DNA of 64,000 nucleotides from Bosea sp. (in: a-proteobacteria). GTDB lineage: Bacteria; Pseudomonadota; Alphaproteobacteria; Rhizobiales; Beijerinckiaceae. The number at the start of each line of letters is the position of its first letter. Within the stretch, counting starts at the first letter, position 1. A program made the translations under genes and the position numbers. Under the pieces are notes generated by a model. It searched no databases and was not told the DNA's origin. It saw nothing but the letters and a program-made list of their open reading frames with translations. The stretch covers positions 1,726,698 through 1,790,697 of the forward strand of contig JAAVVV010000001.1 in NCBI GenBank assembly GCA_023910605.1, in the 5' to 3' direction. Positions 1 through 64,000 of the stretch are shown one piece after another.

Positions 1-540
1 GGCGGTCTCGGCGCCCTGAGTCTGCGGGCGGTGGCCCGGCGTGCGGGAGTCTCCCACGCAGCGCCGGCGCATCACTTCGCATCGCTTGGGCTGTTCCTGT
101 CGGCCTGCGCCGCATCCGGCTTTGCCGAATTCTCCGAAGCCTTGCTGGCTGCGCGCGCTCGCGGGCACACTCCTGCGCTGGCCATGGCCGAGATGGGCCG
201 GGCCTATCTCGCCTTTGCGAGGGCGCATCCGGCGCTCTTCCGGCTGATGTTCAACCATGACGCGATCGCGCAGCGGACGGCCGAACATGCCGAGGAGGGC
301 GCAAGGGCTTACCAGATCCTGGTCGACGCCGTGCGTGCGCTGGATGAGCGCGTGGATGACGAGACGCTTGAGTTTCGCACCCTTGCAATCTGGTCCCTGG
401 CGCATGGTCATGCCGATCTGATGCTGGAGCGGCAGGTCGGCGCGCGTTGCGATGCACCGGATCAGGTTCTGCCGATGGCTCAGCAGCAGGTGGCCCGCGC
501 GCTGTTGGTGCTGATGCGCGGATTTGATGCCTCTTCATGA
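1..540 (+). CDS. TetR/AcrR-family regulator, C-terminal part (5' end outside window)
   Basis: The reading frame is open from base 1 and ends at TGA 538-540, so the gene starts upstream of the window. The first visible residues (SLRAVARRAGVS, then AAPAHHF) match the recognition helix and following turn of a TetR DNA-binding domain. The remaining 150 or so residues are helical and hydrophobic, as expected of a ligand-binding and dimerisation domain; the segment AFARAHPALFRLMF is typical of the WHG-type TetR C-terminal domain. Family members repress neighbouring genes until they bind a small ligand; the target and ligand cannot be inferred here. The next gene is on the opposite strand and converges on it. 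Confidence 0.85.
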   Translation, partial: GGLGALSLRAVARRAGVSHAAPAHHFASLGLFLSACAASGFAEFSEALLAARARGHTPALAMAEMGRAYLAFARAHPALFRLMFNHDAIAQRTAEHAEEGARAYQILVDAVRALDERVDDETLEFRTLAIWSLAHGHADLMLERQVGARCDAPDQVLPMAQQQVARALLVLMRGFDASS

Positions 541-566
541 AAACGCCCGGCCTGATGGCCGGGCGT
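541..566 (-). terminator. Hairpin terminator between TetR gene and PRC-barrel gene
   Basis: CGCCCGGCC, a TGAT loop and GGCCGGGCG form a perfect 9-bp stem. The A-run at 541-544 gives a T-run on the minus strand, so it fits best as the terminator of the minus-strand PRC-barrel gene. It overlaps the end region of the convergent TetR gene and may serve both. Confidence 0.7.
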
Positions 567-607
567 GATCTGTCATTCGGGCACGGAAGTGCGGCCTGAA
601 ATCTGGA

Positions 608-1273
608 TCAGGGACGCGGAGGCGTGGCGCTGGTGCCCGTGCCTGTGCTCGTGCCTGTGCCGCTGCCAGTGCCGGTCATGCCGGTCGAGCCGGTTGTACC
701 GACCCTGCGCGTCCCTTCGGCGTCGAAGGCGGGAGCGCTTTCGAGGTCGGCGCGGGTCATGCCGCGCAGCACGATGCGGTCAGGGTGGAGCGTGCCATGC
801 GCGGCCATGCCCGTGGTCCCCGTGACGCCGATCCCCGTGACGCCGGGCGTCGTGCCCGTCCCGGTCGCGCGGGTGCCCGTCGTCGCGGCGCTCTGGATTT
901 CCAGCGCCTCGAACGGCACCGCGACATCCTTCTGGCCGATGCCGAGGAAGCCGCCGACGCCGACCACGACGGCCACGACGCGACCGTCGCGTCCGATCAG
1001 CAGGTCATTGATGTCGCCGATGTTCTCATTGTTCATGCCGTAGACATTCGTGCCGGTGAGGTCCGAGCCGAGCATCTGCCCCGGCTGCGGCGTGGCCACG
1101 GCCTGCATGGCGGCGCGTGCGCCCTGCTGGACGCCCCCGGTTGCGCCCATGGGCTGCTGGGTCTGCATATTGGTGTTCGGCTGCGTCGTCGGCGCGCCGG
1201 TCGTCTGGGCCGCGACGGGCGCGACAAGGGCAGCGCTCAGCAGCAACGCTGCAAAACTGACATGGGTTTTCAT
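608..1273 (-). CDS. Exported PRC-barrel domain protein
   Basis: 221 residues when started at 1273, where GGAGGATCATCC precedes the ATG; the frame is open further upstream but has no good ribosome site there. Residues 1-23 (MKTHVSFAALLLSAALVAPVAAQ) are a Sec signal peptide. The middle holds a PRC-barrel (GTNVYGMNNENIGDINDLLI, then VVVGVGGFLGIGQKDVAVPFEAL). The C-terminus is low complexity, rich in Thr and Gly, with repeated TGTG runs. PRC-barrel proteins of this type are common exported stress-related proteins in Hyphomicrobiales; the molecular role is unknown. A strong EcfG-type promoter lies 43 bases upstream of the start, which suggests general stress control. Confidence 0.85.
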   Translation of the reverse strand: MKTHVSFAALLLSAALVAPVAAQTTGAPTTQPNTNMQTQQPMGATGGVQQGARAAMQAVATPQPGQMLGSDLTGTNVYGMNNENIGDINDLLIGRDGRVVAVVVGVGGFLGIGQKDVAVPFEALEIQSAATTGTRATGTGTTPGVTGIGVTGTTGMAAHGTLHPDRIVLRGMTRADLESAPAFDAEGTRRVGTTGSTGMTGTGSGTGTSTGTGTSATPPRP

Positions 1274-1316
1274 GGATGATCCTCCATTTGCGATTGAAAA
1301 GACTGAGTGCTGAATC

Positions 1317-1341
1317 AACGGGTTGGGAACGCGATGGTTCC
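1317..1341 (-). promoter_or_regulatory. EcfG-type promoter upstream of PRC-barrel gene
   Basis: On the minus strand the sequence reads GGAAC-N16-CGTT, an exact match to the alphaproteobacterial EcfG consensus. The CGTT lies 43 bases from the start codon at 1273. The EcfG gene itself is encoded at 16.9 kb in this window. Confidence 0.7.
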
Positions 1342-1450
1342 GCTCGCGGATGCCTTGCCAGCCCTGTCAGCCCTGCCCTGCCGCGCTCCAGCCGCAAATG
1401 GACAGGCCCGTCGGAGCGGGCCGTTCCTGCATGACCTGAGAATGAGCCGA

Positions 1451-1678
1451 TCAGCCGCGCGAGATGGAGCCTGCCGCGCGCGCACTGGCGCCTTCGCCGG
1501 CCGTGGCGCCGGCGCCGCTGCCGGCATTGCCGATGCGGGCCGTGCCCTGCCGGGTGCTGCCGCTGCGCTTCCAGAGCCGGTAGATGACATAGCCAAGGCC
1601 GCCCAGAAGCAGCCTCGACCTGAGCCACGAGCCAAGGCCCCTGCGATTGTCGTGATCGTAGTGCTGTCCGTGATGCAT
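1451..1678 (-). CDS. Small His/Arg-rich protein with one hydrophobic segment
   Basis: 75 residues. The start is supported by CAGGAGGATCGG directly before the ATG. The N-terminus is charged and His-rich (MHHGQHYDHDNRRG), followed by a short hydrophobic stretch (LLLGGLGYVIYRLW) that could be a membrane anchor, then a Gly/Ala-rich tail. No family is recognised. It is a single gene between the PRC-barrel gene and the YhaN operon, all on the minus strand. A longer frame (1315-1716) on the same strand is out of frame and has no such ribosome site. Confidence 0.6.
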   Translation of the reverse strand: MHHGQHYDHDNRRGLGSWLRSRLLLGGLGYVIYRLWKRSGSTRQGTARIGNAGSGAGATAGEGASARAAGSISRG

Positions 1679-1774
1679 CCGATCCTCCTGTATGGCGATT
1701 GCCCGAAAACAATCACCGCAGACAGCGATTGTTCCGCTGCTGCGACAGGGTGACAGAGGCCGTGCGGCGATGCC

Positions 1775-4456
1775 TCAGCCAGGCACGAGGCTCAGCCTCA
1801 AGCCGCCCAGTCGCGCGAAGGCGCGGGTCCGGCAGGTGAGGATGATGACCTGCTGCTGGCGGCCCGCGCGCGCCAGCGCATCGAACATGCGCTCGATACG
1901 GTCGTCGTCGGCAAAGACGAGCGCATCATCGAGCACGATCGGCACGCTCTGCCCGCGCTCGGCCAGCATGGAGCCCATGGCGAGGCGGGTCAGCACGGCG
2001 ATCTGTTCCTTCGTGCCGTCCGAGAGCAGGTCGATGCTCTGCGCGCCAAGCCCGGCGCGATTCAGCGCATGGACGCGGAAGCCGTCGCCCAGTTCAGGTT
2101 CCGCCGCCGCAAAGACATCGGCCAGATAAGGCTTGAGATGGCGCTTGATCGGCGCGTTGAGCCGCTCGCGCTGTTCGGCGTGGCAGCGCGCGACGGTGTC
2201 GTGCAGAAGTTGCAGCATACGCACCCGCCGCTGATGCCGCTCGGTCTCGCGCTGCCACAGCGCAAGCTCATCGGTCATCATGGCTGCGCGTTCGCCAAGA
2301 CCCTCGGCGCCGGCGTTCTGTATCTGGCCTTCGAGATTGGCGATCACGAGGTCGAGTTCGCCAATCCGCCCGCGCTGCTGCGCCAGCGCAGAGCGCAGCC
2401 GCACGCAGCGATTGTCCAGCCGCTCGATCTCGGCCGGGTCAGGCGTCTTGCTGCGCAGGGTCGCAAGGGCCTCGGCGGCGGCGCCTTTGGCCAGCCGTGC
2501 CTGCGCCAACCCGGCCTCGCACTGCGCCATGATCGCGTGGCGCCCAGCGTCCGGCAGCAGCGCGAGGTCCTGGTCGAGCGATCGCGCCCCCTCGGCGCGC
2601 TCGGCGTCGAGGCGGCCCAGCTCCTGCGCCAGGATCTTGAGGATGTCGTTGGCGCCGTCCTTGACAGCATCCAGCCGCACGCGGGCCGCGCGGGCCTCGT
2701 CTTGCCTCGCCTCGGCCAGCGCCACGTGCTGCTCCAGGCTGGCGAGGTCCGGGAGTGCATCGAGGCCTGCTTCCGCCAGCGTCCGGGCCGCCAGCCGGTC
2801 CGCAGCCGCAAGCTCGCCGTCGATCCGCGCCAGCTCGGCTGAGAGAGCGGCAGGGGAGGCGCCCAGCGCCTTGAGTGCCGTGGCGATGGCTTGCCTCTCG
2901 CCTTCGACCTCGCGCCGCGCCTCGTGCGCCCGGCGCAATTCCCCGGCGGATGCAAGCCCGCAGCGCGCCAGCAGCGCCTCGAGCTGCGAACCCCGCGCCT
3001 GCCGCGCCTCCATCTGCTCGGCTCCATAGCCTGCCGGCGGAACCACGCTGATGCGCGCGAGGTCGCCCACCTGGATCTCGATCGGCGCCGTCACCGGCTG
3101 CGAGAGCGCCTGCGTGATCGTCGCGCCATCCAGCGTCACCTGCCCTGCGCCCGAGGTCAGCATCTCGATGCCCAGCCGCGCGGCTCCGGCCTTGAGCCGC
3201 GCCTCGGCGAGATCGATGTCCCGTTCCAGCGCGTCGAGTTCGCGCACCGCCTCGGCGCTTGCGGCGTTGTCGGCGAGCGCGGCATCGGCGCTCGAAAGGC
3301 GCTGCCCCAAATCGGCGAGCGTGGTCCGGCGTTGGGAGAGCGCGCTGCGGTTTGTCGCGCTGGCGATGGCGGCGCGAAAGCCGTGCGCCATCCGCAGCTT
3401 CGCGTCATCGGCAGCGCCCGCCCTGGCCAGCGCATCGATTTCGGCCTGGGCGCTGGCCTGCCGGTCCAGCGCCTCCCGTTCCTCCCGGGCGATGGAAGCG
3501 AGCCGCCGCGCCAGCGCGTCCTGCCTTTGCCGCGTCTCGTCGATGCGTGCGGCCCTCTCCAGAATCTCATCCCGGCGCCGCTCGGCTGCGGCAAGGATCG
3601 CCTGCGCCTGTGCCTCGGCCAGTTCCAGCGGGGCCAGCCGGGCCGCAGCGGCGCGCGCCTCGCCCAGTTCGCGCTCGGCCTCGGCGGCGGATGTCTGCAT
3701 CTCGGCGAGTTGTGCGGGGTCGGCAACCTTGGCGCGCTCCTGACGCGCCTCCCCAACCTGCGTGATTTGCGCATCCACGGCCGCCAGCCGTCGCTCGATC
3801 ACGGACAGCTCCGCCGCCGTTGCCTCAACCTGCCCCAGCGCCGCGGCGAGGGGCCCGCCCGCCTTGGCCTTGCCCTTCTCGGTCACGAGCACGCCAAGGT
3901 CGCGGGCGAGTTCTGCCTGTAGCACGCGGGCGCGTTCGCCGCCCACCAGCGCGCCCACTTCAGCCTCGATGGCGGCATTCAGGGCTCCGCTGGCGGCATG
4001 GGTCGGCTTTGGCGGGTGAAAGGAATCGCCCTGCGCCACCCAGAGCAGCCCGAAGGCTGCGTCATCGACCGAGCGGCCCGAGCCGGGCGCGATGCCGAGC
4101 AGGCTCCAAACGCTTTCATCTGCCTCGCTGCCGCGGGCGATCTCCAACCCGTCGCGGCTGAGCGAGGCCGATGCGCCGCGCAGGAAGGATTTGCGGATCT
4201 GGTAGGCATGGACTCCCAGCGAAAAGCCGAGCGTGACGATCAAGGACAGCGACAGCCCGGCGGTGGCCAGTTGCTGCACATGAAACGCCTTTGTGCTGTG
4301 GCGCTCGAACAGGCAGATACGCAGGGCGCGGAACAGCGTCGACTTGCCGGCCTCATTGGGCTCGCACAGCACGTTCACGCCGTCGCCAAAGCCCTGGACC
4401 GACATGCGGCCGTTGAAGCGACCCGCGCCCTCCACCGTAAGATGCGTGATCTTCAC
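1775..4456 (-). CDS. YhaN-like (SbcC-type) AAA ATPase with long coiled coil
   Basis: 893 residues. The N-terminus (MKITHLTVEGAGRFNG) and the P-loop (EPNEAGKSTLFRAL, about residues 33-46) are typical of the YhaN/SbcC/RecF group. Residues about 180-770 are rich in Ala, Glu, Arg and Gln and read as two coiled-coil arms. An ABC signature (LSDGTKEQIAVLTRLAMG) and Walker B (VPIVLDDALVFADDD) close the head near the C-terminus. Such proteins pair with an SbcD/YhaO-like phosphoesterase as a DNA-end or hairpin processing nuclease. The start ATG overlaps the stop of the upstream phosphoesterase gene by four bases, so the two are translationally coupled. Confidence 0.9.
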   Translation of the reverse strand: MKITHLTVEGAGRFNGRMSVQGFGDGVNVLCEPNEAGKSTLFRALRICLFERHSTKAFHVQQLATAGLSLSLIVTLGFSLGVHAYQIRKSFLRGASASLSRDGLEIARGSEADESVWSLLGIAPGSGRSVDDAAFGLLWVAQGDSFHPPKPTHAASGALNAAIEAEVGALVGGERARVLQAELARDLGVLVTEKGKAKAGGPLAAALGQVEATAAELSVIERRLAAVDAQITQVGEARQERAKVADPAQLAEMQTSAAEAERELGEARAAAARLAPLELAEAQAQAILAAAERRRDEILERAARIDETRQRQDALARRLASIAREEREALDRQASAQAEIDALARAGAADDAKLRMAHGFRAAIASATNRSALSQRRTTLADLGQRLSSADAALADNAASAEAVRELDALERDIDLAEARLKAGAARLGIEMLTSGAGQVTLDGATITQALSQPVTAPIEIQVGDLARISVVPPAGYGAEQMEARQARGSQLEALLARCGLASAGELRRAHEARREVEGERQAIATALKALGASPAALSAELARIDGELAAADRLAARTLAEAGLDALPDLASLEQHVALAEARQDEARAARVRLDAVKDGANDILKILAQELGRLDAERAEGARSLDQDLALLPDAGRHAIMAQCEAGLAQARLAKGAAAEALATLRSKTPDPAEIERLDNRCVRLRSALAQQRGRIGELDLVIANLEGQIQNAGAEGLGERAAMMTDELALWQRETERHQRRVRMLQLLHDTVARCHAEQRERLNAPIKRHLKPYLADVFAAAEPELGDGFRVHALNRAGLGAQSIDLLSDGTKEQIAVLTRLAMGSMLAERGQSVPIVLDDALVFADDDRIERMFDALARAGRQQQVIILTCRTRAFARLGGLRLSLVPG

Positions 4457-5586
4457 GGCGCGGCCTCCCTGGCGCCACGCCCCGCGCTGCGCGTGTAAAG
4501 CTCCACCAGCGCCTCCTCAGCGAGCCGGCGTGCATCCGCATCCAGCGCGCCATCCTGCGCCATGGCGAGCAGCTGGTCCGTGCTCCGGCGCAGAACGCCG
4601 TCGAAGTCGATGGCCTCGAGATCGGCAAGGCTCGGCTTTGCCGATAGCCCCCTGCGCTCCACGTCGAGCCAGAGCATCGCGGCCTGCAACCCGTCCAGGC
4701 TGTCCTGCAGCGCCGCATGCGCCTCGAGCGGCAGCGCGCCTTCAAGGTCGAGCCGCATCACCATGCTGCTCAGCCCCGTCATGCCCCGGATCTGCCGATC
4801 GAGGTCAGGGATGGCCGCAGGATCGTCGAGCCGGCGGCTCTGGCGCATCCAGCGGTGCCTGCCGACCACGCGGCGCTCGACCTGCGGCGTCGCGCCGGGG
4901 CCTTCGATGCTCACGATCAGGGCCACGCCCTCCGGCTGGCTGTCGAAACGGTCCGGCTCCGGCGTGCCGGCATAGTGCAGGCGCGGCCCGATCTCGACCG
5001 TGCGGTGCCAGTCCCCGAGCGCGAGGTAATCGAGCCCGGCAAGGCGCGGCCGCGCCGCGTCGATCGGATTGCCGGCCTCGCCCTCGGCGCCGAAATCGGT
5101 GACCGAGCCATGTGCAAGCCCGATGCGCAGCGCGCCGGCCGGGCTCTCCGCTGCATCCATCCAGACGGTGAGGTCGCGCACCTCGCTCTTGCGCATCAGC
5201 GGGGCGGGGAAGAGCACCGCCCCGTCCAGACTGAAGGGCTGCGGCGCGAGATGCGTGACGACGTTACCCGGCAGGCCAAGGTCCTGCACGCAGTCCCAGA
5301 GGCCGCGCGGGCGGTGCGGATCGTGATTGCCCGGGATGAGATGCCAGCGCACGGACGGATGCTGGCGCATGCGTTCGAGCGGCTCGCGCAGCGTGCGCGG
5401 CAACGGAGCTTCGTGGTCATAGATGTCGCCGGCGACAAGCACGTCGCTCACGCCCTCGGCCCGCGCCAGCGCCCCGATCGCGCTGATGCAGTCGAGCCGC
5501 GCCTGCTGCAGCACCGGCTCCTTCTCGCCGAACAGGCGGAACACCTTGCCGATTTGCCAGTCGGCCGTGTGGATGAACCGCATCAT
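4453..5586 (-). CDS. YhaO/SbcD-like DNA repair metallophosphoesterase
   Basis: 377 residues. All Mre11-type metal-binding motifs are visible: HTADWQIGK at residues 6-14, GDIYDHEAP, GNHDPHR, and a later LAHGS plus LGDWHRT. These coordinate two metal ions, normally manganese, for single-strand endonuclease and 3'-5' exonuclease activity in this family. It is the first gene of a two-gene operon with the YhaN-like ATPase (ATGA overlap at 4453-4456). Its products should form an Mre11-Rad50-like complex; repair of broken ends or removal of hairpins is the likely role. A distinct phage-defence role is possible but nothing in the neighbourhood supports it. Confidence 0.9.
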   Translation of the reverse strand: MMRFIHTADWQIGKVFRLFGEKEPVLQQARLDCISAIGALARAEGVSDVLVAGDIYDHEAPLPRTLREPLERMRQHPSVRWHLIPGNHDPHRPRGLWDCVQDLGLPGNVVTHLAPQPFSLDGAVLFPAPLMRKSEVRDLTVWMDAAESPAGALRIGLAHGSVTDFGAEGEAGNPIDAARPRLAGLDYLALGDWHRTVEIGPRLHYAGTPEPDRFDSQPEGVALIVSIEGPGATPQVERRVVGRHRWMRQSRRLDDPAAIPDLDRQIRGMTGLSSMVMRLDLEGALPLEAHAALQDSLDGLQAAMLWLDVERRGLSAKPSLADLEAIDFDGVLRRSTDQLLAMAQDGALDADARRLAEEALVELYTRSAGRGAREAAP

Positions 5587-5838
5587 CGATTCGCCGTCCC
5601 TGATCGCCCCGCAGTAATCTTAGCGATCTGCGGCTTGCGAGGCGATACGGTATCGGCAGGACATCGGGTCGGCGACGTCGTGGCGCGCTGCGCTGGGCGG
5701 CAGCCCGCTCCCGTCACGCTTCGGCGTCCCGGCCCGGCTATCGGTTGCGCCGGCAGTGGTCACGGCGCCGTGATGGAAGGGCGCGTCCGGGCCTTCCCTG
5801 TCGGAACCAATCAGGTCGCCCGGCATTGAACGCCCATC

Positions 5839-6960
5839 ATGTTCAAAAGCTTCTTCCAGGGCGGGTTCGAGTGCTCGACGCATCGTCGTGACGATGGCGT
5901 GCGCCTCGACATCATCGCCGCCACCCGCCACGATGTGATGGCGGCGCAGGACTATGCGCTGCTGCACGGGCTAGGCGTGTACACGGTTCGCGATGGCGCG
6001 CGCTGGCATCTGATCGAGGGCGCGCCCGGTCATTATGACTGGTCGAGCCTGCTGCCCATGCTGGACGCGGCCAGGCTGACCCGCACCGAGGTGATCTGGG
6101 ACCTGCTGCACTATGGCTGGCCGGACCATCTCGACATCTGGTCGAGCGCCTTCGTGGACCGGTTCGCGGCCTTCGCCGGCGCGCTCGCCCGGCTCGTTCG
6201 CGATCGCGGCGACGAGGTTCCGTGGTACTGCCCGGTCAACGAGATTTCCTTCATGTCATGGGCGGGAGGGGACTTCGCCATCTTCAACCCGTGCGCGCGC
6301 GGGCGGGGCGACGAACTCAAGCGCCAGCTGGTTCGTGCGGCCATCGCGGCCATGGATGCGATCTGGGCGGTCGATCCGCGCGCCCGCTTCGTCCACGCCG
6401 ATCCGCTGATCCATGTCCATCCCGTGCCGGGAAGCTCGTCGACGCAGGGCCGCGCCCGCCGCCACACCCGCGCGCAGTACCAGGCCTGGGACATGATGTC
6501 CGGCCGCTCCTGGCCCGGGCTTGGCGGCAAGCCGGAATATCTCGATGTGCTGGGCGTGAACTACTATTGCCACAACCAGTGGGTGGTGGGGGCGGGCCCG
6601 CTGGACTGGCAGGGCAGCGACAGCCGCTTCATCCCCTTGCGCGACCTGCTGGCGCGAGCCCATCGCCGCTACGGACGGCCCATGTTCATCGCGGAAACCG
6701 GGATCGAGGCCGGGCTGAGGCCGCAATGGTTCGACTATGTCTGCGGCGAGGTCTTCGCAAGCATGGAGGCGGGGGTCCCGATCGGCGGAATCTGCCTCTA
6801 TCCCATCATGAACCATCCCGGCTGGGATGATGATCGCCACTGCCCCAACGGCCTGATCGACTACGACCGCCGCAGCTTCCGCCGTTCCGTCCATGCGCCG
6901 TTGGCCGAGGCGCTGTTTCGCCAGCGGGATCTCCGCGCCGGGCTGCGACGAAGCGCCTGA
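5839..6960 (+). CDS. Clan A glycoside hydrolase (GH1-like beta-glycosidase)
   Basis: 373 residues with no signal peptide. A TIM-barrel glycosidase is indicated by CPVNEISF (likely acid/base Glu about 135) and FIAETGIEAG (likely nucleophile Glu about 286). LDVLGVNYYCHNQW precedes the second Glu as in GH1 and GH5-like enzymes. It is shorter than classical GH1 beta-glucosidases (about 450), so substrate is uncertain. The gene faces a UDP-galactopyranose mutase and a glycosyltransferase across a shared terminator, which suggests a role in the same glycan or glycolipid. The ribosome site before the ATG is weak. Confidence 0.75.
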   Translation: MFKSFFQGGFECSTHRRDDGVRLDIIAATRHDVMAAQDYALLHGLGVYTVRDGARWHLIEGAPGHYDWSSLLPMLDAARLTRTEVIWDLLHYGWPDHLDIWSSAFVDRFAAFAGALARLVRDRGDEVPWYCPVNEISFMSWAGGDFAIFNPCARGRGDELKRQLVRAAIAAMDAIWAVDPRARFVHADPLIHVHPVPGSSSTQGRARRHTRAQYQAWDMMSGRSWPGLGGKPEYLDVLGVNYYCHNQWVVGAGPLDWQGSDSRFIPLRDLLARAHRRYGRPMFIAETGIEAGLRPQWFDYVCGEVFASMEAGVPIGGICLYPIMNHPGWDDDRHCPNGLIDYDRRSFRRSVHAPLAEALFRQRDLRAGLRRSA

Positions 6961-6977
6961 ACACACCCCCCCTGATG

Positions 6978-7010
6978 AAAGCCTCAACGGATCGCTCCGT
7001 TCAGGCTTTT
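6978..7010. terminator. Bidirectional hairpin terminator between glycosidase gene and glf
   Basis: AAAGCCT, ACGGA, a TCGC loop, TCCGT and AGGCTTTT form an interrupted stem with A-run on one side and T-run on the other. It lies in the 87-base gap between two convergent genes. Confidence 0.75.
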
Positions 7011-7047
7011 GCATGTCAGGCCCCAACTCAGGCCGTCATCGGGCCGT

Positions 7048-8181
7048 TCACACGGCGGCAAGGCGCGGGCTGTCGCCAAGCTTGGCCGGCACATCCTCCT
7101 GGATGCGGCGGAAGGTGGCCAGCGCCTGACCCACCACCTGGTCCATGTTGTAGTAGCGATAGCTCGCCAGCCGGCCCACGAACCATGTGTCCACCTCAGC
7201 CAGCGCCAGCGCCTCATAGCGCTTGTAGAGAGCCTGGTTCTCCGCGCGGGGCACCGGATAATAGGGGTCGCCCTCGTCGGTGGGATATTCGCGGGTGATG
7301 GTTGTCTTCGGGTGCTCTTGGCCCGTGAGGTGCTTGTACTCCGAGATGCGCGTGAAGGCTTCCGTCTGCGGATAATTCACGGTGCCCACCGGCTGGTGTT
7401 GGGCCATGTCCAGCGTCTCGTGCTCGAAGCGCAGCGAGCGGTAGGGCAGCTTGCCGAAGCGGTGTCCGTAGAATTCGTCGATCGGCCCGGTGTAGATCAG
7501 CCGCTTGTGCGGGATGATGTCCCGGACCTGGCGATAATCGCTCTGGAGCATAACCTTGATGTTGGGGTGATCCAGCATCTTCTGGAACATGCGCGTGTAG
7601 CCATGCAGCGGCATGCACTGGAACGTGTCCGTGAAGTAGCGGTCATCCCGGTTGGTGCGGGTCGGCACCCGCGCCGTCACCGATTTGTCGAGCTGCGAGG
7701 GATCGAGCCCCCACTGCTTGCGCGTGTAGCCCTGGAAGAACTTCTCATAGAGATCGCGGCCGATGGCCGAGACCACGACGTCTTCCGATGTCCGCACCTC
7801 TGCCACAGGCTCCGCCCGCGAAGCGAAGAAGCTGATCAATTCCTCCGGGGTGAGCGAGAGCCCGTAAAGCGCGTTCACCGTGTCGAGATTGATCGGCATC
7901 GGCACGCGCTTGCCGTCCACCTCGGCCAGCACACGATGCTCATAGGGCCTCCAGGCGGTGAACCGGGACAGATACTTCACGATCGGGTCGGCGTTGGTGT
8001 GGAAGATGTGCGGGCCGTACTGATGCATCAGGATGCCTGCGTCGTCATGACGATCGAAGGCATTGCCAGCGATATGCTTGCGCCGGTCGATGATCAGCAC
8101 GGTTTCGTTGCGTTCGCAGGCGATGCGTTCAGCCAGCACGCTGCCCGCGAAGCCCGCTCCGACGATGAGCCAGTCGAACAT
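7048..8181 (-). CDS. glf: UDP-galactopyranose mutase
   Basis: 377 residues, a normal length for bacterial Glf. The N-terminus has the FAD-binding Rossmann motif VGAGFAGSVLAERIA followed by NETVLIIDRRKHIAGNAFD. Family-typical segments follow, such as HQYGPHIFHTNADPIVKYL, GYTRKQWGLDPSQL and the late GRLASYRYYNMDQVVGQAL. It interconverts UDP-galactopyranose and UDP-galactofuranose in the cytoplasm, giving the donor for galactofuranose-containing glycans. It lies 4 bases after the glycosyltransferase gene and is surely co-transcribed with it. Confidence 0.95.
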   Translation of the reverse strand: MFDWLIVGAGFAGSVLAERIACERNETVLIIDRRKHIAGNAFDRHDDAGILMHQYGPHIFHTNADPIVKYLSRFTAWRPYEHRVLAEVDGKRVPMPINLDTVNALYGLSLTPEELISFFASRAEPVAEVRTSEDVVVSAIGRDLYEKFFQGYTRKQWGLDPSQLDKSVTARVPTRTNRDDRYFTDTFQCMPLHGYTRMFQKMLDHPNIKVMLQSDYRQVRDIIPHKRLIYTGPIDEFYGHRFGKLPYRSLRFEHETLDMAQHQPVGTVNYPQTEAFTRISEYKHLTGQEHPKTTITREYPTDEGDPYYPVPRAENQALYKRYEALALAEVDTWFVGRLASYRYYNMDQVVGQALATFRRIQEDVPAKLGDSPRLAAV

Positions 8182-8185
8182 CGGC

Positions 8186-9538
8186 CTATTCCTTCCCGGC
8201 GGCCGATGCCGCCCGCGCGCGCAGCCTTGAATCGCCCGCCCAGGCTCGGGGCGCGGGGCTGAGCGCCACTCCCGGCCCGCCGCCGCCCGCCGCTGCGGGG
8301 CCTGCGCTGGCCCGTCCCTGCGAAGCCTGGATCGCGCTCGCCTTGCCCACGACCTGGGCGGCCGGGGCCGCCTTGAGCATCAGCGTGTCGTGGATGAGCC
8401 TGTCCACGCGCTGCCAGCTCTTGTCCCAGGAATTGTTCGCCAGCATCGCATCGACCCTGGCGAGCCACTCTCCGCGCGGCCGCTCCAGCAGCGACGCGGC
8501 CTGCGCCACGAAGTCCTCCGCGCCGGAGGCGATCTCCACCACTCCGGCATCGCCATAGGGCGACACCACGTCGGTGATCGGCGTCGAGACCACGGGAAGC
8601 CCGGCCGCGAGAAATTCCGGCGTCTTCGTCGGGCTGATGAACCGGGTCGATTCATTGATGGCGAAGGGCATGATGCCCACGTCCCAGTTGCCGAGATAGC
8701 GCGGCAAATCCGGATAGCTCTTGCTGCCCAGCCAGTGGATGTTGGCCGCCTGCGGCAAGCTTTCCGGGTCGATCTTCACCACCGGGCCGATCATGATGAA
8801 GGACAGGTCCGGCCTCAGCGCCGCCGCCTCGCCGAGCAGTTCGGCGTCGAAGCGCTCGTCGATCACGCCGAAGAAGCCGAGGCGCGGATGGGGGATGTCG
8901 CGCTGGTCGGCCGGATCATCCGGCTTGGCCCGTGCCCTGTCGAAATGCGCCGTGTCGATGCTGCTGGGAAGCAGCGTAACGGACTGGTGCTGGCGGCGCT
9001 TGGCCTGATAGAGCGTGCGCCCGCCTGCCAGCACGAAATCGGCCCTGGCGAAGAGCCTGCGCTCCCACAAGGTCAGATCGGGAGCCGCGCCGCGGAAGGC
9101 CGACAGCTCGTCCATGCAGTCATAGAGACACGCCGGCGCTTCGATGTGCGCGCTGAAGGACAGCGCCATCGGCGAGTAATACCACAGCACCTGGGGCTTC
9201 CCTTCGGCCTCCACCAACTCGCTCATCAGCTCACGCTGCAGGCGCATGACCTCGGTCGGGGTATGGCCAGGCGGCAGATGCGGCACGGCGACCGTAATTC
9301 CGCCATCGCGCGGGGACAGCACCAGCCTGGGCGCGGGCACGTCCACGAAGATCGGCTCTTCAACGAAGATCACGCGGAAGGACTGCGCGGCGCGCGTGAG
9401 CAGATGCTGGGGCCGCTGGAACACGAAATCCCAACGCAGATGCGACAGGCACAGCAACAGCGGCCTTTCCACGCCACGCTCAGTCGTCGGGCCGTGTTCG
9501 CGAAGGGGCGTCGCGGGCGAATTCGGGGTCGTCTGCAT
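8186..9538 (-). CDS. Glycosyltransferase (GT-B fold, group 1)
   Basis: 450 residues. The N-terminal half carries LLLCLSHLRWDFVFQRPQHL, typical of a bacterial group that sits beside glf. The C-terminal half has GT-B features: FFGVIDERFDAELL, a MIGPVVKID strand, HWLGSKSYPDLPRYL, and the sugar-nucleotide loop EFLAAGLPVVSTPI. After about residue 385 comes an Ala/Gly-rich tail with no clear fold. With glf immediately downstream, it may transfer galactofuranose, but the sequence does not prove the donor. A weak EcfG-like box lies about 112 bases upstream. Confidence 0.88.
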   Translation of the reverse strand: MQTTPNSPATPLREHGPTTERGVERPLLLCLSHLRWDFVFQRPQHLLTRAAQSFRVIFVEEPIFVDVPAPRLVLSPRDGGITVAVPHLPPGHTPTEVMRLQRELMSELVEAEGKPQVLWYYSPMALSFSAHIEAPACLYDCMDELSAFRGAAPDLTLWERRLFARADFVLAGGRTLYQAKRRQHQSVTLLPSSIDTAHFDRARAKPDDPADQRDIPHPRLGFFGVIDERFDAELLGEAAALRPDLSFIMIGPVVKIDPESLPQAANIHWLGSKSYPDLPRYLGNWDVGIMPFAINESTRFISPTKTPEFLAAGLPVVSTPITDVVSPYGDAGVVEIASGAEDFVAQAASLLERPRGEWLARVDAMLANNSWDKSWQRVDRLIHDTLMLKAAPAAQVVGKASAIQASQGRASAGPAAAGGGGPGVALSPAPRAWAGDSRLRARAASAAGKE

Positions 9539-9649
9539 GGCGCTGTCTCCGCGATGCCTGCGGCATGCGGATTCGTGCCGGGCGCGCCGGCGCCCTTGCA
9601 GAGAACATCATGAAGCAGGCGGGTTATGGAAAGGGGTTTGTCCGGGAAT

Positions 9650-9674
9650 AACCGCGAGGGCGGGTTTTTGTTCC
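9650..9674 (-). promoter_or_regulatory. Possible EcfG-like promoter for the glycosyltransferase-glf operon
   Basis: The minus strand reads GGAAC-N16-GGTT, with one change from the CGTT -10 consensus. It lies 112 bases upstream of the start at 9538. Weaker than the exact matches at 1317, 11718, 14623, 14666 and 15297. Confidence 0.3.
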
Positions 9675-9688
9675 AATACCCCGTCAAA

Positions 9689-10117
9689 TCACGCCAAACC
9701 GGCGTGCCCGGCGGACAGGTTGCGCCGAAACGCTGCGTTGTCGCGAGAAATTGCGCTGGCGGGCTCATCGGCGCCTGCGCAATCCTCAAGCTCCGCACCG
9801 ATCTGCCGCTCGATCGCGTGAATTTCGCAGGTGGCCGGCAGCAACATCAGGCGCGATCGGGAATTGCGCGCGCGCCATCGCGCCTGAGCCTCCGCGCTGT
9901 CGAACAGGCGCGCATGAGCGACGACAAGCGCCGCATCGAATCCGTCGCGCATCAGCCAATCCGCAGCCTCGAGGCTGTCCACGCACAGATAATTGGAAGC
10001 GCCGTACCGCAGCAGCACCGCTTCAAGCAGCGCGACTGGCAGGGCATGGCCGATGAGCAGGACCCGTGTGCCGACAGGCACCCGTGGGGCGCTGGGGAAG
10101 GTCTTGAGCTGTGTCAT
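9689..10117 (-). CDS. Hypothetical protein with receiver-like alternation
   Basis: 142 residues, not assigned to a family. The central part alternates hydrophobic strands and helices (VLLIGHALPVALLEAVLLRY, SLEAADWLMRDGFDAALVVAHARLF, SRSRLMLLP) in a way that recalls a flavodoxin or response-regulator fold, but no phosphoacceptor Asp pattern is convincing. An EcfG-like box ends only 8 bases before the ATG, which would make the mRNA almost leaderless if it is used. It stands alone between the glycosyltransferase gene and small stress-type genes. Confidence 0.5.
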   Translation of the reverse strand: MTQLKTFPSAPRVPVGTRVLLIGHALPVALLEAVLLRYGASNYLCVDSLEAADWLMRDGFDAALVVAHARLFDSAEAQARWRARNSRSRLMLLPATCEIHAIERQIGAELEDCAGADEPASAISRDNAAFRRNLSAGHAGLA

Positions 10118-10125
10118 GCGACTTT

Positions 10126-10151
10126 AACCACGCCCGCCGAGCATTTGTTCC
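10126..10151 (-). promoter_or_regulatory. Possible EcfG-like promoter before the 142-residue protein
   Basis: The minus strand reads GGAAC-N17-GGTT. The -10 element ends 8 bases from the proposed start codon at 10117, so either the transcript is leaderless or a later start is used. The -10 has one mismatch. Confidence 0.35.
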
Positions 10152-10353
10152 GAAGCGCGTGACGTCAGCGCGGACCAGGCAGACGGTTGCGCCTGGAGCG
10201 GGAGCTTGCCCACGGATCGGCGCGCCGCGCGAGCCTGGACGGATCGAATCGGCCGATCACACCGGGCATCCGCCGCCGGCGTGCCCGCCAGCTCCTCCCG
10301 GCTGAAGGGCATCGCGATGCAAGCGATTGCGAGTTGACGATCGAGTGTGCCGC

Positions 10354-10788
10354 TCAGTCGGAGGAGACGCTCCTCGCCGCGAGGCCAAGCGCCACGCCGA
10401 TGCCGAGCAGCGCCACCACGGCGGTCAGCGGCCGCTCGCGCAGCTGCTGGCTCGCGCTGGCGAGCGCCCAGTCGACCTGGCGGGACATGGCGTCAGCGCC
10501 GTGATGGGCCACGTCGCGCGCGTCGCCAAGCCGGTGGTAGGCCTGGTCGCTCCAGCTTTCGCGATGGCCGGAGGGCCACAGGCTCGCGGGCCAGTTCGAG
10601 GAGGAGGATCTGCCGGAGGCCGGCCACCAGCTCGATGCGGACGAACCGTTGGAACCCGGCCACCAGCTGGAGCCGGCATTGGCGCGCGGCGTCATCGAGC
10701 GCAGGTTCGAAGCCAGCGAGGCGATCTCGGCGCGCAGATTGTCGATTTCTTGCCGGGCAATCCGGCTTCGGCGGCGGAACAGGGTCAT
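10354..10788 (-). CDS. ElaB/YqjD (DUF883)-like membrane-anchored protein with Trp/Ser-rich linker
   Basis: 144 residues. The N-terminus is charged and helical (MTLFRRRSRIARQEIDNLRAE). The C-terminus has QLRERPLTAVVALLGIGVALGLAARS, the pattern of the single C-terminal membrane helix of ElaB/YqjD ribosome-associated proteins. Between them lies an unusual stretch (residues about 40-75) of repeated SSWWP, NWP and Ser-rich segments. YqjD-like proteins anchor ribosomes to the inner membrane in stationary phase in E. coli; that role is only an analogy here. Neighbouring genes on the same strand are also small and stress-like. Confidence 0.65.
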   Translation of the reverse strand: MTLFRRRSRIARQEIDNLRAEIASLASNLRSMTPRANAGSSWWPGSNGSSASSWWPASGRSSSSNWPASLWPSGHRESWSDQAYHRLGDARDVAHHGADAMSRQVDWALASASQQLRERPLTAVVALLGIGVALGLAARSVSSD

Positions 10789-10875
10789 GGACAGGTCCTT
10801 TCAGGGTGGATCGGACGCAAAAGCGCGTCGCTCGTGGCTGAAGAAGGGTTGAGGCGACGCAAAAGCTGTGTGCTG

Positions 10876-11144
10876 TCAGTGGTGGACGGCGTAGCCCGAC
10901 AATCGGTCCTGCGCGATGTCGTCATCAGAGGCTTCCAGGTCCTCGTCGGGATCCGGCACGTCGAGCGCATCCTCATCACGGTCGATCAGGGCATAAGGGC
11001 CCTCATCGCCCAGGCGCATCTCCTGCACCTCGCTCGGCGTCATCGTGTCATCGTGTCATCGTGCTCCGGCGCCTCGTTGCCGAGCAGGTCGGTGGGCTCG
11101 TCGGCGGCTTCGCTGTCCGGCAAGCCACGTTCGCGTTGCATCAT
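10876..11144 (-). pseudogene. Small acidic protein split by an 8-bp tandem duplication
   Basis: Starting at ATG 11144, which has CAGGAGAAGATC before it, the frame encodes 34 residues (MMQRERGLPDSEAADEPTD...) and stops just after the repeat CATCGTGT-CATCGTGT-CATCGTG (+ strand 11041-11063). A second frame begins at 11043 and continues for 55 acidic residues (MTPSEVQEMRLGDEGPYALI...), ending at 10876. Removing one 8-bp unit joins the two into one protein of about 86 residues with uniform acidic composition. The second frame has no ribosome site of its own. It is either a decayed gene or an on/off slippage-controlled one. No family is recognised. Confidence 0.6.
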
Positions 11145-11164
11145 GATCTTCTCCTGCCGGAGTC

Positions 11165-11656
11165 TCATACGCCGAAGTCGAGCGTCAGTTCCCAGACGCC
11201 CGCTGCAAGGTTGAGATGTCTGACGCTCTGGATGAGGATCGGGCGCAGCGTCAGCCCGCCATTGCCCATCAGAGGCGCCGGAGCCGTGGCGAGGTTCAAC
11301 TCCGCCGGGGTCGCTGTCAGCCGAAAGCGTCCGGCCAGTGCGCCGCGTTCGATGTCCGGCTCGCGGGACATCACATACCAGCTCAGCGTGGCGCGGCCCG
11401 GTTCACCCTCCGCCGACTCCATGCGGTCCACCCTGGCGCTATAGGCCTCGGCAGGGCCTCTCAGGGGCCTGAAGTGGCACTGCATGGCGCTCATGGCGGG
11501 AAGTCCCGGTGAGGCGCCAAGCGGCAGGGGGCACACCAGGGTCCCTACAGTCCAGGCTTCCTCGGCGCGCGACGCGGCGGCCGGCGCGGCAAGAGCGACG
11601 CCGACAGCGAACAGATGAGCCGATCGGACCACGAAACGCAGATTGTGCTTGATCAT
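11165..11656 (-). CDS. Exported DUF992 family protein
   Basis: 163 residues when started at 11656, where a signal peptide begins (MIKHNLRFVVRSAHLFAVGV, cleavage near AAASRAEE). The longer open frame upstream encodes low-quality sequence. The mature part fits DUF992: VGTLVCPLPLG, then MQCHFRP, a YSARVDR strand, and a C-terminal beta-rich stretch ending in WELTLDFGV. DUF992 proteins are small periplasmic proteins of alphaproteobacteria with no known function. An exact EcfG-type promoter lies 62 bases upstream. Confidence 0.75.
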   Translation of the reverse strand: MIKHNLRFVVRSAHLFAVGVALAAPAAASRAEEAWTVGTLVCPLPLGASPGLPAMSAMQCHFRPLRGPAEAYSARVDRMESAEGEPGRATLSWYVMSREPDIERGALAGRFRLTATPAELNLATAPAPLMGNGGLTLRPILIQSVRHLNLAAGVWELTLDFGV

Positions 11657-11717
11657 GCTCGCCAGTCCCCCTTTTGCCCCCGCCAACCCAAGGACCGGGT
11701 GGCGCTCGAACAGGCAT

Positions 11718-11742
11718 AACGCTGGGTAAGGTGGAAGGTTCC
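11718..11742 (-). promoter_or_regulatory. EcfG-type promoter upstream of DUF992 gene
   Basis: The minus strand reads GGAAC-N16-CGTT, an exact consensus match, 62 bases before the start codon at 11656. Confidence 0.65.
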
Positions 11743-11762
11743 CGGCACAGTGAGACGGTTTA

Positions 11763-12430
<668 letters not shown>

Positions 12431-12434
12431 TACC

Positions 12435-13736
12435 ATGACATCGGATTCCATTCTCGACTCTGCGCTCGCCGCGCGCATCAAGGCCTCGGTTGCGGAAGGG
12501 TTCGATGCGCAGATCGAGCTGACGAAGGCGTTGATGCGCTTTCCCTCGCAGCGCGGGGCCGAGCATGCTGTGCAGGATTTCGTCTTTCGCGAAATGCGCC
12601 GGCGCGGCCTGTCCATGGACCGGTTCGAGATGGACGAGGCCGCGCTTGGCCGCCATCCCGGCGGCGGCCCCTTCTCGCCAGATCACTCTCGCGCTCCGAT
12701 CGTGGTCGGCATCCATCGCCCTCGCGATGAGAAGGGCCGTTCGCTCATCCTGCAGGGCCATGTCGATGTCGTGCCGGAAGGCCCGCACGACATGTGGACG
12801 AGCCCGCCCTATGAGCCGCGCATCGAGGGGGATTGGCTCTACGGGCGCGGCGGCGCCGACATGAAGGCCGGCCATGCCGCAAGCTTCGCCTGTCTCGATG
12901 CGCTGGCGCGCCTTGGCCTCCAGCCGGCAGCGACGGTTTATTTCCAGTCGGTCGTCGAGGAGGAGTCGACCGGCAATGGCGCGCTTATGACTCATTTGCG
13001 CGGCTACACGGCCGATGCGGCGTTGATCCCCGAGCCCGAGGACGAGAAGCTGGTGCGCGCCAATGTCGGCGTGCTCTGGTTCGAGATCGAGGTTCGGGGC
13101 CAGCCGGCCCATGTCCGCGAAATGGGCTCCGGCGCCAACGCCATCGACGCAGCTTACCGCGTCATCGGCGATTTGCGCCGGCTTGAAGCCGAGATCAACG
13201 CGCGCAAGGCTGGCCGCGAGCATTTCGCGGAGCATGACCATCCGATCAACCTCAACATCGGCAAGATCGAGGGCGGCGACTGGGGCTCTTCCGTGCCGTG
13301 CTGGTGCAAGGTGCAGTGCCGCCTCGCCATCTATCCCGGCGTCTCGGCAGCGGAAGCGGCGCGCGAGGTCGAGGCCTGGGTCGCCGCCTTCGCACGGTCC
13401 GACCGCTACCTCGCCAACAACCCGCCCAGGGTCACGTTCAACGGGTTCTTCTCGGAGGGCTACGTGCTCGATCCCGGCTCGGATGCGGAATCCGTGCTGG
13501 GCCGCGCCCATCGCGAGGCCACCGGCCGCAAGCTCGAAACCGTCATGACCGCAGGCTATCTCGATACCCGCGTCTACGCCTTGTATGACCGCATTCCGGC
13601 TCTGTGCTACGGGCCGATCTCGCGGAACATCCACGCCTTCGACGAGGCGGTCAGCGTTGAATCGCTGCGCCGCATCACCACCGCCATGGCGCTGTTCGTT
13701 GCCGAATGGTGCGGCGTCGAGGCGGTTGCGCCATGA
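12435..13736 (+). CDS. M20 family metallopeptidase (ArgE/DapE-like deacylase)
   Basis: 433 residues from ATG 12435. Metal-site motifs are intact: [11 protein letters not shown] (first His and catalytic Asp), [11 protein letters not shown] (bridging Asp), [10 protein letters not shown] (general-base Glu-Glu), and a late [17 protein letters not shown] (His). The dimerisation domain occupies roughly residues 220-340. Enzymes of this group hydrolyse N-acyl or amide bonds of small amino acid derivatives in the cytoplasm; the substrate is not evident. The ABC ATPase directly upstream is a pseudogene, so this gene may be the surviving part of a peptide-utilisation operon. The ribosome site is poor. 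Confidence 0.88.
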
Positions 13737-13809
13737 GCGCCCTCCCGCAAGCGGGCAGCTGACCGCGCGCCAAGCGTTCGATTCTGAAGTCGCGGCGGCG
13801 GCGCCGGGC

Positions 13810-13907
13810 GATCCGGTCCTGCCGATCCGGTCCTGCCGATCCGGTCCTGCCGATCCGGTCCTGCCGATCCGGTCCTGCCGATCCGGTCCTGGCGATCCGG
13901 TCCATCA
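13810..13907. repeat. 14-bp minisatellite (about 7 units)
   Basis: Six near-perfect copies of GATCCGGTCCTGCC and a diverged seventh lie in the intergenic space after the M20 gene. The inverse complement shares 11 of 14 positions with the 14-bp repeat at 27844-27941. The flanking 13737-14025 stretch contains no credible gene. Confidence 0.9.
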
Positions 13908-14025
13908 GAGCCGGCCGCAGACGAAGCGCCTGCGCCTGTCCTTCTCGCCGGGCACGCCCGCCGGGTTTGCCAAGGGCGTGAGCCGCATGGCGGCTGCGTG
14001 GCGAGGTTCTACCCGGGTTGACCCG

Positions 14026-14574
14026 TCACGGGTCTGTGGCCGTCATTGCCGGCGCAGAGTGGGGCGTCAGCGCATCAGCCGTCGCGCGTCCGCCTGGCTC
14101 GAAGCGCGACCTGAAACGCTCCTCGATGTCGTCGGGCATGGATGTGTAGGCGATGTCGCCGCCATGGCGGGCCAGCGCGGCGGCCACCTTGTCCGGCGTC
14201 AACTCGGCCGCGAGGATGAACAGCGTCGTGGTGTGTCCCGCCAGTCGCTGGCCGATGGTGTTCATGAACTCGTCCGAAATGCCGTAATCCGTGGCATAGC
14301 CTGAGAGCGCGCCTGCGGTGGCTCCGACCGCTGCGCCGAGCAGCGGATTGAGGAACAGCAGGCCGATCAGGCTGCCCCACATCGCCCCCGACAAGGCCCC
14401 GATGGCCGTGGTGTTGACCGATTGCTCGAGCTTGACCGCGCCATCGGATGTGCGCGTCACGAGCACGGCATCGATGAGCGAGATTGTTGCGCCTTTCTGC
14501 ATCGCTTGCACGTCCTGAAGTGCGGCCCGGGCACTGGTCGTCGCTGGATAGGTGATGGCGAAAAGCGTCTTCAT
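14026..14574 (-). CDS. DUF1269 family membrane protein
   Basis: 182 residues. The N-terminus (MKTLFAITYPATTSARAALQ) and GATISLIDAVLVTRTSDGAVKL match DUF1269. A central Gly/Ala-rich hydrophobic region (GALSGAMWGSLIGLLFLNPL, then GAAVGATAGALSGY) forms a probable glycine-zipper membrane hairpin. A soluble segment (FILAAELTPDKVAAALARHG) follows. The function is unknown; members are frequently stress induced. Its promoter region is shared with the divergent PNPOx-like gene, and both directions have exact EcfG boxes. Confidence 0.85.
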   Translation of the reverse strand: MKTLFAITYPATTSARAALQDVQAMQKGATISLIDAVLVTRTSDGAVKLEQSVNTTAIGALSGAMWGSLIGLLFLNPLLGAAVGATAGALSGYATDYGISDEFMNTIGQRLAGHTTTLFILAAELTPDKVAAALARHGGDIAYTSMPDDIEERFRSRFEPGGRATADALTPHSAPAMTATDP

Positions 14575-14622
14575 GGCGGGTCCTCGTGCGTGCTGGCCGG
14601 ATCGGTGAAGCTGTTCACTCGC

Positions 14623-14648
14623 AACGTGCCTGCCATTGCGAAGGTTCC
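14623..14648 (-). promoter_or_regulatory. EcfG-type promoter of DUF1269 gene
   Basis: The minus strand reads GGAAC-N17-CGTT exactly. The CGTT lies 48 bases from the start at 14574. It is back to back with a plus-strand EcfG box at 14666. Confidence 0.75.
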
Positions 14649-14665
14649 GCCGGGCAGGCGCGGGC

Positions 14666-14691
14666 GGAACTGCCTTGTGTCCGCTGGCGTT
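14666..14691 (+). promoter_or_regulatory. EcfG-type promoter of PNPOx-like gene
   Basis: GGAAC-N17-CGTT exactly, 43 bases before the start codon at 14735. Confidence 0.75.
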
Positions 14692-14734
14692 TGCTTCTCA
14701 TCCGCAAGACTTCCCGCAAAAGGACGCCACGCCC

Positions 14735-15250
14735 ATGACCGGCAATGACAACGAGATCAGGACCGACCGCGAGGCCCGCGACAAGGTCTGGTCGATGATC
14801 AAGGACATCCGCATCTGCCTGATGGTCACGCAGGAGGCCGATGGCCAGATGCGCTCGCGTCCCATGGCCGCGCAGCAGGAGGAGTTTGACGGGGAACTGT
14901 GGTTCTTCACCGCCGCCGCCAGCGGCAAGGTGCATGACCTCGAACGCAGCGGACGTGTCCTGCTCGGCTATGCCGACACCTCGGGGCAGAATTACGTCTC
15001 GATCACTGGCCAGGCCCAGCTGGTGCGCGACCCGGCGGAGATCCGCAGGCGCTGGAGCGAGGCGCTGCGCACCTGGTTTCCCAGGGGGCCGGATGCTTCC
15101 GACATCGCCCTCATCCGCGTGAAGGTCGAGGCCGCCGAATACTGGGACAGCGCCTCCTCGACGATGGTCCACGCCTACGGATACATCAAGGCCCGCCTGA
15201 CAGGCGCGCCGCCAGATCCGGGCGATCACGGCAAGGTCGAGTTCGTGTGA
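14735..15250 (+). CDS. Pyridoxamine 5'-phosphate oxidase-like (general stress protein 26) flavoprotein
   Basis: 171 residues from ATG 14735; the frame is open upstream but overlaps the promoter. The split-barrel flavin-binding fold is indicated by RICLMVTQEADGQMRSRPM, ELWFFTAAASGKVHDLERSG, RVLLGYADTSGQNYVSITGQ and YWDSASSTMVHAYGYIKA. General stress protein 26-type members bind FMN or F420-like cofactors; the physiological substrate is not known. Position and promoter place it in the EcfG regulon next to the phyR locus. Confidence 0.88.
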   Translation: MTGNDNEIRTDREARDKVWSMIKDIRICLMVTQEADGQMRSRPMAAQQEEFDGELWFFTAAASGKVHDLERSGRVLLGYADTSGQNYVSITGQAQLVRDPAEIRRRWSEALRTWFPRGPDASDIALIRVKVEAAEYWDSASSTMVHAYGYIKARLTGAPPDPGDHGKVEFV

Positions 15251-15296
15251 AGACGCGGCGGCCCGGGGATGCGCGGCTTCGCTCGCCGCCTGACGC

Positions 15297-15322
15297 GGAA
15301 CCTTCTCCAGTTCGAGGGCGTT
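15297..15322 (+). promoter_or_regulatory. EcfG-type promoter of DUF1328 gene
   Basis: GGAAC-N17-CGTT exactly, 34 bases before the ATG at 15357. It probably drives both the DUF1328 gene and the 24-residue ORF after it. Confidence 0.75.
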
Positions 15323-15356
15323 GGAAAGGCACCATCATCAACACAGGAGTTCCGCC

Positions 15357-15524
15357 ATGTTCGGCTGGGCCATCACCTTTTTGCTCGTCGCTCTCGTCGC
15401 AGCCGTGCTCGGGTTCGGCGGCGTTGCCGGCACGGCCATGTCGGCCGCGCAGATCATCTTCTTCGTCGCGCTCATCGCCTTCGCGATCTCCGCAGTGATG
15501 GGCGTGGTGCGCCGCAAGGCCTGA
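15357..15524 (+). CDS. DUF1328 family small membrane protein
   Basis: 55 residues with two membrane helices ([20 protein letters not shown] and [19 protein letters not shown]) and a basic C-terminus (RRKA), exactly the DUF1328 (YtjA-like) pattern. CAGGAGTTCCGCC precedes the ATG. DUF1328 proteins are small inner membrane proteins of unknown function, often stress induced. The exact EcfG promoter upstream agrees. Confidence 0.9.
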
Positions 15525-15561
15525 CGCCGTCACCATCTTCACCTGAACAAGGGAGTTCGCC

Positions 15562-15636
15562 ATGCGCTGGCTTGGCCTTTTGACTCTGGGTGTGCCGTTG
15601 CCGCTGCTCGGCCTGTTGTATGTTCTGGGCTGGTGA
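15562..15636 (+). CDS. 24-residue single-helix membrane peptide
   Basis: AAGGGAGTTCGCC precedes ATG 15562, a site nearly the same as that of the DUF1328 gene 37 bases upstream. The product is a hydrophobic helix beginning MRWLGLLTLGVPLPLLG and ending in VLGW. It looks like a genuine small membrane protein co-expressed with DUF1328. Its short length means the call rests on ribosome site, composition and position only. Confidence 0.55.
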   Translation: MRWLGLLTLGVPLPLLGLLYVLGW

Positions 15637-15727
15637 GCAACGGGCCCATGATCCTTGAGCGATCAGGCGGCCGGATCTTCGAAAGCTTCAGCCGTCGTCA
15701 TGCGTCCTGGTTGCAGCGCTGCCGCGC

Positions 15728-16513
15728 TCAGGCCACCTTGCGGCTGGCCCGGCGGTCGAAGAACAGAGCCTGGCTGATCGCGGCCTTCACGGCGTCGGGC
15801 TGGAAGGGCTTGGTGATGAGAAAGGCCGGCTCCGGCTTGTTGCCGGTCAGCAGCCGCTCCGGATAGGCCGTGATGAAGATCACCGGCACGTCGATCGAGG
15901 TCAGGATCTCGTTGACCGCTTCAAGGCCGGAGCTGCCGTCGGCAAGCTGGATGTCCGCCAGCACGAGGCCGGGGCGACGCATCCTCACCAACGCGATCGC
16001 TTCCTTGTGGGTGCGGGCGATGCCCGTCACGTCATGGCCAAGCTCCTGCACCATCGCTTCGATGTCGAGCGCGATGATGGGCTCGTCCTCGATGATGAGC
16101 ACGCTGGTCGCCACCTGCTCGGCGATCTCGCGGCCGGCCTGCTCCACAAGCTGCATCGCCTCGATCGGGCGACGGCCAAGGATCAGCGCCACATCTTCGA
16201 TGCTGAAACCTTCCACGGTGCGAAGCAGGAAGGCCTGTCGCGGCAAGGGCGTCAGCCCATCGAGGTTCATCTCGACCGCGCCGCGATCGATGGGCAGGCG
16301 TTCAAGATGGCTGGCCGCAGACCACATCTGCACGAACAGCTTGTAGACCGCGATGCGCCCCGGCAGCTCACTCGGAAACACGGAAGGGTCAGCCACCACC
16401 GCCTCCAGCGTCGCCGCGACATAGGCGTCACCGCTATGCTGGGAGCCGGTCAAGGCGCGGGCATAGCGCCTAAGATACGGAAGATACGACGCAATTTCTC
16501 GAGCAATGGACAT
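15728..16513 (-). CDS. phyR: General stress response anti-anti-sigma regulator PhyR
   Basis: 261 residues. Residues 1-130 resemble an ECF sigma factor (IASYLPYLRRYARALTGSQH; LPRQAFLLRTVEGFSIEDVA) but lack real DNA-binding function in the family. Residues 137-255 are a receiver domain (VLIIEDEPIIALDIEAMV), with likely phosphoacceptor Asp 187 in VLADIQLAD and the FATxY-type FITAYPE and LITKPF segments. Phosphorylated PhyR binds NepR and frees EcfG. It is divergent from nepR-ecfG with about 185 bases between, the standard arrangement of this locus. Confidence 0.97.
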   Translation of the reverse strand: MSIAREIASYLPYLRRYARALTGSQHSGDAYVAATLEAVVADPSVFPSELPGRIAVYKLFVQMWSAASHLERLPIDRGAVEMNLDGLTPLPRQAFLLRTVEGFSIEDVALILGRRPIEAMQLVEQAGREIAEQVATSVLIIEDEPIIALDIEAMVQELGHDVTGIARTHKEAIALVRMRRPGLVLADIQLADGSSGLEAVNEILTSIDVPVIFITAYPERLLTGNKPEPAFLITKPFQPDAVKAAISQALFFDRRASRKVA

Positions 16514-16589
16514 GTTTCACCTGTTTCTGTCTAGTGCCAGCATCGCAAGCATAGAGGTCATTACAAGAAATTTGTTTTTTGAGTTTTGT

Positions 16590-16614
16590 GGAACCTTCCT
16601 GTTTCTGACGGGTT
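16590..16614 (+). promoter_or_regulatory. Probable EcfG autoregulatory promoter of nepR-ecfG
   Basis: GGAAC-N16-GGTT in the phyR-nepR intergenic region, one mismatch in the -10. Autoregulation of nepR-ecfG by EcfG is usual in this order, which raises confidence despite the mismatch. It leaves an 84-base leader to the ATG at 16699. Confidence 0.5.
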
Positions 16615-16698
16615 TTGGGGTCGAATGAAGCTCGTCTCCGAGCAGTCGGCGATGATTTTGACGTGCGATGCTATCAGGAATGGGGACAGGGCTTGACC

Positions 16699-16902
16699 AT
16701 GACGTGTGAACCGGTGAGCGGCGATGCCGATCGTGTTGGCGACGGCCAACCGAACGGGGCTGTCGAACTTGACGCCAAGATTCAGGAAGCGCTGGGGCGC
16801 GCGCTCAAGGCCCATTACGACGATCTGGTGAGCGCTCCCATACCGGACCGCTTCCTCGTTCTTCTGGCCGAACTCGAGGCCAAGGAACGCCGCGATGACT
16901 GA
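16699..16902 (+). CDS. nepR: Anti-sigma factor NepR
   Basis: 67 residues from ATG 16699; the longer open frame begins with a TTG inside the promoter and is unlikely. The conserved core is ELDAKIQEALGRALKAHYDD followed by LVSAPIPDRFLVLLAELEA, which holds the two NepR helices and the PIPDRF linker. NepR sequesters EcfG until phospho-PhyR takes it away. Its end overlaps the start of ecfG by 8 bases. Confidence 0.92.
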   Translation: MTCEPVSGDADRVGDGQPNGAVELDAKIQEALGRALKAHYDDLVSAPIPDRFLVLLAELEAKERRDD

Positions 16903-17494
16903 TAACCGCTCCTCCGTTCTGTTTCGTGAGCGGTTGATTGCGGAGATCCCCAACCTCCGGGCTTTCGCGACATCGCTTTCGGGCTCCGTGCAGCAGGCTG
17001 ATGACCTTGTGCAGGACACGCTGCTCAAGGCGTGGAGCCATGCGGACAGCTTCATCGAGGGCACCAACATCCGCGCCTGGCTCTTCACCATCCTGCGCAA
17101 CACCTATTACTCGCTCTACCGGCGTCGTGGCCGCGAGGTGCAGGACACGGACGGCATCTACTCCAGCAAGGTCGCTGTCCCCGGCAACCAGGAAAGCGCG
17201 ATTGATCTGGCCGACTTCCGCAACGCGCTGGCGAAGCTCCCGGAGGAGCAACGCGAGGTGCTGATCATGGTCGGCGCCACCGGCCTGTCCTATGAGGAGA
17301 CCGCCGAGATCTGCGGCGTGGCCGTCGGCACGATCAAGAGCCGCGTGAACCGCGCCCGCAACAAGCTCGCCGAAATGCTTGGCATGACCGATGCCGCCGA
17401 GGCGCCTGCGGAACGGGCAGGGGAACGGGCAGGGGATGGGGGCAAGGAGCTGCGTGCCGGGACTGGACGAAGGCAACCCACATTGACGCCATGA
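16895..17494 (+). CDS. ecfG: ECF sigma factor EcfG (general stress response)
   Basis: 199 residues. Region 2 is seen at SGSVQQADDLVQDTLLKAWS and FIEGTNIRAWLFTILRN; region 4 at LPEEQREVLIMVGATGLSYE and CGVAVGTIKSRVNRARNKLA. This is the typical EcfG (ECF15) pattern. It should read GGAAC-N16/17-CGTT promoters, several of which are present in this window. It overlaps nepR at its start and the kinase gene at its stop (ATGA). The last 35 or so residues are an Arg/Gly-rich extension beyond the usual end. Confidence 0.95.
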   Translation: MTDNRSSVLFRERLIAEIPNLRAFATSLSGSVQQADDLVQDTLLKAWSHADSFIEGTNIRAWLFTILRNTYYSLYRRRGREVQDTDGIYSSKVAVPGNQESAIDLADFRNALAKLPEEQREVLIMVGATGLSYEETAEICGVAVGTIKSRVNRARNKLAEMLGMTDAAEAPAERAGERAGDGGKELRAGTGRRQPTLTP

Positions 17495-19134
17495 TCGACC
17501 TGTCTGGCTTCCAGACCGTTCGCGCGCGCCTGCTGGTCCTGATGGCGTTCGTGGTGATTCCCATCGCCACCATGAGCCTTTTCCTCGCCACGACGAGTTA
17601 CCGCTCCGTGACGGCGAGCATTGCATCGGCCCAGACCGAAGCGGTTTCCGGTTATGCGGTGAGAGCCAGGCTCTGGTTCCGTGGCTCGTTGCGGAGCCTC
17701 GTTTCCGTGGTGCGGAGCGTGCAGGCTCTGGAGCCTGCCAACTCCGCTTGCGACGCCATGCTCAGGAACGTGCTGGTTGGCATCGACGGTTTCGAGGCGA
17801 TCCGTATCGTGATGGGCGATGGGATCAATTGCCACGCCACGGACAGGTCCGAACTCACGCCCGGGGTCATGGATGCGATCGCTAGCGAAGAGGTCAGGCG
17901 CGCTGCGACCACGATCTGGAGCGGGCCTGAGATCGCGCAGGCCCGGTATGGCGCGACGACCATCGATGGCCGGCTGCATCTGGTCGTCCATGCCGTCAAT
18001 CCATCCAGTGATGAGCGCTCCTGGCGGGCAACGGTGCTGATCGACCCTGCGCTGTTGCAGCAGGCCTTCGCCATCGGCGCCACCGACGGCACGACGGCTG
18101 TCGCGCTGATGATGGAGGGCGGGAAGGTGTTGGTCGAGCGCGGGACATCAGGGCAGGACTGGCTGCCTCTTCGCGAAAGCTTCAGCCCGGAGCCGCGAAG
18201 GTGGCAGTCGCAGCGGCCGGGGGACAGTTCCTATGTCTATGGCACGCAGATGGTTGCGGAGCCCAACCTCTACGTTCTGGCCCGCTTCGACAACGCGGCC
18301 TCCGGCGCGGCCTATCTGCAATTCCTCGTGTTGTGCGTCACGCCATTGCTCACGCTGGTCGTGCTCTTCATCACCTATGCCCGCGTCATCCAGTTCGATG
18401 TTGTGCGCTGGATCCGCGGCATCGAGACGGCGGCGCTCGCTCACAAGGTCCATCCCGAGGCTCTCGCCCCGGTCGGGCCTTCGATGCCGCAGGATATCAG
18501 GCTCGTGGCCGAAGCCTTCAACGCGATGGTGGAGGATGCCAACCGGCGCGAGGAGGCCCTGCGCCTGACCCTCGACGCCAACCAGTTCCTGATGAAGGAG
18601 TTGAATCATCGCGTGAAGAATTCGCTGCAGGTGATTCAAAGCCATCTGGCTCTTTCGCGCCGGCAGCGCGACGCCGGGCACAGGATGCATTTCGTGGAAA
18701 CCGAGGCGATGGTGCAAGTGCTCTCGGTCGCCTACCGGCTTGCGCTCATCGAAGGGACCATGCGGCCCGTGGCGATCAAGCCCTTCGTCGAGGAGATCAT
18801 GGATTCGCTGTCCACGTCGCTGCGGCGCGCGGATCAGTGGACGGATGTGCGGGTCGCTGCCGATGCCGGGCTGGTCGTCGACCGGGTGATACCGCTTGGC
18901 CTTGGTCTGGTGGAAGCCGTGATCGCCGCCCTTCAGGCAGACGGTGCGCGCAAGGTGATGGCGCAGATCGAAACGCTGGATGATGGCCAGCTGGAACTGG
19001 TGGTCACCACCGATGGCGTCTTGAACCCGGCAAATCCGGCGCCGCGCATCGTGATGGGCCTGGCCGGGCAATTGGGCGCTCTGGTGGCCGACCGCGCCCC
19101 CGGCGTCGTGATGCACTGGATCTTCCGTCCCTGA
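17491..19134 (+). CDS. Membrane sensor kinase of the PhyK/HisKA_2 type with degenerate ATPase domain
   Basis: 547 residues. A membrane helix (about 14-32) and a second one (about 272-297, QFLVLCVTPLLTLVVLFITY) enclose a periplasmic sensor of 240 residues. A HAMP-like linker leads to the HisKA_2 motif KELNHRVKNSLQVIQSHLAL with His 373. The ATP-binding part is abnormal: where relatives have the N-box NELVTNALKHA this protein has VEAVIAALQAD, and no DxGxG G-box is visible. It may therefore act on PhyR without kinase activity of its own, as a phosphatase or scaffold. It is the last gene of nepR-ecfG-kinase (ATGA overlap with ecfG), so PhyR is its likely partner. Confidence 0.88.
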   Translation: MIDLSGFQTVRARLLVLMAFVVIPIATMSLFLATTSYRSVTASIASAQTEAVSGYAVRARLWFRGSLRSLVSVVRSVQALEPANSACDAMLRNVLVGIDGFEAIRIVMGDGINCHATDRSELTPGVMDAIASEEVRRAATTIWSGPEIAQARYGATTIDGRLHLVVHAVNPSSDERSWRATVLIDPALLQQAFAIGATDGTTAVALMMEGGKVLVERGTSGQDWLPLRESFSPEPRRWQSQRPGDSSYVYGTQMVAEPNLYVLARFDNAASGAAYLQFLVLCVTPLLTLVVLFITYARVIQFDVVRWIRGIETAALAHKVHPEALAPVGPSMPQDIRLVAEAFNAMVEDANRREEALRLTLDANQFLMKELNHRVKNSLQVIQSHLALSRRQRDAGHRMHFVETEAMVQVLSVAYRLALIEGTMRPVAIKPFVEEIMDSLSTSLRRADQWTDVRVAADAGLVVDRVIPLGLGLVEAVIAALQADGARKVMAQIETLDDGQLELVVTTDGVLNPANPAPRIVMGLAGQLGALVADRAPGVVMHWIFRP

Positions 19135-19146
19135 GGGGCGGAATCT

Positions 19147-19842
19147 TCAGCCGAAGCGCGCGCCCAGCGCAGCGACAGCGGCGGGCAACTCGCTGAAGTG
19201 CTGGATCACGAGGTCGGGCTCGAGCGACTCGATCGGCACATCGGTGTAGCCGAAGGGCACGCAGATCACCGGCAGGCCGGCATTGCGCGCCGTCAGTATG
19301 TCGGTGCGCGAATCCCCGATCATGATGGCGCGCGTCACATCCCCGCCCGCCGCTTCGATCGTCAGCGTCAGGTGCCGCGCATCGGGCTTGAAAAAGGCAA
19401 AGCTGTCGCGCCCCGCAATCGCGGCGAAACGCCGGGTGACGCCGAGCGCATCAAGCAGCAAAAGCGAATGCCGTTCCGGCTTGTTGGTGCAAACCGCGAG
19501 CCGGTGCCCCGATGCGGCAAGGGCCTCCAGCGCCGGCAGCACGCCATCATAAAGGTGCGATGCATCCGCCACGCGCCCGGCATAGACATCGAGAAACGTC
19601 TCGAACAAGGCTTCAAGCGTGTCGGCAGACAAGGGCCTGCCATAGAGCATGAAGGCCCGCTCGATCAGCGCCCGTGCACCCGCCCCTACAAGATCGCGCG
19701 CTTTCGACACCGGCACGGGTTCCAGCCCTTCCTTCGCCAGCACGACATTCAGCGTGCCGATGATGTCGGGGGCGGTCTCGGCGAGCGTGCCGTCGAGATC
19801 GAAGACGATGGTGGGCGGGGAGAGGGCGCGCGTGATGTTCAT
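19147..19842 (-). CDS. gph: Phosphoglycolate phosphatase (HAD superfamily)
   Basis: 231 residues from ATG 19842. HAD motifs: VFDLDGTLAETAPD (nucleophile and acid Asp), VCTNKPERHS (motif II Thr), FFKPDARH (Lys) and IMIGDSRTDILTARNAG (Asp pair). The cap domain is the small helical type, as in Gph. It removes phosphate from 2-phosphoglycolate formed by DNA repair or oxygenase reactions. The gene converges on the kinase gene with a 12-base gap. Other HAD substrates cannot be excluded. Confidence 0.85.
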   Translation of the reverse strand: MNITRALSPPTIVFDLDGTLAETAPDIIGTLNVVLAKEGLEPVPVSKARDLVGAGARALIERAFMLYGRPLSADTLEALFETFLDVYAGRVADASHLYDGVLPALEALAASGHRLAVCTNKPERHSLLLLDALGVTRRFAAIAGRDSFAFFKPDARHLTLTIEAAGGDVTRAIMIGDSRTDILTARNAGLPVICVPFGYTDVPIESLEPDLVIQHFSELPAAVAALGARFG

Positions 19843-19942
19843 GGTGGCGCACCTGTGCTGGGTTCCCGCCGCCATGGCAAGACAATAAAACTCAGACCGT
19901 GCGCCTCTCCTTGCATCATGCCGAACAGCGCATGGCGGGCTT

Positions 19943-20128
19943 TCAGTTGAGAGCCCCGAAACCCGACGCCGGCCGCGCGGTGCCTGCTGGCGCAGGGCGG
20001 CGAGGTGCTGCCTTCTCGCTGGCAGCCGGCGCAGCCTGAGCGCTGCCGAAGCCGAAGAACACGACCGGACGCAGGCTCAAGGCGGGTCCGGAGCTTGCAC
20101 TCAGGCGCACATGGATTTTGATGTTCAT
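19943..20128 (-). CDS. Possible small basic protein
   Basis: 61 residues (MNIKIHVRLSASSGPALSLR... ending GFGALN), with a mid hydrophobic VVFFGFGSAQ and an Ala/Pro-rich end. The best ribosome-like sequence (GGAGCCC) is 14 or more bases from the ATG. No family match is recognised. It occupies an otherwise empty stretch between gph and the icl terminator, so it may be real, but composition alone could produce this ORF. Confidence 0.3.
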   Translation of the reverse strand: MNIKIHVRLSASSGPALSLRPVVFFGFGSAQAAPAASEKAAPRRPAPAGTARPASGFGALN

Positions 20129-20235
20129 GGTGATCGGCAGGGCTCCGCGACGTTGCAGGCCGCCAGCGAACGCGCAGATCTCTTGCCGTCCGGTTTGGAC
20201 ATCGCGTCAACAGGCCGCCAACGGGGCCGCACGCC

Positions 20236-20262
20236 AAAACCCCGCCTGATTCAGAGGCGGGG
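20236..20262 (-). terminator. Terminator after the icl operon
   Basis: On the minus strand GCCCCGCCT, a short loop and AGGCGGGG followed by TTTTGG make a strong rho-independent terminator, 66 bases after the 79-residue ORF. Confidence 0.8.
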
Positions 20263-20328
20263 CTCGGGACGTTTCCTCGAAATCTGGCCGACGGCGCTTG
20301 AGGGCGCGCCTTGTTCGGTCTGGCCGTC

Positions 20329-20568
20329 TTACTTCTGCTTCACGACGATGGGGGTGAGCAGGTCTCCCCAGAAGCCGCCTTCATGGTGGTGGCGGGCGGA
20401 GCGTTGCAGCTCGACCGAGAGGCCTGCATCCACCGCCTTCATCACAGAGGCGTTGAGCCGGTGCAGGTCGTTGGCGAGCATGCGGATCGCCATCTTCTGC
20501 TCTTCGTTCATGCTGGAGGCGAAGCCTTCGGCGCGCTCTTTCACATTGGCTTTGGTCATCGTCGTCAT
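20329..20568 (-). CDS. Hypothetical small helical protein downstream of icl
   Basis: 79 residues (MTTMTKANVKERAEGFASS...). An AGAGGA site abuts the first ATG and is 9 bases from the third-codon-later ATG at 20559, so the true start may be 20559. It is all helical with a His triplet (SARHHHEGGFW) and a C-terminal LLTPIVVKQK. No family is recognised. It lies 139 bases after icl on the same strand and before a good terminator, so it is probably co-transcribed. Confidence 0.6.
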   Translation of the reverse strand: MTTMTKANVKERAEGFASSMNEEQKMAIRMLANDLHRLNASVMKAVDAGLSVELQRSARHHHEGGFWGDLLTPIVVKQK

Positions 20569-20707
20569 TCCTCTATGCGCGGGTATGCTGGCCGCGGTCC
20601 GAGTGTGGGGTTGGCAGTGGGGTAGTGGGCAGTCAGGCGATCAGGCAGGGGAGGGCGGCGGCGGGCGTCATTCGAGTGCCCGCGGCCGATTCCCCGCTGC
20701 CCTCTCG

Positions 20708-22021
20708 TCATTCCGCAGCCTGAAGCTTCGGCGCGGCATCCTTCCTGAACTGGTCGGCCTCGGTCGAGTCGGCCAGCGCGGTGGTGGAGGACTGGCCGGC
20801 GGAGATGGTGACGGCCACCTGATCGAAATAGCCGGTGCCGACTTCGCGCTGGTGGCGGGTGGCGGTGAAGCCACGTTCCTCTGCGGCGAATTCCCGCTGC
20901 TGCATCTCGGAGTAGGCCGCCATGCCGCGGTCGCGGTAGCCATCGGCGAGATCGAACATCGACAGGTTCAGCGAGTGGAAGCCTGCCAGGGTCACGAACT
21001 GGAACTTGTAGCCCATGGCGCCCAGCTCGCGCTGGAACCTGGCGATGGTCGCCTCGTCCAGCTTCTTGCGCCAGTTGAAGGAGGGCGAGCAGTTGTAGGC
21101 GAGCAGCTTGCCAGGGTGTTTCCTGTGAACCGCTTCGGCGAACTTGCGGGCATCCTCCAGGTCGGGGTGCGAGGTTTCCCACCACAGCAGGTCCGCGACT
21201 TCCGCGAAGGCCAGGCCGCGCTTGATGCAATGGTCGAGGCCGGTGCCTTCCTTCAGGCGATAGAAGCCTTCGGGCGTGCGGCTGTCGGGCTCGATGAATT
21301 CGCGGTCGCGTTCGTCCACGTCGGAGGTTATCAGCCGGGCCGATTCGGCGTCGGTGCGGGCGATGACCAGGCTCGGCACGCCCATCACGTCGGCGGCGAG
21401 GCGCGCGGCGGTGAGGTTGCGCTCATGGGCCGCGGTCGGAATCAGCACCTTGCCGCCCAGATGGCCGCACTTCTTCTCGGAAGCGAGCTGATCCTCGAAG
21501 TGGACGCCGGCCGCGCCGGCCTCGATGAAGGCCTTCATGATCTCGAAGGCGTTGAGCGGGCCGCCGAAGCCGGCTTCGGCGTCAGCCACGATGGGGGCGA
21601 ACCAGTCGCGCTTGGCGCCGCCCTCGGCGTGCTCGATCTGGTCGGCGCGCTGCAGGGTGCGGTTGATGCGGCGGCACAATTCCGGCGCGGCGTTGGCGGG
21701 GTAAAGCGACTGGTCGGGATACATCGCCGAGGCGGTGTTTGAATCGGCGGCGACCTGCCATCCCGAAAGGTAGATGGCCTTCAGGCCAGCGCGGACCTGC
21801 TGCATGGCCTGGTTGCCGGTCATCGCGCCCAGCGTGTTCACGAAGGGCTCCTCGTGGAGCAGCTTCCAGAGCTTGTTGGCGCCCCGCTCGGCCAGCGTGT
21901 AGGCGATAGGGAAGGAGCCGCGCAGCTTCGCCACGTCTTCAGGCGTGTAGGTGCGGCGGATGCCGTCATAGCGGCCCTCGGGGGCGGCGGGGACGAGGTC
22001 CTTGAAGGTCGGCTTGCTCAT
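20708..22021 (-). CDS. aceA: Isocitrate lyase
   Basis: 437 residues. The catalytic loop appears as [16 protein letters not shown] (KKCGH). [15 protein letters not shown] carries the metal-binding Asp, and [16 protein letters not shown] is a conserved substrate-binding segment. It splits isocitrate to glyoxylate and succinate, allowing growth on acetate, fatty acids or C2 compounds. The gene is divergent from a ScfR-type regulator, which is the usual genetic link for glyoxylate or acyl-CoA metabolism. Malate synthase is not in this window. Confidence 0.95.
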
Positions 22022-22050
22022 GGGAAGGCTCCGTTTCAGCTCATACAGAG

Positions 22051-22203
22051 GTTTTACAACTTTGGTCTGAACGCAGGTGGAGGGCGTCCAACTCGGTCGC
22101 TGGGGGTGGTTTATGTGTGCTGCACTGCGATAAAAGGCACAAGTCGGACATTTATCCGGAAAGGTAGCGTTGAGTGGCTTTGACTTTTGTGTAAATGTAA
22201 AAC
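22051..22203. promoter_or_regulatory. Divergent icl/regulator control region with inverted GTTTTACA sites
   Basis: GTTTTACA at 22051-22058 (30 bases from the icl start) and its exact inverse complement TGTAAAAC at 22196-22203 (49 bases from the regulator start) bracket this AT-richer intergenic region. Further TTTGTGTAAA and GGTAAAA half-sites lie beside the second copy. This placement is what one expects for operators of the divergent ScfR/RamB-type regulator, but binding is an inference. Confidence 0.4.
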
Positions 22204-22251
22204 GGTAAAAGCTGTACGTGTAATCGCCGCCGAGAACGAAGAGGTTCCGCC

Positions 22252-23685
22252 ATGTCCGACGAATCCGGGCGCAAGATCCTGGCCGGGGCGAGGCTCCGGC
22301 GTCTGCGCCGCGAGCTTGCGCTGTCGCAGACCTCGATGGCGATGGAGCTGGGCATTTCGGTGAGCTACCTGAACCTCATGGAGCGCAACCAGCGCCCGGT
22401 GACTGCGCAGGTGCTGATCCGCCTTGCCGAGGTCTATGACGTCGATCCGCGCTCCTTTGCCCGCGAGGAGGAGATCCGCGCCGCCAGCGAGCTGGAGGAG
22501 GTCTTTTCCGATCCGCTGTTCCGCGCGTCGCCCGTGCCGAAGACGGAGCTGCGCGAGGCGGCCGACATCGCCCCCTCGCTCGTCAGCGCCATCCAGCGGC
22601 TCTACCGCGCCTATGTCGAGACGCGCGAAAGCGGGGAGGGCGGCTTCACCGATGCGGACCGTAGCGAGGGCGGGCAGATCGGGCGTGACAATCCGGTCGA
22701 GCGGGTGCGAGACTTTCTCCACGCGGCCAACAATCATTTCCCGGAAATCGAAGAGATTGCCGAGCGCGTTGCCGGCGAGCTGTCCGGCGCCGGGCATGAG
22801 CTGTTCCACGCCCTGGGCGAGAGGCTGCGCGAGCGCCACGGCTTGCGGGTGCAGATCCTGCCGGTGGACGTGATGAGCCAGGCCTTGCGCCGCTTCGACC
22901 GGCACCGCCGCCGCCTGATGATCTCCGAACTGGTGGAGCCATGCGGGCGCACCTTTCAGGCAGCCTGCCAGCTTGCCTTCATCGAGGCCAATGACCTGAT
23001 CGACGCCATCGCCGCCCGGCTGGATCCCGGACAAGGGCCGGTGCGCCGCCTGTTGCGCATCACACTGGGCAATTACTTCGCGGCCGCGCTGATGATGCCC
23101 TATGCGCGTTTCCTGCAGGCGGCCGAGACGCTGGATTATGATGTCGATGTGCTGAGCGCGCGCTTTTCCGCCAGTTTCGAGCAGGTGGCGCATCGGTTGA
23201 CCACGCTGGCCCGGCCCACCGCCCGCGGCATCCCGTTCTTTCTTGTCCGCGCCGATCTGGCGGGCAACGTCTCGAAGCGGTTCTCCTCGGGCAGCTTTCC
23301 GTTCTCGCGCTTCGGCGGCACCTGCCCGCGCTGGAATCTGCACCAGGCCTTCCGCTCGCCCGGCCGCGTGCTGACCCAGATCGTGGAGCTGCCGGACGGG
23401 GCGCGGTGGTTCTCCATGGCGCGCACGGTGCGGCGCACCGCCTCGCCCTGGGGCGAGCCCGAGGCGCAGTTCGTGATCGGCCTGGGCTGCGAGTTGAAGT
23501 TCGCCAGTCGGCTTGTCTATTCGCGGGGGCTCGATCTCAAGACCTACGAGCCGACCCCGATCGGCATCAACTGCCGGCTGTGCGAGCGGCAGAACTGCTC
23601 GCAGCGCGCCGCGCCGCCGCTCATGCGCACCCTGCAGATCGACGAGAGCGTGCGCGGCATATCGCCATTCGATTTCGAGGCCTGA
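22252..23685 (+). CDS. Short-chain fatty acyl-CoA regulator (ScfR/RamB-type XRE regulator)
   Basis: 477 residues. The N-terminal XRE helix-turn-helix ([40 protein letters not shown]) is followed by an IrrE/ImmA-like middle domain and a C-terminal DUF2083-type domain with clustered cysteines ([16 protein letters not shown]). This is the architecture of ScfR and RamB regulators, which sense acyl-CoA and control acetate, glyoxylate or methylcitrate genes. Its position divergent from icl strongly suggests icl is a target. It probably autoregulates through the shared region. Confidence 0.9.
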
Positions 23686-23731
23686 GCGCGGGACGCAGTC
23701 CCGCCGATGAAGAGCGCGCACGCATCAAGAA

Positions 23732-23754
23732 AACCGGAGCCTCAAGCTCCGGTT
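23732..23754. terminator. Hairpin after the ScfR-type regulator gene
   Basis: AACCGGAGC, a CTCAA loop and GCTCCGGTT form a perfect 9-bp stem 46 bases after the stop codon. There is no T-run on the plus strand; the A-run before it gives one on the minus strand. It is a plausible terminator for the regulator gene, with limited support. Confidence 0.5.
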
Positions 23755-23989
23755 GCCATTCATCGCTCATGGAGGGCGGCACAGCGCCGTGTCACGGTCG
23801 GCTCGACCGCGCATGCGGCCGCCGAGCACAAGGCCCTGCGGCGCCGTAGAGCGCGCGCCACGGGCCGCGGCGCTGGCATGAGCGGCCGGCTGGCATGGCC
23901 GCTGAGCGGGACAGGAGCATTACCGACTTGCCATCACCCATGCCGAAGGTGTCCATGGGACGCCCCAGGACTTTGCCGCGACGGGAACC
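23755..23989. other. Intergenic stretch with no gene seen
   Basis: Between the hairpin and the P450 gene. No ORF with a ribosome site, no repeat and no clear promoter box were found; a GGAAC directly before the P450 ATG has no matching -10. Confidence 0.6.
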
Positions 23990-25459
23990 ATGCCTGCCTC
24001 ACCCCTGACTTCGACGGCTCAGCGCGAGGACGCGGCCGCCTCGCCGGCGCCCGGCGCATCCGGGATCGGCCTTCCGGCTTCGGGCGCAGCGCTTTATCGT
24101 CCGCCTGCGCCAAGGCCCCTTTCACCGGTGCTTTCCCTGCTGCGCGTGATGGCGACGCGGCCGCGCAGCTTGCTGAAGCTGGTGCCGGAAGCCGCCTACC
24201 GTGAGATGGTCACCCCGCTTGGCATGTCGCGGCGCGGAATCCTGCTCGTGAACGACCCTGAGCTGACCCGCACGATCCTGACCAATCCGCTCGGCATCTA
24301 CCCCAAGAACGACCTCATGGTCGGCGCGCTGGAGCCGCTGGTCGGCGAATCGATCTTCGTCTCGGATGGCGCTGCCTGGGCGCGGCAAAGGCGCATGGTC
24401 GAGCCCGCTTTCTCCCATATCGGCATCAACCGCGCCTTCGGCTGGATGCGGCAGGCGGTGGATGATTACGAGCGGCGCCTCGACTCGGTGGCGGCCGAGG
24501 GCGCGGCCTTCTCGCTCGACGCGGCGATGAGCCACCTCACGGCGGACATCATCTGCCGCACCATCTTCTCGCAGTCGCTGGCGCTGCAGACCGCGCGCGA
24601 CGTGTTCAGCTCCTTCGCCGAGTTCGAGCGCTCGGTGGCGAGCGTCGATCTGCATCAACTCATCCTCGGCAAGCCCTGGGAGCGCGTCAGCCAGCCGGCG
24701 CGCGTGCTGGTCGCCTGCGAGCGCATCCGCGCCCATATCGACGCGCTGCTGGCGCCGGCCCTCGATGCGGCCCCATCAGGCGGCGACATTGTGAGCGATC
24801 TCATCGCGGCCCGCGACCCCGAGACGGGCGAGGGCTTCACCCGCAAGGAGCTGATCGACCAGATCGGCGTGTTCTTCCTGGCCGGCCACGAGACCACGGC
24901 GAGCGTGATGACCTGGGCCTTCTTCATCCTGTCGCAGCAGCCCGACATGGTCGAGCGCCTGCGCGCCGAGATCGACGCCGTGGTGGGCGAGGGCGAGGTG
25001 GAGCTTGCCCATGTGAAGAAGCTCGAACTCGTGCGCGACGTGTTCCGCGAGACGCTGAGGCTCTATCCGCCCATCACCTTCATTCCGCGCGTCGCTGCTG
25101 AGGATGTGCAGATCGGCCGTTACCGCGCGCGCAAGGGCGCCATGATCATGATCGCGCCATGGACCACCCACAGGCACCATGCGCTCTGGGCGAACCCCGA
25201 CCGCTTCGACCCGGACCGCTTCGCGGGCGCGGCGGAAAAACAGATCGTGCCCGGCAGCTACATGCCCTTCGGCCTCGGCCCGCGGATCTGCGTGGGAGCG
25301 GCCTTCGCCACCATCGAAAGCGGGCTGATGCTGGCGCGCCTCGTGCGCCGCTATGATTTCGAGGCGATCGCGCCCGATGAGGTCCTGCCCGTGGCGCGCC
25401 TCACCACGCGCCCGGCAAGCGAGATCATGATGCGCGTGAAGCTGCGTGCCGGCCGCTGA
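23990..25459 (+). CDS. Cytochrome P450
   Basis: 489 residues. The I-helix is FFLAGHETTASVMTWAFFIL, the K-helix ExxR is FRETLRLYPP, and the heme-binding loop is MPFGLGPRICVGAAFA with the thiolate Cys. There is no signal or membrane anchor; the N-terminus is Pro/Ala-rich. It is a soluble bacterial monooxygenase of the class that resembles fatty-acid or CYP102/CYP4-like sequences; the substrate is unknown. No ferredoxin or reductase gene is adjacent, so electrons must come from elsewhere. Confidence 0.95.
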   Translation: MPASPLTSTAQREDAAASPAPGASGIGLPASGAALYRPPAPRPLSPVLSLLRVMATRPRSLLKLVPEAAYREMVTPLGMSRRGILLVNDPELTRTILTNPLGIYPKNDLMVGALEPLVGESIFVSDGAAWARQRRMVEPAFSHIGINRAFGWMRQAVDDYERRLDSVAAEGAAFSLDAAMSHLTADIICRTIFSQSLALQTARDVFSSFAEFERSVASVDLHQLILGKPWERVSQPARVLVACERIRAHIDALLAPALDAAPSGGDIVSDLIAARDPETGEGFTRKELIDQIGVFFLAGHETTASVMTWAFFILSQQPDMVERLRAEIDAVVGEGEVELAHVKKLELVRDVFRETLRLYPPITFIPRVAAEDVQIGRYRARKGAMIMIAPWTTHRHHALWANPDRFDPDRFAGAAEKQIVPGSYMPFGLGPRICVGAAFATIESGLMLARLVRRYDFEAIAPDEVLPVARLTTRPASEIMMRVKLRAGR

Positions 25460-25468
25460 GCGCGCTCT

Positions 25469-26080
25469 TCAGCGCGCCGCCACCATCAGCCCGGAGCCCA
25501 CAAGCATGACGCCGGTGGTCTGGTTGAGCCGCTTTGCCGTTCCGCTCGACACCAGCATCCGCCCCGCGCGCCGGGCAAGGACCATGTACACGACATAGAC
25601 CACGAACGAGACCGCCACGACCACCGACATGAGGACCACGAAATCGATCACGCCGATGCGGGAGAGGTCAAGGAATGTGGGCAGCAGCGCGCCGTAGAAG
25701 ATGATGGGCTTGGGGTTTCCGAGCGTGACGACGAGGCCCAGCAGCACATCCCTGGCGAGGCCCTTGGACCGCGCGGCCTCGATCGAGACCGGCCCGCCTG
25801 CGCTGCGGAAAGCCTGGATGCCCAGCCAGATCAGGTAGGCCGCCCCGGCATATTTCACGATCTGGAATAGCGGCCCCATCGCGCTGGCGATGGCCGAAAG
25901 GCCGACCATGGCGATGGCGAGGAACACCGCATCGCCCACCACAAGCCCGGCCGTCACGGCAAGGCCCGAGGCGTAGCCGCCGCCCAGCGTCCGCGACAGG
26001 ATGGCGACAAGGCCCGGACCCGGTGAAACCGCGAGGACCACAAAGGCGCCGGTGAAGGCAAGGATAGCGTCGATTGCCAT
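25469..26080 (-). CDS. LysE-family amino acid exporter
   Basis: 203 residues with six hydrophobic segments. The N-terminus has the family signature (AVSPGPGLVAILSRTLGGGY), and GLVVTLGNPKPIIFYGALLP matches the conserved NPK loop. LysE/RhtB proteins export amino acids or homoserine lactones across the inner membrane. It converges on the P450 gene with a 9-base gap. The substrate is not predictable. Confidence 0.92.
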   Translation of the reverse strand: MAIDAILAFTGAFVVLAVSPGPGLVAILSRTLGGGYASGLAVTAGLVVGDAVFLAIAMVGLSAIASAMGPLFQIVKYAGAAYLIWLGIQAFRSAGGPVSIEAARSKGLARDVLLGLVVTLGNPKPIIFYGALLPTFLDLSRIGVIDFVVLMSVVVAVSFVVYVVYMVLARRAGRMLVSSGTAKRLNQTTGVMLVGSGLMVAAR

Positions 26081-26199
26081 GAAGAGCCGCGTTCCGGTTC
26101 GGAGCCGCCACCTAAGCGGATCTGTGCGAGAATTTCACCTCTTTTTCAGGCATGATGTGCGCTTGCCGCAACTGGCCCCATGCAATGCCGCGTCCGCGG

Positions 26200-26937
26200 T
26201 CAGTCCGCCGCGACACGCTTCTTCTTCCAGCCGAAACGCTCGAAATAGTTCCGCTTTCCGGCATGCCAGAAGATGATGCCGAGCCCCACGATGCAGGGCA
26301 CCGACCAGGCGATGGGATTGAGCGCGTGCTGGGGCGCATAGCGCACGGCCCCGAAGGCGAGGAAGGCCGTGTAGCAGGAAATCCCCGCGCCGACGCCGGC
26401 CTTGAAGTGCTCGATCAGGTAATCCATGCGCGGCGGCGCGGGCTTGGCGATGAACCACAGATTGGTGGCGGCCGAGGCGAAGCCGATGAAGGGCATGAGG
26501 ATCATCAGCGGCTGGCCGATCATGATCCCGAGCACGAGGCAATTGAGCGCCGTCGCCAGCGTGGCGAACTGCATGACGAGATGGATCGGCTCGCGGTTGC
26601 GCGCATGGGCCGCCTTGTTGGCCACCACCACCAGCGAATGCCAGGCAAGGCTTGCGGTGAGCACGCCAAGATACAGCATCATCCAGCCGAATATGCCGCG
26701 AATCATCGTCGTGTCGGTCAGCTTGGGGTGGGTGGGCAACGGTGCGATCAGCGTCAGCGCAGCCATGGCCGCAGCCAGAACGCCGTTGACGAGCATGGCC
26801 CAGGCGAACCACCGTCCCCAGCGGCGATGGTTCACCCCGCCCTTGCGCCCGATCACCGGCACCCAGAAGGCCGCGAGCCCGAAGGCGCCGACGACGATGT
26901 GAACGAGGACGATGTGCTCGAAAAGCCAGACAATCAT
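26200..26937 (-). CDS. Integral membrane protein (DUF2306-like)
   Basis: 245 residues from ATG 26937, which is preceded by GGGGGAGCATCC; the frame extends upstream without a ribosome site. About seven hydrophobic segments are present, starting with HIVLVHIVVGAFGLAAFWVP. The HxxxG and RHR patterns (GGVNHRRWGRWFAW) recall DUF2306-type membrane proteins. The C-terminus is basic (FGWKKKRVAAD). The function is unknown. It stands alone between the LysE gene and a divergent DUF427 gene. Confidence 0.7.
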   Translation of the reverse strand: MIVWLFEHIVLVHIVVGAFGLAAFWVPVIGRKGGVNHRRWGRWFAWAMLVNGVLAAAMAALTLIAPLPTHPKLTDTTMIRGIFGWMMLYLGVLTASLAWHSLVVVANKAAHARNREPIHLVMQFATLATALNCLVLGIMIGQPLMILMPFIGFASAATNLWFIAKPAPPRMDYLIEHFKAGVGAGISCYTAFLAFGAVRYAPQHALNPIAWSVPCIVGLGIIFWHAGKRNYFERFGWKKKRVAAD

Positions 26938-27089
26938 GGATGCTCCCCCGAACACCCGCCACAATGGGTGGAGCCTAGCTGCTGCAGCCCCATATGTCAC
27001 TCACGCACCGAGCGCGGAAATGGCGCGGCATTGGCGTCCGCGCCGGCGCTTTCCGTGGCGGTCACGGCAGTAGCCTGAAAGAGGTCGGC

Positions 27090-27371
27090 ATGGTCAAGGC
27101 AGTCTGGAACGGAACCGTCATCGCCCTGTCCGATGACACTGTAGTGGTCGAAAACAACCACTATTTCCCGCCCGAAGCCGTGGATCCAGCCGTGCTGAGG
27201 CCAAGCGCGACCACGAGCATCTGCCCCTGGAAGGGCACGGCGCATTATCACAGCCTCGTGGTGGATGGCGCGGAGAACAAGGACGACGCCTGGTTCTATC
27301 CTGAGCCCAGGGACGCAGCGAAGCAGATCCGGGGCCGGATCGCCTTCTGGAAAGGCGTCAGGGTCGGGTGA
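27090..27371 (+). CDS. DUF427 domain protein
   Basis: 93 residues from ATG 27090; the longer open frame begins inside the shared upstream region. It matches DUF427 throughout: VKAVWNGTVIALSDDTVVVE, NHYFPPEAVDP, SICPWKGTAHYHSLVVDG and DAWFYPEPRDAAKQIRGRIA. DUF427 is a small beta-rich cytoplasmic domain of unknown biochemical role. It is divergent from the DUF2306-like gene. Confidence 0.88.
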   Translation: MVKAVWNGTVIALSDDTVVVENNHYFPPEAVDPAVLRPSATTSICPWKGTAHYHSLVVDGAENKDDAWFYPEPRDAAKQIRGRIAFWKGVRVG

Positions 27372-27392
27372 CGGCGGCGCCCTGCGATTGCG

Positions 27393-27743
27393 TCATTCGT
27401 CGAGCGTGTAGCGGTCGAGCTTGCACACATTCACCGCGCTGCGCGTGATGATGTCGCCATCCGCGAATTTGAAGCGGAAGTCGTAGATGCAGTCGGGGCG
27501 ATTGTCGCTCATGTTGACGCTGATCTCGCTGCCGGCGTTCAGCACCTTCGAGCCGAGGATGTCGTTCTCCCATTTGGAGACGCGCGCGGGCGAGGCCCAG
27601 AAGGACTCAAGTTTGATCGACGTGTTGTTGAACAGCGTGAAGGTGCACACCTCCACCCCACGATTGCAGGCCAGACCCGGGGTGGCGGAAAGGCAAAGCG
27701 CGGCCGCGGCGCCCGCCAGCGCAAGCTTCATCGATGTCATCAT
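27393..27743 (-). CDS. Small exported protein
   Basis: 116 residues from ATG 27743; a longer start at 27761 is also open. Residues 1-25 are a signal peptide (MKLALAGAAAALCLSATPGLA). The mature part has four Cys (ACNRGVEVCTF, DCIYDF, NVCKLD), suggesting two disulfides, and beta-strand alternation (ISVNMSDNRPDCIYDFRFKF). Resembles small periplasmic argininosuccinate-lyase-like Omp-associated proteins only loosely; no family is assigned. It converges on the DUF427 gene. Confidence 0.65.
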   Translation of the reverse strand: MMTSMKLALAGAAAALCLSATPGLACNRGVEVCTFTLFNNTSIKLESFWASPARVSKWENDILGSKVLNAGSEISVNMSDNRPDCIYDFRFKFADGDIITRSAVNVCKLDRYTLDE

Positions 27744-27843
27744 GAAAACCCCCGGAATCATCGTTGCCCTCCGGCAGGTTTTCGTCGAATCGCCGCGCTG
27801 TCAATCTGCAAAGAGGATGAACGCCCGCCGGGCCACAGCACGC

Positions 27844-27941
27844 CAGGACCGGCACGCCAGGACCGGCAGGCCAGGACCGGCACGCCAGGACCGGCACGCC
27901 AGGACCGGCACGCCAGGACCGGCAGGCCAGGACCGGCAGGG
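27844..27941. repeat. 14-bp minisatellite (7 units)
   Basis: Seven contiguous copies of CAGGACCGGCA(C/G)GC with only C/G variation at position 12 and a changed last base. They lie in the 367-base gap between the small exported protein gene and gabD. The rest of the gap (27744-27843 and 27942-28110) shows no gene. The unit resembles the inverse complement of the repeat at 13810-13907. Confidence 0.9.
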
Positions 27942-28110
27942 CGGGGTGCGGCTGTCTCTGGCGCGCGCTGCCGGGCCATGCAGTCGCCGCGTCTTAAAAT
28001 CGTGCCTTCAAGCTGCTATCTCAGCCGGGAACGCAGGGTGGGCCGCTCATGGTGACGCATCCTTGCAAACCAGGTGGCCGCAAGACGGACGCCATACCAA
28101 GAGGAACGCC

Positions 28111-29559
28111 ATGCAACTCAAAGATCCCAGCCTCCTGAAGTCGCAGTCCTACATCAATGGCCGCTGGGTCGGCGAAGGCACCGAGGCCGTGACCAACCCG
28201 GCGACGGGCGAGGTTCTGGCGAAGGTGCCGCATCTGGGCGCGGCCGAGGCCACCGAGGCGGTCGAGGCGGCCGGCGCAGCCTTCAGGCTCTGGTCAAGGA
28301 AGCTGGCCAAGGAGCGCACCGCGATCCTGCGCAAGTGGTTCGACCTCATCATGGCCAATGCCGATGACCTCGCCGTCATCATGACCTCCGAACAGGGCAA
28401 GCCGCTTGCCGAGGCCAGGGGCGAGGTGGTCTATGCCGCGTCCTTCGTCGAGTATTACGCGGAGGAGGCCAAGCGCATCTATGGCGAGACGATTCCCTCG
28501 CCCTTTCCCAATGCGCGCGTGCTGGTCACCCGCCAGCCGGTCGGCGTCATCGCCGCGATCACGCCGTGGAACTTCCCGGCCGCGATGATCACCCGCAAGG
28601 TCTCGCCGGCGCTGGCCGCTGGCTGCACGGCCGTGATCAAGCCCGCCCCCGAGACGCCGCTGACTGCGCTGGCGCTGGCGGAACTGGCCCACCGCGCCGG
28701 CCTGCCGCCAGGCGTGCTCAACATCATGACCGGCGACGCCCCCGCCATTGGCGGCGTGTGGTGCGAGCATCCCACGGTGCGCGCCATCGGCTTCACCGGC
28801 TCAACAGAGGTGGGCAAGCTGCTGATGCGCCAGGCCGCCGCCACGGTGAAGAAGGTCGGCCTCGAACTGGGCGGCAACGCGCCCTTCATCGTCTTCGATG
28901 ACGCGGATCTCGACGCGGCCGTCGAAGGCGCGATGATCTCGAAGTATCGCAACATGGGTCAGACCTGCATCTGCGCCAATCGCATCTACGTGCAGGACGC
29001 GATCTATGACGCCTTCGTGGAGAAGTTCGCGAGGAAGGTCATGGAGCTCAAGGTCGGCAACGGCCTCGAGGTCGGCGTGATGCAGGGCCCGCTCATCACC
29101 ATGGAAGCGGTAGAAAAAGTGGAGAGCCACATCGAGGATGCCGTCGCCAACGGCGCGAAGGTTGTGGTCGGCGGCAAGCGCCATGCGCTGGGCGGCACGT
29201 TCTTCGAGCCCACGGTGATCAGCCATGCCACCACCCGCATGGTGGTGGCGCGCGACGAGACCTTCGGCCCGATGGCTCCAGTCTTTCGCTTCACGGACGA
29301 GGCCGATGTCATCGAGCAGGCCAACGCCACGCAGTATGGCCTCGCCTCGTATTTCTACGCCCGCGACCTCGGGCGCGTCTTCCGCGTCTCCGAAGCGCTG
29401 GAATACGGCATGGTGGGCGTCAACACCGCGCTGCTCGGCGCGGCTGAAGTGCCGTTCGGCGGGGTCAAGGAATCGGGGCTGGGCCGTGAGGGCTCCCGAC
29501 ACGGCATGGATGAGTTCACCGAGATCAAATACGTGCTTCTGGGCGGCATCGGCGCCTGA
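28111..29559 (+). CDS. gabD: NAD(P)-dependent succinate-semialdehyde dehydrogenase
   Basis: 482 residues from ATG 28111 (AAGAGGAACGCC upstream); the frame is open through the minisatellite but that part is not coding-like. Aldehyde dehydrogenase motifs are intact: TPWNFPAAMITRKVSPALAA, GFTGSTEVGKLL, LELGGNAPFIVFDDADLD (catalytic Glu) and NMGQTCICANRIYV (catalytic Cys). The C-terminus GVNTALLGAAEVPFGGVKES is typical of GabD. It oxidises succinate semialdehyde to succinate, linking GABA or related breakdown to the citric acid cycle. Glutarate semialdehyde is an alternative substrate. Confidence 0.93.
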   Translation: MQLKDPSLLKSQSYINGRWVGEGTEAVTNPATGEVLAKVPHLGAAEATEAVEAAGAAFRLWSRKLAKERTAILRKWFDLIMANADDLAVIMTSEQGKPLAEARGEVVYAASFVEYYAEEAKRIYGETIPSPFPNARVLVTRQPVGVIAAITPWNFPAAMITRKVSPALAAGCTAVIKPAPETPLTALALAELAHRAGLPPGVLNIMTGDAPAIGGVWCEHPTVRAIGFTGSTEVGKLLMRQAAATVKKVGLELGGNAPFIVFDDADLDAAVEGAMISKYRNMGQTCICANRIYVQDAIYDAFVEKFARKVMELKVGNGLEVGVMQGPLITMEAVEKVESHIEDAVANGAKVVVGGKRHALGGTFFEPTVISHATTRMVVARDETFGPMAPVFRFTDEADVIEQANATQYGLASYFYARDLGRVFRVSEALEYGMVGVNTALLGAAEVPFGGVKESGLGREGSRHGMDEFTEIKYVLLGGIGA

Positions 29560-29622
29560 TCTCGCCAAGATCTCGCCAAGATATCACAAATATCTCGCCA
29601 AAACTTCGCGGCGTCAATCCGA

Positions 29623-29650
29623 CCCTCCGGCTGCATTGCCGGAGGGTTTT
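29623..29650 (+). terminator. Terminator after gabD
   Basis: CCCTCCGG, an 8-base loop, CCGGAGGG and TTTT, 63 bases after the gabD stop. Confidence 0.85.
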
Positions 29651-29805
29651 GCCGTTGCTGGGCAGGCGCGCCGGGCGGAGGCGTGCCGGCCTGCGACGTC
29701 TCGGCGCAGAGGCTGTTCGCACTACCTTAACCACACCGTGGCAGGGATCACATCTGCGTCATCGCACGGCTGTTCCTGACCGGCTCACGTGAATGTGGTG
29801 TAGAT

Positions 29806-29830
29806 GGAACGAAGAAGCTGAATATCTGTT
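29806..29830 (+). promoter_or_regulatory. Possible EcfG-like promoter for the OpgC-like gene
   Basis: GGAAC-N16-TGTT, one mismatch from consensus, 58 bases before the ATG at 29889. The intergenic stretch 29560-29888 otherwise holds only the gabD terminator. Confidence 0.35.
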
Positions 29831-29888
29831 CATGTGAAATCTGCGCAGCCGTGAGGCGGCGCATTGGCTGGGCCCTGGAGGAATGGCG

Positions 29889-31115
29889 ATGGCGGCGCCC
29901 GTGCGCGGCAGGGACGTGAGGTTGGACGTGTTCAGGGGCCTCGCGCTTCTGATCATCTTCATCACGCATGTTCCCGGGCTCGTGTTTGCAGGCTTCACGC
30001 CTCGCGCCTTCGGCTTTGCGGATGCGGCGGAGGCGTTCGTTCTGCTGGCCGGCCTTGCCGCCTATCATGCCTATTCGCGCCCGTTTCTGAAGGCCGAGCT
30101 CACGACCGGCGCGATCATGCGCGGCTCGCTGCCGATCTTCACCCGCGTCTGGCAGCTCTACGTCACGCATGTGGCGCTGGTTGTGCTGGTCACCGGCATT
30201 CTGGCCTATGCCGCGCAGCGCTTCGGCGACCCGGAATATCTGGAGGCAAGCGGGCTTGACGTGCTCCTCAGCCAGCCGGCGGAAACCGTGCTGGGCATCA
30301 TGACGCTCACCTTCCTGCCGCACTTCCTCGACATCCTGCCCATGTATGTCATCCTTCTTGCCGCCCTGCCGCTGGCGGCTCTGGCCTTGCGGGTGCATTG
30401 GGCGCTGCCGCTGCTCATGAGCGCTGCTCTATACGGAGCAGTGCAAGTCACGGGCCTCAACCTGCCGAACATGAATGCTTCGAGCGTCTGGTTTTTCAAC
30501 CCTTTCGCGTGGCAGTTTCTCTTCGTGCTTGGCTTTGTCGTGTCGCATCTGGCTGCCGCCGGCAGGCTTGACGGACTGTTCGCGCGCGGCGCGCTGCTCA
30601 AGGTCGTGACGGTGCTGGCGCTTGGCTATGTTGCCTTCACGGTCCTCGCCGCCGCTCCCTGGCGCCAGTTCGCGGCCTTCGCCAACATCGAGGTGCTGGA
30701 CCCTGCCTATCTGCCGCTAGCTGACAAGACCAACCTCACGCCGCTGCGCCTTTTCGATGCGCTGGCGAAGTTCTGGCTGATCGCAGTTCTGGTCGATCGC
30801 GGCGCGGCCTGGCTCGATAAAGGCGCGGGCCGGATGCTGGCCCTGGCTGGCCGTCACAGCCTGCCGGTCTTCGTGCTGGGGCTTGTTGCCTCCACCATCG
30901 CCACGGTGCTGGTGAAGCAGGCCGCCTATGGGCTGGGAGTTCAGTTCGCGGTCACGCTCGGCGGCGTCGCCTTGCTCATCGGCTTTGCCGCGCTGCTCGA
31001 TTGGCAGGCGCGTACGCTGAAGCGCGAGGCCGCTGCCCGCCCCGCGCCGGAGGCTCCACAAGGCGCCGCCGCGCCGCTGATGGGCAAGGTCATGGCCCAG
31101 CCCTCGACAAAGTGA
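29889..31115 (+). CDS. OpgC-like membrane acyltransferase
   Basis: 408 residues from ATG 29889, chosen because GGAGG at 29877 has ideal spacing to it; ATG 29883 is also in frame. The N-terminus RGRDVRLDVFRGLALLIIFI and THVPGLVFAGFTPRAFGFAD match OpgC (PF10129), with about ten membrane helices after it. OpgC transfers succinyl groups to osmoregulated periplasmic glucans. No opgG or opgH gene is in the window, so the acceptor is unproven. The next gene starts 4 bases after its stop. Confidence 0.88.
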   Translation: MAAPVRGRDVRLDVFRGLALLIIFITHVPGLVFAGFTPRAFGFADAAEAFVLLAGLAAYHAYSRPFLKAELTTGAIMRGSLPIFTRVWQLYVTHVALVVLVTGILAYAAQRFGDPEYLEASGLDVLLSQPAETVLGIMTLTFLPHFLDILPMYVILLAALPLAALALRVHWALPLLMSAALYGAVQVTGLNLPNMNASSVWFFNPFAWQFLFVLGFVVSHLAAAGRLDGLFARGALLKVVTVLALGYVAFTVLAAAPWRQFAAFANIEVLDPAYLPLADKTNLTPLRLFDALAKFWLIAVLVDRGAAWLDKGAGRMLALAGRHSLPVFVLGLVASTIATVLVKQAAYGLGVQFAVTLGGVALLIGFAALLDWQARTLKREAAARPAPEAPQGAAAPLMGKVMAQPSTK

Positions 31116-31119
31116 CCGC

Positions 31120-32256
31120 ATGTGGCATGATCACGCCATGGGCCTGCGGATGATGACAGACTCCAGCGACGGACAGTCCGGGCCAGCTTTCGCCCGCAGC
31201 GCGCTGTGGGCCGTCGTCGTCGCGCTCACCCTGTCGATGGCTGGCGCGCCGGCTCGGGCGCAGTCAACCGCCGCAAATCCCTCGGCAAATGGTGCGGCGC
31301 CGCCGGCATCTGACGCACCGGGCCCGCCGGCTGCGCCCTTGCGGCCCGGTCTGGTCACCGTCATCGCGCTCGACGGCTCCGCCTTGCCTCAAGGCATCGT
31401 TGCGGCCGTAGGCGAGAATCCCACGGTCTGGTTCTCGGCTGCGGCGCGCAGCGCGGTTGGCGCAATCGAGGTCGCCTCGCGCACGGTCGGTTACATCGCT
31501 CTTGGCCATGGCGCTAAGCCGCGCGGCCTGACCCGCTGCCCCAATGGCCGCCTTTATGTGCTGGATCCGACGCTGAACGTGATCCATGAGGTCGATCCTG
31601 CCACCGAGCAGGTCAGCCGCCACTCCATGCCCAATGGCGAGATCGCCGATCTCAGCGGCGCGGTCTGCACCAGCGGCAATCTGGTGGTCTTCACCGGCTA
31701 TAATGGCTGGGTGGGCAAGCTCGACACCGCCACGGGCAAGGTGACGTTGCTGGAATCGGTGGCCGGTCGCGGCCCCGCGCAGATGGCCATGGGCCCCAAT
31801 GGCCTGATCTGGTTCGCCTCTTACGCTGCAAATCAGGTCGTGCGTCTCGATCCCGAATCCTTGCGGCAGGAGGCGTTCGCCATGCCGTCGGGCGTGGAAG
31901 GTCCGAAAGGCATCGTGGTGGATAGCGGCGGCCGCGTCTGGGTCAGCGCCTTCCGCTCGGGCCGGATCGCGCGGCTCGATCCCCGCCGCCGGGCCTGGGA
32001 TGCCTGGCGCCTTGGGTCCGGCTCTCGCCCCCATGCGGTGGCGCTGGATTCAGGCGGCGCCGTGCTGGTCACCGATATAGGACGTGACCGGTTGCTGCGC
32101 TTCGATCCCGCGACCGGCTCAGCGGCCTCTGTGGCGCCCCTGTCCGAGCGCGGTCAGGCCCGCGCCATGACCCGGCTTGGCGACCAGATCTGGATCACTG
32201 AAACCGCTGCTGATCGTGTGCTGCTGATCGATCTCGCGGCCCAGCCTTCGCACTGA
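31120..32256 (+). CDS. Exported streptogramin-lyase-like beta-propeller protein
   Basis: 378 residues, or 372 if the ATG at 31138 is used. A signal peptide (ALWAVVVALTLSMAGAPARAQ) is followed by a Pro/Ala linker. From about residue 85 there are repeated propeller blades of the Vgb type (GLTRCPNGRLYVLDPTLNVI; GPAQMAMGPNGLIWFASYAA; GPKGIVVDSGGRVWVSAFRS; PHAVALDSGGAVLVTDIGRD). True virginiamycin lyases need a His/Glu metal site that I cannot place here, so a binding rather than lyase role is likely. It probably shares an operon with the OpgC-like gene, 4 bases upstream. Confidence 0.8.
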   Translation: MWHDHAMGLRMMTDSSDGQSGPAFARSALWAVVVALTLSMAGAPARAQSTAANPSANGAAPPASDAPGPPAAPLRPGLVTVIALDGSALPQGIVAAVGENPTVWFSAAARSAVGAIEVASRTVGYIALGHGAKPRGLTRCPNGRLYVLDPTLNVIHEVDPATEQVSRHSMPNGEIADLSGAVCTSGNLVVFTGYNGWVGKLDTATGKVTLLESVAGRGPAQMAMGPNGLIWFASYAANQVVRLDPESLRQEAFAMPSGVEGPKGIVVDSGGRVWVSAFRSGRIARLDPRRRAWDAWRLGSGSRPHAVALDSGGAVLVTDIGRDRLLRFDPATGSAASVAPLSERGQARAMTRLGDQIWITETAADRVLLIDLAAQPSH

Positions 32257-32312
32257 TCCCGCCCGGCGCTGCGCCACGCGCTTTCGCGCCGGACGGGGCC
32301 GTCGAGGCCCTC

Positions 32313-33170
32313 TCAGTATTCGTTGCGGACGAGATCGAGCCGTGCCGCCGGCATGCGCTGCTGCTGGGGCAGGGCTGCGACAGCGACGCTGGCACGGACC
32401 AGATGAACCGCGAGGGCTTCGGCCAGCACCACGCCGGTGCACACATGCATGGGCACCGTCATGTGCAGGCGGTCCGGCTTGATGAGGTCGCTGTCCTCGG
32501 CAAGCCTGGCTTCGAGGATGCCCTGCATCAGCGCGAAGCGGCTCCACAGCATCGCGCCATGGCGCTCCGCTGCGGTCTTGAGCACCGATTGCACGGGTTG
32601 CAGCATGGGAGAGGCCGCCACCGCCGGCGCCACCTGCGAATCCATCAGCACCACCGGCGCGCCGATCGCCTCAAGCTGCGCCATGCCCTCGGCGACGCCA
32701 TGGGCCACGATATCGGGATCGATGCTGCGCACGATGTCGTTGGCGCCAAGCTGCCAAACCACGAGGTCGGGCTTCATCGGCGCCACATCCTCGGCGAAGC
32801 GCTTGACCGTGTCGGTGATGCGCTCGCCGCCACGGCCGCGATTGACCACACGCACGGCGCCTGGCCCCAGAATCGCGTTGAGCCTGGCCTCCAGATGGGT
32901 GGGATAGGCGAGGCTGCGGTCGCTCAGGTCGGAGCCCTCCGTCGAGGACGAGCCGATCGCGACCAGCGTGATGGTCTCCCGGCGCGCAGCCTTCTCGGCC
33001 AGCGTCGCCAACTTGCGGGCGATCGCCGTTTCAGGGTTGGCGTCGGCGGAGAGTTTGACCTGGCGACACCAGCCTGGCCCCTCGCGCATGTCGAAAGACG
33101 AAAAGGCCGGCTGTGCCGCCGCGAGCAATGACAGGGCCGCAAGGGCGCCACGCAGACCGCAGTTCATCAT
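32313..33170 (-). CDS. Exported SGNH/GDSL hydrolase
   Basis: 285 residues from ATG 33170, which has AAGGA about 11 bases upstream. A signal peptide (GLRGALAALSLLAAAQPAFS) precedes the catalytic domain. The SGNH blocks are TLVAIGSSSTEG (Ser), NRGRGGERI (Gly), WQLGANDIV (Asn) and PDRLHMT (Asp-His). It is a secreted or periplasmic esterase or acetylhydrolase with unknown substrate. It converges on the propeller gene and is divergent from rpiA. Confidence 0.88.
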   Translation of the reverse strand: MMNCGLRGALAALSLLAAAQPAFSSFDMREGPGWCRQVKLSADANPETAIARKLATLAEKAARRETITLVAIGSSSTEGSDLSDRSLAYPTHLEARLNAILGPGAVRVVNRGRGGERITDTVKRFAEDVAPMKPDLVVWQLGANDIVRSIDPDIVAHGVAEGMAQLEAIGAPVVLMDSQVAPAVAASPMLQPVQSVLKTAAERHGAMLWSRFALMQGILEARLAEDSDLIKPDRLHMTVPMHVCTGVVLAEALAVHLVRASVAVAALPQQQRMPAARLDLVRNEY

Positions 33171-33350
33171 CGTCCCAGGCATCCTTGCTCAAGCCGCGCC
33201 ATGTCAAGCTCGTGCCGGCTTCGCTTGCCGGAGAGCGTTTCCGGCAGCGTCGCCATGCACGCCATGCGTTGCCGCACCGCGCGATGACATCGACAGGTTT
33301 ACCTTCGCTTCTTCAACCGATATGCGGCGGTCCATGAACCGGAGATGAGC

Positions 33351-34055
33351 ATGGCCGATCTCGAAGCCCTGAAGCGCGCCGCTGCAGCCCGCGCGCTGGA
33401 ACTGGTGAGGCCTGGCATGCGGCTCGGTCTGGGAACTGGCTCCACGGCCAGGCATTTCGTGGAGTTGCTCGGACTGCGCGTCAGTGAGGGCCTGTCCGTG
33501 CTGTGCGTGCCGACATCGGAGCAGACCGCGGCGCTGGCGCGCGCTTCGGGCGTGCCGCTGACGACTCTCGATGAGACCCCCGAACTGGACCTCACCGTTG
33601 ACGGGGCGGACGAGATCGACCCGGGCATGCGGCTCATCAAGGGCGGCGGCGCGGCGCTGCTGCGCGAGAAGATCGTCGCGGCCGCGTCCCGCCGCATGGT
33701 CGTCATCGCCGACGAGACCAAGCTGGTCGAGATGCTCGGCCGCTTTCCGCTGCCCATCGAGGTGGCGCCCTTCGGCATCGCCAGCACGGCACGGCTTGTG
33801 GAAGCGGCGCTGGCGGCCTCGGGCTGCAAGGGACCGCTGACCCTGCGCCGCGATGCAGCCGGCCAGCCTGTCATGACCGATGGTGGCCATCACCTCCTCG
33901 ACGCCGCGCTCGGGCGCATTGACGAACCCGAGGCGCTGGCCGCCCGGCTTGTGGCGATTCCGGGCGTCATGGAGCACGGCCTGTTCCTCGGCATCGCAAG
34001 CGGCGCCATTCTCGCGGCGGCCTCAGGGGTGCGCCTGCTGGGCCAATTTGATTGA
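33351..34055 (+). CDS. rpiA: Ribose-5-phosphate isomerase A
   Basis: 234 residues from ATG 33351; GGAG at 33341 has 6-base spacing to it but almost none to the in-frame ATG 33345. Family motifs: [49 protein letters not shown] and [11 protein letters not shown]. It interconverts ribose-5-phosphate and ribulose-5-phosphate in the pentose phosphate pathway. It is followed by DUF2059 and gor genes on the same strand, an order often seen in Hyphomicrobiales. Confidence 0.96.
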
Positions 34056-34108
34056 CGACACATGCTGCGGTCTGACAAGGACACGTCAACATGCAAAGGA
34101 AACTGCCA

Positions 34109-34633
34109 ATGAAGCATACCATCATGGCGGCGCTTGTGGCCGCTTCCGCCTTCGTCGCCGCTCCGGTGGCCGCGCAGACCGCTCCCTCGACGCCTTCCGT
34201 CACCGCCCAGCCGGCGGCGGAGTCCCATCTTCGCGTCGCGCGCGAATTTCTCGAAGCCTCCGGCATCGCCCGCACCTTCGATGCGGCCTTCCCCGACATG
34301 GCGCTGCGCATCCGCCAGAATTTCTCGGCAGCGCGCCCGGAGTTGCTGAAGGACATGGATGACACCCTCGTCGCCCTGTTGCCCGAGATCAGGACCCGCC
34401 GCGGCGAGATCATCGAGCGGACCGCGCGCCTCGCCGCGACGGCCTTCCCGGAGGCCGAGCTGAAGGAACTGAACACCTTCTTCAACTCGACCATCGGCAA
34501 GAAGTACGTCAACGTGCAGATTCAGCTTCTGAATGACGTGTTCCAGGCCATGGAACCCTGGATGCAGCAGACGACGGAGTTTTTCCTGACGCGCTTCCGC
34601 GAGGAAATGCGCAAGAAGGGCCACACGCTCTGA
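34109..34633 (+). CDS. Exported DUF2059 family protein
   Basis: 174 residues from ATG 34109 (AAAGGAAACTGCCA upstream). A signal peptide (MAALVAASAFVAAPVAAQ) is followed by a helical domain, including AREFLEASGIARTFDAAFPD and LKELNTFFNSTIGKKYVNVQ, which is the DUF2059 pattern. The function is unknown; the protein is presumably periplasmic. It lies between rpiA and gor, 53 and 36 bases away, and is likely co-transcribed. Confidence 0.88.
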   Translation: MKHTIMAALVAASAFVAAPVAAQTAPSTPSVTAQPAAESHLRVAREFLEASGIARTFDAAFPDMALRIRQNFSAARPELLKDMDDTLVALLPEIRTRRGEIIERTARLAATAFPEAELKELNTFFNSTIGKKYVNVQIQLLNDVFQAMEPWMQQTTEFFLTRFREEMRKKGHTL

Positions 34634-34669
34634 GCCTGCAACGGCCGCTGGTCGGCCCCCGGGGGAATC

Positions 34670-36031
34670 ATGCGCGACGTTGATCTGTTTGTGATCGGCG
34701 CGGGATCGGGGGGCGTGCGCGCCGCGCGCATCGCCGCAGGACATGGCGCGCGCGTCATGATCGCCGAAGAAGACCGCATCGGCGGAACCTGCGTGATTCG
34801 CGGCTGCGTTCCCAAGAAGCTCTATGTCTATGCCAGCCGCTTCGCGGACGACATCGCGGACGCGGCCGCTTTCGGCTGGAACGTGGGGGAAGCCAGCTTC
34901 GACTGGCCGCGGCTGCGCGATGCCGTGTCGGCCGAGGTCGCGCGCCTGTCCGGGCTCTATCGCAAGGGCCTCAACGCCGCCGGCGTCGAGATCGTCGAGG
35001 AACGCGCCGTCGTCACGGGCCCGGACACGGTGCGCCTGGCGCGCTCGGGCGAGACCATCCGCGCCCGCCGCATCCTTGTGGCGACCGGAGGCTGGCCCAG
35101 CTTCGATCCAGCCATTCCGGGCGGCGAGCTTGGCATCACCTCCAACGAGGTCTTCCACCTGCCGTCGCTGCCGCGCCGCATGGTCGTGGTCGGGGCGGGC
35201 TACATCGCGCTCGAGTTTGCCTCCGTCTTCGCGCGCCTCGGCGTTGCAGTCACGGTGCTGCACCGCGGCGACAATGTGCTGCGCGGCTTCGACGAGGATA
35301 TCCGACTGCGCCTGAAGGAGGCGCTGCTGCGGGGCGGCATCAGCCTGCGCCTTGGCGTCACCATCGCCTCCATCGCGGAAGGCGAGGGGGGCGTGCGCCA
35401 CCTTGCCTTGTCGGACGGGTTTACGCTGGAGACCGACGTGCTGATGGTGGCCACCGGCCGCCGTCCGAACACGGCGGGGCTGGGGCTCGAAAGCGCCGGG
35501 GTCGAACTTGGTCCCGATGGCGCGATCAAGGTGGACGATGCCTCGCGCACCTCCTGCCCGTCGATCTTCGCCGTGGGAGACGTGACCAACCGCGTCAATC
35601 TCACCCCGGTCGCCATCCGCGAGGGCCATGCCTTCGCCGACAGCGAGTTCGGAGCCAGGCCCTGGACAGTGAAGCATTTCCCCATCGCCACGGCCGTCTT
35701 CACCACGCCCGAGATCGGCGCCATCGGCCGCTCCGAGCACGAAGCGATCCGGATGGGCTGCAAGGTGCGGATCTTCGACACGGCTTTCCGCCCGATGCGC
35801 GCCACCATGACGGGCCGCGAGGACCGCACCTACATGAAGCTCGTGGTCTGCGCCGACACCGACACGGTGCTGGGCGCGCATATGCTGGGCCCCGATGCCG
35901 GCGAGATCATGCAGTCGCTCGGCGTCGCCATCACCATGGGCGCCACCAAGGCGGATTTCGACCGCACCATCGCGCTGCATCCCAGCGCCGCGGAAGAATT
36001 CGTGACCATGCGCACCCCGCGCGCCAGCTGA
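34670..36031 (+). CDS. gor: Glutathione-disulfide reductase
   Basis: 453 residues. FAD motif FVIGAGSGGVRAARIAAGHG, redox-active GGTCVIRGCVPKKLYVYAS (the Cys pair), NAD(P)-binding VVVGAGYIALEFASVFARLG, second FAD motif SIFAVGDVTNR, and the C-terminal His-Glu pair HPSAAEEFVT. Arg after the second nucleotide-binding motif (LHRGDN) fits NADPH use. It keeps glutathione reduced in the cytoplasm. Last gene of the rpiA-DUF2059-gor group. Confidence 0.96.
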   Translation: MRDVDLFVIGAGSGGVRAARIAAGHGARVMIAEEDRIGGTCVIRGCVPKKLYVYASRFADDIADAAAFGWNVGEASFDWPRLRDAVSAEVARLSGLYRKGLNAAGVEIVEERAVVTGPDTVRLARSGETIRARRILVATGGWPSFDPAIPGGELGITSNEVFHLPSLPRRMVVVGAGYIALEFASVFARLGVAVTVLHRGDNVLRGFDEDIRLRLKEALLRGGISLRLGVTIASIAEGEGGVRHLALSDGFTLETDVLMVATGRRPNTAGLGLESAGVELGPDGAIKVDDASRTSCPSIFAVGDVTNRVNLTPVAIREGHAFADSEFGARPWTVKHFPIATAVFTTPEIGAIGRSEHEAIRMGCKVRIFDTAFRPMRATMTGREDRTYMKLVVCADTDTVLGAHMLGPDAGEIMQSLGVAITMGATKADFDRTIALHPSAAEEFVTMRTPRAS

Positions 36032-36289
36032 CGCCGCCTTCTCCCATCCTGAATCATCGGTTGAAGCATTTCACCCGCCGTCGTCATGCGCTGACTCAAA
36101 TTCTCAGCCGGCGGACTCAGCCTGTGCGCAAACGGCTCCAAGGCCCTGAAGGGAATCACGAAACGTCCAGCAGCGAGCGTCCGGCCCCAGCCGGATGCAG
36201 CCGGGGGGTGCGGCGGCGGCGCTTGCCCTGCCTGCTGCGCTCCCGCAGGATCGCTTACCATCAACACCGCAACCTGACCGGATCATGCC

Positions 36290-37411
36290 ATGGCGATCAT
36301 TTCCTATCTGACAACGATCCGGTTCGATTTCGGCGCCATCGCCGGCCTGCCCGAGGACATGGCGGCGGCGGGCATCAGCCGGCCGCTCCTGGTCACTGAC
36401 AAGGGCGTGGTGGCCGCAGGGCTCGCCGCGCGCGTCCTGGAGTTCATGCCCGGCGCCGCCGTGTTCGACGGCACGCCGGCCAACCCCACGGAAGAGGCCG
36501 TGATGCAGGCGCTGGCCGCCTATCGCGAGCATGGCTGCGACGGCATCGTGGCGCTCGGCGGAGGCTCGCCGCTTGACCTCGCCAAGGGCGTGGCGCTGCT
36601 GGCGACCCATGCCGCGCCGCTGCGGCAATACGCGCTCATCCTCGGCGGGCTCAAGCTGATGAAGCCCGAGGGCGCGCCGATGATCGCGATCCCGACCACG
36701 GCGGGCACCGGCTCGGAAGTCGGCCGTGGCGCGGTCATCAGCTTTGCCGATGGCCGCAAGCTGGTGATCGTCGGCCCCGCCATGATGCCGCGCCGTGCTA
36801 TCTGCGACCCGGAACTGACCCTTGGCCTGCCGCCGCTGCTCACCGCAGCCACCGGCATGGATGCGCTGACCCACTGCATCGAGTGCTTCATCTCCCCGCT
36901 GGAGAACCCGCCCGCCGCCGCCATCGCGCTGGATGGCGCGGTCCGCGCTGTGGCCAACCTGCCGCGCGCCGTCGCCAACGGGCAGGATCGCCAGGCCCGC
37001 TGGGAGATGCTGATGGCGTCGATGATGGGGGCGATGGCCTTCCAGAAGGGGCTGGGCGCGGTCCACGCCATGTCCCACGCGCTGGGCGGGCTCAAGCAGG
37101 TCAGCCTGCATCACGGCACGCTCAATGCCGTGCTGCTGCCGGCCGTGCTGCGCTTCAACCGCCCGGTGGTCGGCGACAAGTATGAGCGGCTGGCCTCAGC
37201 CTTTGGACTGCCCGAGGGCACGCGCCTCGATGCCTTCATCGCCGGCCTCTCGGCCAGCCTGGGCCTGCCCGCCTCGCTCTCGGCCATGGGCGTGAAGCGC
37301 GACTGGTTCGAGGCCGTCGCCGGGAACGCGCTCGCTGATCACACCACCGCCACCAATGCCCGCCCCGTCACGCTCGCAGATTACCGCGCCTTGCTCGATG
37401 AGAGCTTCTGA
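36290..37411 (+). CDS. Iron-containing alcohol dehydrogenase
   Basis: 373 residues. The NAD-binding signature is VALGGGSPLDLAKGVALLAT; metal-ligand segments include MDALTHCIECFIS and GAVHAMSHALGGLKQVSLHHG with the His ligands. IPTTAGTGSEVGRGAVIS is family-typical. It oxidises an alcohol or reduces an aldehyde in the cytoplasm; the substrate is unknown, though the sequence resembles the broad-substrate YqhD/YiaY-like group. It is monocistronic with about 255 empty bases upstream. Confidence 0.92.
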   Translation: MAIISYLTTIRFDFGAIAGLPEDMAAAGISRPLLVTDKGVVAAGLAARVLEFMPGAAVFDGTPANPTEEAVMQALAAYREHGCDGIVALGGGSPLDLAKGVALLATHAAPLRQYALILGGLKLMKPEGAPMIAIPTTAGTGSEVGRGAVISFADGRKLVIVGPAMMPRRAICDPELTLGLPPLLTAATGMDALTHCIECFISPLENPPAAAIALDGAVRAVANLPRAVANGQDRQARWEMLMASMMGAMAFQKGLGAVHAMSHALGGLKQVSLHHGTLNAVLLPAVLRFNRPVVGDKYERLASAFGLPEGTRLDAFIAGLSASLGLPASLSAMGVKRDWFEAVAGNALADHTTATNARPVTLADYRALLDESF

Positions 37412-37615
37412 ACCGCCGCGCCTCAAGACGCGGCTGTCCCGGCCCCGCCATTCGCGATGATCGGGTTGCCATGGTGCTGCCCAGGGGCGTCGAGGCGCTC
37501 CCGGCTGGCCCAGCGCGCGATTGCGCAGGCCAGCCTGACCCGCTAAAGCTCCAGCGTCACGCCGCCGCACCCATCAATGGGCCAGGGCGCGGCGCAAGTT
37601 TGCGAGGAGAAGGCC

Positions 37616-39001
37616 ATGGCCGAGCGTTGGACCCCGGATAGCTGGAGGCAAAAGCCCGTTCAGCAGGTGCCGCAGTATCCCGATCTTGAGGCGCTGGCTT
37701 CGGTCGAGAAGACGCTCTCGGGCTTTCCGCCGCTGGTTTTTGCAGGCGAGGCGCGCAAGCTCAAGCGGGCGTTGGGCAAGGTCGCGGCCGGCGAGGCCTT
37801 CCTGTTGCAGGGCGGGGATTGCGCCGAGAGCTTCGAGGAGCACTCGGCAGACAACATTCGCGACTTCTTCCGCATGTTCCTCCAGATGGCGGTGGTGCTG
37901 ACCTTCGCGGGCGGCTCGCCTGTGGTGAAGGTGGGCCGCGTCGCCGGCCAGTTCGCCAAGCCGCGCTCGGCCAACACCGAGACCATCAACGGCGTCGAGC
38001 TGCCAAGCTACCGCGGTGACATCATCAACGACATCGCCTTCACCCCCGAAGCGCGCATCCCCGATCCGCGCCGCCAGCTGATGGCTTACCGCCAGTCGGC
38101 GGCAACACTCAACCTGATCCGCGCCTTCGCCACCGGCGGCTATGCCAATCTCGACAATGCGCATCGCTGGATGCTGGGATTTGTCTCGGGCAGCCACCAG
38201 AGCAGCCGATACCGCGAGCTGGCGGAACGCATCACCGAAACGCTCGACTTCATGCGCGCCATCGGGATCGACCCCGAGCGGCATCCCGAAACCCGCACGA
38301 CCGATTTCTACACCAGCCACGAGGCGCTGCTGCTCGGCTACGAGCAGGCCATGACCCGCGTCGATTCCACCTCCGGCGACTGGTATGACACCTCCGGCCA
38401 CATGATCTGGATCGGGGACCGCACCCGCCAGCCTGACCACGCGCATCTCGAGTTCTGTCGCGGCATCAGGAACCCGGTCGGCCTCAAATGCGGCCCCTCG
38501 CTCAAGCCTGATGAGCTCATCAAGCTGATCGACATTCTCAACCCGTCGAACGAGCCGGGACGTCTCACGCTGATCGCACGTTTCGGCGCCGACAAGGTGT
38601 TCGACCACCTGCCGGCGCTGGTGCGCGCGGTGAAGCGCGAGGGCCGCGATGTGCTGTGGTCCTGCGATCCGATGCACGGCAACACGATCAAGTCGGCCTC
38701 AGGCTACAAGACCCGCCCCTTCGACATGATCCTGGGCGAGGTCAAGGCCTTCTTCGCGGTCCACAATGCCGAAGGCGCCCATGCCGGCGGCATCCATCTC
38801 GAGATGACGGGCAAGAACGTCACCGAATGCACCGGCGGGGCGCGCTCCATTTCGGATGTCGACCTGTCCGACCGCTATCACACGGCCTGCGATCCCCGGC
38901 TCAACGCGGAACAAGCGCTGGAAATGGCCTTTCTCGTGGCCGAACTGATCAAGAAGGAGCGCCAGGCCAAGGGCCGGCCCGAGGTCGAAGCCGCAGAGTG
39001 A
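37616..39001 (+). CDS. Class II 3-deoxy-D-arabino-heptulosonate 7-phosphate synthase
   Basis: 461 residues from ATG 37616, with GAGGAGAAGGCC upstream. Class II motifs: [60 protein letters not shown]-like [19 protein letters not shown] and [12 protein letters not shown]. It condenses phosphoenolpyruvate and erythrose-4-phosphate at the start of the shikimate pathway. It ends 34 bases before the palindromic repeat region begins, so the repeats inserted outside the coding region. Confidence 0.96.
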
Positions 39002-39035
39002 GGCGAACTGAAGACGATAGCGGCCCTTGAAGCGC

Positions 39036-39190
39036 CGTCATTGCGAGCGCAGCGAAGCAATCCAGCCTTTGTGCGCTGCGACACCGCCGTCATTGCGAGC
39101 GCAGCGAAGCAATCCAGCCTTTGTGCGCTGCGATGCTGACGATCCGGGCGAACCGCAGCGCTGGATTGCTTCGCTGCGCTCGCAATGACG
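39036..39190. repeat. First palindromic repeat cluster
   Basis: Direct copies of the 30-bp arm (beginning CGTCATTGCGAGCGC and ending AAGCAATCCAG) at 39036-39065 and 39088-39117, and the inverse copy at 39161-39190. The second and third pair into a long hairpin with a 43-base loop. This arm recurs about eleven times in each orientation up to 44.1 kb. Confidence 0.95.
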
Positions 39191-39531
39191 GAACGGCAAA
39201 GTGCGGCAGCCCGCGATTTACATCATGGCGAACAAGCGCAACGGGACGCTTTACATCGGCGTGACGAGTAATCTGCCGAGGCGCGTTTGGGAGCACAAGA
39301 ATGGGGTCATTGAGGGCTTCACCAAACGCTATGGATGCAAGATTCTGGTGTTCTACGAGCGCCACGAAACCATGATTGACGCCATTGCCCGCGAGAAGCA
39401 GCTGAAGGGCGGATCGCGGAAGTCGAAATTGAAGCTGATCGAAGGGGTCAACCCAGACTGGCGCGATCTTCACGACGAACTCATCTGGACATGACCGAAC
39501 CCGTCATTGCGAGCGCAGCGAAGCAATCCAG
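39161..39531 (+). mobile_element. 371-bp unit: GIY-YIG gene flanked by 30-bp inverted repeats, copy 1
   Basis: The inverse arm at 39161-39190 and the direct arm at 39502-39531 are perfect 30-bp inverted repeats (31 with the adjoining base). Between them lies only the 97-codon GIY-YIG gene with about 10 bases before and 7 bases after. This looks like a minimal mobile unit with terminal inverted repeats. The same unit recurs 483 bases downstream with one base change inside the gene. Mobility is inferred from structure. Confidence 0.6.
39201..39494 (+). CDS. GIY-YIG nuclease of the YhbQ/URI type, copy 1
   Basis: 97 residues from GTG 39201; the next ATG (39225) would cut the first strand of the fold. 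The two halves of the motif are PAIYIM and TLYIG, followed by TSNLPRRVWEHK (conserved Arg) and AIAREKQLKGG (catalytic Glu), then NPDWRDLHDEL. This is a single-domain, stand-alone GIY-YIG nuclease. It may act on the palindromic DNA around it, by analogy to REP-associated transposases, but that is a hypothesis. It differs from copy 2 only by Ser instead of Ala in GGSRKSKLK. Confidence 0.9.
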   Translation: MRQPAIYIMANKRNGTLYIGVTSNLPRRVWEHKNGVIEGFTKRYGCKILVFYERHETMIDAIAREKQLKGGSRKSKLKLIEGVNPDWRDLHDELIWT

Positions 39532-39673
39532 CCTTTGTGCGCTGCGACACCGCCGTCATTCATACACCGCCGTCATTGCGAGCGCAGCGAAGCAATCCAG
39601 CCTCTGTGCGCTGCGATGCTGACGATCCGGGCGAACCGCAGCGCTGGATTGCTTCGCTGCGCTCGCAATGACG
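39502..39673. repeat. Palindromic repeat cluster between the two nuclease units
   Basis: Direct arms at 39502-39531 and 39571-39600 and an inverse arm at 39644-39673. The first doubles as the right end of unit 1, the last as the left end of unit 2. A short CGTCATTCATACACCGC spacer separates the direct arms. Confidence 0.9.
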
Positions 39674-40014
39674 GAACGGCAAAGTGCGGCAGCCCGCGAT
39701 TTACATCATGGCGAACAAGCGCAACGGGACGCTTTACATCGGCGTGACGAGTAATCTGCCGAGGCGCGTTTGGGAGCACAAGAATGGGGTCATTGAGGGC
39801 TTCACCAAACGCTATGGATGCAAGATTCTGGTGTTCTACGAGCGCCACGAAACCATGATTGACGCCATTGCCCGCGAGAAGCAGCTGAAGGGCGGATCGC
39901 GGAAGGCGAAATTGAAGCTGATCGAAGGGGTCAACCCAGACTGGCGCGATCTTCACGACGAACTCATCTGGACATGACCGAACCCGTCATTGCGAGCGCA
40001 GCGAAGCAATCCAG
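39644..40014 (+). mobile_element. 371-bp unit: GIY-YIG gene flanked by 30-bp inverted repeats, copy 2
   Basis: Same structure as at 39161-39531, offset by exactly 483 bases: inverse arm 39644-39673, gene, direct arm 39985-40014. The near identity implies a recent tandem duplication that included one repeat cluster. Confidence 0.6.
39684..39977 (+). CDS. GIY-YIG nuclease of the YhbQ/URI type, copy 2
   Basis: 97 residues from GTG 39684, identical to copy 1 except for one base (39906 against 39423) that changes Ser to Ala in GGSRKAKLK. All family motifs are intact (YIM...LYIG, Arg, Glu in AREKQ). Retention of two intact copies in an array with so many short repeats is consistent with recent amplification. 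Confidence 0.9.
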   Translation: MRQPAIYIMANKRNGTLYIGVTSNLPRRVWEHKNGVIEGFTKRYGCKILVFYERHETMIDAIAREKQLKGGSRKAKLKLIEGVNPDWRDLHDELIWT

Positions 40015-40836
40015 CCTTTGTGCGCTGCGACAGCGCGTCATTCATACACCGCCGTCATTGCGAGCGCAGCGAAGCAATCCAGCCTTTGTGCGCTGCGATG
40101 CTGACGATCCGGGCGAACCGCAGCGCTGGATTGCTTCGCTGCGCTCGCAATGACGGCGTGGGGCGAACCGCAGCGTTGGGCTGTGCCGCTGCGTGAGGAG
40201 GAGCCATGCGCTGTTTTCATTCACCGTATCGGAGGCGCAACGCATTGGCAGCCATACCGACAGCGCGTCATTCATGCACCGCCGTCATTCATACACCGCC
40301 GTCATTGCGAGCGCAGCGAAGCAATCCAGCCTTTGTGCGCTGCGACACCGCCGTCATTCATACACCGCCGTCATTGCGAGCGCAGCGAAGCAATCCAGGC
40401 TTTGTGCGCTGCGATGCTGACGATCCGGGCGAACCGCAGCGCTGGATTGCTTCGCTGCGCTCGCAATGACGGCGTGGGGCGAACCGCAGCGCTGGGCTGT
40501 GACGCTGCGTGAGGAGGAGCCATGCGCTGTTTTCATTCACCGTGCCGGAGGCGCAACGCATTGGCAGCCATGCCGACAGCGCGTCATTCATGCACCGCCG
40601 TCATTCATACACCGCCGTCATTGCGAGCGCAGCGAAGCAATCCAGCCTTTGTGCGCTGCGATGCTGACGATCCGGGCGAACCGCAGCGCTGGATTGCTTC
40701 GCTGCGCTCGCAATGACGGCGTGGGGCGAACCGCAGCGTTGGGCTGTGCCGCTGCGTGAGGAGGAGCCATGCGCTGTTTTCATTCACCGTGCCGGAGGCG
40801 CAACGCATTGGCAGCCATGCCGACAGCGCGTCATTC
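39985..40836. repeat. Palindromic repeat array with larger 110-bp direct repeat, left of IS66 element
   Basis: Direct arms at about 39985, 40053, 40300, 40369 and 40616, inverse arms at 40126, 40442 and 40689. A larger direct repeat beginning GTGAGGAGGAGCCATGCGCT recurs at about 40193, 40509 and 40756 (and again at 43663 after the IS). The last copy here is cut by the IS66 element at 40837. The short ORFs that cross these repeats are not credible genes. Confidence 0.9.
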
Positions 40837-40913
40837 GTAAGCGTGTAGGCAACCCCACGTATCTTTTGGTGTTCTGATCGCTCATTTTCCCGGTGAATCA
40901 TGTGGGGAATCCT

Positions 40914-41297
40914 ATGAGCGAGAGTATGAATCAAGATCGAGTTTTTGAGGTTTTGACGGCAGCGCCGGTGCGGACGAGGCGCAGGCTACGTGATTGGTCG
41001 GTCGACGAGAAGGCACGACTGATTTCCCAGACGCTGTTGCCTGGTGCGAATGTTTCGGCGATTGCGCGTTCTGCCGGGGTTGACCCTTCGCAGCTTTATG
41101 GATGGCGGCGACAGGCCCGGGCATCCGGGGCGGTCAAAGCCATGCCCGTTGCGCACGATGAGGTGAAGTTTGCGCGCGTCGAGGCGGCTGGCAACTGGGC
41201 TGTGGAGATTGTCATTCGGGATACGGTTGTCCGTGTTGGCGGCGACATCGATGCGGATCATCTGACCGTGATACTGAGGGCGGTGCGCAAAGCATGA
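40914..41297 (+). CDS. tnpA: IS66 accessory protein TnpA
   Basis: 127 residues from ATG 40914 (GGGGA six bases upstream); an earlier GTG at 40893 is in frame. A helix-turn-helix (EKARLISQTLLPGANVSAIA; SQLYGWRRQAR) fits the IS66 OrfA (TnpA) family. The stop overlaps the start of tnpB by four bases (ATGA). Required for IS66 transposition with TnpB and TnpC. Confidence 0.92.
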   Translation: MSESMNQDRVFEVLTAAPVRTRRRLRDWSVDEKARLISQTLLPGANVSAIARSAGVDPSQLYGWRRQARASGAVKAMPVAHDEVKFARVEAAGNWAVEIVIRDTVVRVGGDIDADHLTVILRAVRKA

Positions 41298-41638
41298 TTG
41301 GCCTGGGTGTCGTCGTTTACGTGTCGTGCCAGCCCGTCGACTTTCGTAAAGGTGCCGCATCCCTGATGGTGCTTGTCCGGGATGGCGGCCTCGACCCGTT
41401 CAACGGCGCGCTTTACGTGTTTCGGTCGAAACGTGCGGACCGTGTTCGGATCGTGTGGTGGGATGGCAGCGGCGTTTGTCTCTATTCGAAGACGCTTGAG
41501 GAGCAAGGCTTTTGCTGGCCTGCCCTATCGGCGGCTCGCATTCGCCTGGACCATTCGCAGCTGATGGCTCTTCTGGCCGGGATGGACTGGAAGAAGATCC
41601 GTCCGACAAAGGTGCGGCGACCCTTGCTGACGGGATGA
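41294..41638 (+). CDS. tnpB: IS66 accessory protein TnpB
   Basis: 114 residues. The IS66 Orf2 signature is clear: VVVYVSCQPVDFRKGAASLM, NGALYVFRSKRADRVRIVWW and GSGVCLYSKTLEEQGFCWP. It is coupled to tnpA by an ATGA overlap. Its precise role in IS66 transposition is not established. Confidence 0.95.
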   Translation: MIGLGVVVYVSCQPVDFRKGAASLMVLVRDGGLDPFNGALYVFRSKRADRVRIVWWDGSGVCLYSKTLEEQGFCWPALSAARIRLDHSQLMALLAGMDWKKIRPTKVRRPLLTG

Positions 41639-41714
41639 TGTCGATCTGCGGCAAGATGAATCATGCTGCTGTAATCATTGGGAAAGTGAGCGGTTTTGTG
41701 CTCTATTTGCACCC

Positions 41715-43430
41715 ATGGATTTACCCCTGAACACCTTGCCGGACGACGTGGATGCGCTCAAGGCGATGGTGCTCGCCCTGGCGCGTGCGCAGGCGCAAGG
41801 GGATGTTCGATTAAGAGCCGCGGAGGCTGAAATCGCCCGGCTGGAGGCGATCGAACAGAGCGCCAACGAGCGGATTGCCAACCTGACGCTGATCATGAAG
41901 GTCTTGCAGCGCGCGCAACATGGCAAGCGCTCTGAACGGCTCCGCGCCGGTGGTCCTGGGGTCCTCGACGACGAGCAGATTGCCTTTGCCTTCGAGGAGG
42001 TGGAGACCGGCCTTTCGAGCGTCCAGAGCGAACTCGACCGGGGCGCCAGGGACAAGCCGAAACGCGCTCCACGCCCGCGCAAAGGCTTTGCTGCGCATCT
42101 TGAGCGCATCGAGGAGGTCATCGAGCCGGAACTCCCCGCTGGATATGAGGGCCTGGAGAAGGTGCTGATCAGCGAAGACCGTTCCGAACGGCTCGATGTC
42201 ATTCCGCCGAAGTTCAGGGTCATCGTGACGCGCCGTCCCAAATATGCCTTCCGTGGCCATGACGGCGTGATCCAGGCGCTCGCACCGGCACACATCATCG
42301 AAGCCGGATTGCCAACGGAACGGCTGCTCGCCTTTATCGCGGTCTCCAAATATGCCGACGGTCTTCCGCTTTACCGTCAGGAGGCGATCTACCTGCGCGA
42401 CGGGGTCGAGATCAGCCGATCCCTGATGGCCCAATGGATGGGCCATCTTGGGTTTGAACTGCAGATACTGGCCGATTACATCCTCGAAAAGATCAAGGAG
42501 GGTGAGCGGATCTTTGCCGACGAAACGAGCTTGCCCACTCTGGCTCCCGGATCGGGGAAAGCAACCAAGGCCTGGTTATGGGCCTACGCGCGCGATGATC
42601 GCCCCTATGGCGGCACCAGTCCGCCAATGGTGGCCTATCGCTTCGAAGACGGCAGAGGCGCTGAATGTGTGGCCCGTCATCTGTCCGGGTACAACGGCAT
42701 CCTGCAGGTCGATGGATACGTGGCCTATAGCAGCCTTGCCAAGAGCCAGGCCAAGAGCCAGGCCAAGAGCCAGGCCAAGAGCCAGGCCAAGAGCCAGGCC
42801 AAGAGCCAGGCCAAGAGCCACGCCAAAAGCCAGGCCAAAACCGGCAGCACAGAAACGATGAGGCTTGCCGGATGCTGGGCGCATCTCAGGCGCAGGTTCT
42901 ACGATCTGCACATCAGCGGCGTCTCGCAGGCTGCCACGGACAGCGTCATGGCCATGACCGAGCTGTGGAGGGTCGAAGATGACGTGCGCGGCCGGAATGC
43001 AGACACCCGCGCGAAGCTCCGGCAGGAAAAGTCTGCGCCTGTCGTCGCGCGCCTCTTCGATCTTTGGGAACGGGAGCTCGGCAAGGTCTCCGGCAAGTCC
43101 AAGACGGCGGAAGCAATCCGCTATGCGCTCGCCCGCCGTGAAGCACTCGAACGGTTCCTCTCCGACGGTCGCATTGAAATCGACTCCAACATCGTCGAAC
43201 GGGCCATCAGGCCCCAAACCATTACGCGAAAGAACAGCCTCTTTGCCGGAAGTGAAGGCGGTGGCAGGACCTGGGCTACACTGGGAACGCTTCTGCAAAC
43301 CGCCAGGATGAACAATGTCGATCCTCTCGACTGGCTGTCGCAAACCCTCGCGCATATCGCCCAAGGATGGCCCGCATCCAAAATCGACGCCCTCATGCCC
43401 TGGAACTTCAGGTCAAACGCCCTCAGCTAA
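41715..43430 (+). CDS. tnpC: IS66 transposase TnpC with an internal AKSQ repeat
   Basis: 571 residues. The N-terminus has a leucine-zipper-like coiled coil and a HGKRSERL segment. The DDE core starts near ERIFADETSLPTLAPG, followed by LQVDGYVAYSSL and, late, RIEIDSNIVERAIRPQTITR with the catalytic Glu and the IS66 C-terminal NSLFAGSEGGG. Just after DGYVAYSSL the protein has eight four-residue units (AKSQ, one AKSH) not seen in ordinary IS66 transposases, which normally run directly into a Cys/His-containing WAHLRRRF segment. Whether the protein is active with this insert is open. Confidence 0.93.
   Translation: MDLPLNTLPDDVDALKAMVLALARAQAQGDVRLRAAEAEIARLEAIEQSANERIANLTLIMKVLQRAQHGKRSERLRAGGPGVLDDEQIAFAFEEVETGLSSVQSELDRGARDKPKRAPRPRKGFAAHLERIEEVIEPELPAGYEGLEKVLISEDRSERLDVIPPKFRVIVTRRPKYAFRGHDGVIQALAPAHIIEAGLPTERLLAFIAVSKYADGLPLYRQEAIYLRDGVEISRSLMAQWMGHLGFELQILADYILEKIKEGERIFADETSLPTLAPGSGKATKAWLWAYARDDRPYGGTSPPMVAYRFEDGRGAECVARHLSGYNGILQVDGYVAYSSLAKSQAKSQAKSQAKSQAKSQAKSQAKSHAKSQAKTGSTETMRLAGCWAHLRRRFYDLHISGVSQAATDSVMAMTELWRVEDDVRGRNADTRAKLRQEKSAPVVARLFDLWERELGKVSGKSKTAEAIRYALARREALERFLSDGRIEIDSNIVERAIRPQTITRKNSLFAGSEGGGRTWATLGTLLQTARMNNVDPLDWLSQTLAHIAQGWPASKIDALMPWNFRSNALS
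42738..42833 (+). repeat. 12-bp coding tandem repeat in tnpC (8 units)
   Basis: Eight units of GCCAAGAGCCAG or close variants encode AKSQ eight times (one AKSH). The length is a multiple of three, so the frame is kept. Variation is concentrated in the last two units, which suggests recent expansion from the left. Confidence 0.95.
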
Positions 43431-43438
43431 CCGCTTAC

Positions 43439-44130
43439 CGTCATTCATACACCGCCGTCATTCATACACCGCCGTCATTGCGAGCGCAGCGAAGCAATCC
43501 AGCCTTTGTGCGCCGCAATGCTGACGATCCGGGCGAACCGCAGCGCTGGATTGCTTCGCTACGCTCGCAATGACGGCGTGGAGCGAACCGCAGCGCTGGA
43601 TTGCTTCGCTGCGCTCGCAATGACGGCGTGGGGCGAACCGCAGCGTTGGGCTGTGCCGCTGCGTGAGGAGGAGCCATGCGCTGTTTTCATTCACCGTGCC
43701 GGAGGCGCAACGCATTGGCAGCCATACCGACAGCGCGTCATTCATGCACCGCCGTCATTCATACACCGCCGTCATTGCGAGCGCAGCGAAGCAATCCAGC
43801 CTTTGTGCGCCGCGATGCTGACGATCCGGGTGAACCGCAGCGCTGGATTGCTTCGCTGTGCTCGCAATGACGGCGTGGGGTGATGCAAGAGCGCTGGATT
43901 GCTTCGCTGCGCTCGCAATGACGGCGTGGGGTGATGCAAGGGCGCTGGATTGCTTCGCTGCGCTCGCAATGACGGCGTGGGGTGATGCAAGAGCGCTGGA
44001 TTGCTTCGCTGCGCTCGCAATGACGGCGTGGGGTGATGCAAAAGCGCCGGCGTGCCGCTGCGCTCGCAATGACGGCGTGGGGCGAACCGCAGCGCCGGCG
44101 TGACGCTGTGCTCGCAATGACGGCGTGGAG
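43439..44130. repeat. Palindromic repeats and a 51-bp tandem array, right of IS66 element
   Basis: The target duplication is followed by direct arms near 43473 and 43770, inverse arms at 43546 and 43596, and another copy of the larger direct repeat near 43663. From 43840 the inverse arm plus GGCGTGGGGTGATGCAAGAGC repeats at a period of 51 bases (43840, 43891, 43942, 43993, 44044), decaying at the end. No credible gene is present before the terminator of the outer membrane protein gene. Confidence 0.92.
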
Positions 44131-44140
44131 CGATGCAAAC

Positions 44141-44166
44141 AAAAACCGCCGGGCTGTGCCGGCGGT
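44141..44166 (-). terminator. Terminator of the outer membrane protein gene
   Basis: On the minus strand ACCGCCGG, a 6-base loop and CCGGCGGT followed by TTTTTG, 29 bases after the stop codon at 44196. Confidence 0.85.
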
Positions 44167-44195
44167 CTCGGAGTGCTCGCGATGCGTGGCAGAAA

Positions 44196-45050
44196 TCAGA
44201 ACTTCACGCCGGCGCCGACACGGGCCTGGTTGACGTCGATCACGACGCCGCCCTGGGCGGCCACGCGGGTGAAGAGATACTCGCCCCTGACGATCAGCCC
44301 GCCAAACATGGCTTCTACGCCTGCGCCAGCCGAGAAGCCCATCATGAATGCATTCTTGCGTGTTTCGCTACGACGGGGCGTGTTGATGGTGAAGGACGGC
44401 AGGTCAGGCGCTTGCGTCGGATCGGCATCAACTCCGGAAAGAGTAACTGTTGCCTTATTGGTGACCCTGCCAAAACCCATTGCAAGGCCCCCTGTAAGAT
44501 AGGGCATGACGTTGCCCATGGCGTAGCCTGTGCGCAGGCGCAACGTCACCAGATCATCCAATCGTGCCATCGTGGTGCCATCCAAGTTAACGGTTTCCCT
44601 ATAGCCGGTGCTTGTGGTGTAGGTCCGGTTGCTCAGATCGGAGCGCATGTCGCCCTGGTTCATGCGCATATAGTCGGCCTCGAAGCCCAGCACGGCTTCA
44701 CCAAACTGCATATTGTAACCGAGGAAACCACCAAAAGTCGTACCGCGGCCACTAAACTGACTGGGTTGCAAGGCGCGCGACGCCTGAAACTCGTTCTCCA
44801 CCGCCGTGCCGCGCAGTGCGATCTGCCGTGCCAGATCGGCAGCGCCGGTCCTTGGATTGAAGTTGACGGAAGAGAATCCCGCCAATCCGCCCAGATAGAA
44901 CCCCTCCCAAGGCGAAGCGTCTTCCTGGATCATCGGCGCCGGCGGCAGCGACGGCGAGGATGTGCCGCGCAGGATGGGGTAATCGGCGGCGAATGCGGGC
45001 AAGACACCTGCGAAGGCGAAAGCTGCCACGGCTGAGAGATGAAGACGCAT
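44196..45050 (-). CDS. Omp25/31-type outer membrane beta-barrel protein
   Basis: 284 residues from ATG 45050, with GGAG eight bases upstream. A signal peptide (HLSAVAAFAFAGVLPAFAAD) is followed by DASPWEGFYLGGLAGFSSVN, the typical first strand of alphaproteobacterial Omp25/31-family barrels. Alternating strands (TTFGGFLGYNMQFGEAVLGF; LRLRTGYAMGNVMPYLTGGL) lead to a terminal Phe (ARVGAGVKF), the outer membrane targeting signature. It is likely an 8-stranded porin-like or structural protein. It lies next to the repeat array and ends in a strong terminator. Confidence 0.92.
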   Translation of the reverse strand: MRLHLSAVAAFAFAGVLPAFAADYPILRGTSSPSLPPAPMIQEDASPWEGFYLGGLAGFSSVNFNPRTGAADLARQIALRGTAVENEFQASRALQPSQFSGRGTTFGGFLGYNMQFGEAVLGFEADYMRMNQGDMRSDLSNRTYTTSTGYRETVNLDGTTMARLDDLVTLRLRTGYAMGNVMPYLTGGLAMGFGRVTNKATVTLSGVDADPTQAPDLPSFTINTPRRSETRKNAFMMGFSAGAGVEAMFGGLIVRGEYLFTRVAAQGGVVIDVNQARVGAGVKF

Positions 45051-45249
45051 CAAGGTTGCTCCGGACAAATCAGCTGGTTCCGACGATGGAGCAGTTATCT
45101 CTTGGTAACCCTAATGCCCGGTAAACGTAATCCTAAGAAAAGGTTAAGTGTGGCCCTTATTGCCTCATTCCAGCCATGATGCCGAAATCAGGAGCCGTCA
45201 TGCAGGCGGCCCCGTTGCCCGTTGTGGGCCGGGGCGCTAAATCGTTTTC

Positions 45250-46983
45250 ATGACCAGCCGCCTGCGCATTGCTCTCGCCCAGCTTGATCCAACCGTCGGC
45301 GATCCGGTCGGCAACGCCGCCAAAGCCAGCGCCGCGCGCGCCGGGGCGGCCGCGCAGGGCGCTGCGCTCGTGATGTTTCCGGAGCTGTTCCTGTCGGCCT
45401 ATCCGCCGGAGGATCTTGTCCTGAAGCCGGCCTTCCAGGATGCGTGCCGCCGTGCCTGCGATGAACTCGCCGCCCTCACCGCCGATGGCGGGCCGGGCCT
45501 GCTGGTTGGCCTGCCCTGGGTCGAGGGCGGCAAGCTCTACAACGCCTATGCGCTGCTCGATGCGGGCCGCGTCCAATCGGTGCGCTTCAAGGTCGACCTG
45601 CCGAATTACGGCGTGTTCGACGAGAAGCGCGTCTTCGAGCCCGGCCCGCTGCCCGGCCCCGTCACCTTCCGCGGCGTGCGGCTGGGGCTTCCCATCTGCG
45701 AGGACATCTGGGGTGTCGATGTCGTCGAATGCCTGGCCGAGACAGGCGCGGAGATCCTGCTCTCGCCCAATGGCTCGCCCTATCGCCGGGGCGTGATCGA
45801 CGAGCGCATGGGCGTGGCTGTTCCCCGCGTGGTCGAGAGCGGGCTGCCGCTGGTCTATCTCAACCAGGTCGGCGGGCAGGATGAACTGGTCTTCGACGGC
45901 GCCTCCTTCGTGCTGAACGCCGACGCCTCCCTGGCCGCTCAGCTTCCGGCCTTTGGCGAAACCGTCGCACTCGTCGATTTCGCGCGCGAGGGCGGCGTCT
46001 GGCGCTGCGTGTCGGCGCCGCTCGCGCTCATCGAGGAGACGGACGAGGCTGACTATGCGGCCTGCGTGCTCGGCCTGCGCGGCTATGTCGAGAAGAACGG
46101 CTTCCGCAGCGTGGTGCTTGGGCTCTCCGGCGGCATCGACAGCGCCATCTGCGCCGCGATGGCGGTGGATGCGCTGGGCGCCGATCGTGTCCGCTGCCTG
46201 ATGATGCCCTATCGCTACACATCTCAGGACAGTCTGAATGACGCTTTCGAATGTGCCCGCGCGCTCGGGGTCAGCTACGAGATTGTCCCCATCGCGCCGA
46301 TCGTTGCGGGGTTCGAGGCCGCGCTCGCGCCGCTCTTCGCGGGCCGTCCCGCCGACATCACCGAGGAGAACCTGCAAAGCCGGGCCCGCGGCACGGTGCT
46401 GATGTCCGTCTCGAACAAGTTCGGGCCGATGGTCATCACCACCGGCAACAAGTCCGAGATGTCGGTGGGCTACTGCACGCTCTATGGCGACATGAATGGC
46501 GGCTTCAACCCCATCAAGGATCTCTACAAGATGGAGGTCTACCGCCTGAGCGCGCTGCGCAACCGCTGGAAGCCGCGAGGCGCGCTGGGTCCCGACGGCG
46601 TCGTCATCCCGACCGGCATCCTCAGCAAGGCGCCGACCGCCGAACTGCGCGAGAACCAGACCGATCAGGATTCGCTGCCGCCCTATGCCGCGCTCGACGA
46701 CATGCTCGCCTGCCTCGTCGAGCACGAGATGCGGCTGAGCGACATCGTGGCGCGCGGCCATGATCTCGCAACCGTCAGGAAGGTGGAGCGCCTGCTTTTC
46801 CTGGCGGAGTACAAGCGCCGCCAGTCAGCCCCCGGCGTGAAGGTGACGAAGCGATCTTTCGGGCGCGACCGGCGTTACCCCATTGTCAATCGCTTTCGCG
46901 ATCCGGGCGAGCCGCCCTATGCGCCGGCGGCCGGCAACCCCACCCCGCAAGGGGCATCCCGCCTCGACGTCGTCGACTTCTGA
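45250..46983 (+). CDS. nadE: Glutamine-dependent NAD+ synthetase
   Basis: 577 residues in two domains. The N-terminal glutaminase (nitrilase-like) triad is MFPELFLSAY (Glu), FKVDLPNYGVFDEKR (Lys) and LPICEDIWGVD (Cys). The C-terminal synthetase has the PP-loop VLGLSGGIDSAICAAMAV, then MMPYRYTSQDSLNDA and TGNKSEMSVGYCTLYGDMNG. It makes NAD+ from nicotinate adenine dinucleotide, using glutamine-derived ammonia. The DUF808 gene 24 bases downstream may be co-transcribed. Confidence 0.96.
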   Translation: MTSRLRIALAQLDPTVGDPVGNAAKASAARAGAAAQGAALVMFPELFLSAYPPEDLVLKPAFQDACRRACDELAALTADGGPGLLVGLPWVEGGKLYNAYALLDAGRVQSVRFKVDLPNYGVFDEKRVFEPGPLPGPVTFRGVRLGLPICEDIWGVDVVECLAETGAEILLSPNGSPYRRGVIDERMGVAVPRVVESGLPLVYLNQVGGQDELVFDGASFVLNADASLAAQLPAFGETVALVDFAREGGVWRCVSAPLALIEETDEADYAACVLGLRGYVEKNGFRSVVLGLSGGIDSAICAAMAVDALGADRVRCLMMPYRYTSQDSLNDAFECARALGVSYEIVPIAPIVAGFEAALAPLFAGRPADITEENLQSRARGTVLMSVSNKFGPMVITTGNKSEMSVGYCTLYGDMNGGFNPIKDLYKMEVYRLSALRNRWKPRGALGPDGVVIPTGILSKAPTAELRENQTDQDSLPPYAALDDMLACLVEHEMRLSDIVARGHDLATVRKVERLLFLAEYKRRQSAPGVKVTKRSFGRDRRYPIVNRFRDPGEPPYAPAAGNPTPQGASRLDVVDF

Positions 46984-47007
46984 TGCCCTTGCCCGAGGTG
47001 ACGCCTG

Positions 47008-47958
47008 ATGAGCGGCGGATTGATAGCACTGCTGGATGATGTCGCGGCGATCGCCAAGGTCGCCGCCGCCTCCCTCGACGATGTGGCCGCCCAGGCGACC
47101 AAGGCCGGCGCCAAGGCTGCCGGCATCGTCATCGACGACACGGCCGTCACGCCCCGCTATGTCGTCGGCTTCGCGGCCGATCGCGAGCTTCCCATCATCG
47201 GCAAGATCGCCATGGGCTCGTTGAAGAACAAGCTGCTGGTCCTGCTGCCGGGCGCGCTGGCGCTGGCCTTCTTCGCGCCCTGGGCGATCACGCCCCTGCT
47301 GATGGCGGGAGGGCTGTTCCTGTGCTTCGAGGGCTATGAAAAAGTGCATGAAATGGTCGCAGGCCATGAGGCTCCGGCCGAGGCGGCCATGGCTGGCATC
47401 GTCGCTGCCGACGGGCGCAGCCTCGAGGACGCCAGGGTGGCGGGCGCGATCCGCACCGACCTCATCCTTTCGGCCGAGATCATGGCCATCACGCTCGCGT
47501 CGATTCCCCAGCAGAGCGTCTGGATGCAGGCCTTCGTGCTTGCGGCTGTCGGCATCGGCGTCACCTTGCTGGTCTATGGTGCGGTGGCGCTGATCGTGAA
47601 GGGCGATGACCTCGGCGTTTTCATGGCGCGCGGCCACCTGGCCGCCACGCGCGCCATCGGTCGGGGCATGGTCAAGGCCATGCCGCCCTTCCTCAGGCTG
47701 CTCAGCCTCATCGGCACGGCGGCCATGCTCTGGGTCGGCGGCGGCATCGTCGTCCATGGCCTTGCGCAGCTTGGCTGGGCCGGCGTCGAGCATGCGCTTG
47801 AGGGAGCGGGCGCGAGCGCCTCGGCCCTGGTGGGCGGCGCGCGGGGCTTCACCGCCTGGCTCGTCGCGGCGACCGGCTCCGGCATCCTCGGCCTTGCCCT
47901 TGGGGCGCTGGTGGCGGGCGCCTTTTCCCTCGTCCGGCCGGGCGCGAAGGCGCACTGA
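47008..47958 (+). CDS. DUF808 (YedI-like) inner membrane protein
   Basis: 316 residues. The N-terminus (SGGLIALLDDVAAIAKVAAA; VAAQATKAGAKAAGIVIDDT) and the segment PIIGKIAMGSLKNKLLVLLP match DUF808. About six membrane helices follow, with GGLFLCFEGYEKVHEMVAG between the first and second. The function is unknown. It is directly downstream of nadE. Confidence 0.92.
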   Translation: MSGGLIALLDDVAAIAKVAAASLDDVAAQATKAGAKAAGIVIDDTAVTPRYVVGFAADRELPIIGKIAMGSLKNKLLVLLPGALALAFFAPWAITPLLMAGGLFLCFEGYEKVHEMVAGHEAPAEAAMAGIVAADGRSLEDARVAGAIRTDLILSAEIMAITLASIPQQSVWMQAFVLAAVGIGVTLLVYGAVALIVKGDDLGVFMARGHLAATRAIGRGMVKAMPPFLRLLSLIGTAAMLWVGGGIVVHGLAQLGWAGVEHALEGAGASASALVGGARGFTAWLVAATGSGILGLALGALVAGAFSLVRPGAKAH

Positions 47959-48043
47959 GCGCTGCGCAGGGCCTGACGATTCCGGAGCCGGCCGCCGCTG
48001 AAGAGCCGTTGCACCTTGGGCGCGGCTTCGCCATAAGCGCGGC

Positions 48044-49387
48044 ATGATCCCAGCCCCCATCGTTCGCTTCGCACCCTCGCCGACCGGCCGCCTGCATATC
48101 GGCAATGCCCGGCCAGCGCTGTTCAACTGGCTTTTCGCGCTGCGTCACGGCGGGCGCTTCATCCTGCGCTTCGATGACACCGACAAGGAGCGCTCGACCG
48201 CCGCCTTCGCCGAAGCCATCGCTGCGGATCTGGCCTGGCTCGGCATCTCCCCGCACGAGGTCCATGCACAGTCGGATCGCTTCGCCCTTTACGGCGCGGC
48301 CGCCGACCGCCTGCGCGCGATGGGCCGGCTCTATCCGTGCTACGAGACGCCCGACGAGCTCGACCGCCGCCGCAAGCGCCAGCTCGCCCGCGGCCTTCCG
48401 CCCATCTACGACCGCGCCGCCCTCAAGCTCACCGATGCGGACCGCGCCGCGCTGGAGGCTGAGGGAAGGCGTCCCCATTGGCGATTCCGCCTCGATGCGG
48501 CCGCCGTGGGCTGGACGGATCTGGTGCGAGGTGAAGCGCAAGTCGACTGCGCCTCGCTCTCCGATCCGGTGCTGATCCGGGCCGACGGCACCTATCTCTA
48601 CACGTTGCCCTCCGTGGTGGACGACATCGACATGGCCATCACCCATGTGATCCGCGGCGAGGATCATGTCACCAACACTGCCGTCCAGATCCAGATCATC
48701 GAGGCGCTCGGCGCAGTTCCGCCGGTGTTCGCCCACCATAACCTGCTCACCACCGCGAGCGGGGAAGGGCTGTCCAAACGTCTTGGCCATCTATCGCTCG
48801 GGATGCTGCGCGAGAGCGGCATGGAGCCTCTGGCCGTCGCTGCGCTCGCCGTGCTGGTGGGCTCGGCGGAGGCGGTGCGCCCCGTATCGAGCCTCGGCGA
48901 ACTCGCCGCGATCGTCGATCTCGCCCATGTCGGACGCGCGCCGGCCCGTTTCGACGAGGCCGAGCTTGAGCAGCTCAACGCACGCCTGCTGCACCAGATG
49001 CCCGCCGAAGAGGCCGCGCCGCGCCTGCACGCGCTCGGAATCGCGGGCGGGGAGGAATTCTGGCTGGCTGTGCGCGGCAACCTTCACCGCTTCGCCGACG
49101 CCGCTGACTGGTGGCGCGTCGTCGCCGGACCGATCAACCCGGTGATCGGGGACGAGGCCTTCGCGCGCAAGGCGCTGGAAGCCTTGCCGCCCGGCCCGCT
49201 GGAAGCTGTGGACTGGAAGCCGTGGACCGAGGCGATCAAGATCGCGACGGGCGCCAAGGGCAGGGCGCTGTTCATGCCGCTCAGGCTGGCGCTGACCGGC
49301 CGCGAGCACGGGCCGGAACTGGCGCCGCTTCTCCCGCTGATGGGCCGCGAACGAATCGAGCGCCGCCTCAAGGGCGAGATCTGCTGA
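48044..49387 (+). CDS. gltX: Glutamyl-tRNA synthetase (class I)
   Basis: 447 residues, slightly short for GluRS. HIGH-type motif [20 protein letters not shown], the [10 protein letters not shown] segment, and a KMSKS-equivalent [23 protein letters not shown] and the C-terminal helix bundle indicate a full-length enzyme. It charges tRNA-Glu, and may misacylate tRNA-Gln if the genome uses the transamidation route. Many alphaproteobacteria have two GltX; this could be either. Start ATG 48044 is supported by position of the first strand. Confidence 0.93.
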
Positions 49388-49444
49388 ACGGGGGCTTGCC
49401 CGCAGCCATCCGCACGGTCAGCTGCGTGGCTGCGCAGGCGCCCG

Positions 49445-50668
49445 TTACTGAATGACCGGCGAAAGGGCCGGCGCCACGATCCGCACCGTGCGGCGTTCGC
49501 CTGCCGAATTGGTCACCTCGCGCCGTTCGCCCTGACCGGCGGCGACGGTGCCGGTTCCAAGGTTCCTCGGGCCGATGCCGGATGACTCGGTGCCGGCGGT
49601 GGGCGCGCTGCGGCCGGCTTCATCCAGCGCGCGGGCGGCTGCGGCGTCGGCCGCCTGTTCGGCTTGCGGCGCCACCGGGGCGGTCGCCTGCTGCTCGCGC
49701 TGGCGGGCGGTTTGCGCCCGGGCCTGCGCCGAGGGGGTCAGGCGCGCGCGGGACATCTCCCTGGCGCGCTGCTCGGTCACGAACACATCGCCGCGGCGGC
49801 GCTCCAGCATGTCCTCGGCCTCTGCCAGCGCCTGGGCCCAGCTCTGGCCCTGCTTGCGGCAGCCGCAGGATGGATCGAACTGACGCAGGTAGCGCCCGGC
49901 ATTGGGCAGGCTCGAATAGCTCGAACCCGTGCGGCTGCTGGCATTCTCGATGTTGCCGTCGGCGCTCATGAAGAACACCTCGGTCCTTGCCGCCGGGCAA
50001 AGGGCGCGGCACATGTCGCTCTGGCTTTCGCGTCCGCCGGGGCTGTTGGCGAGGGGGAAGAAGTAGCCGTCGCAGGTGCGCACGCAGACAGGACGGCCCG
50101 AGCCCCAGCTCGGAATCCTGGCTTCCTCGTCCAGCAGGATGCCATCTGTCAGCGGCGCGCCATAAGGCGGCGGGGGCGAGCGATCCGGCGCGCCGAACAG
50201 GGCCTCGAACAGACTGCGTGGCGGCTGTGGCTGTGGCTGTGGCTGCGGCGCGATGGGCTGGGTGCGGTAGATGCCAGGCCGGCAATTATCCTCGATGGCC
50301 GCAATCAGCGCGCGGCGGCGATTCTCGCTGCCGCCGCCCGCTGCTTCAAGGGCCCCGAGCTGGGCACGAAGCTGGCCGATCTGGCCGCGAAGCGCGAAGC
50401 ACTGTGGCGGCGGTTGCTGGAACACCCAGGAGCCGCCGCATTGAAGCGAACTGTAGACCTGCTGCGCCCGGGCCAGCTCAGCGCCAACCCTCTGCGCGTT
50501 CTGCGCCGCTCGCGGATTGCCGCTGCCCGAGCGCTCCAGGCGCGCAAGTTCTCCGCGCCACCCATCGCATTGCGGCGCCTGCGCCTGGGCAATCTCGTTC
50601 GCGCCGGAGAGCGTGACCAGCAGGATTGCCAGCCGAAGAAAAGCCGGCCGGCCAGGACGTGCAACCAT
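49445..50668 (-). CDS. Exported DUF2865 family protein
   Basis: 407 residues from ATG 50668 (GCGGAGCATC upstream). A signal peptide (LRLAILLVTLSGANEIAQAQ) is followed by a helical part (LERSGSGNPRAAQNAQRVGA) and a PQPQPQP linker. The DUF2865 core is rich in Cys: PVCVRTCDGYFFPLANSPGG, DMCRALCPAARTEVFFM and FDPSCGCRKQGQSWAQAL. The C-terminal third is Ala/Gln-rich. DUF2865 is restricted to alphaproteobacteria and its role is unknown. It converges on gltX. Confidence 0.9.
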   Translation of the reverse strand: MVARPGRPAFLRLAILLVTLSGANEIAQAQAPQCDGWRGELARLERSGSGNPRAAQNAQRVGAELARAQQVYSSLQCGGSWVFQQPPPQCFALRGQIGQLRAQLGALEAAGGGSENRRRALIAAIEDNCRPGIYRTQPIAPQPQPQPQPPRSLFEALFGAPDRSPPPPYGAPLTDGILLDEEARIPSWGSGRPVCVRTCDGYFFPLANSPGGRESQSDMCRALCPAARTEVFFMSADGNIENASSRTGSSYSSLPNAGRYLRQFDPSCGCRKQGQSWAQALAEAEDMLERRRGDVFVTEQRAREMSRARLTPSAQARAQTARQREQQATAPVAPQAEQAADAAAARALDEAGRSAPTAGTESSGIGPRNLGTGTVAAGQGERREVTNSAGERRTVRIVAPALSPVIQ

Positions 50669-50779
50669 GATGCTCCGCTTCCAGAAAACTCAGCCAGGCT
50701 TCGAAGCCTGATCTGCGGGGCCAGAGATAACAGATGATGATCGAGACGGAAGTATGTTGCGGCCCCGGCCGGAAAAAAA

Positions 50780-51289
50780 TTAGTCGTCGGGGGCGGTGAA
50801 ACCCGCGGACAGCACGCGGACCCGTTCTGTGAGGGTGGAAAGCACCCGCTCGAAGGCCTGCATCTCGGCAGCCGGTATGTCGTCGCTGAGGCGCTTTTCG
50901 AACGCCAGCGCCATCGGCGCCACCTGGTCGTAGATGCGCCGGCCGGGGGCGCTGAGCGACAGGAAGGCTTCGCGCCGATCGTCGCGGTTGGGCGTGCGCT
51001 CGATCAGCCCGCGCTCCACAAGCTCGCTCACCGCGCGCGACACCTTGGTTTTGTGCATGTGGGAGAGCTCTCCCACATCGCGTGCCGTCAGCCTGTCGAA
51101 CTGGCCCAGCATGGCCATCACCCGCCATTCCGGGATGCCGATGCCGAAATGGCGGCTGTAGATGCGGGCCAGCGCCCGGCTGGCCAGCGTCGCGGCCACC
51201 ACGAGCCGATAGGGCAGGAAGCGTTCGAGCTTCAGCCTGTCTCCCGCAGCATCAAGCGGCGGCAGCCCGTCCTGATCGGTGCCGGACAT
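50780..51289 (-). CDS. MarR-family regulator
   Basis: 169 residues. A winged helix is visible: GIGIPEWRVMAMLGQFDRL, ARDVGELSHMHKTKVSRAVS (recognition helix) and LIERTPNRDDRREAFLSLSA (wing). The C-terminal helix would form the dimer interface. It lies 23 bases after the TRAP binding protein gene on the same strand, so it probably controls that operon or responds to its ligand. Confidence 0.93.
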   Translation of the reverse strand: MSGTDQDGLPPLDAAGDRLKLERFLPYRLVVAATLASRALARIYSRHFGIGIPEWRVMAMLGQFDRLTARDVGELSHMHKTKVSRAVSELVERGLIERTPNRDDRREAFLSLSAPGRRIYDQVAPMALAFEKRLSDDIPAAEMQAFERVLSTLTERVRVLSAGFTAPDD

Positions 51290-51312
51290 CGCGGCGCCCC
51301 GCGCGCGACGCC

Positions 51313-52401
51313 TCAGGTCCTGCCGCGCGTGCGCGCCATGAACGCATCATAGGACAACTCGCCTACCTGCCACCACAGCAGCGTCTCGGCGCGGAAGGCT
51401 GTCATCGAATCGAGCGCGCGCTTGAAGCTCTCGTTCCGGCCGGCAAGATCGGCGTAGTAATCATTCGCGGCCTTGAGCGCAGCCTCCATGATCGGCTGCG
51501 GGAAGGCGCGCAGTTCCGTGCCGGCCGCCACGAGGCGGCGCAGCGCGGGCGGGTTCACCGCGTCATACTTGGCCAGCATCCAGTTGTTCGCCGCCTCGCA
51601 GGCCTGGGTCAGGATGGCCTGGTAATGCTTGGGCAGCTTGTTCCACTCGGCCTGGTTGATCACGAGGTGGAGCATGGCGCCGCCCTCCCACCAGCCGGGA
51701 TAGTAGTAGTATTTGGCGACGCGGCTCAGCCCCAGCTTTTCGTCGTCATAGGGGCCAACGAACTCGGCTGCGTCGATCGTGCCGCGTTCGAGCGCCGGAT
51801 AGACATCCCCCGCCGCGATTTGCTGCGGCACCACGCCGAGCCGCGCCAGCACCTGCCCGCCCATGCCGCCGATGCGGAACTTGAGGCCGCTGAGGTCTGC
51901 CGGCGTGTTGAGTTCCTTGCGGAAGAAGCCGCCCATCTGGCAGCCGGAGTTGCCAGCCGGTATGGAGTAGGCGTTGAACCTGGCGAGGCTTTCGTTGATC
52001 AGTTTCTCGCCGCCGCCGAAATGCCACCACGAATGCTGCTGCCGCGCATTGAGCCCGAACGGCACGCCCGTGCCGAAGCCCAGCACCGGGTCCTTGCCGA
52101 CATAGAAGTAGGTGGGCGTGTGCGCGCATTCCACCGAGCCGTTTGACACCGCGTCGAGCGCCTGGAGCCCGGGCACGATCTCGCCTGCCGAGAAGGTCTG
52201 GATCTGGAAGCGGCCATCGGTGGCGTCAGCCATGTATCTGGCGAGCGTCTGCGCCGTGCCGAAGATGGTGTCGAGCGAGCGCGGAAAGCTCGAGGTGAGG
52301 CGCCATTTCACCTCCGGCATCGACTGCGCGATGGCAGGCGCGGCGATCGTGGCTGCTGCCGCGGCGATGGAGCCCGTCTTCAGGAAATCTCGGCGCTTCA
52401 T
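51313..52401 (-). CDS. TRAP-type substrate-binding protein (DctP family), Tat-exported
   Basis: 362 residues. MKRRDFLKTGS is a twin-arginine signal, followed by an Ala-rich region and AQSMPEVKWRLTSSFPRSLD. The DctP fold is seen in VVPQQIAAGDVYPALERGTI, GTIDAAEFVGPYDD and YYYYPGWWEGGAMLHLVIN, which resembles the TakP/2-oxoacid and lactate-binding group. No DctQ or DctM membrane subunits are adjacent, so it may work with a transporter elsewhere. The MarR gene follows 23 bases downstream. Confidence 0.93.
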   Translation of the reverse strand: MKRRDFLKTGSIAAAAATIAAPAIAQSMPEVKWRLTSSFPRSLDTIFGTAQTLARYMADATDGRFQIQTFSAGEIVPGLQALDAVSNGSVECAHTPTYFYVGKDPVLGFGTGVPFGLNARQQHSWWHFGGGEKLINESLARFNAYSIPAGNSGCQMGGFFRKELNTPADLSGLKFRIGGMGGQVLARLGVVPQQIAAGDVYPALERGTIDAAEFVGPYDDEKLGLSRVAKYYYYPGWWEGGAMLHLVINQAEWNKLPKHYQAILTQACEAANNWMLAKYDAVNPPALRRLVAAGTELRAFPQPIMEAALKAANDYYADLAGRNESFKRALDSMTAFRAETLLWWQVGELSYDAFMARTRGRT

Positions 52402-52572
52402 GGTGTCCTCCCCGGTGCCGTTTGCGTCGTTCTTGAATGCACCTTATCGATGCTTTCGAACATGGTGAAGCCCGGTTCGACGCGGCGGCCTCTCCTCGCG
52501 CAGCCAGCGGCCTCTTCAAAAAGCGTGACCGCGGCACCATCTGGGAAGCGGATCGTCAGAGGATGCCCGACC

Positions 52573-53097
52573 ATGCGCCGCGCCATCACCCTCGCCTTAG
52601 CCGCCAGCGTAGCTTTGGCCGCGGCCGGGGCCGCACAGACCGCTCTTGCGGAGAGCGAACCTGACCTGATCTTCAAGAAGTCCACAGTGTGGAAGATGCT
52701 GACCCCCGACGACAAGCTCGCGGTTTACGGGGTCGATGATCCGCTGATCGATGGTGTGGCTTGCCACTACACCACGCCCGAACGCGGCGGGGTCGCCGGC
52801 ATGTTCGGCGTGGCCGAAGAGGTCTCGGACATTTCGCTAGCCTGCCGCCAGGTGGGCCCGATCCGCTTCAAGGCCAAGTTCGAGCAGGGCGATGTGATGC
52901 TGCGCGAGCGCCGCTCGCTGGTTTGGAAGCGGATGCAGATCGTGCGCGGCTGTGACGTGAAGCGCAACGTGCTGATCTACATGGTGTATTCGGACAGGCT
53001 CATCGAGGGCTCGCCCAAGAACTCGACCTCGAGCGTGCCGATCATGCCCTGGGGCGTGGCCGAGCCGGCTCCGAAATGCGCCGAATGGCTGAAGTGA
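52573..53097 (+). CDS. creA: CreA family exported protein
   Basis: 174 residues from ATG 52573. A signal peptide (AITLALAASVALAAAGAAQT) is followed by IFKKSTVWKMLTPDDKLAVY, DDPLIDGVACHYTTPERGG, GVAEEVSDISLACRQVGPIR and KRMQIVRGCDVKRNVLIYMV, all typical of CreA (PF05981). The function of CreA is unknown; it is a periplasmic protein in enterobacteria. It is divergent from the TRAP binding protein gene. Confidence 0.92.
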   Translation: MRRAITLALAASVALAAAGAAQTALAESEPDLIFKKSTVWKMLTPDDKLAVYGVDDPLIDGVACHYTTPERGGVAGMFGVAEEVSDISLACRQVGPIRFKAKFEQGDVMLRERRSLVWKRMQIVRGCDVKRNVLIYMVYSDRLIEGSPKNSTSSVPIMPWGVAEPAPKCAEWLK

Positions 53098-53100
53098 GCC

Positions 53101-53424
53101 TCAGTCCGCGCAAGCGATCATCAGCGGCGGATCCTTCGGGGCGCCGCCGCGCCCGCCAACCGAGCCGGTGATTTCGGTCGGGGACACCGCGCCGAACGAG
53201 GCGGCGCGCACGAAGCCCTTCGATTCGCACCAGGCATTGGCGACGATCTTGCCGCATTCGCGATTGCCGGAGATGCAGTCGGCCACGCCGTAGCCATCGC
53301 TGGCCGGCAGCAGGAACACGCTCTGATCGCTCTTGCCGCGCGGGGCGGCCGAGGGCACCACCGAAAACGAAACGGCGCCGGCGGCCACAAGCGCGAAGGA
53401 GAGGGACAGGACGACGCGGCGCAT
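53101..53424 (-). CDS. Small exported protein
   Basis: 107 residues from ATG 53424, where a signal peptide begins (VVLSLSFALVAAGAVSFSVV). The mature part contains paired Cys (VADCISGNRECGKIVANAWC, ending LMIACAD) and a conserved-looking NAWCESKGFVRAASFG stretch. This resembles small secreted proteins found widely in Hyphomicrobiales but no family is named. It converges on creA with a 3-base gap. Confidence 0.7.
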   Translation of the reverse strand: MRRVVLSLSFALVAAGAVSFSVVPSAAPRGKSDQSVFLLPASDGYGVADCISGNRECGKIVANAWCESKGFVRAASFGAVSPTEITGSVGGRGGAPKDPPLMIACAD

Positions 53425-53717
53425 GAAGAAAGGACCTTGGACAGGTTGAGAGCTGCGCTCAATCGATAAAGCGTGGACCGACACGCTTAAGATTTGATGA
53501 AGCATCCTCAGGCGCGAGAGCTGTTCCCTGAACGGCTGGCCCGCCGGTCAGCCTCTTGACCAAAGCGGCCACAAAAGGCAAGACAAACCGATGATGATCT
53601 CGGCCACCTTCGCTCTCGCGATTTGCAGGATTTGCAGCTAGCTCACACGCTGGCTGGAGCCGTCTCGTCTTCTTAACGCACAGATGACAAGCGATCCGGC
53701 CGGAGGTCGGACAGGCC

Positions 53718-55298
<1,581 letters not shown>

Positions 55299-55320
55299 GC
55301 GTCGGGCCAGAGCGGCGCAA

Positions 55321-55468
55321 CCCCTCTCCGCACCCCTCCCGCAAGGGGAGAGGTGACTTCGACGACGTGACCGTTCAGCAAATCCCGGCGCCAGGCCCGC
55401 TCATCGAAGACAGAGCGCAACTGCCAAAGCCCCCCTCTCCCCTTGCGGGAGAGGGTGAGGGAGAGGGG
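55321..55468. repeat. Inverted repeat of the CTCTCCCCTTGCGGGAGAGG type
   Basis: The left copy (55321-55353) contains CCCGCAAGGGGAGAGG and the right copy (55431-55468) contains CCTCTCCCCTTGCGGGAGAGG in opposite orientation, around a 77-base loop. Similar palindromes are dispersed in many alphaproteobacterial genomes. The right arm ends in GAGGGAGAGGGG, which supplies the ribosome site of the DUF559 gene. Confidence 0.85.
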
Positions 55469-55477
55469 TCGCGCGGC

Positions 55478-55849
55478 ATGGCGGCAGCGGCGCAGACGCG
55501 CGGCCAACGCTTGCGGACCTTTGCCAAGGCCATGCGCAAGGCGCCGACCGATGCCGAGCGAGTGTTATGGAGGCTGGTGCGTGGCCACAGGCTCGATGGC
55601 TTCAAGTTCAGGCGCCAGCAGCCCATCGGGCCATACATCGCCGACATCGCCTTTCTGGAACGGCGGCTGATCGTGGAAGCGGATGGCGCGCAGCACAATG
55701 AAAGTCCGCGCGACATGCTCCGAGATGCGTGGCTGGCCTCGCAGGGCTTTCATGTCCTGCGCTTCTGGAACCATGAGATCTTGAGCAGTCCGCAGATGAT
55801 CGAGGACACGATATGGCGCGAACTGCACACCAAAGAGACACAACCATGA
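55478..55849 (+). CDS. DUF559 (Vsr-like) endonuclease-fold protein
   Basis: 123 residues from ATG 55478. The core matches DUF559: AKAMRKAPTDAERVLWRLVR, LDGFKFRRQQPIGPYIADIA, LERRLIVEADGAQHNES (likely catalytic Glu-x-Asp) and LRFWNHEILSSPQMIEDTIW. An in-frame GTG at 55295 overlaps the cysS stop, but that longer start would translate the repeat. Its purine-rich ribosome site lies inside the right arm of the inverted repeat. DUF559 proteins resemble Vsr/REase-fold nucleases; the substrate is unknown. Its stop overlaps the next gene (ATGA). Confidence 0.88.
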   Translation: MAAAAQTRGQRLRTFAKAMRKAPTDAERVLWRLVRGHRLDGFKFRRQQPIGPYIADIAFLERRLIVEADGAQHNESPRDMLRDAWLASQGFHVLRFWNHEILSSPQMIEDTIWRELHTKETQP

Positions 55850-56070
55850 CCGCATCCGCAATCGACCCCGCCCGCGTGAACGCGCTCATCGAGGCGCGCA
55901 TCGCGGCACGCAGCGCCCGCGATTTCGCCGAGGCCGACAGGCTGCGAGCCGAGATCGTGGCGCTCGGCGTCGTGCTGATGGACGCCAGGGACCCGGTGAC
56001 GGGCGAACTCAGCTCGACCTGGCGGCCGGCCCCCGAGCCCGGCGAAAGCGGCACGGAGCCGACGCCATGA
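55846..56070 (+). CDS. Stand-alone paralogue of the CysS C-terminal tail
   Basis: 74 residues from ATG 55846. It aligns with the end of the CysS encoded 550 bases upstream: ARSARDFAEADRLRAEIVAL against [20 protein letters not shown], then DPVTGELSSTWR against [12 protein letters not shown]. The identity is moderate, so the duplication is old. It contains no catalytic part of CysS. Start and stop both overlap neighbours by four bases (ATGA), so it is translated as part of the operon. A role with CysS or tRNA-Cys is a guess. Confidence 0.8.
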   Translation: MTASAIDPARVNALIEARIAARSARDFAEADRLRAEIVALGVVLMDARDPVTGELSSTWRPAPEPGESGTEPTP

Positions 56071-56567
56071 GCTATGCCCTGCGCCCTGCGCTTCCCGCCG
56101 ATTTCGCCGATCTCGGCATCCTGTTCCAGGCCTCCATCGAGGAACTTGCCTCCGATGCCTATTCCGACGAGCAGCGCGCGCTCTGGGGCGCGAAGGCCGA
56201 TGATGAAAAGGCGTGGTCGAAGCACCTGTCGGGCTGCCTCGTGCTTGTCGCCGAGGAGGATGGCGAGCCGGTAGGCTTCGCGGCCATGCGCGACAACACG
56301 GTCATCGAGAACGTGCATGTCCACCCGGACATGGCCTTCATGGGCGTGGGCCGCCAGTTGATGGACGCTCTGGAGCGCCTCGCGCAGGCGCGCGGCGCGG
56401 CGAAGATGGCCGTGGCCGCCACGGACAATGCGCTGCCCTTCTTCGAGCGGCTGGGCTATGTCGCGGTGCGGCGCTCGACCTTGAGCATCGGCGAGGAATG
56501 GCTGCCCAGCATGGTCATGGAAAAACCGCTCAGCCCGGAGCCTGCCGAAGACGGGGACGGGCCATGA
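56067..56567 (+). CDS. GNAT-family N-acetyltransferase
   Basis: 166 residues. The GNAT fold is visible: YALRPALPADFADLGILFQA at the start, LVLVAEEDGEPVGFAAMRDN as the central strand, VHPDMAFMGVGRQLMDALER as the acetyl-CoA pyrophosphate loop (variant of R/QxxGxG/A), and ALPFFERLGYVAVRRSTLSI as the end. The acceptor is unknown. It is coupled to the CysS-tail gene and to cimA by ATGA overlaps. Confidence 0.92.
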   Translation: MSYALRPALPADFADLGILFQASIEELASDAYSDEQRALWGAKADDEKAWSKHLSGCLVLVAEEDGEPVGFAAMRDNTVIENVHVHPDMAFMGVGRQLMDALERLAQARGAAKMAVAATDNALPFFERLGYVAVRRSTLSIGEEWLPSMVMEKPLSPEPAEDGDGP

Positions 56568-58165
56568 GCGCTGCGGCCGAACGGGTCTATCTCTTCGACA
56601 CCACGCTGCGCGACGGCGCGCAGACCACCGGCGTCGATTTCTCGCTCTCCGACAAGCGCAGCATCGCCGCGCTGCTCGATGGCCTCGGCATCGATTATGT
56701 CGAGGGCGGCTATCCGGGCGCCAACCCGCTCGACACCGCCTTCTTCGCGGAGAAGGCCACGAGCCGCGCCAGGTTCGCCGCCTTCGGCATGACGCGCCGG
56801 CCCGGCCGCAGCGCCTCGAACGATCCGGGCATCGCCGGGCTTCTTGATGCCAGGGCGGACACCATCGTCTTCGTGGCCAAGAGCTGGGATTACCATGTCC
56901 GCGTCGCGCTCGGGACGAGCAACGAGGACAATCTCGCCTCGATCGCCGAGAGCGTGAAGGCCGCCATCGGCGCAGGCCGCGAAGCTATCGTCGATTGCGA
57001 GCATTTCTTCGACGGCTTCAAGGCCAATCCCGAATACGCGCTGGCCTGCGCCCGCACCGCATTTGAGGCCGGCGCGCGCTGGGTCGTGCTGTGCGACACC
57101 AATGGCGGCACGTTGCCTGCGGAGGTGGCGTCCATTGTGCGGCGCACGGCGGAGATCGTGCCCGGAAGCCATATCGGCATTCATGCGCATGATGATTGCG
57201 GCTGCGCGGTGGCCAATTCGCTGGCGGCGGTCGAGGCCGGCGCGCGCCAGATCCAGGGCACGCTGAACGGGCTGGGCGAGCGCTGCGGCAACGCCAACCT
57301 CGTCACCCTCATCGGCGCCCTGAAGCTCAAGCCCACGCTGGCCAGCCGCTACGCCATTGGCGTGGACGAGGCGCGGCTGGGCGACCTGACCAAGGCCTCG
57401 CGCCAGCTCGACGAGATCCTCAACCGCTCGCCCAACCGCCACGCGCCCTTCGTCGGCGCTTCGGCCTTCGCCACCAAGGCGGGCATCCATGCCTCGGCCG
57501 TGCTCAAGGAGCCGGAAACCTATGAGCATGTCAGGCCAGAGGCGGTGGGCAACCAGCGGCGCGTGCTGGTCTCCGATCAGGCCGGCAAGTCCAACCTCGT
57601 CGCCGAACTCGAGCGCATCGGCGTCACCATCGACAAGGCCGATCCGCGCCTTGGCCGCGTGCTGGCCGAAGTGAAGGAGAAGGAGGCGCAAGGCTATGCC
57701 TATGAGGGCGCGGACGCGTCCTTCTTCCTGCTTGCCAAGCGCGTGATGGGTCAGGTGCCATCCTATTTCGATGTCGAACGCTTCAAGGTCAATGTCGAGC
57801 GTCGCTACAATGCCGTGGGCGAGCTGGTCACCTTTTCCGAAGCCATCGTGAAGGTCAGGATCGGGGGGCAGTCGCGCATGTCGGTCGCTGAGGGCAACGG
57901 CCCTGTCAACGCGCTCGACAAGGCGCTGCGCAAGGATCTCGGCCGTTATCAGGAGTTCATCAAGGCCCTGAAGCTGGTGGACTACAAGGTCCGCATCTTC
58001 CAGGGCGGCACCGATGCGGTGACGCGTGTGCTGATTGATTCCGCCGATGGCTCTGAACGCTGGACCACGGTCGGTGTCAGCCCGAACATCATCGACGCCT
58101 CATTCCAGGCGCTGGTCGATTCGATCACCTATCGGCTGGTGCGGGCCGGGGCGAAGGGCGAGTAG
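56564..58165 (+). CDS. cimA: (R)-citramalate synthase
   Basis: 533 residues from ATG 56564. The HMGL-like TIM barrel has VYLFDTTLRDGAQTTGVDFS, IDYVEGGYPGANPLDTAFF (the second-position Pro and Asn fit CimA rather than LeuA), and GIHAHDDCGCAVANSLAAVE for the metal His pair. A C-terminal regulatory domain follows (VNVERRYNAVGELVTFSEAI). It condenses pyruvate and acetyl-CoA in isoleucine biosynthesis. Last gene of the coupled cysS run. Confidence 0.93.
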   Translation: MSAAAERVYLFDTTLRDGAQTTGVDFSLSDKRSIAALLDGLGIDYVEGGYPGANPLDTAFFAEKATSRARFAAFGMTRRPGRSASNDPGIAGLLDARADTIVFVAKSWDYHVRVALGTSNEDNLASIAESVKAAIGAGREAIVDCEHFFDGFKANPEYALACARTAFEAGARWVVLCDTNGGTLPAEVASIVRRTAEIVPGSHIGIHAHDDCGCAVANSLAAVEAGARQIQGTLNGLGERCGNANLVTLIGALKLKPTLASRYAIGVDEARLGDLTKASRQLDEILNRSPNRHAPFVGASAFATKAGIHASAVLKEPETYEHVRPEAVGNQRRVLVSDQAGKSNLVAELERIGVTIDKADPRLGRVLAEVKEKEAQGYAYEGADASFFLLAKRVMGQVPSYFDVERFKVNVERRYNAVGELVTFSEAIVKVRIGGQSRMSVAEGNGPVNALDKALRKDLGRYQEFIKALKLVDYKVRIFQGGTDAVTRVLIDSADGSERWTTVGVSPNIIDASFQALVDSITYRLVRAGAKGE

Positions 58166-58203
58166 GCTTGCCCGCCGCCCGCGGTGGCGCGCGTGGCGGC
58201 GGA

Positions 58204-58551
58204 TCAGTCGGTCAGCCGGATCTGGCGCTCGCCGCACAGGTTGGTGCTGTCGGAATCATTTTCGCTGTCGTCATCGAAGCGGGCGAGCACGAAATAGGTG
58301 CAGCCGCTCGGCCGGGTCAGCCGGAGCCTCACCTGGGCGCCGGGAGCCAGCGGCTTGGCGAGCTTGCCGACGAGGCGCGGCTGCTGGCCGGTGGTGGCGA
58401 TCTCGAGGGCGGTCAGCGTCACGCTGCGGGCATTGATGATAATCAGCTCCGCCGGCGGGCGCTGCGCGGACTGCGCCAGGGCAGGGCCGGCTATTGCCGC
58501 CGATGCGGCCGCAGCCGCCGCGATGGGCCATGATATCGATGGAACGCGCAT
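58204..58551 (-). CDS. Small exported protein
   Basis: 115 residues from ATG 58551, where a signal peptide begins (SWPIAAAAAASAAIAGPALAQ). The mature part is beta-rich (ELIIINARSVTLTALEIATT; VGKLAKPLAPGAQVRLRLTR) with two Cys (SGCTYFVLARFDDD, NLCGERQIRLTD), likely a disulfide. It resembles small exported proteins of unknown function common in Hyphomicrobiales. It converges on cimA with a 38-base gap and is divergent from the Atm1-type exporter gene. Confidence 0.75.
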   Translation of the reverse strand: MRVPSISWPIAAAAAASAAIAGPALAQSAQRPPAELIIINARSVTLTALEIATTGQQPRLVGKLAKPLAPGAQVRLRLTRPSGCTYFVLARFDDDSENDSDSTNLCGERQIRLTD

Positions 58552-58771
58552 GGAATATCCTCTTGTCGCAGATCGCCAACATGGGTGGGGCCGCCCGCTG
58601 GAGGCGGCGCGCTCCAATGAGACACCGTCGTCGCGGCACAAACAAGGTAAATCGCATGGACGGCGCCGCCCCCCGGCTGCGCTGGGGGCAGGGCGCGGTT
58701 GCAGGGAAAAGGGTCGTTCGCAAGGCCGCGCTGGCTTATATGCCGTGCTTCACCGTGGATGATCCGATCTG

Positions 58772-60688
58772 ATGTCGCCAGCGCCCCTTTCCCAGTCCTC
58801 AAGCGGCGCCAGGCGCCCCGCCGTCTCCGCGGGCAGCGGCGGCTTCGTCACGACCTTTCAGGCGCTCTGGCCCTATCTCTGGCCGAAGGACCGACGCGAC
58901 CTTCAGATCCGCGTCATCCTCGCCTTCGCGCTGCTGGTGATCGGCCGCGTCATCCTCGTCGGCGTGCCGTTCTCCTTCAAATACGCCACCGACGCCCTCA
59001 CGGCCGAGCAGGGCCGCGCCGGCTCGATCAGCTGGTCCTGGCTGGTCGCCGCGCCGCTGCTTCTCACCGCGATCTATGGCGTGATGCGCATCGGCTCCGC
59101 TGCCTTCATCCAGCTGCGTGATGCGGTGTTCGCGCCGGTGTTCATGCATGCCGTGCGCAAGCTGGCGCACCAGACCTTCGCCCATCTGCATCACCTCTCG
59201 CTGCGCTTCCATCTCGAGCGCAAGACCGGCGCGCTGACCCGCGTGCTGGAGCGCGGCCGATCGGGCATCGAGGACATGGTGCGGCTCGGGCTCAACCAGC
59301 TTGTGCCGGTCATCGTCGAGTTGACGCTCATCATCGTCGTGCTGCTGTTCACCTTCGACTGGCGATACGTGCTGCTGCTGCTCGCCATGGTCACGGTCTA
59401 CATGCTGTTCACCATCAGGGCGACCGAGTGGCGCATCAACATCCGCCGCAACATGAATGACAGCGACACCGACGCGAACGCGAAGGCGATCGATTCGCTG
59501 CTCAACTTCGAGACCGTGAAGTATTTCGGCGCCGAGCCGCGCGAGACCGCGCGCTACGACGTCGCGATGGCCAAGTACGAGCGCAACAGCGTCAAGGCCT
59601 ACCAGTCTCTGGCCGTGCTGAACTTTGGCCAGGCGGCGATCTTCTCGGTGGCGCTGACGATCGCGATGTGGATGTGCGTGGACGGCATCCGCTCGGATCG
59701 CAACACCATCGGCGATTTCGTGCTGATCAACGCACTGCTGATCCAGCTCTACACGCCGCTCAATTTCATGGGCACCGTCTATCGCGAGATCAAGCAGGCC
59801 ACGCTCAACATCGAGGAGATGTTCGCGCTGCTGGGCCGCGACCCCGAGATCATCGACAAGCCGGGTGCGAAGCCGCTTGCGGTCAGCGCGGGCGAGGTCC
59901 GCTTCGAGGACGTGCACTTTGCCTACATTGCCGAGCGGCCCATTCTCAAGGGCATCAGCTTCACGGTGCCGCCGGGCAAGACCATCGCCATCGTGGGTCC
60001 GTCCGGCGCGGGCAAGTCCACCATCTCGCGGCTGCTGTTCCGCTTCTACGAGCCGGGCTCCGGCCGCATCCTGATCGACGGCCAGCCCATCGCGGAGGTG
60101 ACGCAGGCCAGCCTGCGCGCCGCCATCGGCATGGTCCCGCAGGACACGGTGCTGTTCAACGACACCATCGGCTACAACATTGCCTATGGCCGAGACGGCG
60201 CCACCGATGACGAGGTGCGGAACGCCGCCGCCATGGCGCAGATCGACAGCTTCATCGCCTCGCTGCCCGAGGGCTACGCCACCCAGGTCGGCGAGCGCGG
60301 GCTAAAGCTCTCCGGCGGGGAGAAGCAGCGCGTCGCCATCGCCCGCACCTTGCTCAAGGCCCCGCCCGTGCTCGTGCTCGACGAGGCCACCAGCGCGCTT
60401 GATACGTTCACGGAGCGCGAGATCCAGGATGCGCTCGACAAGGTGTCGGTGGGGCGCACCACGCTCGTCATCGCTCACCGGCTTTCCACCGTCGTCAACG
60501 CCGACGAGATCATCGTGCTCGACAAGGGCCTGATCGCGGAGCGCGGCACCCATGACGGGCTGCTTCAGCAGGACGGCATCTATGCGGCGCTGTGGAACCG
60601 CCAGCGCGAGGTTGCCGTCGCCGAGGAAACCCTCAAGCGCGCGGCCGCCGCCGAGGAGCCGAGCGTGCGGGTGACGCTGACGCGATGA
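58772..60688 (+). CDS. Atm1-type ABC exporter (half-transporter)
   Basis: 638 residues. The N-terminal half is a six-helix transmembrane domain with Atm1-like segments (LHHLSLRFHLERKTGALTRV; DAVFAPVFMHAVRKLAHQTF). The C-terminal nucleotide-binding domain has GPSGAGKSTISRLLFRFYEP, LKLSGGEKQRVAIARTLLKA and LVLDEATSALDTFTEREIQD. Close relatives export glutathione-linked metals or iron-sulfur precursors. It is translationally coupled to the MFS gene (ATGA overlap). Confidence 0.93.
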   Translation: MSPAPLSQSSSGARRPAVSAGSGGFVTTFQALWPYLWPKDRRDLQIRVILAFALLVIGRVILVGVPFSFKYATDALTAEQGRAGSISWSWLVAAPLLLTAIYGVMRIGSAAFIQLRDAVFAPVFMHAVRKLAHQTFAHLHHLSLRFHLERKTGALTRVLERGRSGIEDMVRLGLNQLVPVIVELTLIIVVLLFTFDWRYVLLLLAMVTVYMLFTIRATEWRINIRRNMNDSDTDANAKAIDSLLNFETVKYFGAEPRETARYDVAMAKYERNSVKAYQSLAVLNFGQAAIFSVALTIAMWMCVDGIRSDRNTIGDFVLINALLIQLYTPLNFMGTVYREIKQATLNIEEMFALLGRDPEIIDKPGAKPLAVSAGEVRFEDVHFAYIAERPILKGISFTVPPGKTIAIVGPSGAGKSTISRLLFRFYEPGSGRILIDGQPIAEVTQASLRAAIGMVPQDTVLFNDTIGYNIAYGRDGATDDEVRNAAAMAQIDSFIASLPEGYATQVGERGLKLSGGEKQRVAIARTLLKAPPVLVLDEATSALDTFTEREIQDALDKVSVGRTTLVIAHRLSTVVNADEIIVLDKGLIAERGTHDGLLQQDGIYAALWNRQREVAVAEETLKRAAAAEEPSVRVTLTR

Positions 60689-61941
60689 GTGCAGCGGTCG
60701 CGCCGGCGCGGCGGCCTTTCCCGCTCTTCATCGCAGGCATCGCGCTCACCCAGATCCTTGGCTGGGGCACGACCTTCTATCTGCCCTCCATCCTCGACGA
60801 GCCGATCGGCCGCGATCTCGGCCTCGGGCGCGACGTGATCTATGGCGGCATCACGGTGATGCTTTTCGTCGCCGCGCTGGCCGGCCCCGGCCTCGGCGCC
60901 TGGATCGACCGGTCGGGCGCGCGCCAGCCGCTGCTGATCGGCAAGCTGCTGCTGGGCGCGGGTCTGGTCGGCATCGGGCTCAGCACCGGGCCCGTGACCT
61001 ATCTCGCCTCCTGGCTGCTCATCGGGCTGGCGACGCCGCTGGCCCTCAGCATCGGTTCGCTCGCGGCCGTGACGCAGAGCTTCCCCGAGCGCGGGCGGCG
61101 CGGGCTCAGCGCGCTGTTGCTGTTCGGCGGGCTCTCGAACGGGCTTGTCTGGCCGCTCACCGGCTGGCTGGAGGTCAACCTGGGCTGGCGAGCCGTATGC
61201 TTCATCTATGCCGGCCTGCAGGTCTTCCTGTGCCTGCCGCTGGTCCATGGCCTCGTGCGCGCACCCGCGGCATCGGCGGCTGCCGAGGCTGACGACAGCG
61301 CGCCGACGCCGGGCCAGCTCACGGCAGCGCAGCGCCGGCACGGCTTCTGGCTGCTCATCGTCGCCGCAGGCTTCAGCGGGCTCGTGTCATGGGGCCTGCC
61401 GCTCTATTTCGTGGCCATGTTCCGGGAAGCGGGCATGGACGCCGGCATGGCCATCATCCTGGCCTCCGTCACGGCCTATGCGACCTTTTTCGCGCGCGTC
61501 ACCGATTTTGCCCTGGCGGGACGGTTCACCGGCGTGCGGATCGCCGCGGCTGCGTCGCTGGGCTCGCCGATCGTGTTCGTGATGATGCTGGCCGCGCTGG
61601 GGCTGATGGCGCCGGGCGGGGCTCAGCTCGCGGCGCTTGGCGCCGCCATGGCCATATACGGCGTCGCCACTGGCCTCATCGCCACCTCGCGCGCCACATT
61701 GCCTTTCGAAATGTTCGGATCGAGCGGCTATGCCAGCATGCTGGGCCGGCTGTCCTTCTTCCTCAACCTGATGTTCGCGGCATCGCCGCTGCTCTTCGCC
61801 TTCATCTACGAGCGCGCCGGCCAGCAGATGGCGCTGTGGGTAGGGCTGGCTGGCAGCCTGTGCGCCGCCATCGCCTATCTGAGGCTCGACGCGCTGGTCG
61901 GCGGCGCCATGCCCCGGCCAGAGGCTTCAGGCCCCGCCTGA
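60685..61941 (+). CDS. MFS transporter
   Basis: 418 residues from ATG 60685 (overlapping the ABC gene stop). Twelve helices are visible, with the MFS signature after helix 2 (GAWIDRSGARQPLLIGKLLL). The N-terminus ALTQILGWGTTFYLPSILDE is typical of a bacterial MFS subgroup of unknown substrate. Coupling to the Atm1-type gene suggests joint expression, but no common substrate can be named. Confidence 0.92.
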   Translation: MSAAVAPARRPFPLFIAGIALTQILGWGTTFYLPSILDEPIGRDLGLGRDVIYGGITVMLFVAALAGPGLGAWIDRSGARQPLLIGKLLLGAGLVGIGLSTGPVTYLASWLLIGLATPLALSIGSLAAVTQSFPERGRRGLSALLLFGGLSNGLVWPLTGWLEVNLGWRAVCFIYAGLQVFLCLPLVHGLVRAPAASAAAEADDSAPTPGQLTAAQRRHGFWLLIVAAGFSGLVSWGLPLYFVAMFREAGMDAGMAIILASVTAYATFFARVTDFALAGRFTGVRIAAAASLGSPIVFVMMLAALGLMAPGGAQLAALGAAMAIYGVATGLIATSRATLPFEMFGSSGYASMLGRLSFFLNLMFAASPLLFAFIYERAGQQMALWVGLAGSLCAAIAYLRLDALVGGAMPRPEASGPA

Positions 61942-62061
61942 CGCAAGCCCCGGCCAAATCCGCGCGGGCGCCAACTGCCCTATGGCGCGCGCGGCCAATC
62001 GCGCTTAAATCAGGCCATCAATGCGGCTCCTTCCACGCCGTGAACCGAAAGCCGCGATTTC

Positions 62062-62760
62062 ATGTCCATCCTCGATTCCGTCCGCAAGATCTTCGTGCCC
62101 ATCCACAAGGAGGGTTATCCCTTCATCGCCATCGCGGCGGTGGCGACGGTCGTGCTGGGCAATCTTTGGTCGCCGTTCGGCTGGGTCGGCCTCATCATCA
62201 CCATCTGGATCTGCTATTTCTTTCGCGATCCCGTCCGCATCACCCCGCAGCGCGAAGGACTGGTGATCTCTCCCGCCGATGGCCGTGTGAGCATGATCGT
62301 GCAGGCCGTGCCGCCGCCGGAGCTGGAACTGCCGTCTGAGCCGATGACGCGCATCTCCGTGTTCATGAACGTCTTCGACTGCCACGTGAACCGCTCGCCG
62401 GTGAGCGGCACGGTGAAGAAGATCGCCTACACGCCCGGCCTGTTCCTCAATGCCGAACTGGACAAGGCCTCCGATGACAATGAGCGCAATGCGCTCCACA
62501 TCGAGACGGCCACCGGCCCGGTGCTGGTGGTGCAGATCGCAGGGCTCATCGCGCGCCGCATCGTGCCCTTCATCAAGGAGGGCGCCGTTCTGGCTCCGGG
62601 CGAGCGCTTCGGCCTGATCCGCTTCGGCAGCCGTGTCGATGTCTACCTGCCGCTCGGCACCAGGCCGCTGGTGTCCGAAGGCCAGACCGCCATCGCCGGC
62701 GAAACCGTGCTCGCAGACCTGCGCTCGACCGAGACGCCGCGAATCTTCCGCACGCAGTGA
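62062..62760 (+). CDS. psd: Phosphatidylserine decarboxylase
   Basis: 232 residues, the short alphaproteobacterial type. Motifs: [52 protein letters not shown], and the self-cleavage site [14 protein letters not shown] (cleavage expected at the Gly-Ser). The enzyme forms phosphatidylethanolamine at the inner membrane. The start has a short N-terminal membrane segment ([20 protein letters not shown]). pssA follows, completing the pathway. Confidence 0.95.
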
Positions 62761-62958
62761 CGTCGCGGCGGGGCGCTGGTTCTCACTGGAGCGCCAGCCC
62801 CTCGATCGCGGCGATGGTGCGCGAGCCGGTGTCATCTGAATCGGAGGATACGGCGACCCCCACCAGAGGGCCCGGCTCCCGCCGCGCGGTCGCATCGAGG
62901 CCGCCTGTTCACCCTTGCGAATATGCACTAGGTTGCGCCCTTCTGCGGAGAGGCCCCT

Positions 62959-63819
62959 TTGAGCGAACTGTTCCCCCCCTTCCAGCCGGACAAGGACGAG
63001 CCGCGCAAGCGCCGTTTCAAGCCCATCCCGTTCAGGCTGCTTGCCCCCAATCTCATCACGCTGCTGGGCCTTGCGCTGGGCCTAACGGGCATGCGCCTGG
63101 CCATTGAGGGCCGGCTCGAGTTAGGCGTGGTCTGCGTCCTCATCGCGGCGGCGCTCGACGGCGTGGACGGCCGTCTGGCCAGGTTCCTCAAGGGCACCTC
63201 CCGCTTTGGCGCGCAGCTTGATTCGCTCGCCGACTTCGTCAATTTTGGCGTGGTCCCGGCCGTGATCCTCTACCATTTCGTGCTCAAGGACCTGCGCAAC
63301 ATAGGCTGGATCATCTGCATCATCTTCGCGATCGCCATGTGCCTGCGGCTGGCGCGCTTCAACGTGATGATCGACGATCCGAACCGGCCTGACTGGCAGA
63401 AGAACTACTTCACCGGCATGCCGGCGCCGGCCGGAGCGGTCACGGGCATGCTGCCGCTGTATCTGCACTTCCTTGGCGTGCCCGTCGCGCCCTATGGCGC
63501 GGTGCCGGTCGCGATCTATCTTCTGGCCTGCGCGTTCCTCACCATCTCCACCGTGCCGATGTTTGCGGGCAAGACCCTTGGCGCCAAGGTGCCGCGCCAC
63601 TGGGTGGCACCGATCTTCGTGCTGGTCATCCTCGCGGTTGCGCTGGTGGTGGCCTATCCGTTCGAGGCGCTGAGCGTCATTGTCCTGGGCTACTTCGCCA
63701 CGGTGCCGCTGAGCATCCGCAGCTTCCGCGCGCTTGAACGTGCCGACCGCGCCCGGGCCGGGGAGGGCGCCGCTGACCTGCCAGCGACCTCGCCCCAGGT
63801 GTCCGGCCCGCCCGCCTGA
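62959..63819 (+). CDS. pssA: CDP-diacylglycerol-serine O-phosphatidyltransferase
   Basis: 286 residues from TTG 62959, chosen because GGAGAGG lies 7 bases upstream and no ATG fits. The CDP-alcohol motif D-x2-DG-x2-AR-x8-G-x3-D-x3-D is exact (DGVDGRLARFLKGTSRFGAQ then LDSLADF). Eight or so membrane helices follow. It makes phosphatidylserine for the psd enzyme encoded just upstream. The C-terminal 25 residues are Ala/Pro-rich. Confidence 0.95.
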   Translation: MSELFPPFQPDKDEPRKRRFKPIPFRLLAPNLITLLGLALGLTGMRLAIEGRLELGVVCVLIAAALDGVDGRLARFLKGTSRFGAQLDSLADFVNFGVVPAVILYHFVLKDLRNIGWIICIIFAIAMCLRLARFNVMIDDPNRPDWQKNYFTGMPAPAGAVTGMLPLYLHFLGVPVAPYGAVPVAIYLLACAFLTISTVPMFAGKTLGAKVPRHWVAPIFVLVILAVALVVAYPFEALSVIVLGYFATVPLSIRSFRALERADRARAGEGAADLPATSPQVSGPPA

Positions 63820-63886
63820 GGCGTTCGGCTCGCGGGCCTTTGGCCTCGCGCTTCCGCTCGCCTGTCCGTGCCCTCGTAAACCCAGG

Positions 63887-64000
63887 ATGATGCCCGTGTT
63901 CGGCCGCAAGGAACCGCAAACTGAGAGCTGGAGGCCGAAGCTGGTTCTGGCGTCGGCCAGCCCCCGCCGGCTCGCTCTTCTCGAACAGGCGGGCGTGCGG
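63887..64000 (+). CDS. maf: Maf-family nucleotide pyrophosphatase, N-terminal part (3' end outside window)
   Basis: 38 codons are visible from ATG 63887 (an in-frame ATG at 63890 follows). After a short leader, KLVLASASPRRLALLEQAG is the diagnostic Maf N-terminus. Maf proteins hydrolyse non-canonical nucleotides such as dTTP/UTP or m7GTP. The gene continues beyond the window. Confidence 0.85.
   Translation, partial: MMPVFGRKEPQTESWRPKLVLASASPRRLALLEQAGVR

Follow-up and report, generated by a model that had tools for sequence, protein, structure and literature searches.

The closest described systems are two proteins that hand phosphate to the response regulator PhyR through a conserved His. 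In Sphingomonas melonis Fr1, PhyT (formerly PhyP) is encoded at the phyR locus and combines a membrane anchor and a putative periplasmic sensor with a DHp that keeps HRxxN and an ATPase domain that is degenerate. According to the excerpted text of Gottschlich et al. (2018; PMC5898713), it transfers phosphate from SdrG~P to PhyR in a His-dependent manner, binds PhyR at the membrane and had no PhyR phosphatase activity in vitro. The same excerpts already state that PhyT-type regulators are conserved among Alphaproteobacteria, and they name the dimeric phosphotransferases ChpT and Spo0B, which belong to other pathways, beside PhyT as degenerated histidine kinases. In Caulobacter crescentus, PhyK, with a putative periplasmic domain, is described in the available part of PMC5964349 as a His phosphotransferase from the single-domain regulator MrrA to PhyR; its ATP site is dispensable and, despite a conserved CA domain, autophosphorylation was not seen. 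Here we compare with these a protein encoded in a 64,000-nucleotide stretch of a Bosea sp. genome (the window), of which we found no description in the open-licence literature.

Architecture of the locus and loss of the ATP motifs

The phyT-type gene follows ecfG, its ATG overlapping the ecfG TGA, and the parts of the gene and its locus are collected in Table 1. Sites of the form GGAAC-N16/17-SGTT, which we take to be the EcfG-type promoter motif, occur eight times in the 64-kb window where 0.98 are expected. Those at 14623-14691 and 15297-15322 adjoin genes for DUF1269, pyridoxamine-oxidase-like and DUF1328 proteins, which suggests that these genes are members of the stress regulon. Elsewhere in the window (11794-13736, plus strand) an ABC-transporter ATPase is seemingly split over two overlapping frames, its end running into an M20 peptidase ORF (563 aa); this is either a broken gene or a sequence error.

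Table 1. Features of the phyR-nepR-ecfG locus and of the phyT-type gene (positions in the window)
Feature	Position	Strand	Basis
phyR, anti-anti-sigma response regulator	15728..16513	-	PF22029, PF22233, Response_reg
EcfG-type promoter-like site, 5' of nepR-ecfG-phyT	16590..16614	+	GGAAC-N16/17-SGTT
nepR, anti-sigma factor	16699..16902	+	PF18557, E 1e-13
ecfG, sigma factor	16895..17494	+	Pfam
phyT-type gene, membrane-bound HisKA_2 pseudokinase, 547 aa	17491..19134	+	ORF, Pfam, orthologues
First membrane helix, residues ~14-32	17530..17586	+	hydropathy
Predicted periplasmic dCache-like sensor domain, residues ~40-270	17608..18300	+	AlphaFold model, Cache chemoreceptor matches
Second membrane helix, residues ~276-294	18316..18372	+	hydropathy
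DHp helices, HisKA_2, residues ~363-443	18577..18819	+	Pfam, conservation
Codon of phosphorylatable His373 in HRVKN	18607..18609	+	motif in sequence/alignment
Remnant CA domain, ATP motifs absent, residues 446-547	18826..19131	+	alignment, model
N-box position, VEAVIAALQ in place of an ExxxNAxK-type motif	18910..18936	+	alignment with intact kinases

The first-pass annotation of the window had described a sensor kinase that retains its His and has lost its ATP-binding motifs, an observation that was confirmed in every point tested. The HisKA_2 helix is intact, with His 373 in HRVKN, and residues 370-443 cover positions 1-75 of the 76-position HisKA_2 model (PF07568; E 3e-9). When the protein is aligned with intact kinases, the N-box Asn and the Lys-His after it are indeed gone (residues 474-485 read VEAVIAALQADG); the only Asn residues beyond residue 445, at 512 and 515, both lie outside the N-box, and a D.G.G pattern occurs nowhere in the 547 residues. 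Set against the features of an active HisKA_2 kinase, the DHp is thus present and both the N-box Asn and the G1 DxGxG box are absent. Pfam gave no HATPase family match in the protein at E<=1, and not one of 30 aligned orthologues had such a match at E<=0.01; in a control, the intact HisKA_2 kinase of the same genome matched HATPase_c (7e-8). This silence alone is no proof, because the two HWE kinases of the genome also had no HATPase match.

Structural model

In the AlphaFold model (mean pLDDT 82, pTM 0.52, 30 sequences), a long initial helix is followed by an alpha/beta domain predicted to lie in the periplasm and then by a second membrane helix that continues into the DHp bundle; the CA remnant is also of alpha/beta type. 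EL346 and Brucella LOV-HK are kinases that use ATP. Their kinase domains are like the modelled protein in DHp and CA fold (residues 373-547 with EL346, 4r3a: Z 18.7, 165 residues, rmsd 3.1; residues 362-547 with LOV-HK, 5epv: Z 14.5, 176 residues, rmsd 3.2) and differ from it by the motifs that it lacks. As to an ATP pocket, the CA fold persists in the model, but the nucleotide motifs are gone and no long lid is seen between residues 507 and 520. Residues ~32-275 resemble Cache chemoreceptor domains, those of TlpQ and PctA among them (Z about 15). Kelch-like PDB sequence matches to the sensor part, obtained with the whole protein as query at E 0.06 or worse, were judged spurious. ChpT and Spo0B were not among the structural matches listed, which carries no weight either way.

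Conservation within the genus and among relatives

The phyT-type protein was matched in 57 of 61 genus genomes, and 56 of the 57 copies are single near-full-length open frames. The copy in G029 (C1:3462146-3463734, L322) is split between two frames. PhyR, scored as present by a sigma-like domain over the cut-off, was found in the identical set of 57 genomes, and neither protein was found in G026 (with a sub-cut-off match only), G031, G034 or G046. This complete overlap is one of co-inheritance and co-loss, the genomes being kin and not 57 independent events. phyT and phyR stood together in all 40 genus loci examined. Every member of two overlapping sets of genus orthologues (30/30 and 40/40) has HRVKN and none has the N-box Asn; because the one is universal and the other absent throughout, the loss of the motif is not a matter of chance or decay. 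Across the window protein and 29 orthologues, mean column identity is 0.91 in DHp helix 1, 0.69 in the CA remnant and 0.60 in the periplasmic part, where Cys 87 and Cys 114 are invariant in all 30 sequences. Conservation that peaks in the DHp of a protein without ATP motifs supports a phosphate relay.

A scan of named genomes yielded 80 loci, of which L083-L122 hold relatives of the locus protein from Bosea, Phreatobacter and other Hyphomicrobiales, and L123-L162 hold HisKA_2 kinases without NepR alongside. Matches to PhyR, NepR and EcfG accompany 39 of the 40 relatives; the exception, L120, starts at a contig edge and has none. At L085 the best NepR match (6262-6702, plus strand) lies downstream of phyT and not before ecfG. 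All 40 relatives keep HRVKN and lack both the N-box Asn and DxGxG, whereas the Asn is retained in all 40 of the other kinases, most of them with a D-x-G motif, so that the Asn separates the two groups completely. The annotation was thus right to describe a His-retaining receptor that is a fixed member of the nepR-ecfG operon and is not expected to bind ATP normally.

One relative in the scan, from the MAG 'PAR1' (L122:3779-4546, plus strand), is a 255-aa version of the pseudokinase in the same position after ecfG. It has one apparent membrane helix and the sequence HRVKNSLQ, its CA remnant lacks the ATP motifs, and there is no periplasmic domain. If this version, seen in a single MAG, is real, the membrane-anchored DHp plus CA remnant would be the indispensable part, which would fit relay and sequestration rather than sensing alone.

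To place the loss of the Asn, we surveyed NepR matches in 193 genomes of the class and 120 of the order and examined 94 loci (all 34 class matches outside our own genome and 60 of the 78 order matches), counting as kinases those with the pattern HR.[KM]N[NS][LF][QSTA] and a profile score of at least 90. Nine of nine kinases within 10 bases of ecfG or phyR in the order sample lack the N-box Asn; L227, which is 1.9 kb off and has the Asn, was left out of the nine. The class sample gave 17 kinases within 600 bases, ten with Asn and DxG, four with Asn only and three without Asn, one of which (L191) nevertheless keeps DNG; the kinases of L184, L185 and L186 and the second kinase of L193 are intact and lie 1.3-1.6 kb off. 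In a tree built without the CA columns, the 19 Asn-less Hyphomicrobiales rows fall on one side (support 90/93, not starred), and a single clade of all 22 Asn-less rows was not rejected (p-AU 0.25). The simplest reading of these sequences is that the Asn was likely lost once, long ago, in Hyphomicrobiales.

A candidate phosphate donor

If the protein relays phosphate, an SdrG-like single-domain regulator is expected in the genome. An exact pattern search did not find the strict SdrG motif PFxFATG in our own genome. The pattern has sites in 22 of the 61 genus genomes, and among 12 such loci inspected, L071, L075, L077 and L082 are receiver domains; the others looked like chance frames. A profile made from SdrG, Sma0144 and the L071 receiver was run over the genus genomes. 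In 39 of 40 genus loci (L283-L322) it found a single-domain receiver of ~120-130 aa, 1.0-2.6 kb from phyR and on the strand of phyR. For the regulator from one of them (L305), SdrG is the best match in the PDB (E 1.6e-10), and members of this regulator family also lie near phyR in the Phreatobacter loci L084, L086 and L087 and in L092. A donor is not always detectable, since at E<=1e-8 L301 (G054) yields nothing of the kind beyond PhyR itself, although both phyT and phyR are present.

The window has no SdrG-like gene near phyR; the genes on that side are those for the DUF1269, pyridoxamine-oxidase-like and DUF1328 proteins. Our genome has one at C1:1963471-1963815, divergent from the gene for a 1287-aa HWE kinase. 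Among the own-genome loci compared, its product ranks first on the locus-regulator profile with 69-70 bits, the genome's own PhyR coming second with 29. In the PDB it matches SdrG best (E 2.6e-8); it reads PFAFLSG where SdrG has PFxFATG. Since it shares only 29-38% identity with the locus regulators, we call it SdrG-like and not an orthologue. A different candidate, the L032 regulator beside the HisKA_2 kinase, was dropped; its family is large and found widely in the genus, and it has a good match in the PhyR-less G034 but only weak ones in G043 and G054, which are close relatives. The genome encodes three further HWE/HisKA_2 kinases, a HisKA_2 kinase with N-box, DxGxG and a HATPase match and two HWE kinases with the motif HELATNA.

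Discussion

We propose that the Bosea protein is quite probably a PhyT-type phosphotransferase, a His relay from an SdrG-like regulator to PhyR; this assignment is made from anatomy and locus. Like proteins of the PhyT/PhyP type, it is encoded at a phyR-nepR-ecfG locus, carries HRxxN in its DHp and has a degenerate ATPase domain, and hydropathy, the model and the Cache matches predict a membrane anchor and a periplasmic sensor. An SdrG-type single-domain regulator is encoded in the same genome, although without the strict PFxFATG motif. By analogy with PhyT and PhyK, HWE/HisKA_2 kinases encoded elsewhere would phosphorylate the SdrG-like regulator, which would donate its phosphate to His373 of the DHp dimer; His373 would hand it on to the PhyR receiver domain, and PhyR~P would then remove NepR from EcfG. 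In unstressed cells, PhyR would probably also be held at the membrane by the pseudokinase and so be shielded from direct phosphorylation. In the predicted structure, the CA domain retains its fold though not its ATP motifs, and the two membrane helices lie on either side of the periplasmic dCache-like sensor. The arrangement differs from Sphingomonas, where, in the portion of PMC5898713 at hand, the sdrG and pak genes are scattered, whereas an SdrG-like gene lies near phyR in the 39 genus loci (not in the window).

The annotation had proposed that the protein is a phosphatase or a co-receptor, and phosphotransfer is much likelier than either. The phosphatase proposal is in effect the original PhyP model, in which the His-bearing DHp strips phosphate from PhyR and keeps the stress response off. 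The excerpts of PMC5898713 report that a Sphingomonas phyP knockout was obtainable only in stress-response-impaired strains and that PhyP broke PhyR/NepR complexes in a His-dependent manner, and reverse transfer from PhyR~P via His to the regulator could mimic a phosphatase. However, the absence of such activity for PhyT on PhyR in vitro in those same excerpts, together with donor genes that would be superfluous to a phosphatase, makes this role unlikely. As a co-receptor, the protein would form mixed dimers with active HWE/HisKA_2 kinases that phosphorylate His373 in trans. The well conserved DHp and the three such kinases of the genome would suit this, but the sole sequence match among the three is distant (35% over residues 362-539), we found no such case in the open-licence literature, and the single-domain regulators at the locus favour a relay. 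Our analysis gave the co-receptor proposal no supporting evidence, and we consider it very improbable.

A working but atypical kinase, holding ATP in a divergent pocket, would account for the CA fold retained in the model. It is hard to reconcile with the lack of the N-box Asn and of G1 in every orthologue checked and with a model that has no long lid; even PhyK, with its conserved CA domain, was not seen to autophosphorylate in the part of PMC5964349 available, and we regard such a kinase as extremely improbable. A decaying gene without function, to which the two-frame copy in G029 might point, has practically no claim to belief given the otherwise open frames of the genus and the conservation of DHp helix 1.

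The relay may itself be regulated. A tentative, rather doubtful extension is that an extracellular ligand or redox state, acting through the dCache-like domain and its two conserved Cys residues, determines which of three things the pseudokinase does with PhyR: hold it, pass phosphate to it or drain it. It is just as speculative that such gating would give the general stress response of this clade a second, envelope-level input, exerted at a protein that is not a kinase and in which the ATP-less CA remnant would be the docking and gating part.

Proteins of this kind are already known, and what is new here is modest: how widely the motifs have been lost, that an SdrG-like gene lies close to phyR in the genus, and that a form without the sensor exists, which would be a natural deletion experiment. 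In the available parts of PMC5898713 and PMC5964349, the phosphotransferase reading of PhyT and PhyK rests on two model organisms. A version without ATP motifs is fixed across the whole genus and in other Hyphomicrobiales, with the proposed donor gene usually near phyR, and Bosea and its kin would thus offer a clean system in which to test how general the relay is and what a CA remnant and a sensor do without catalysis.
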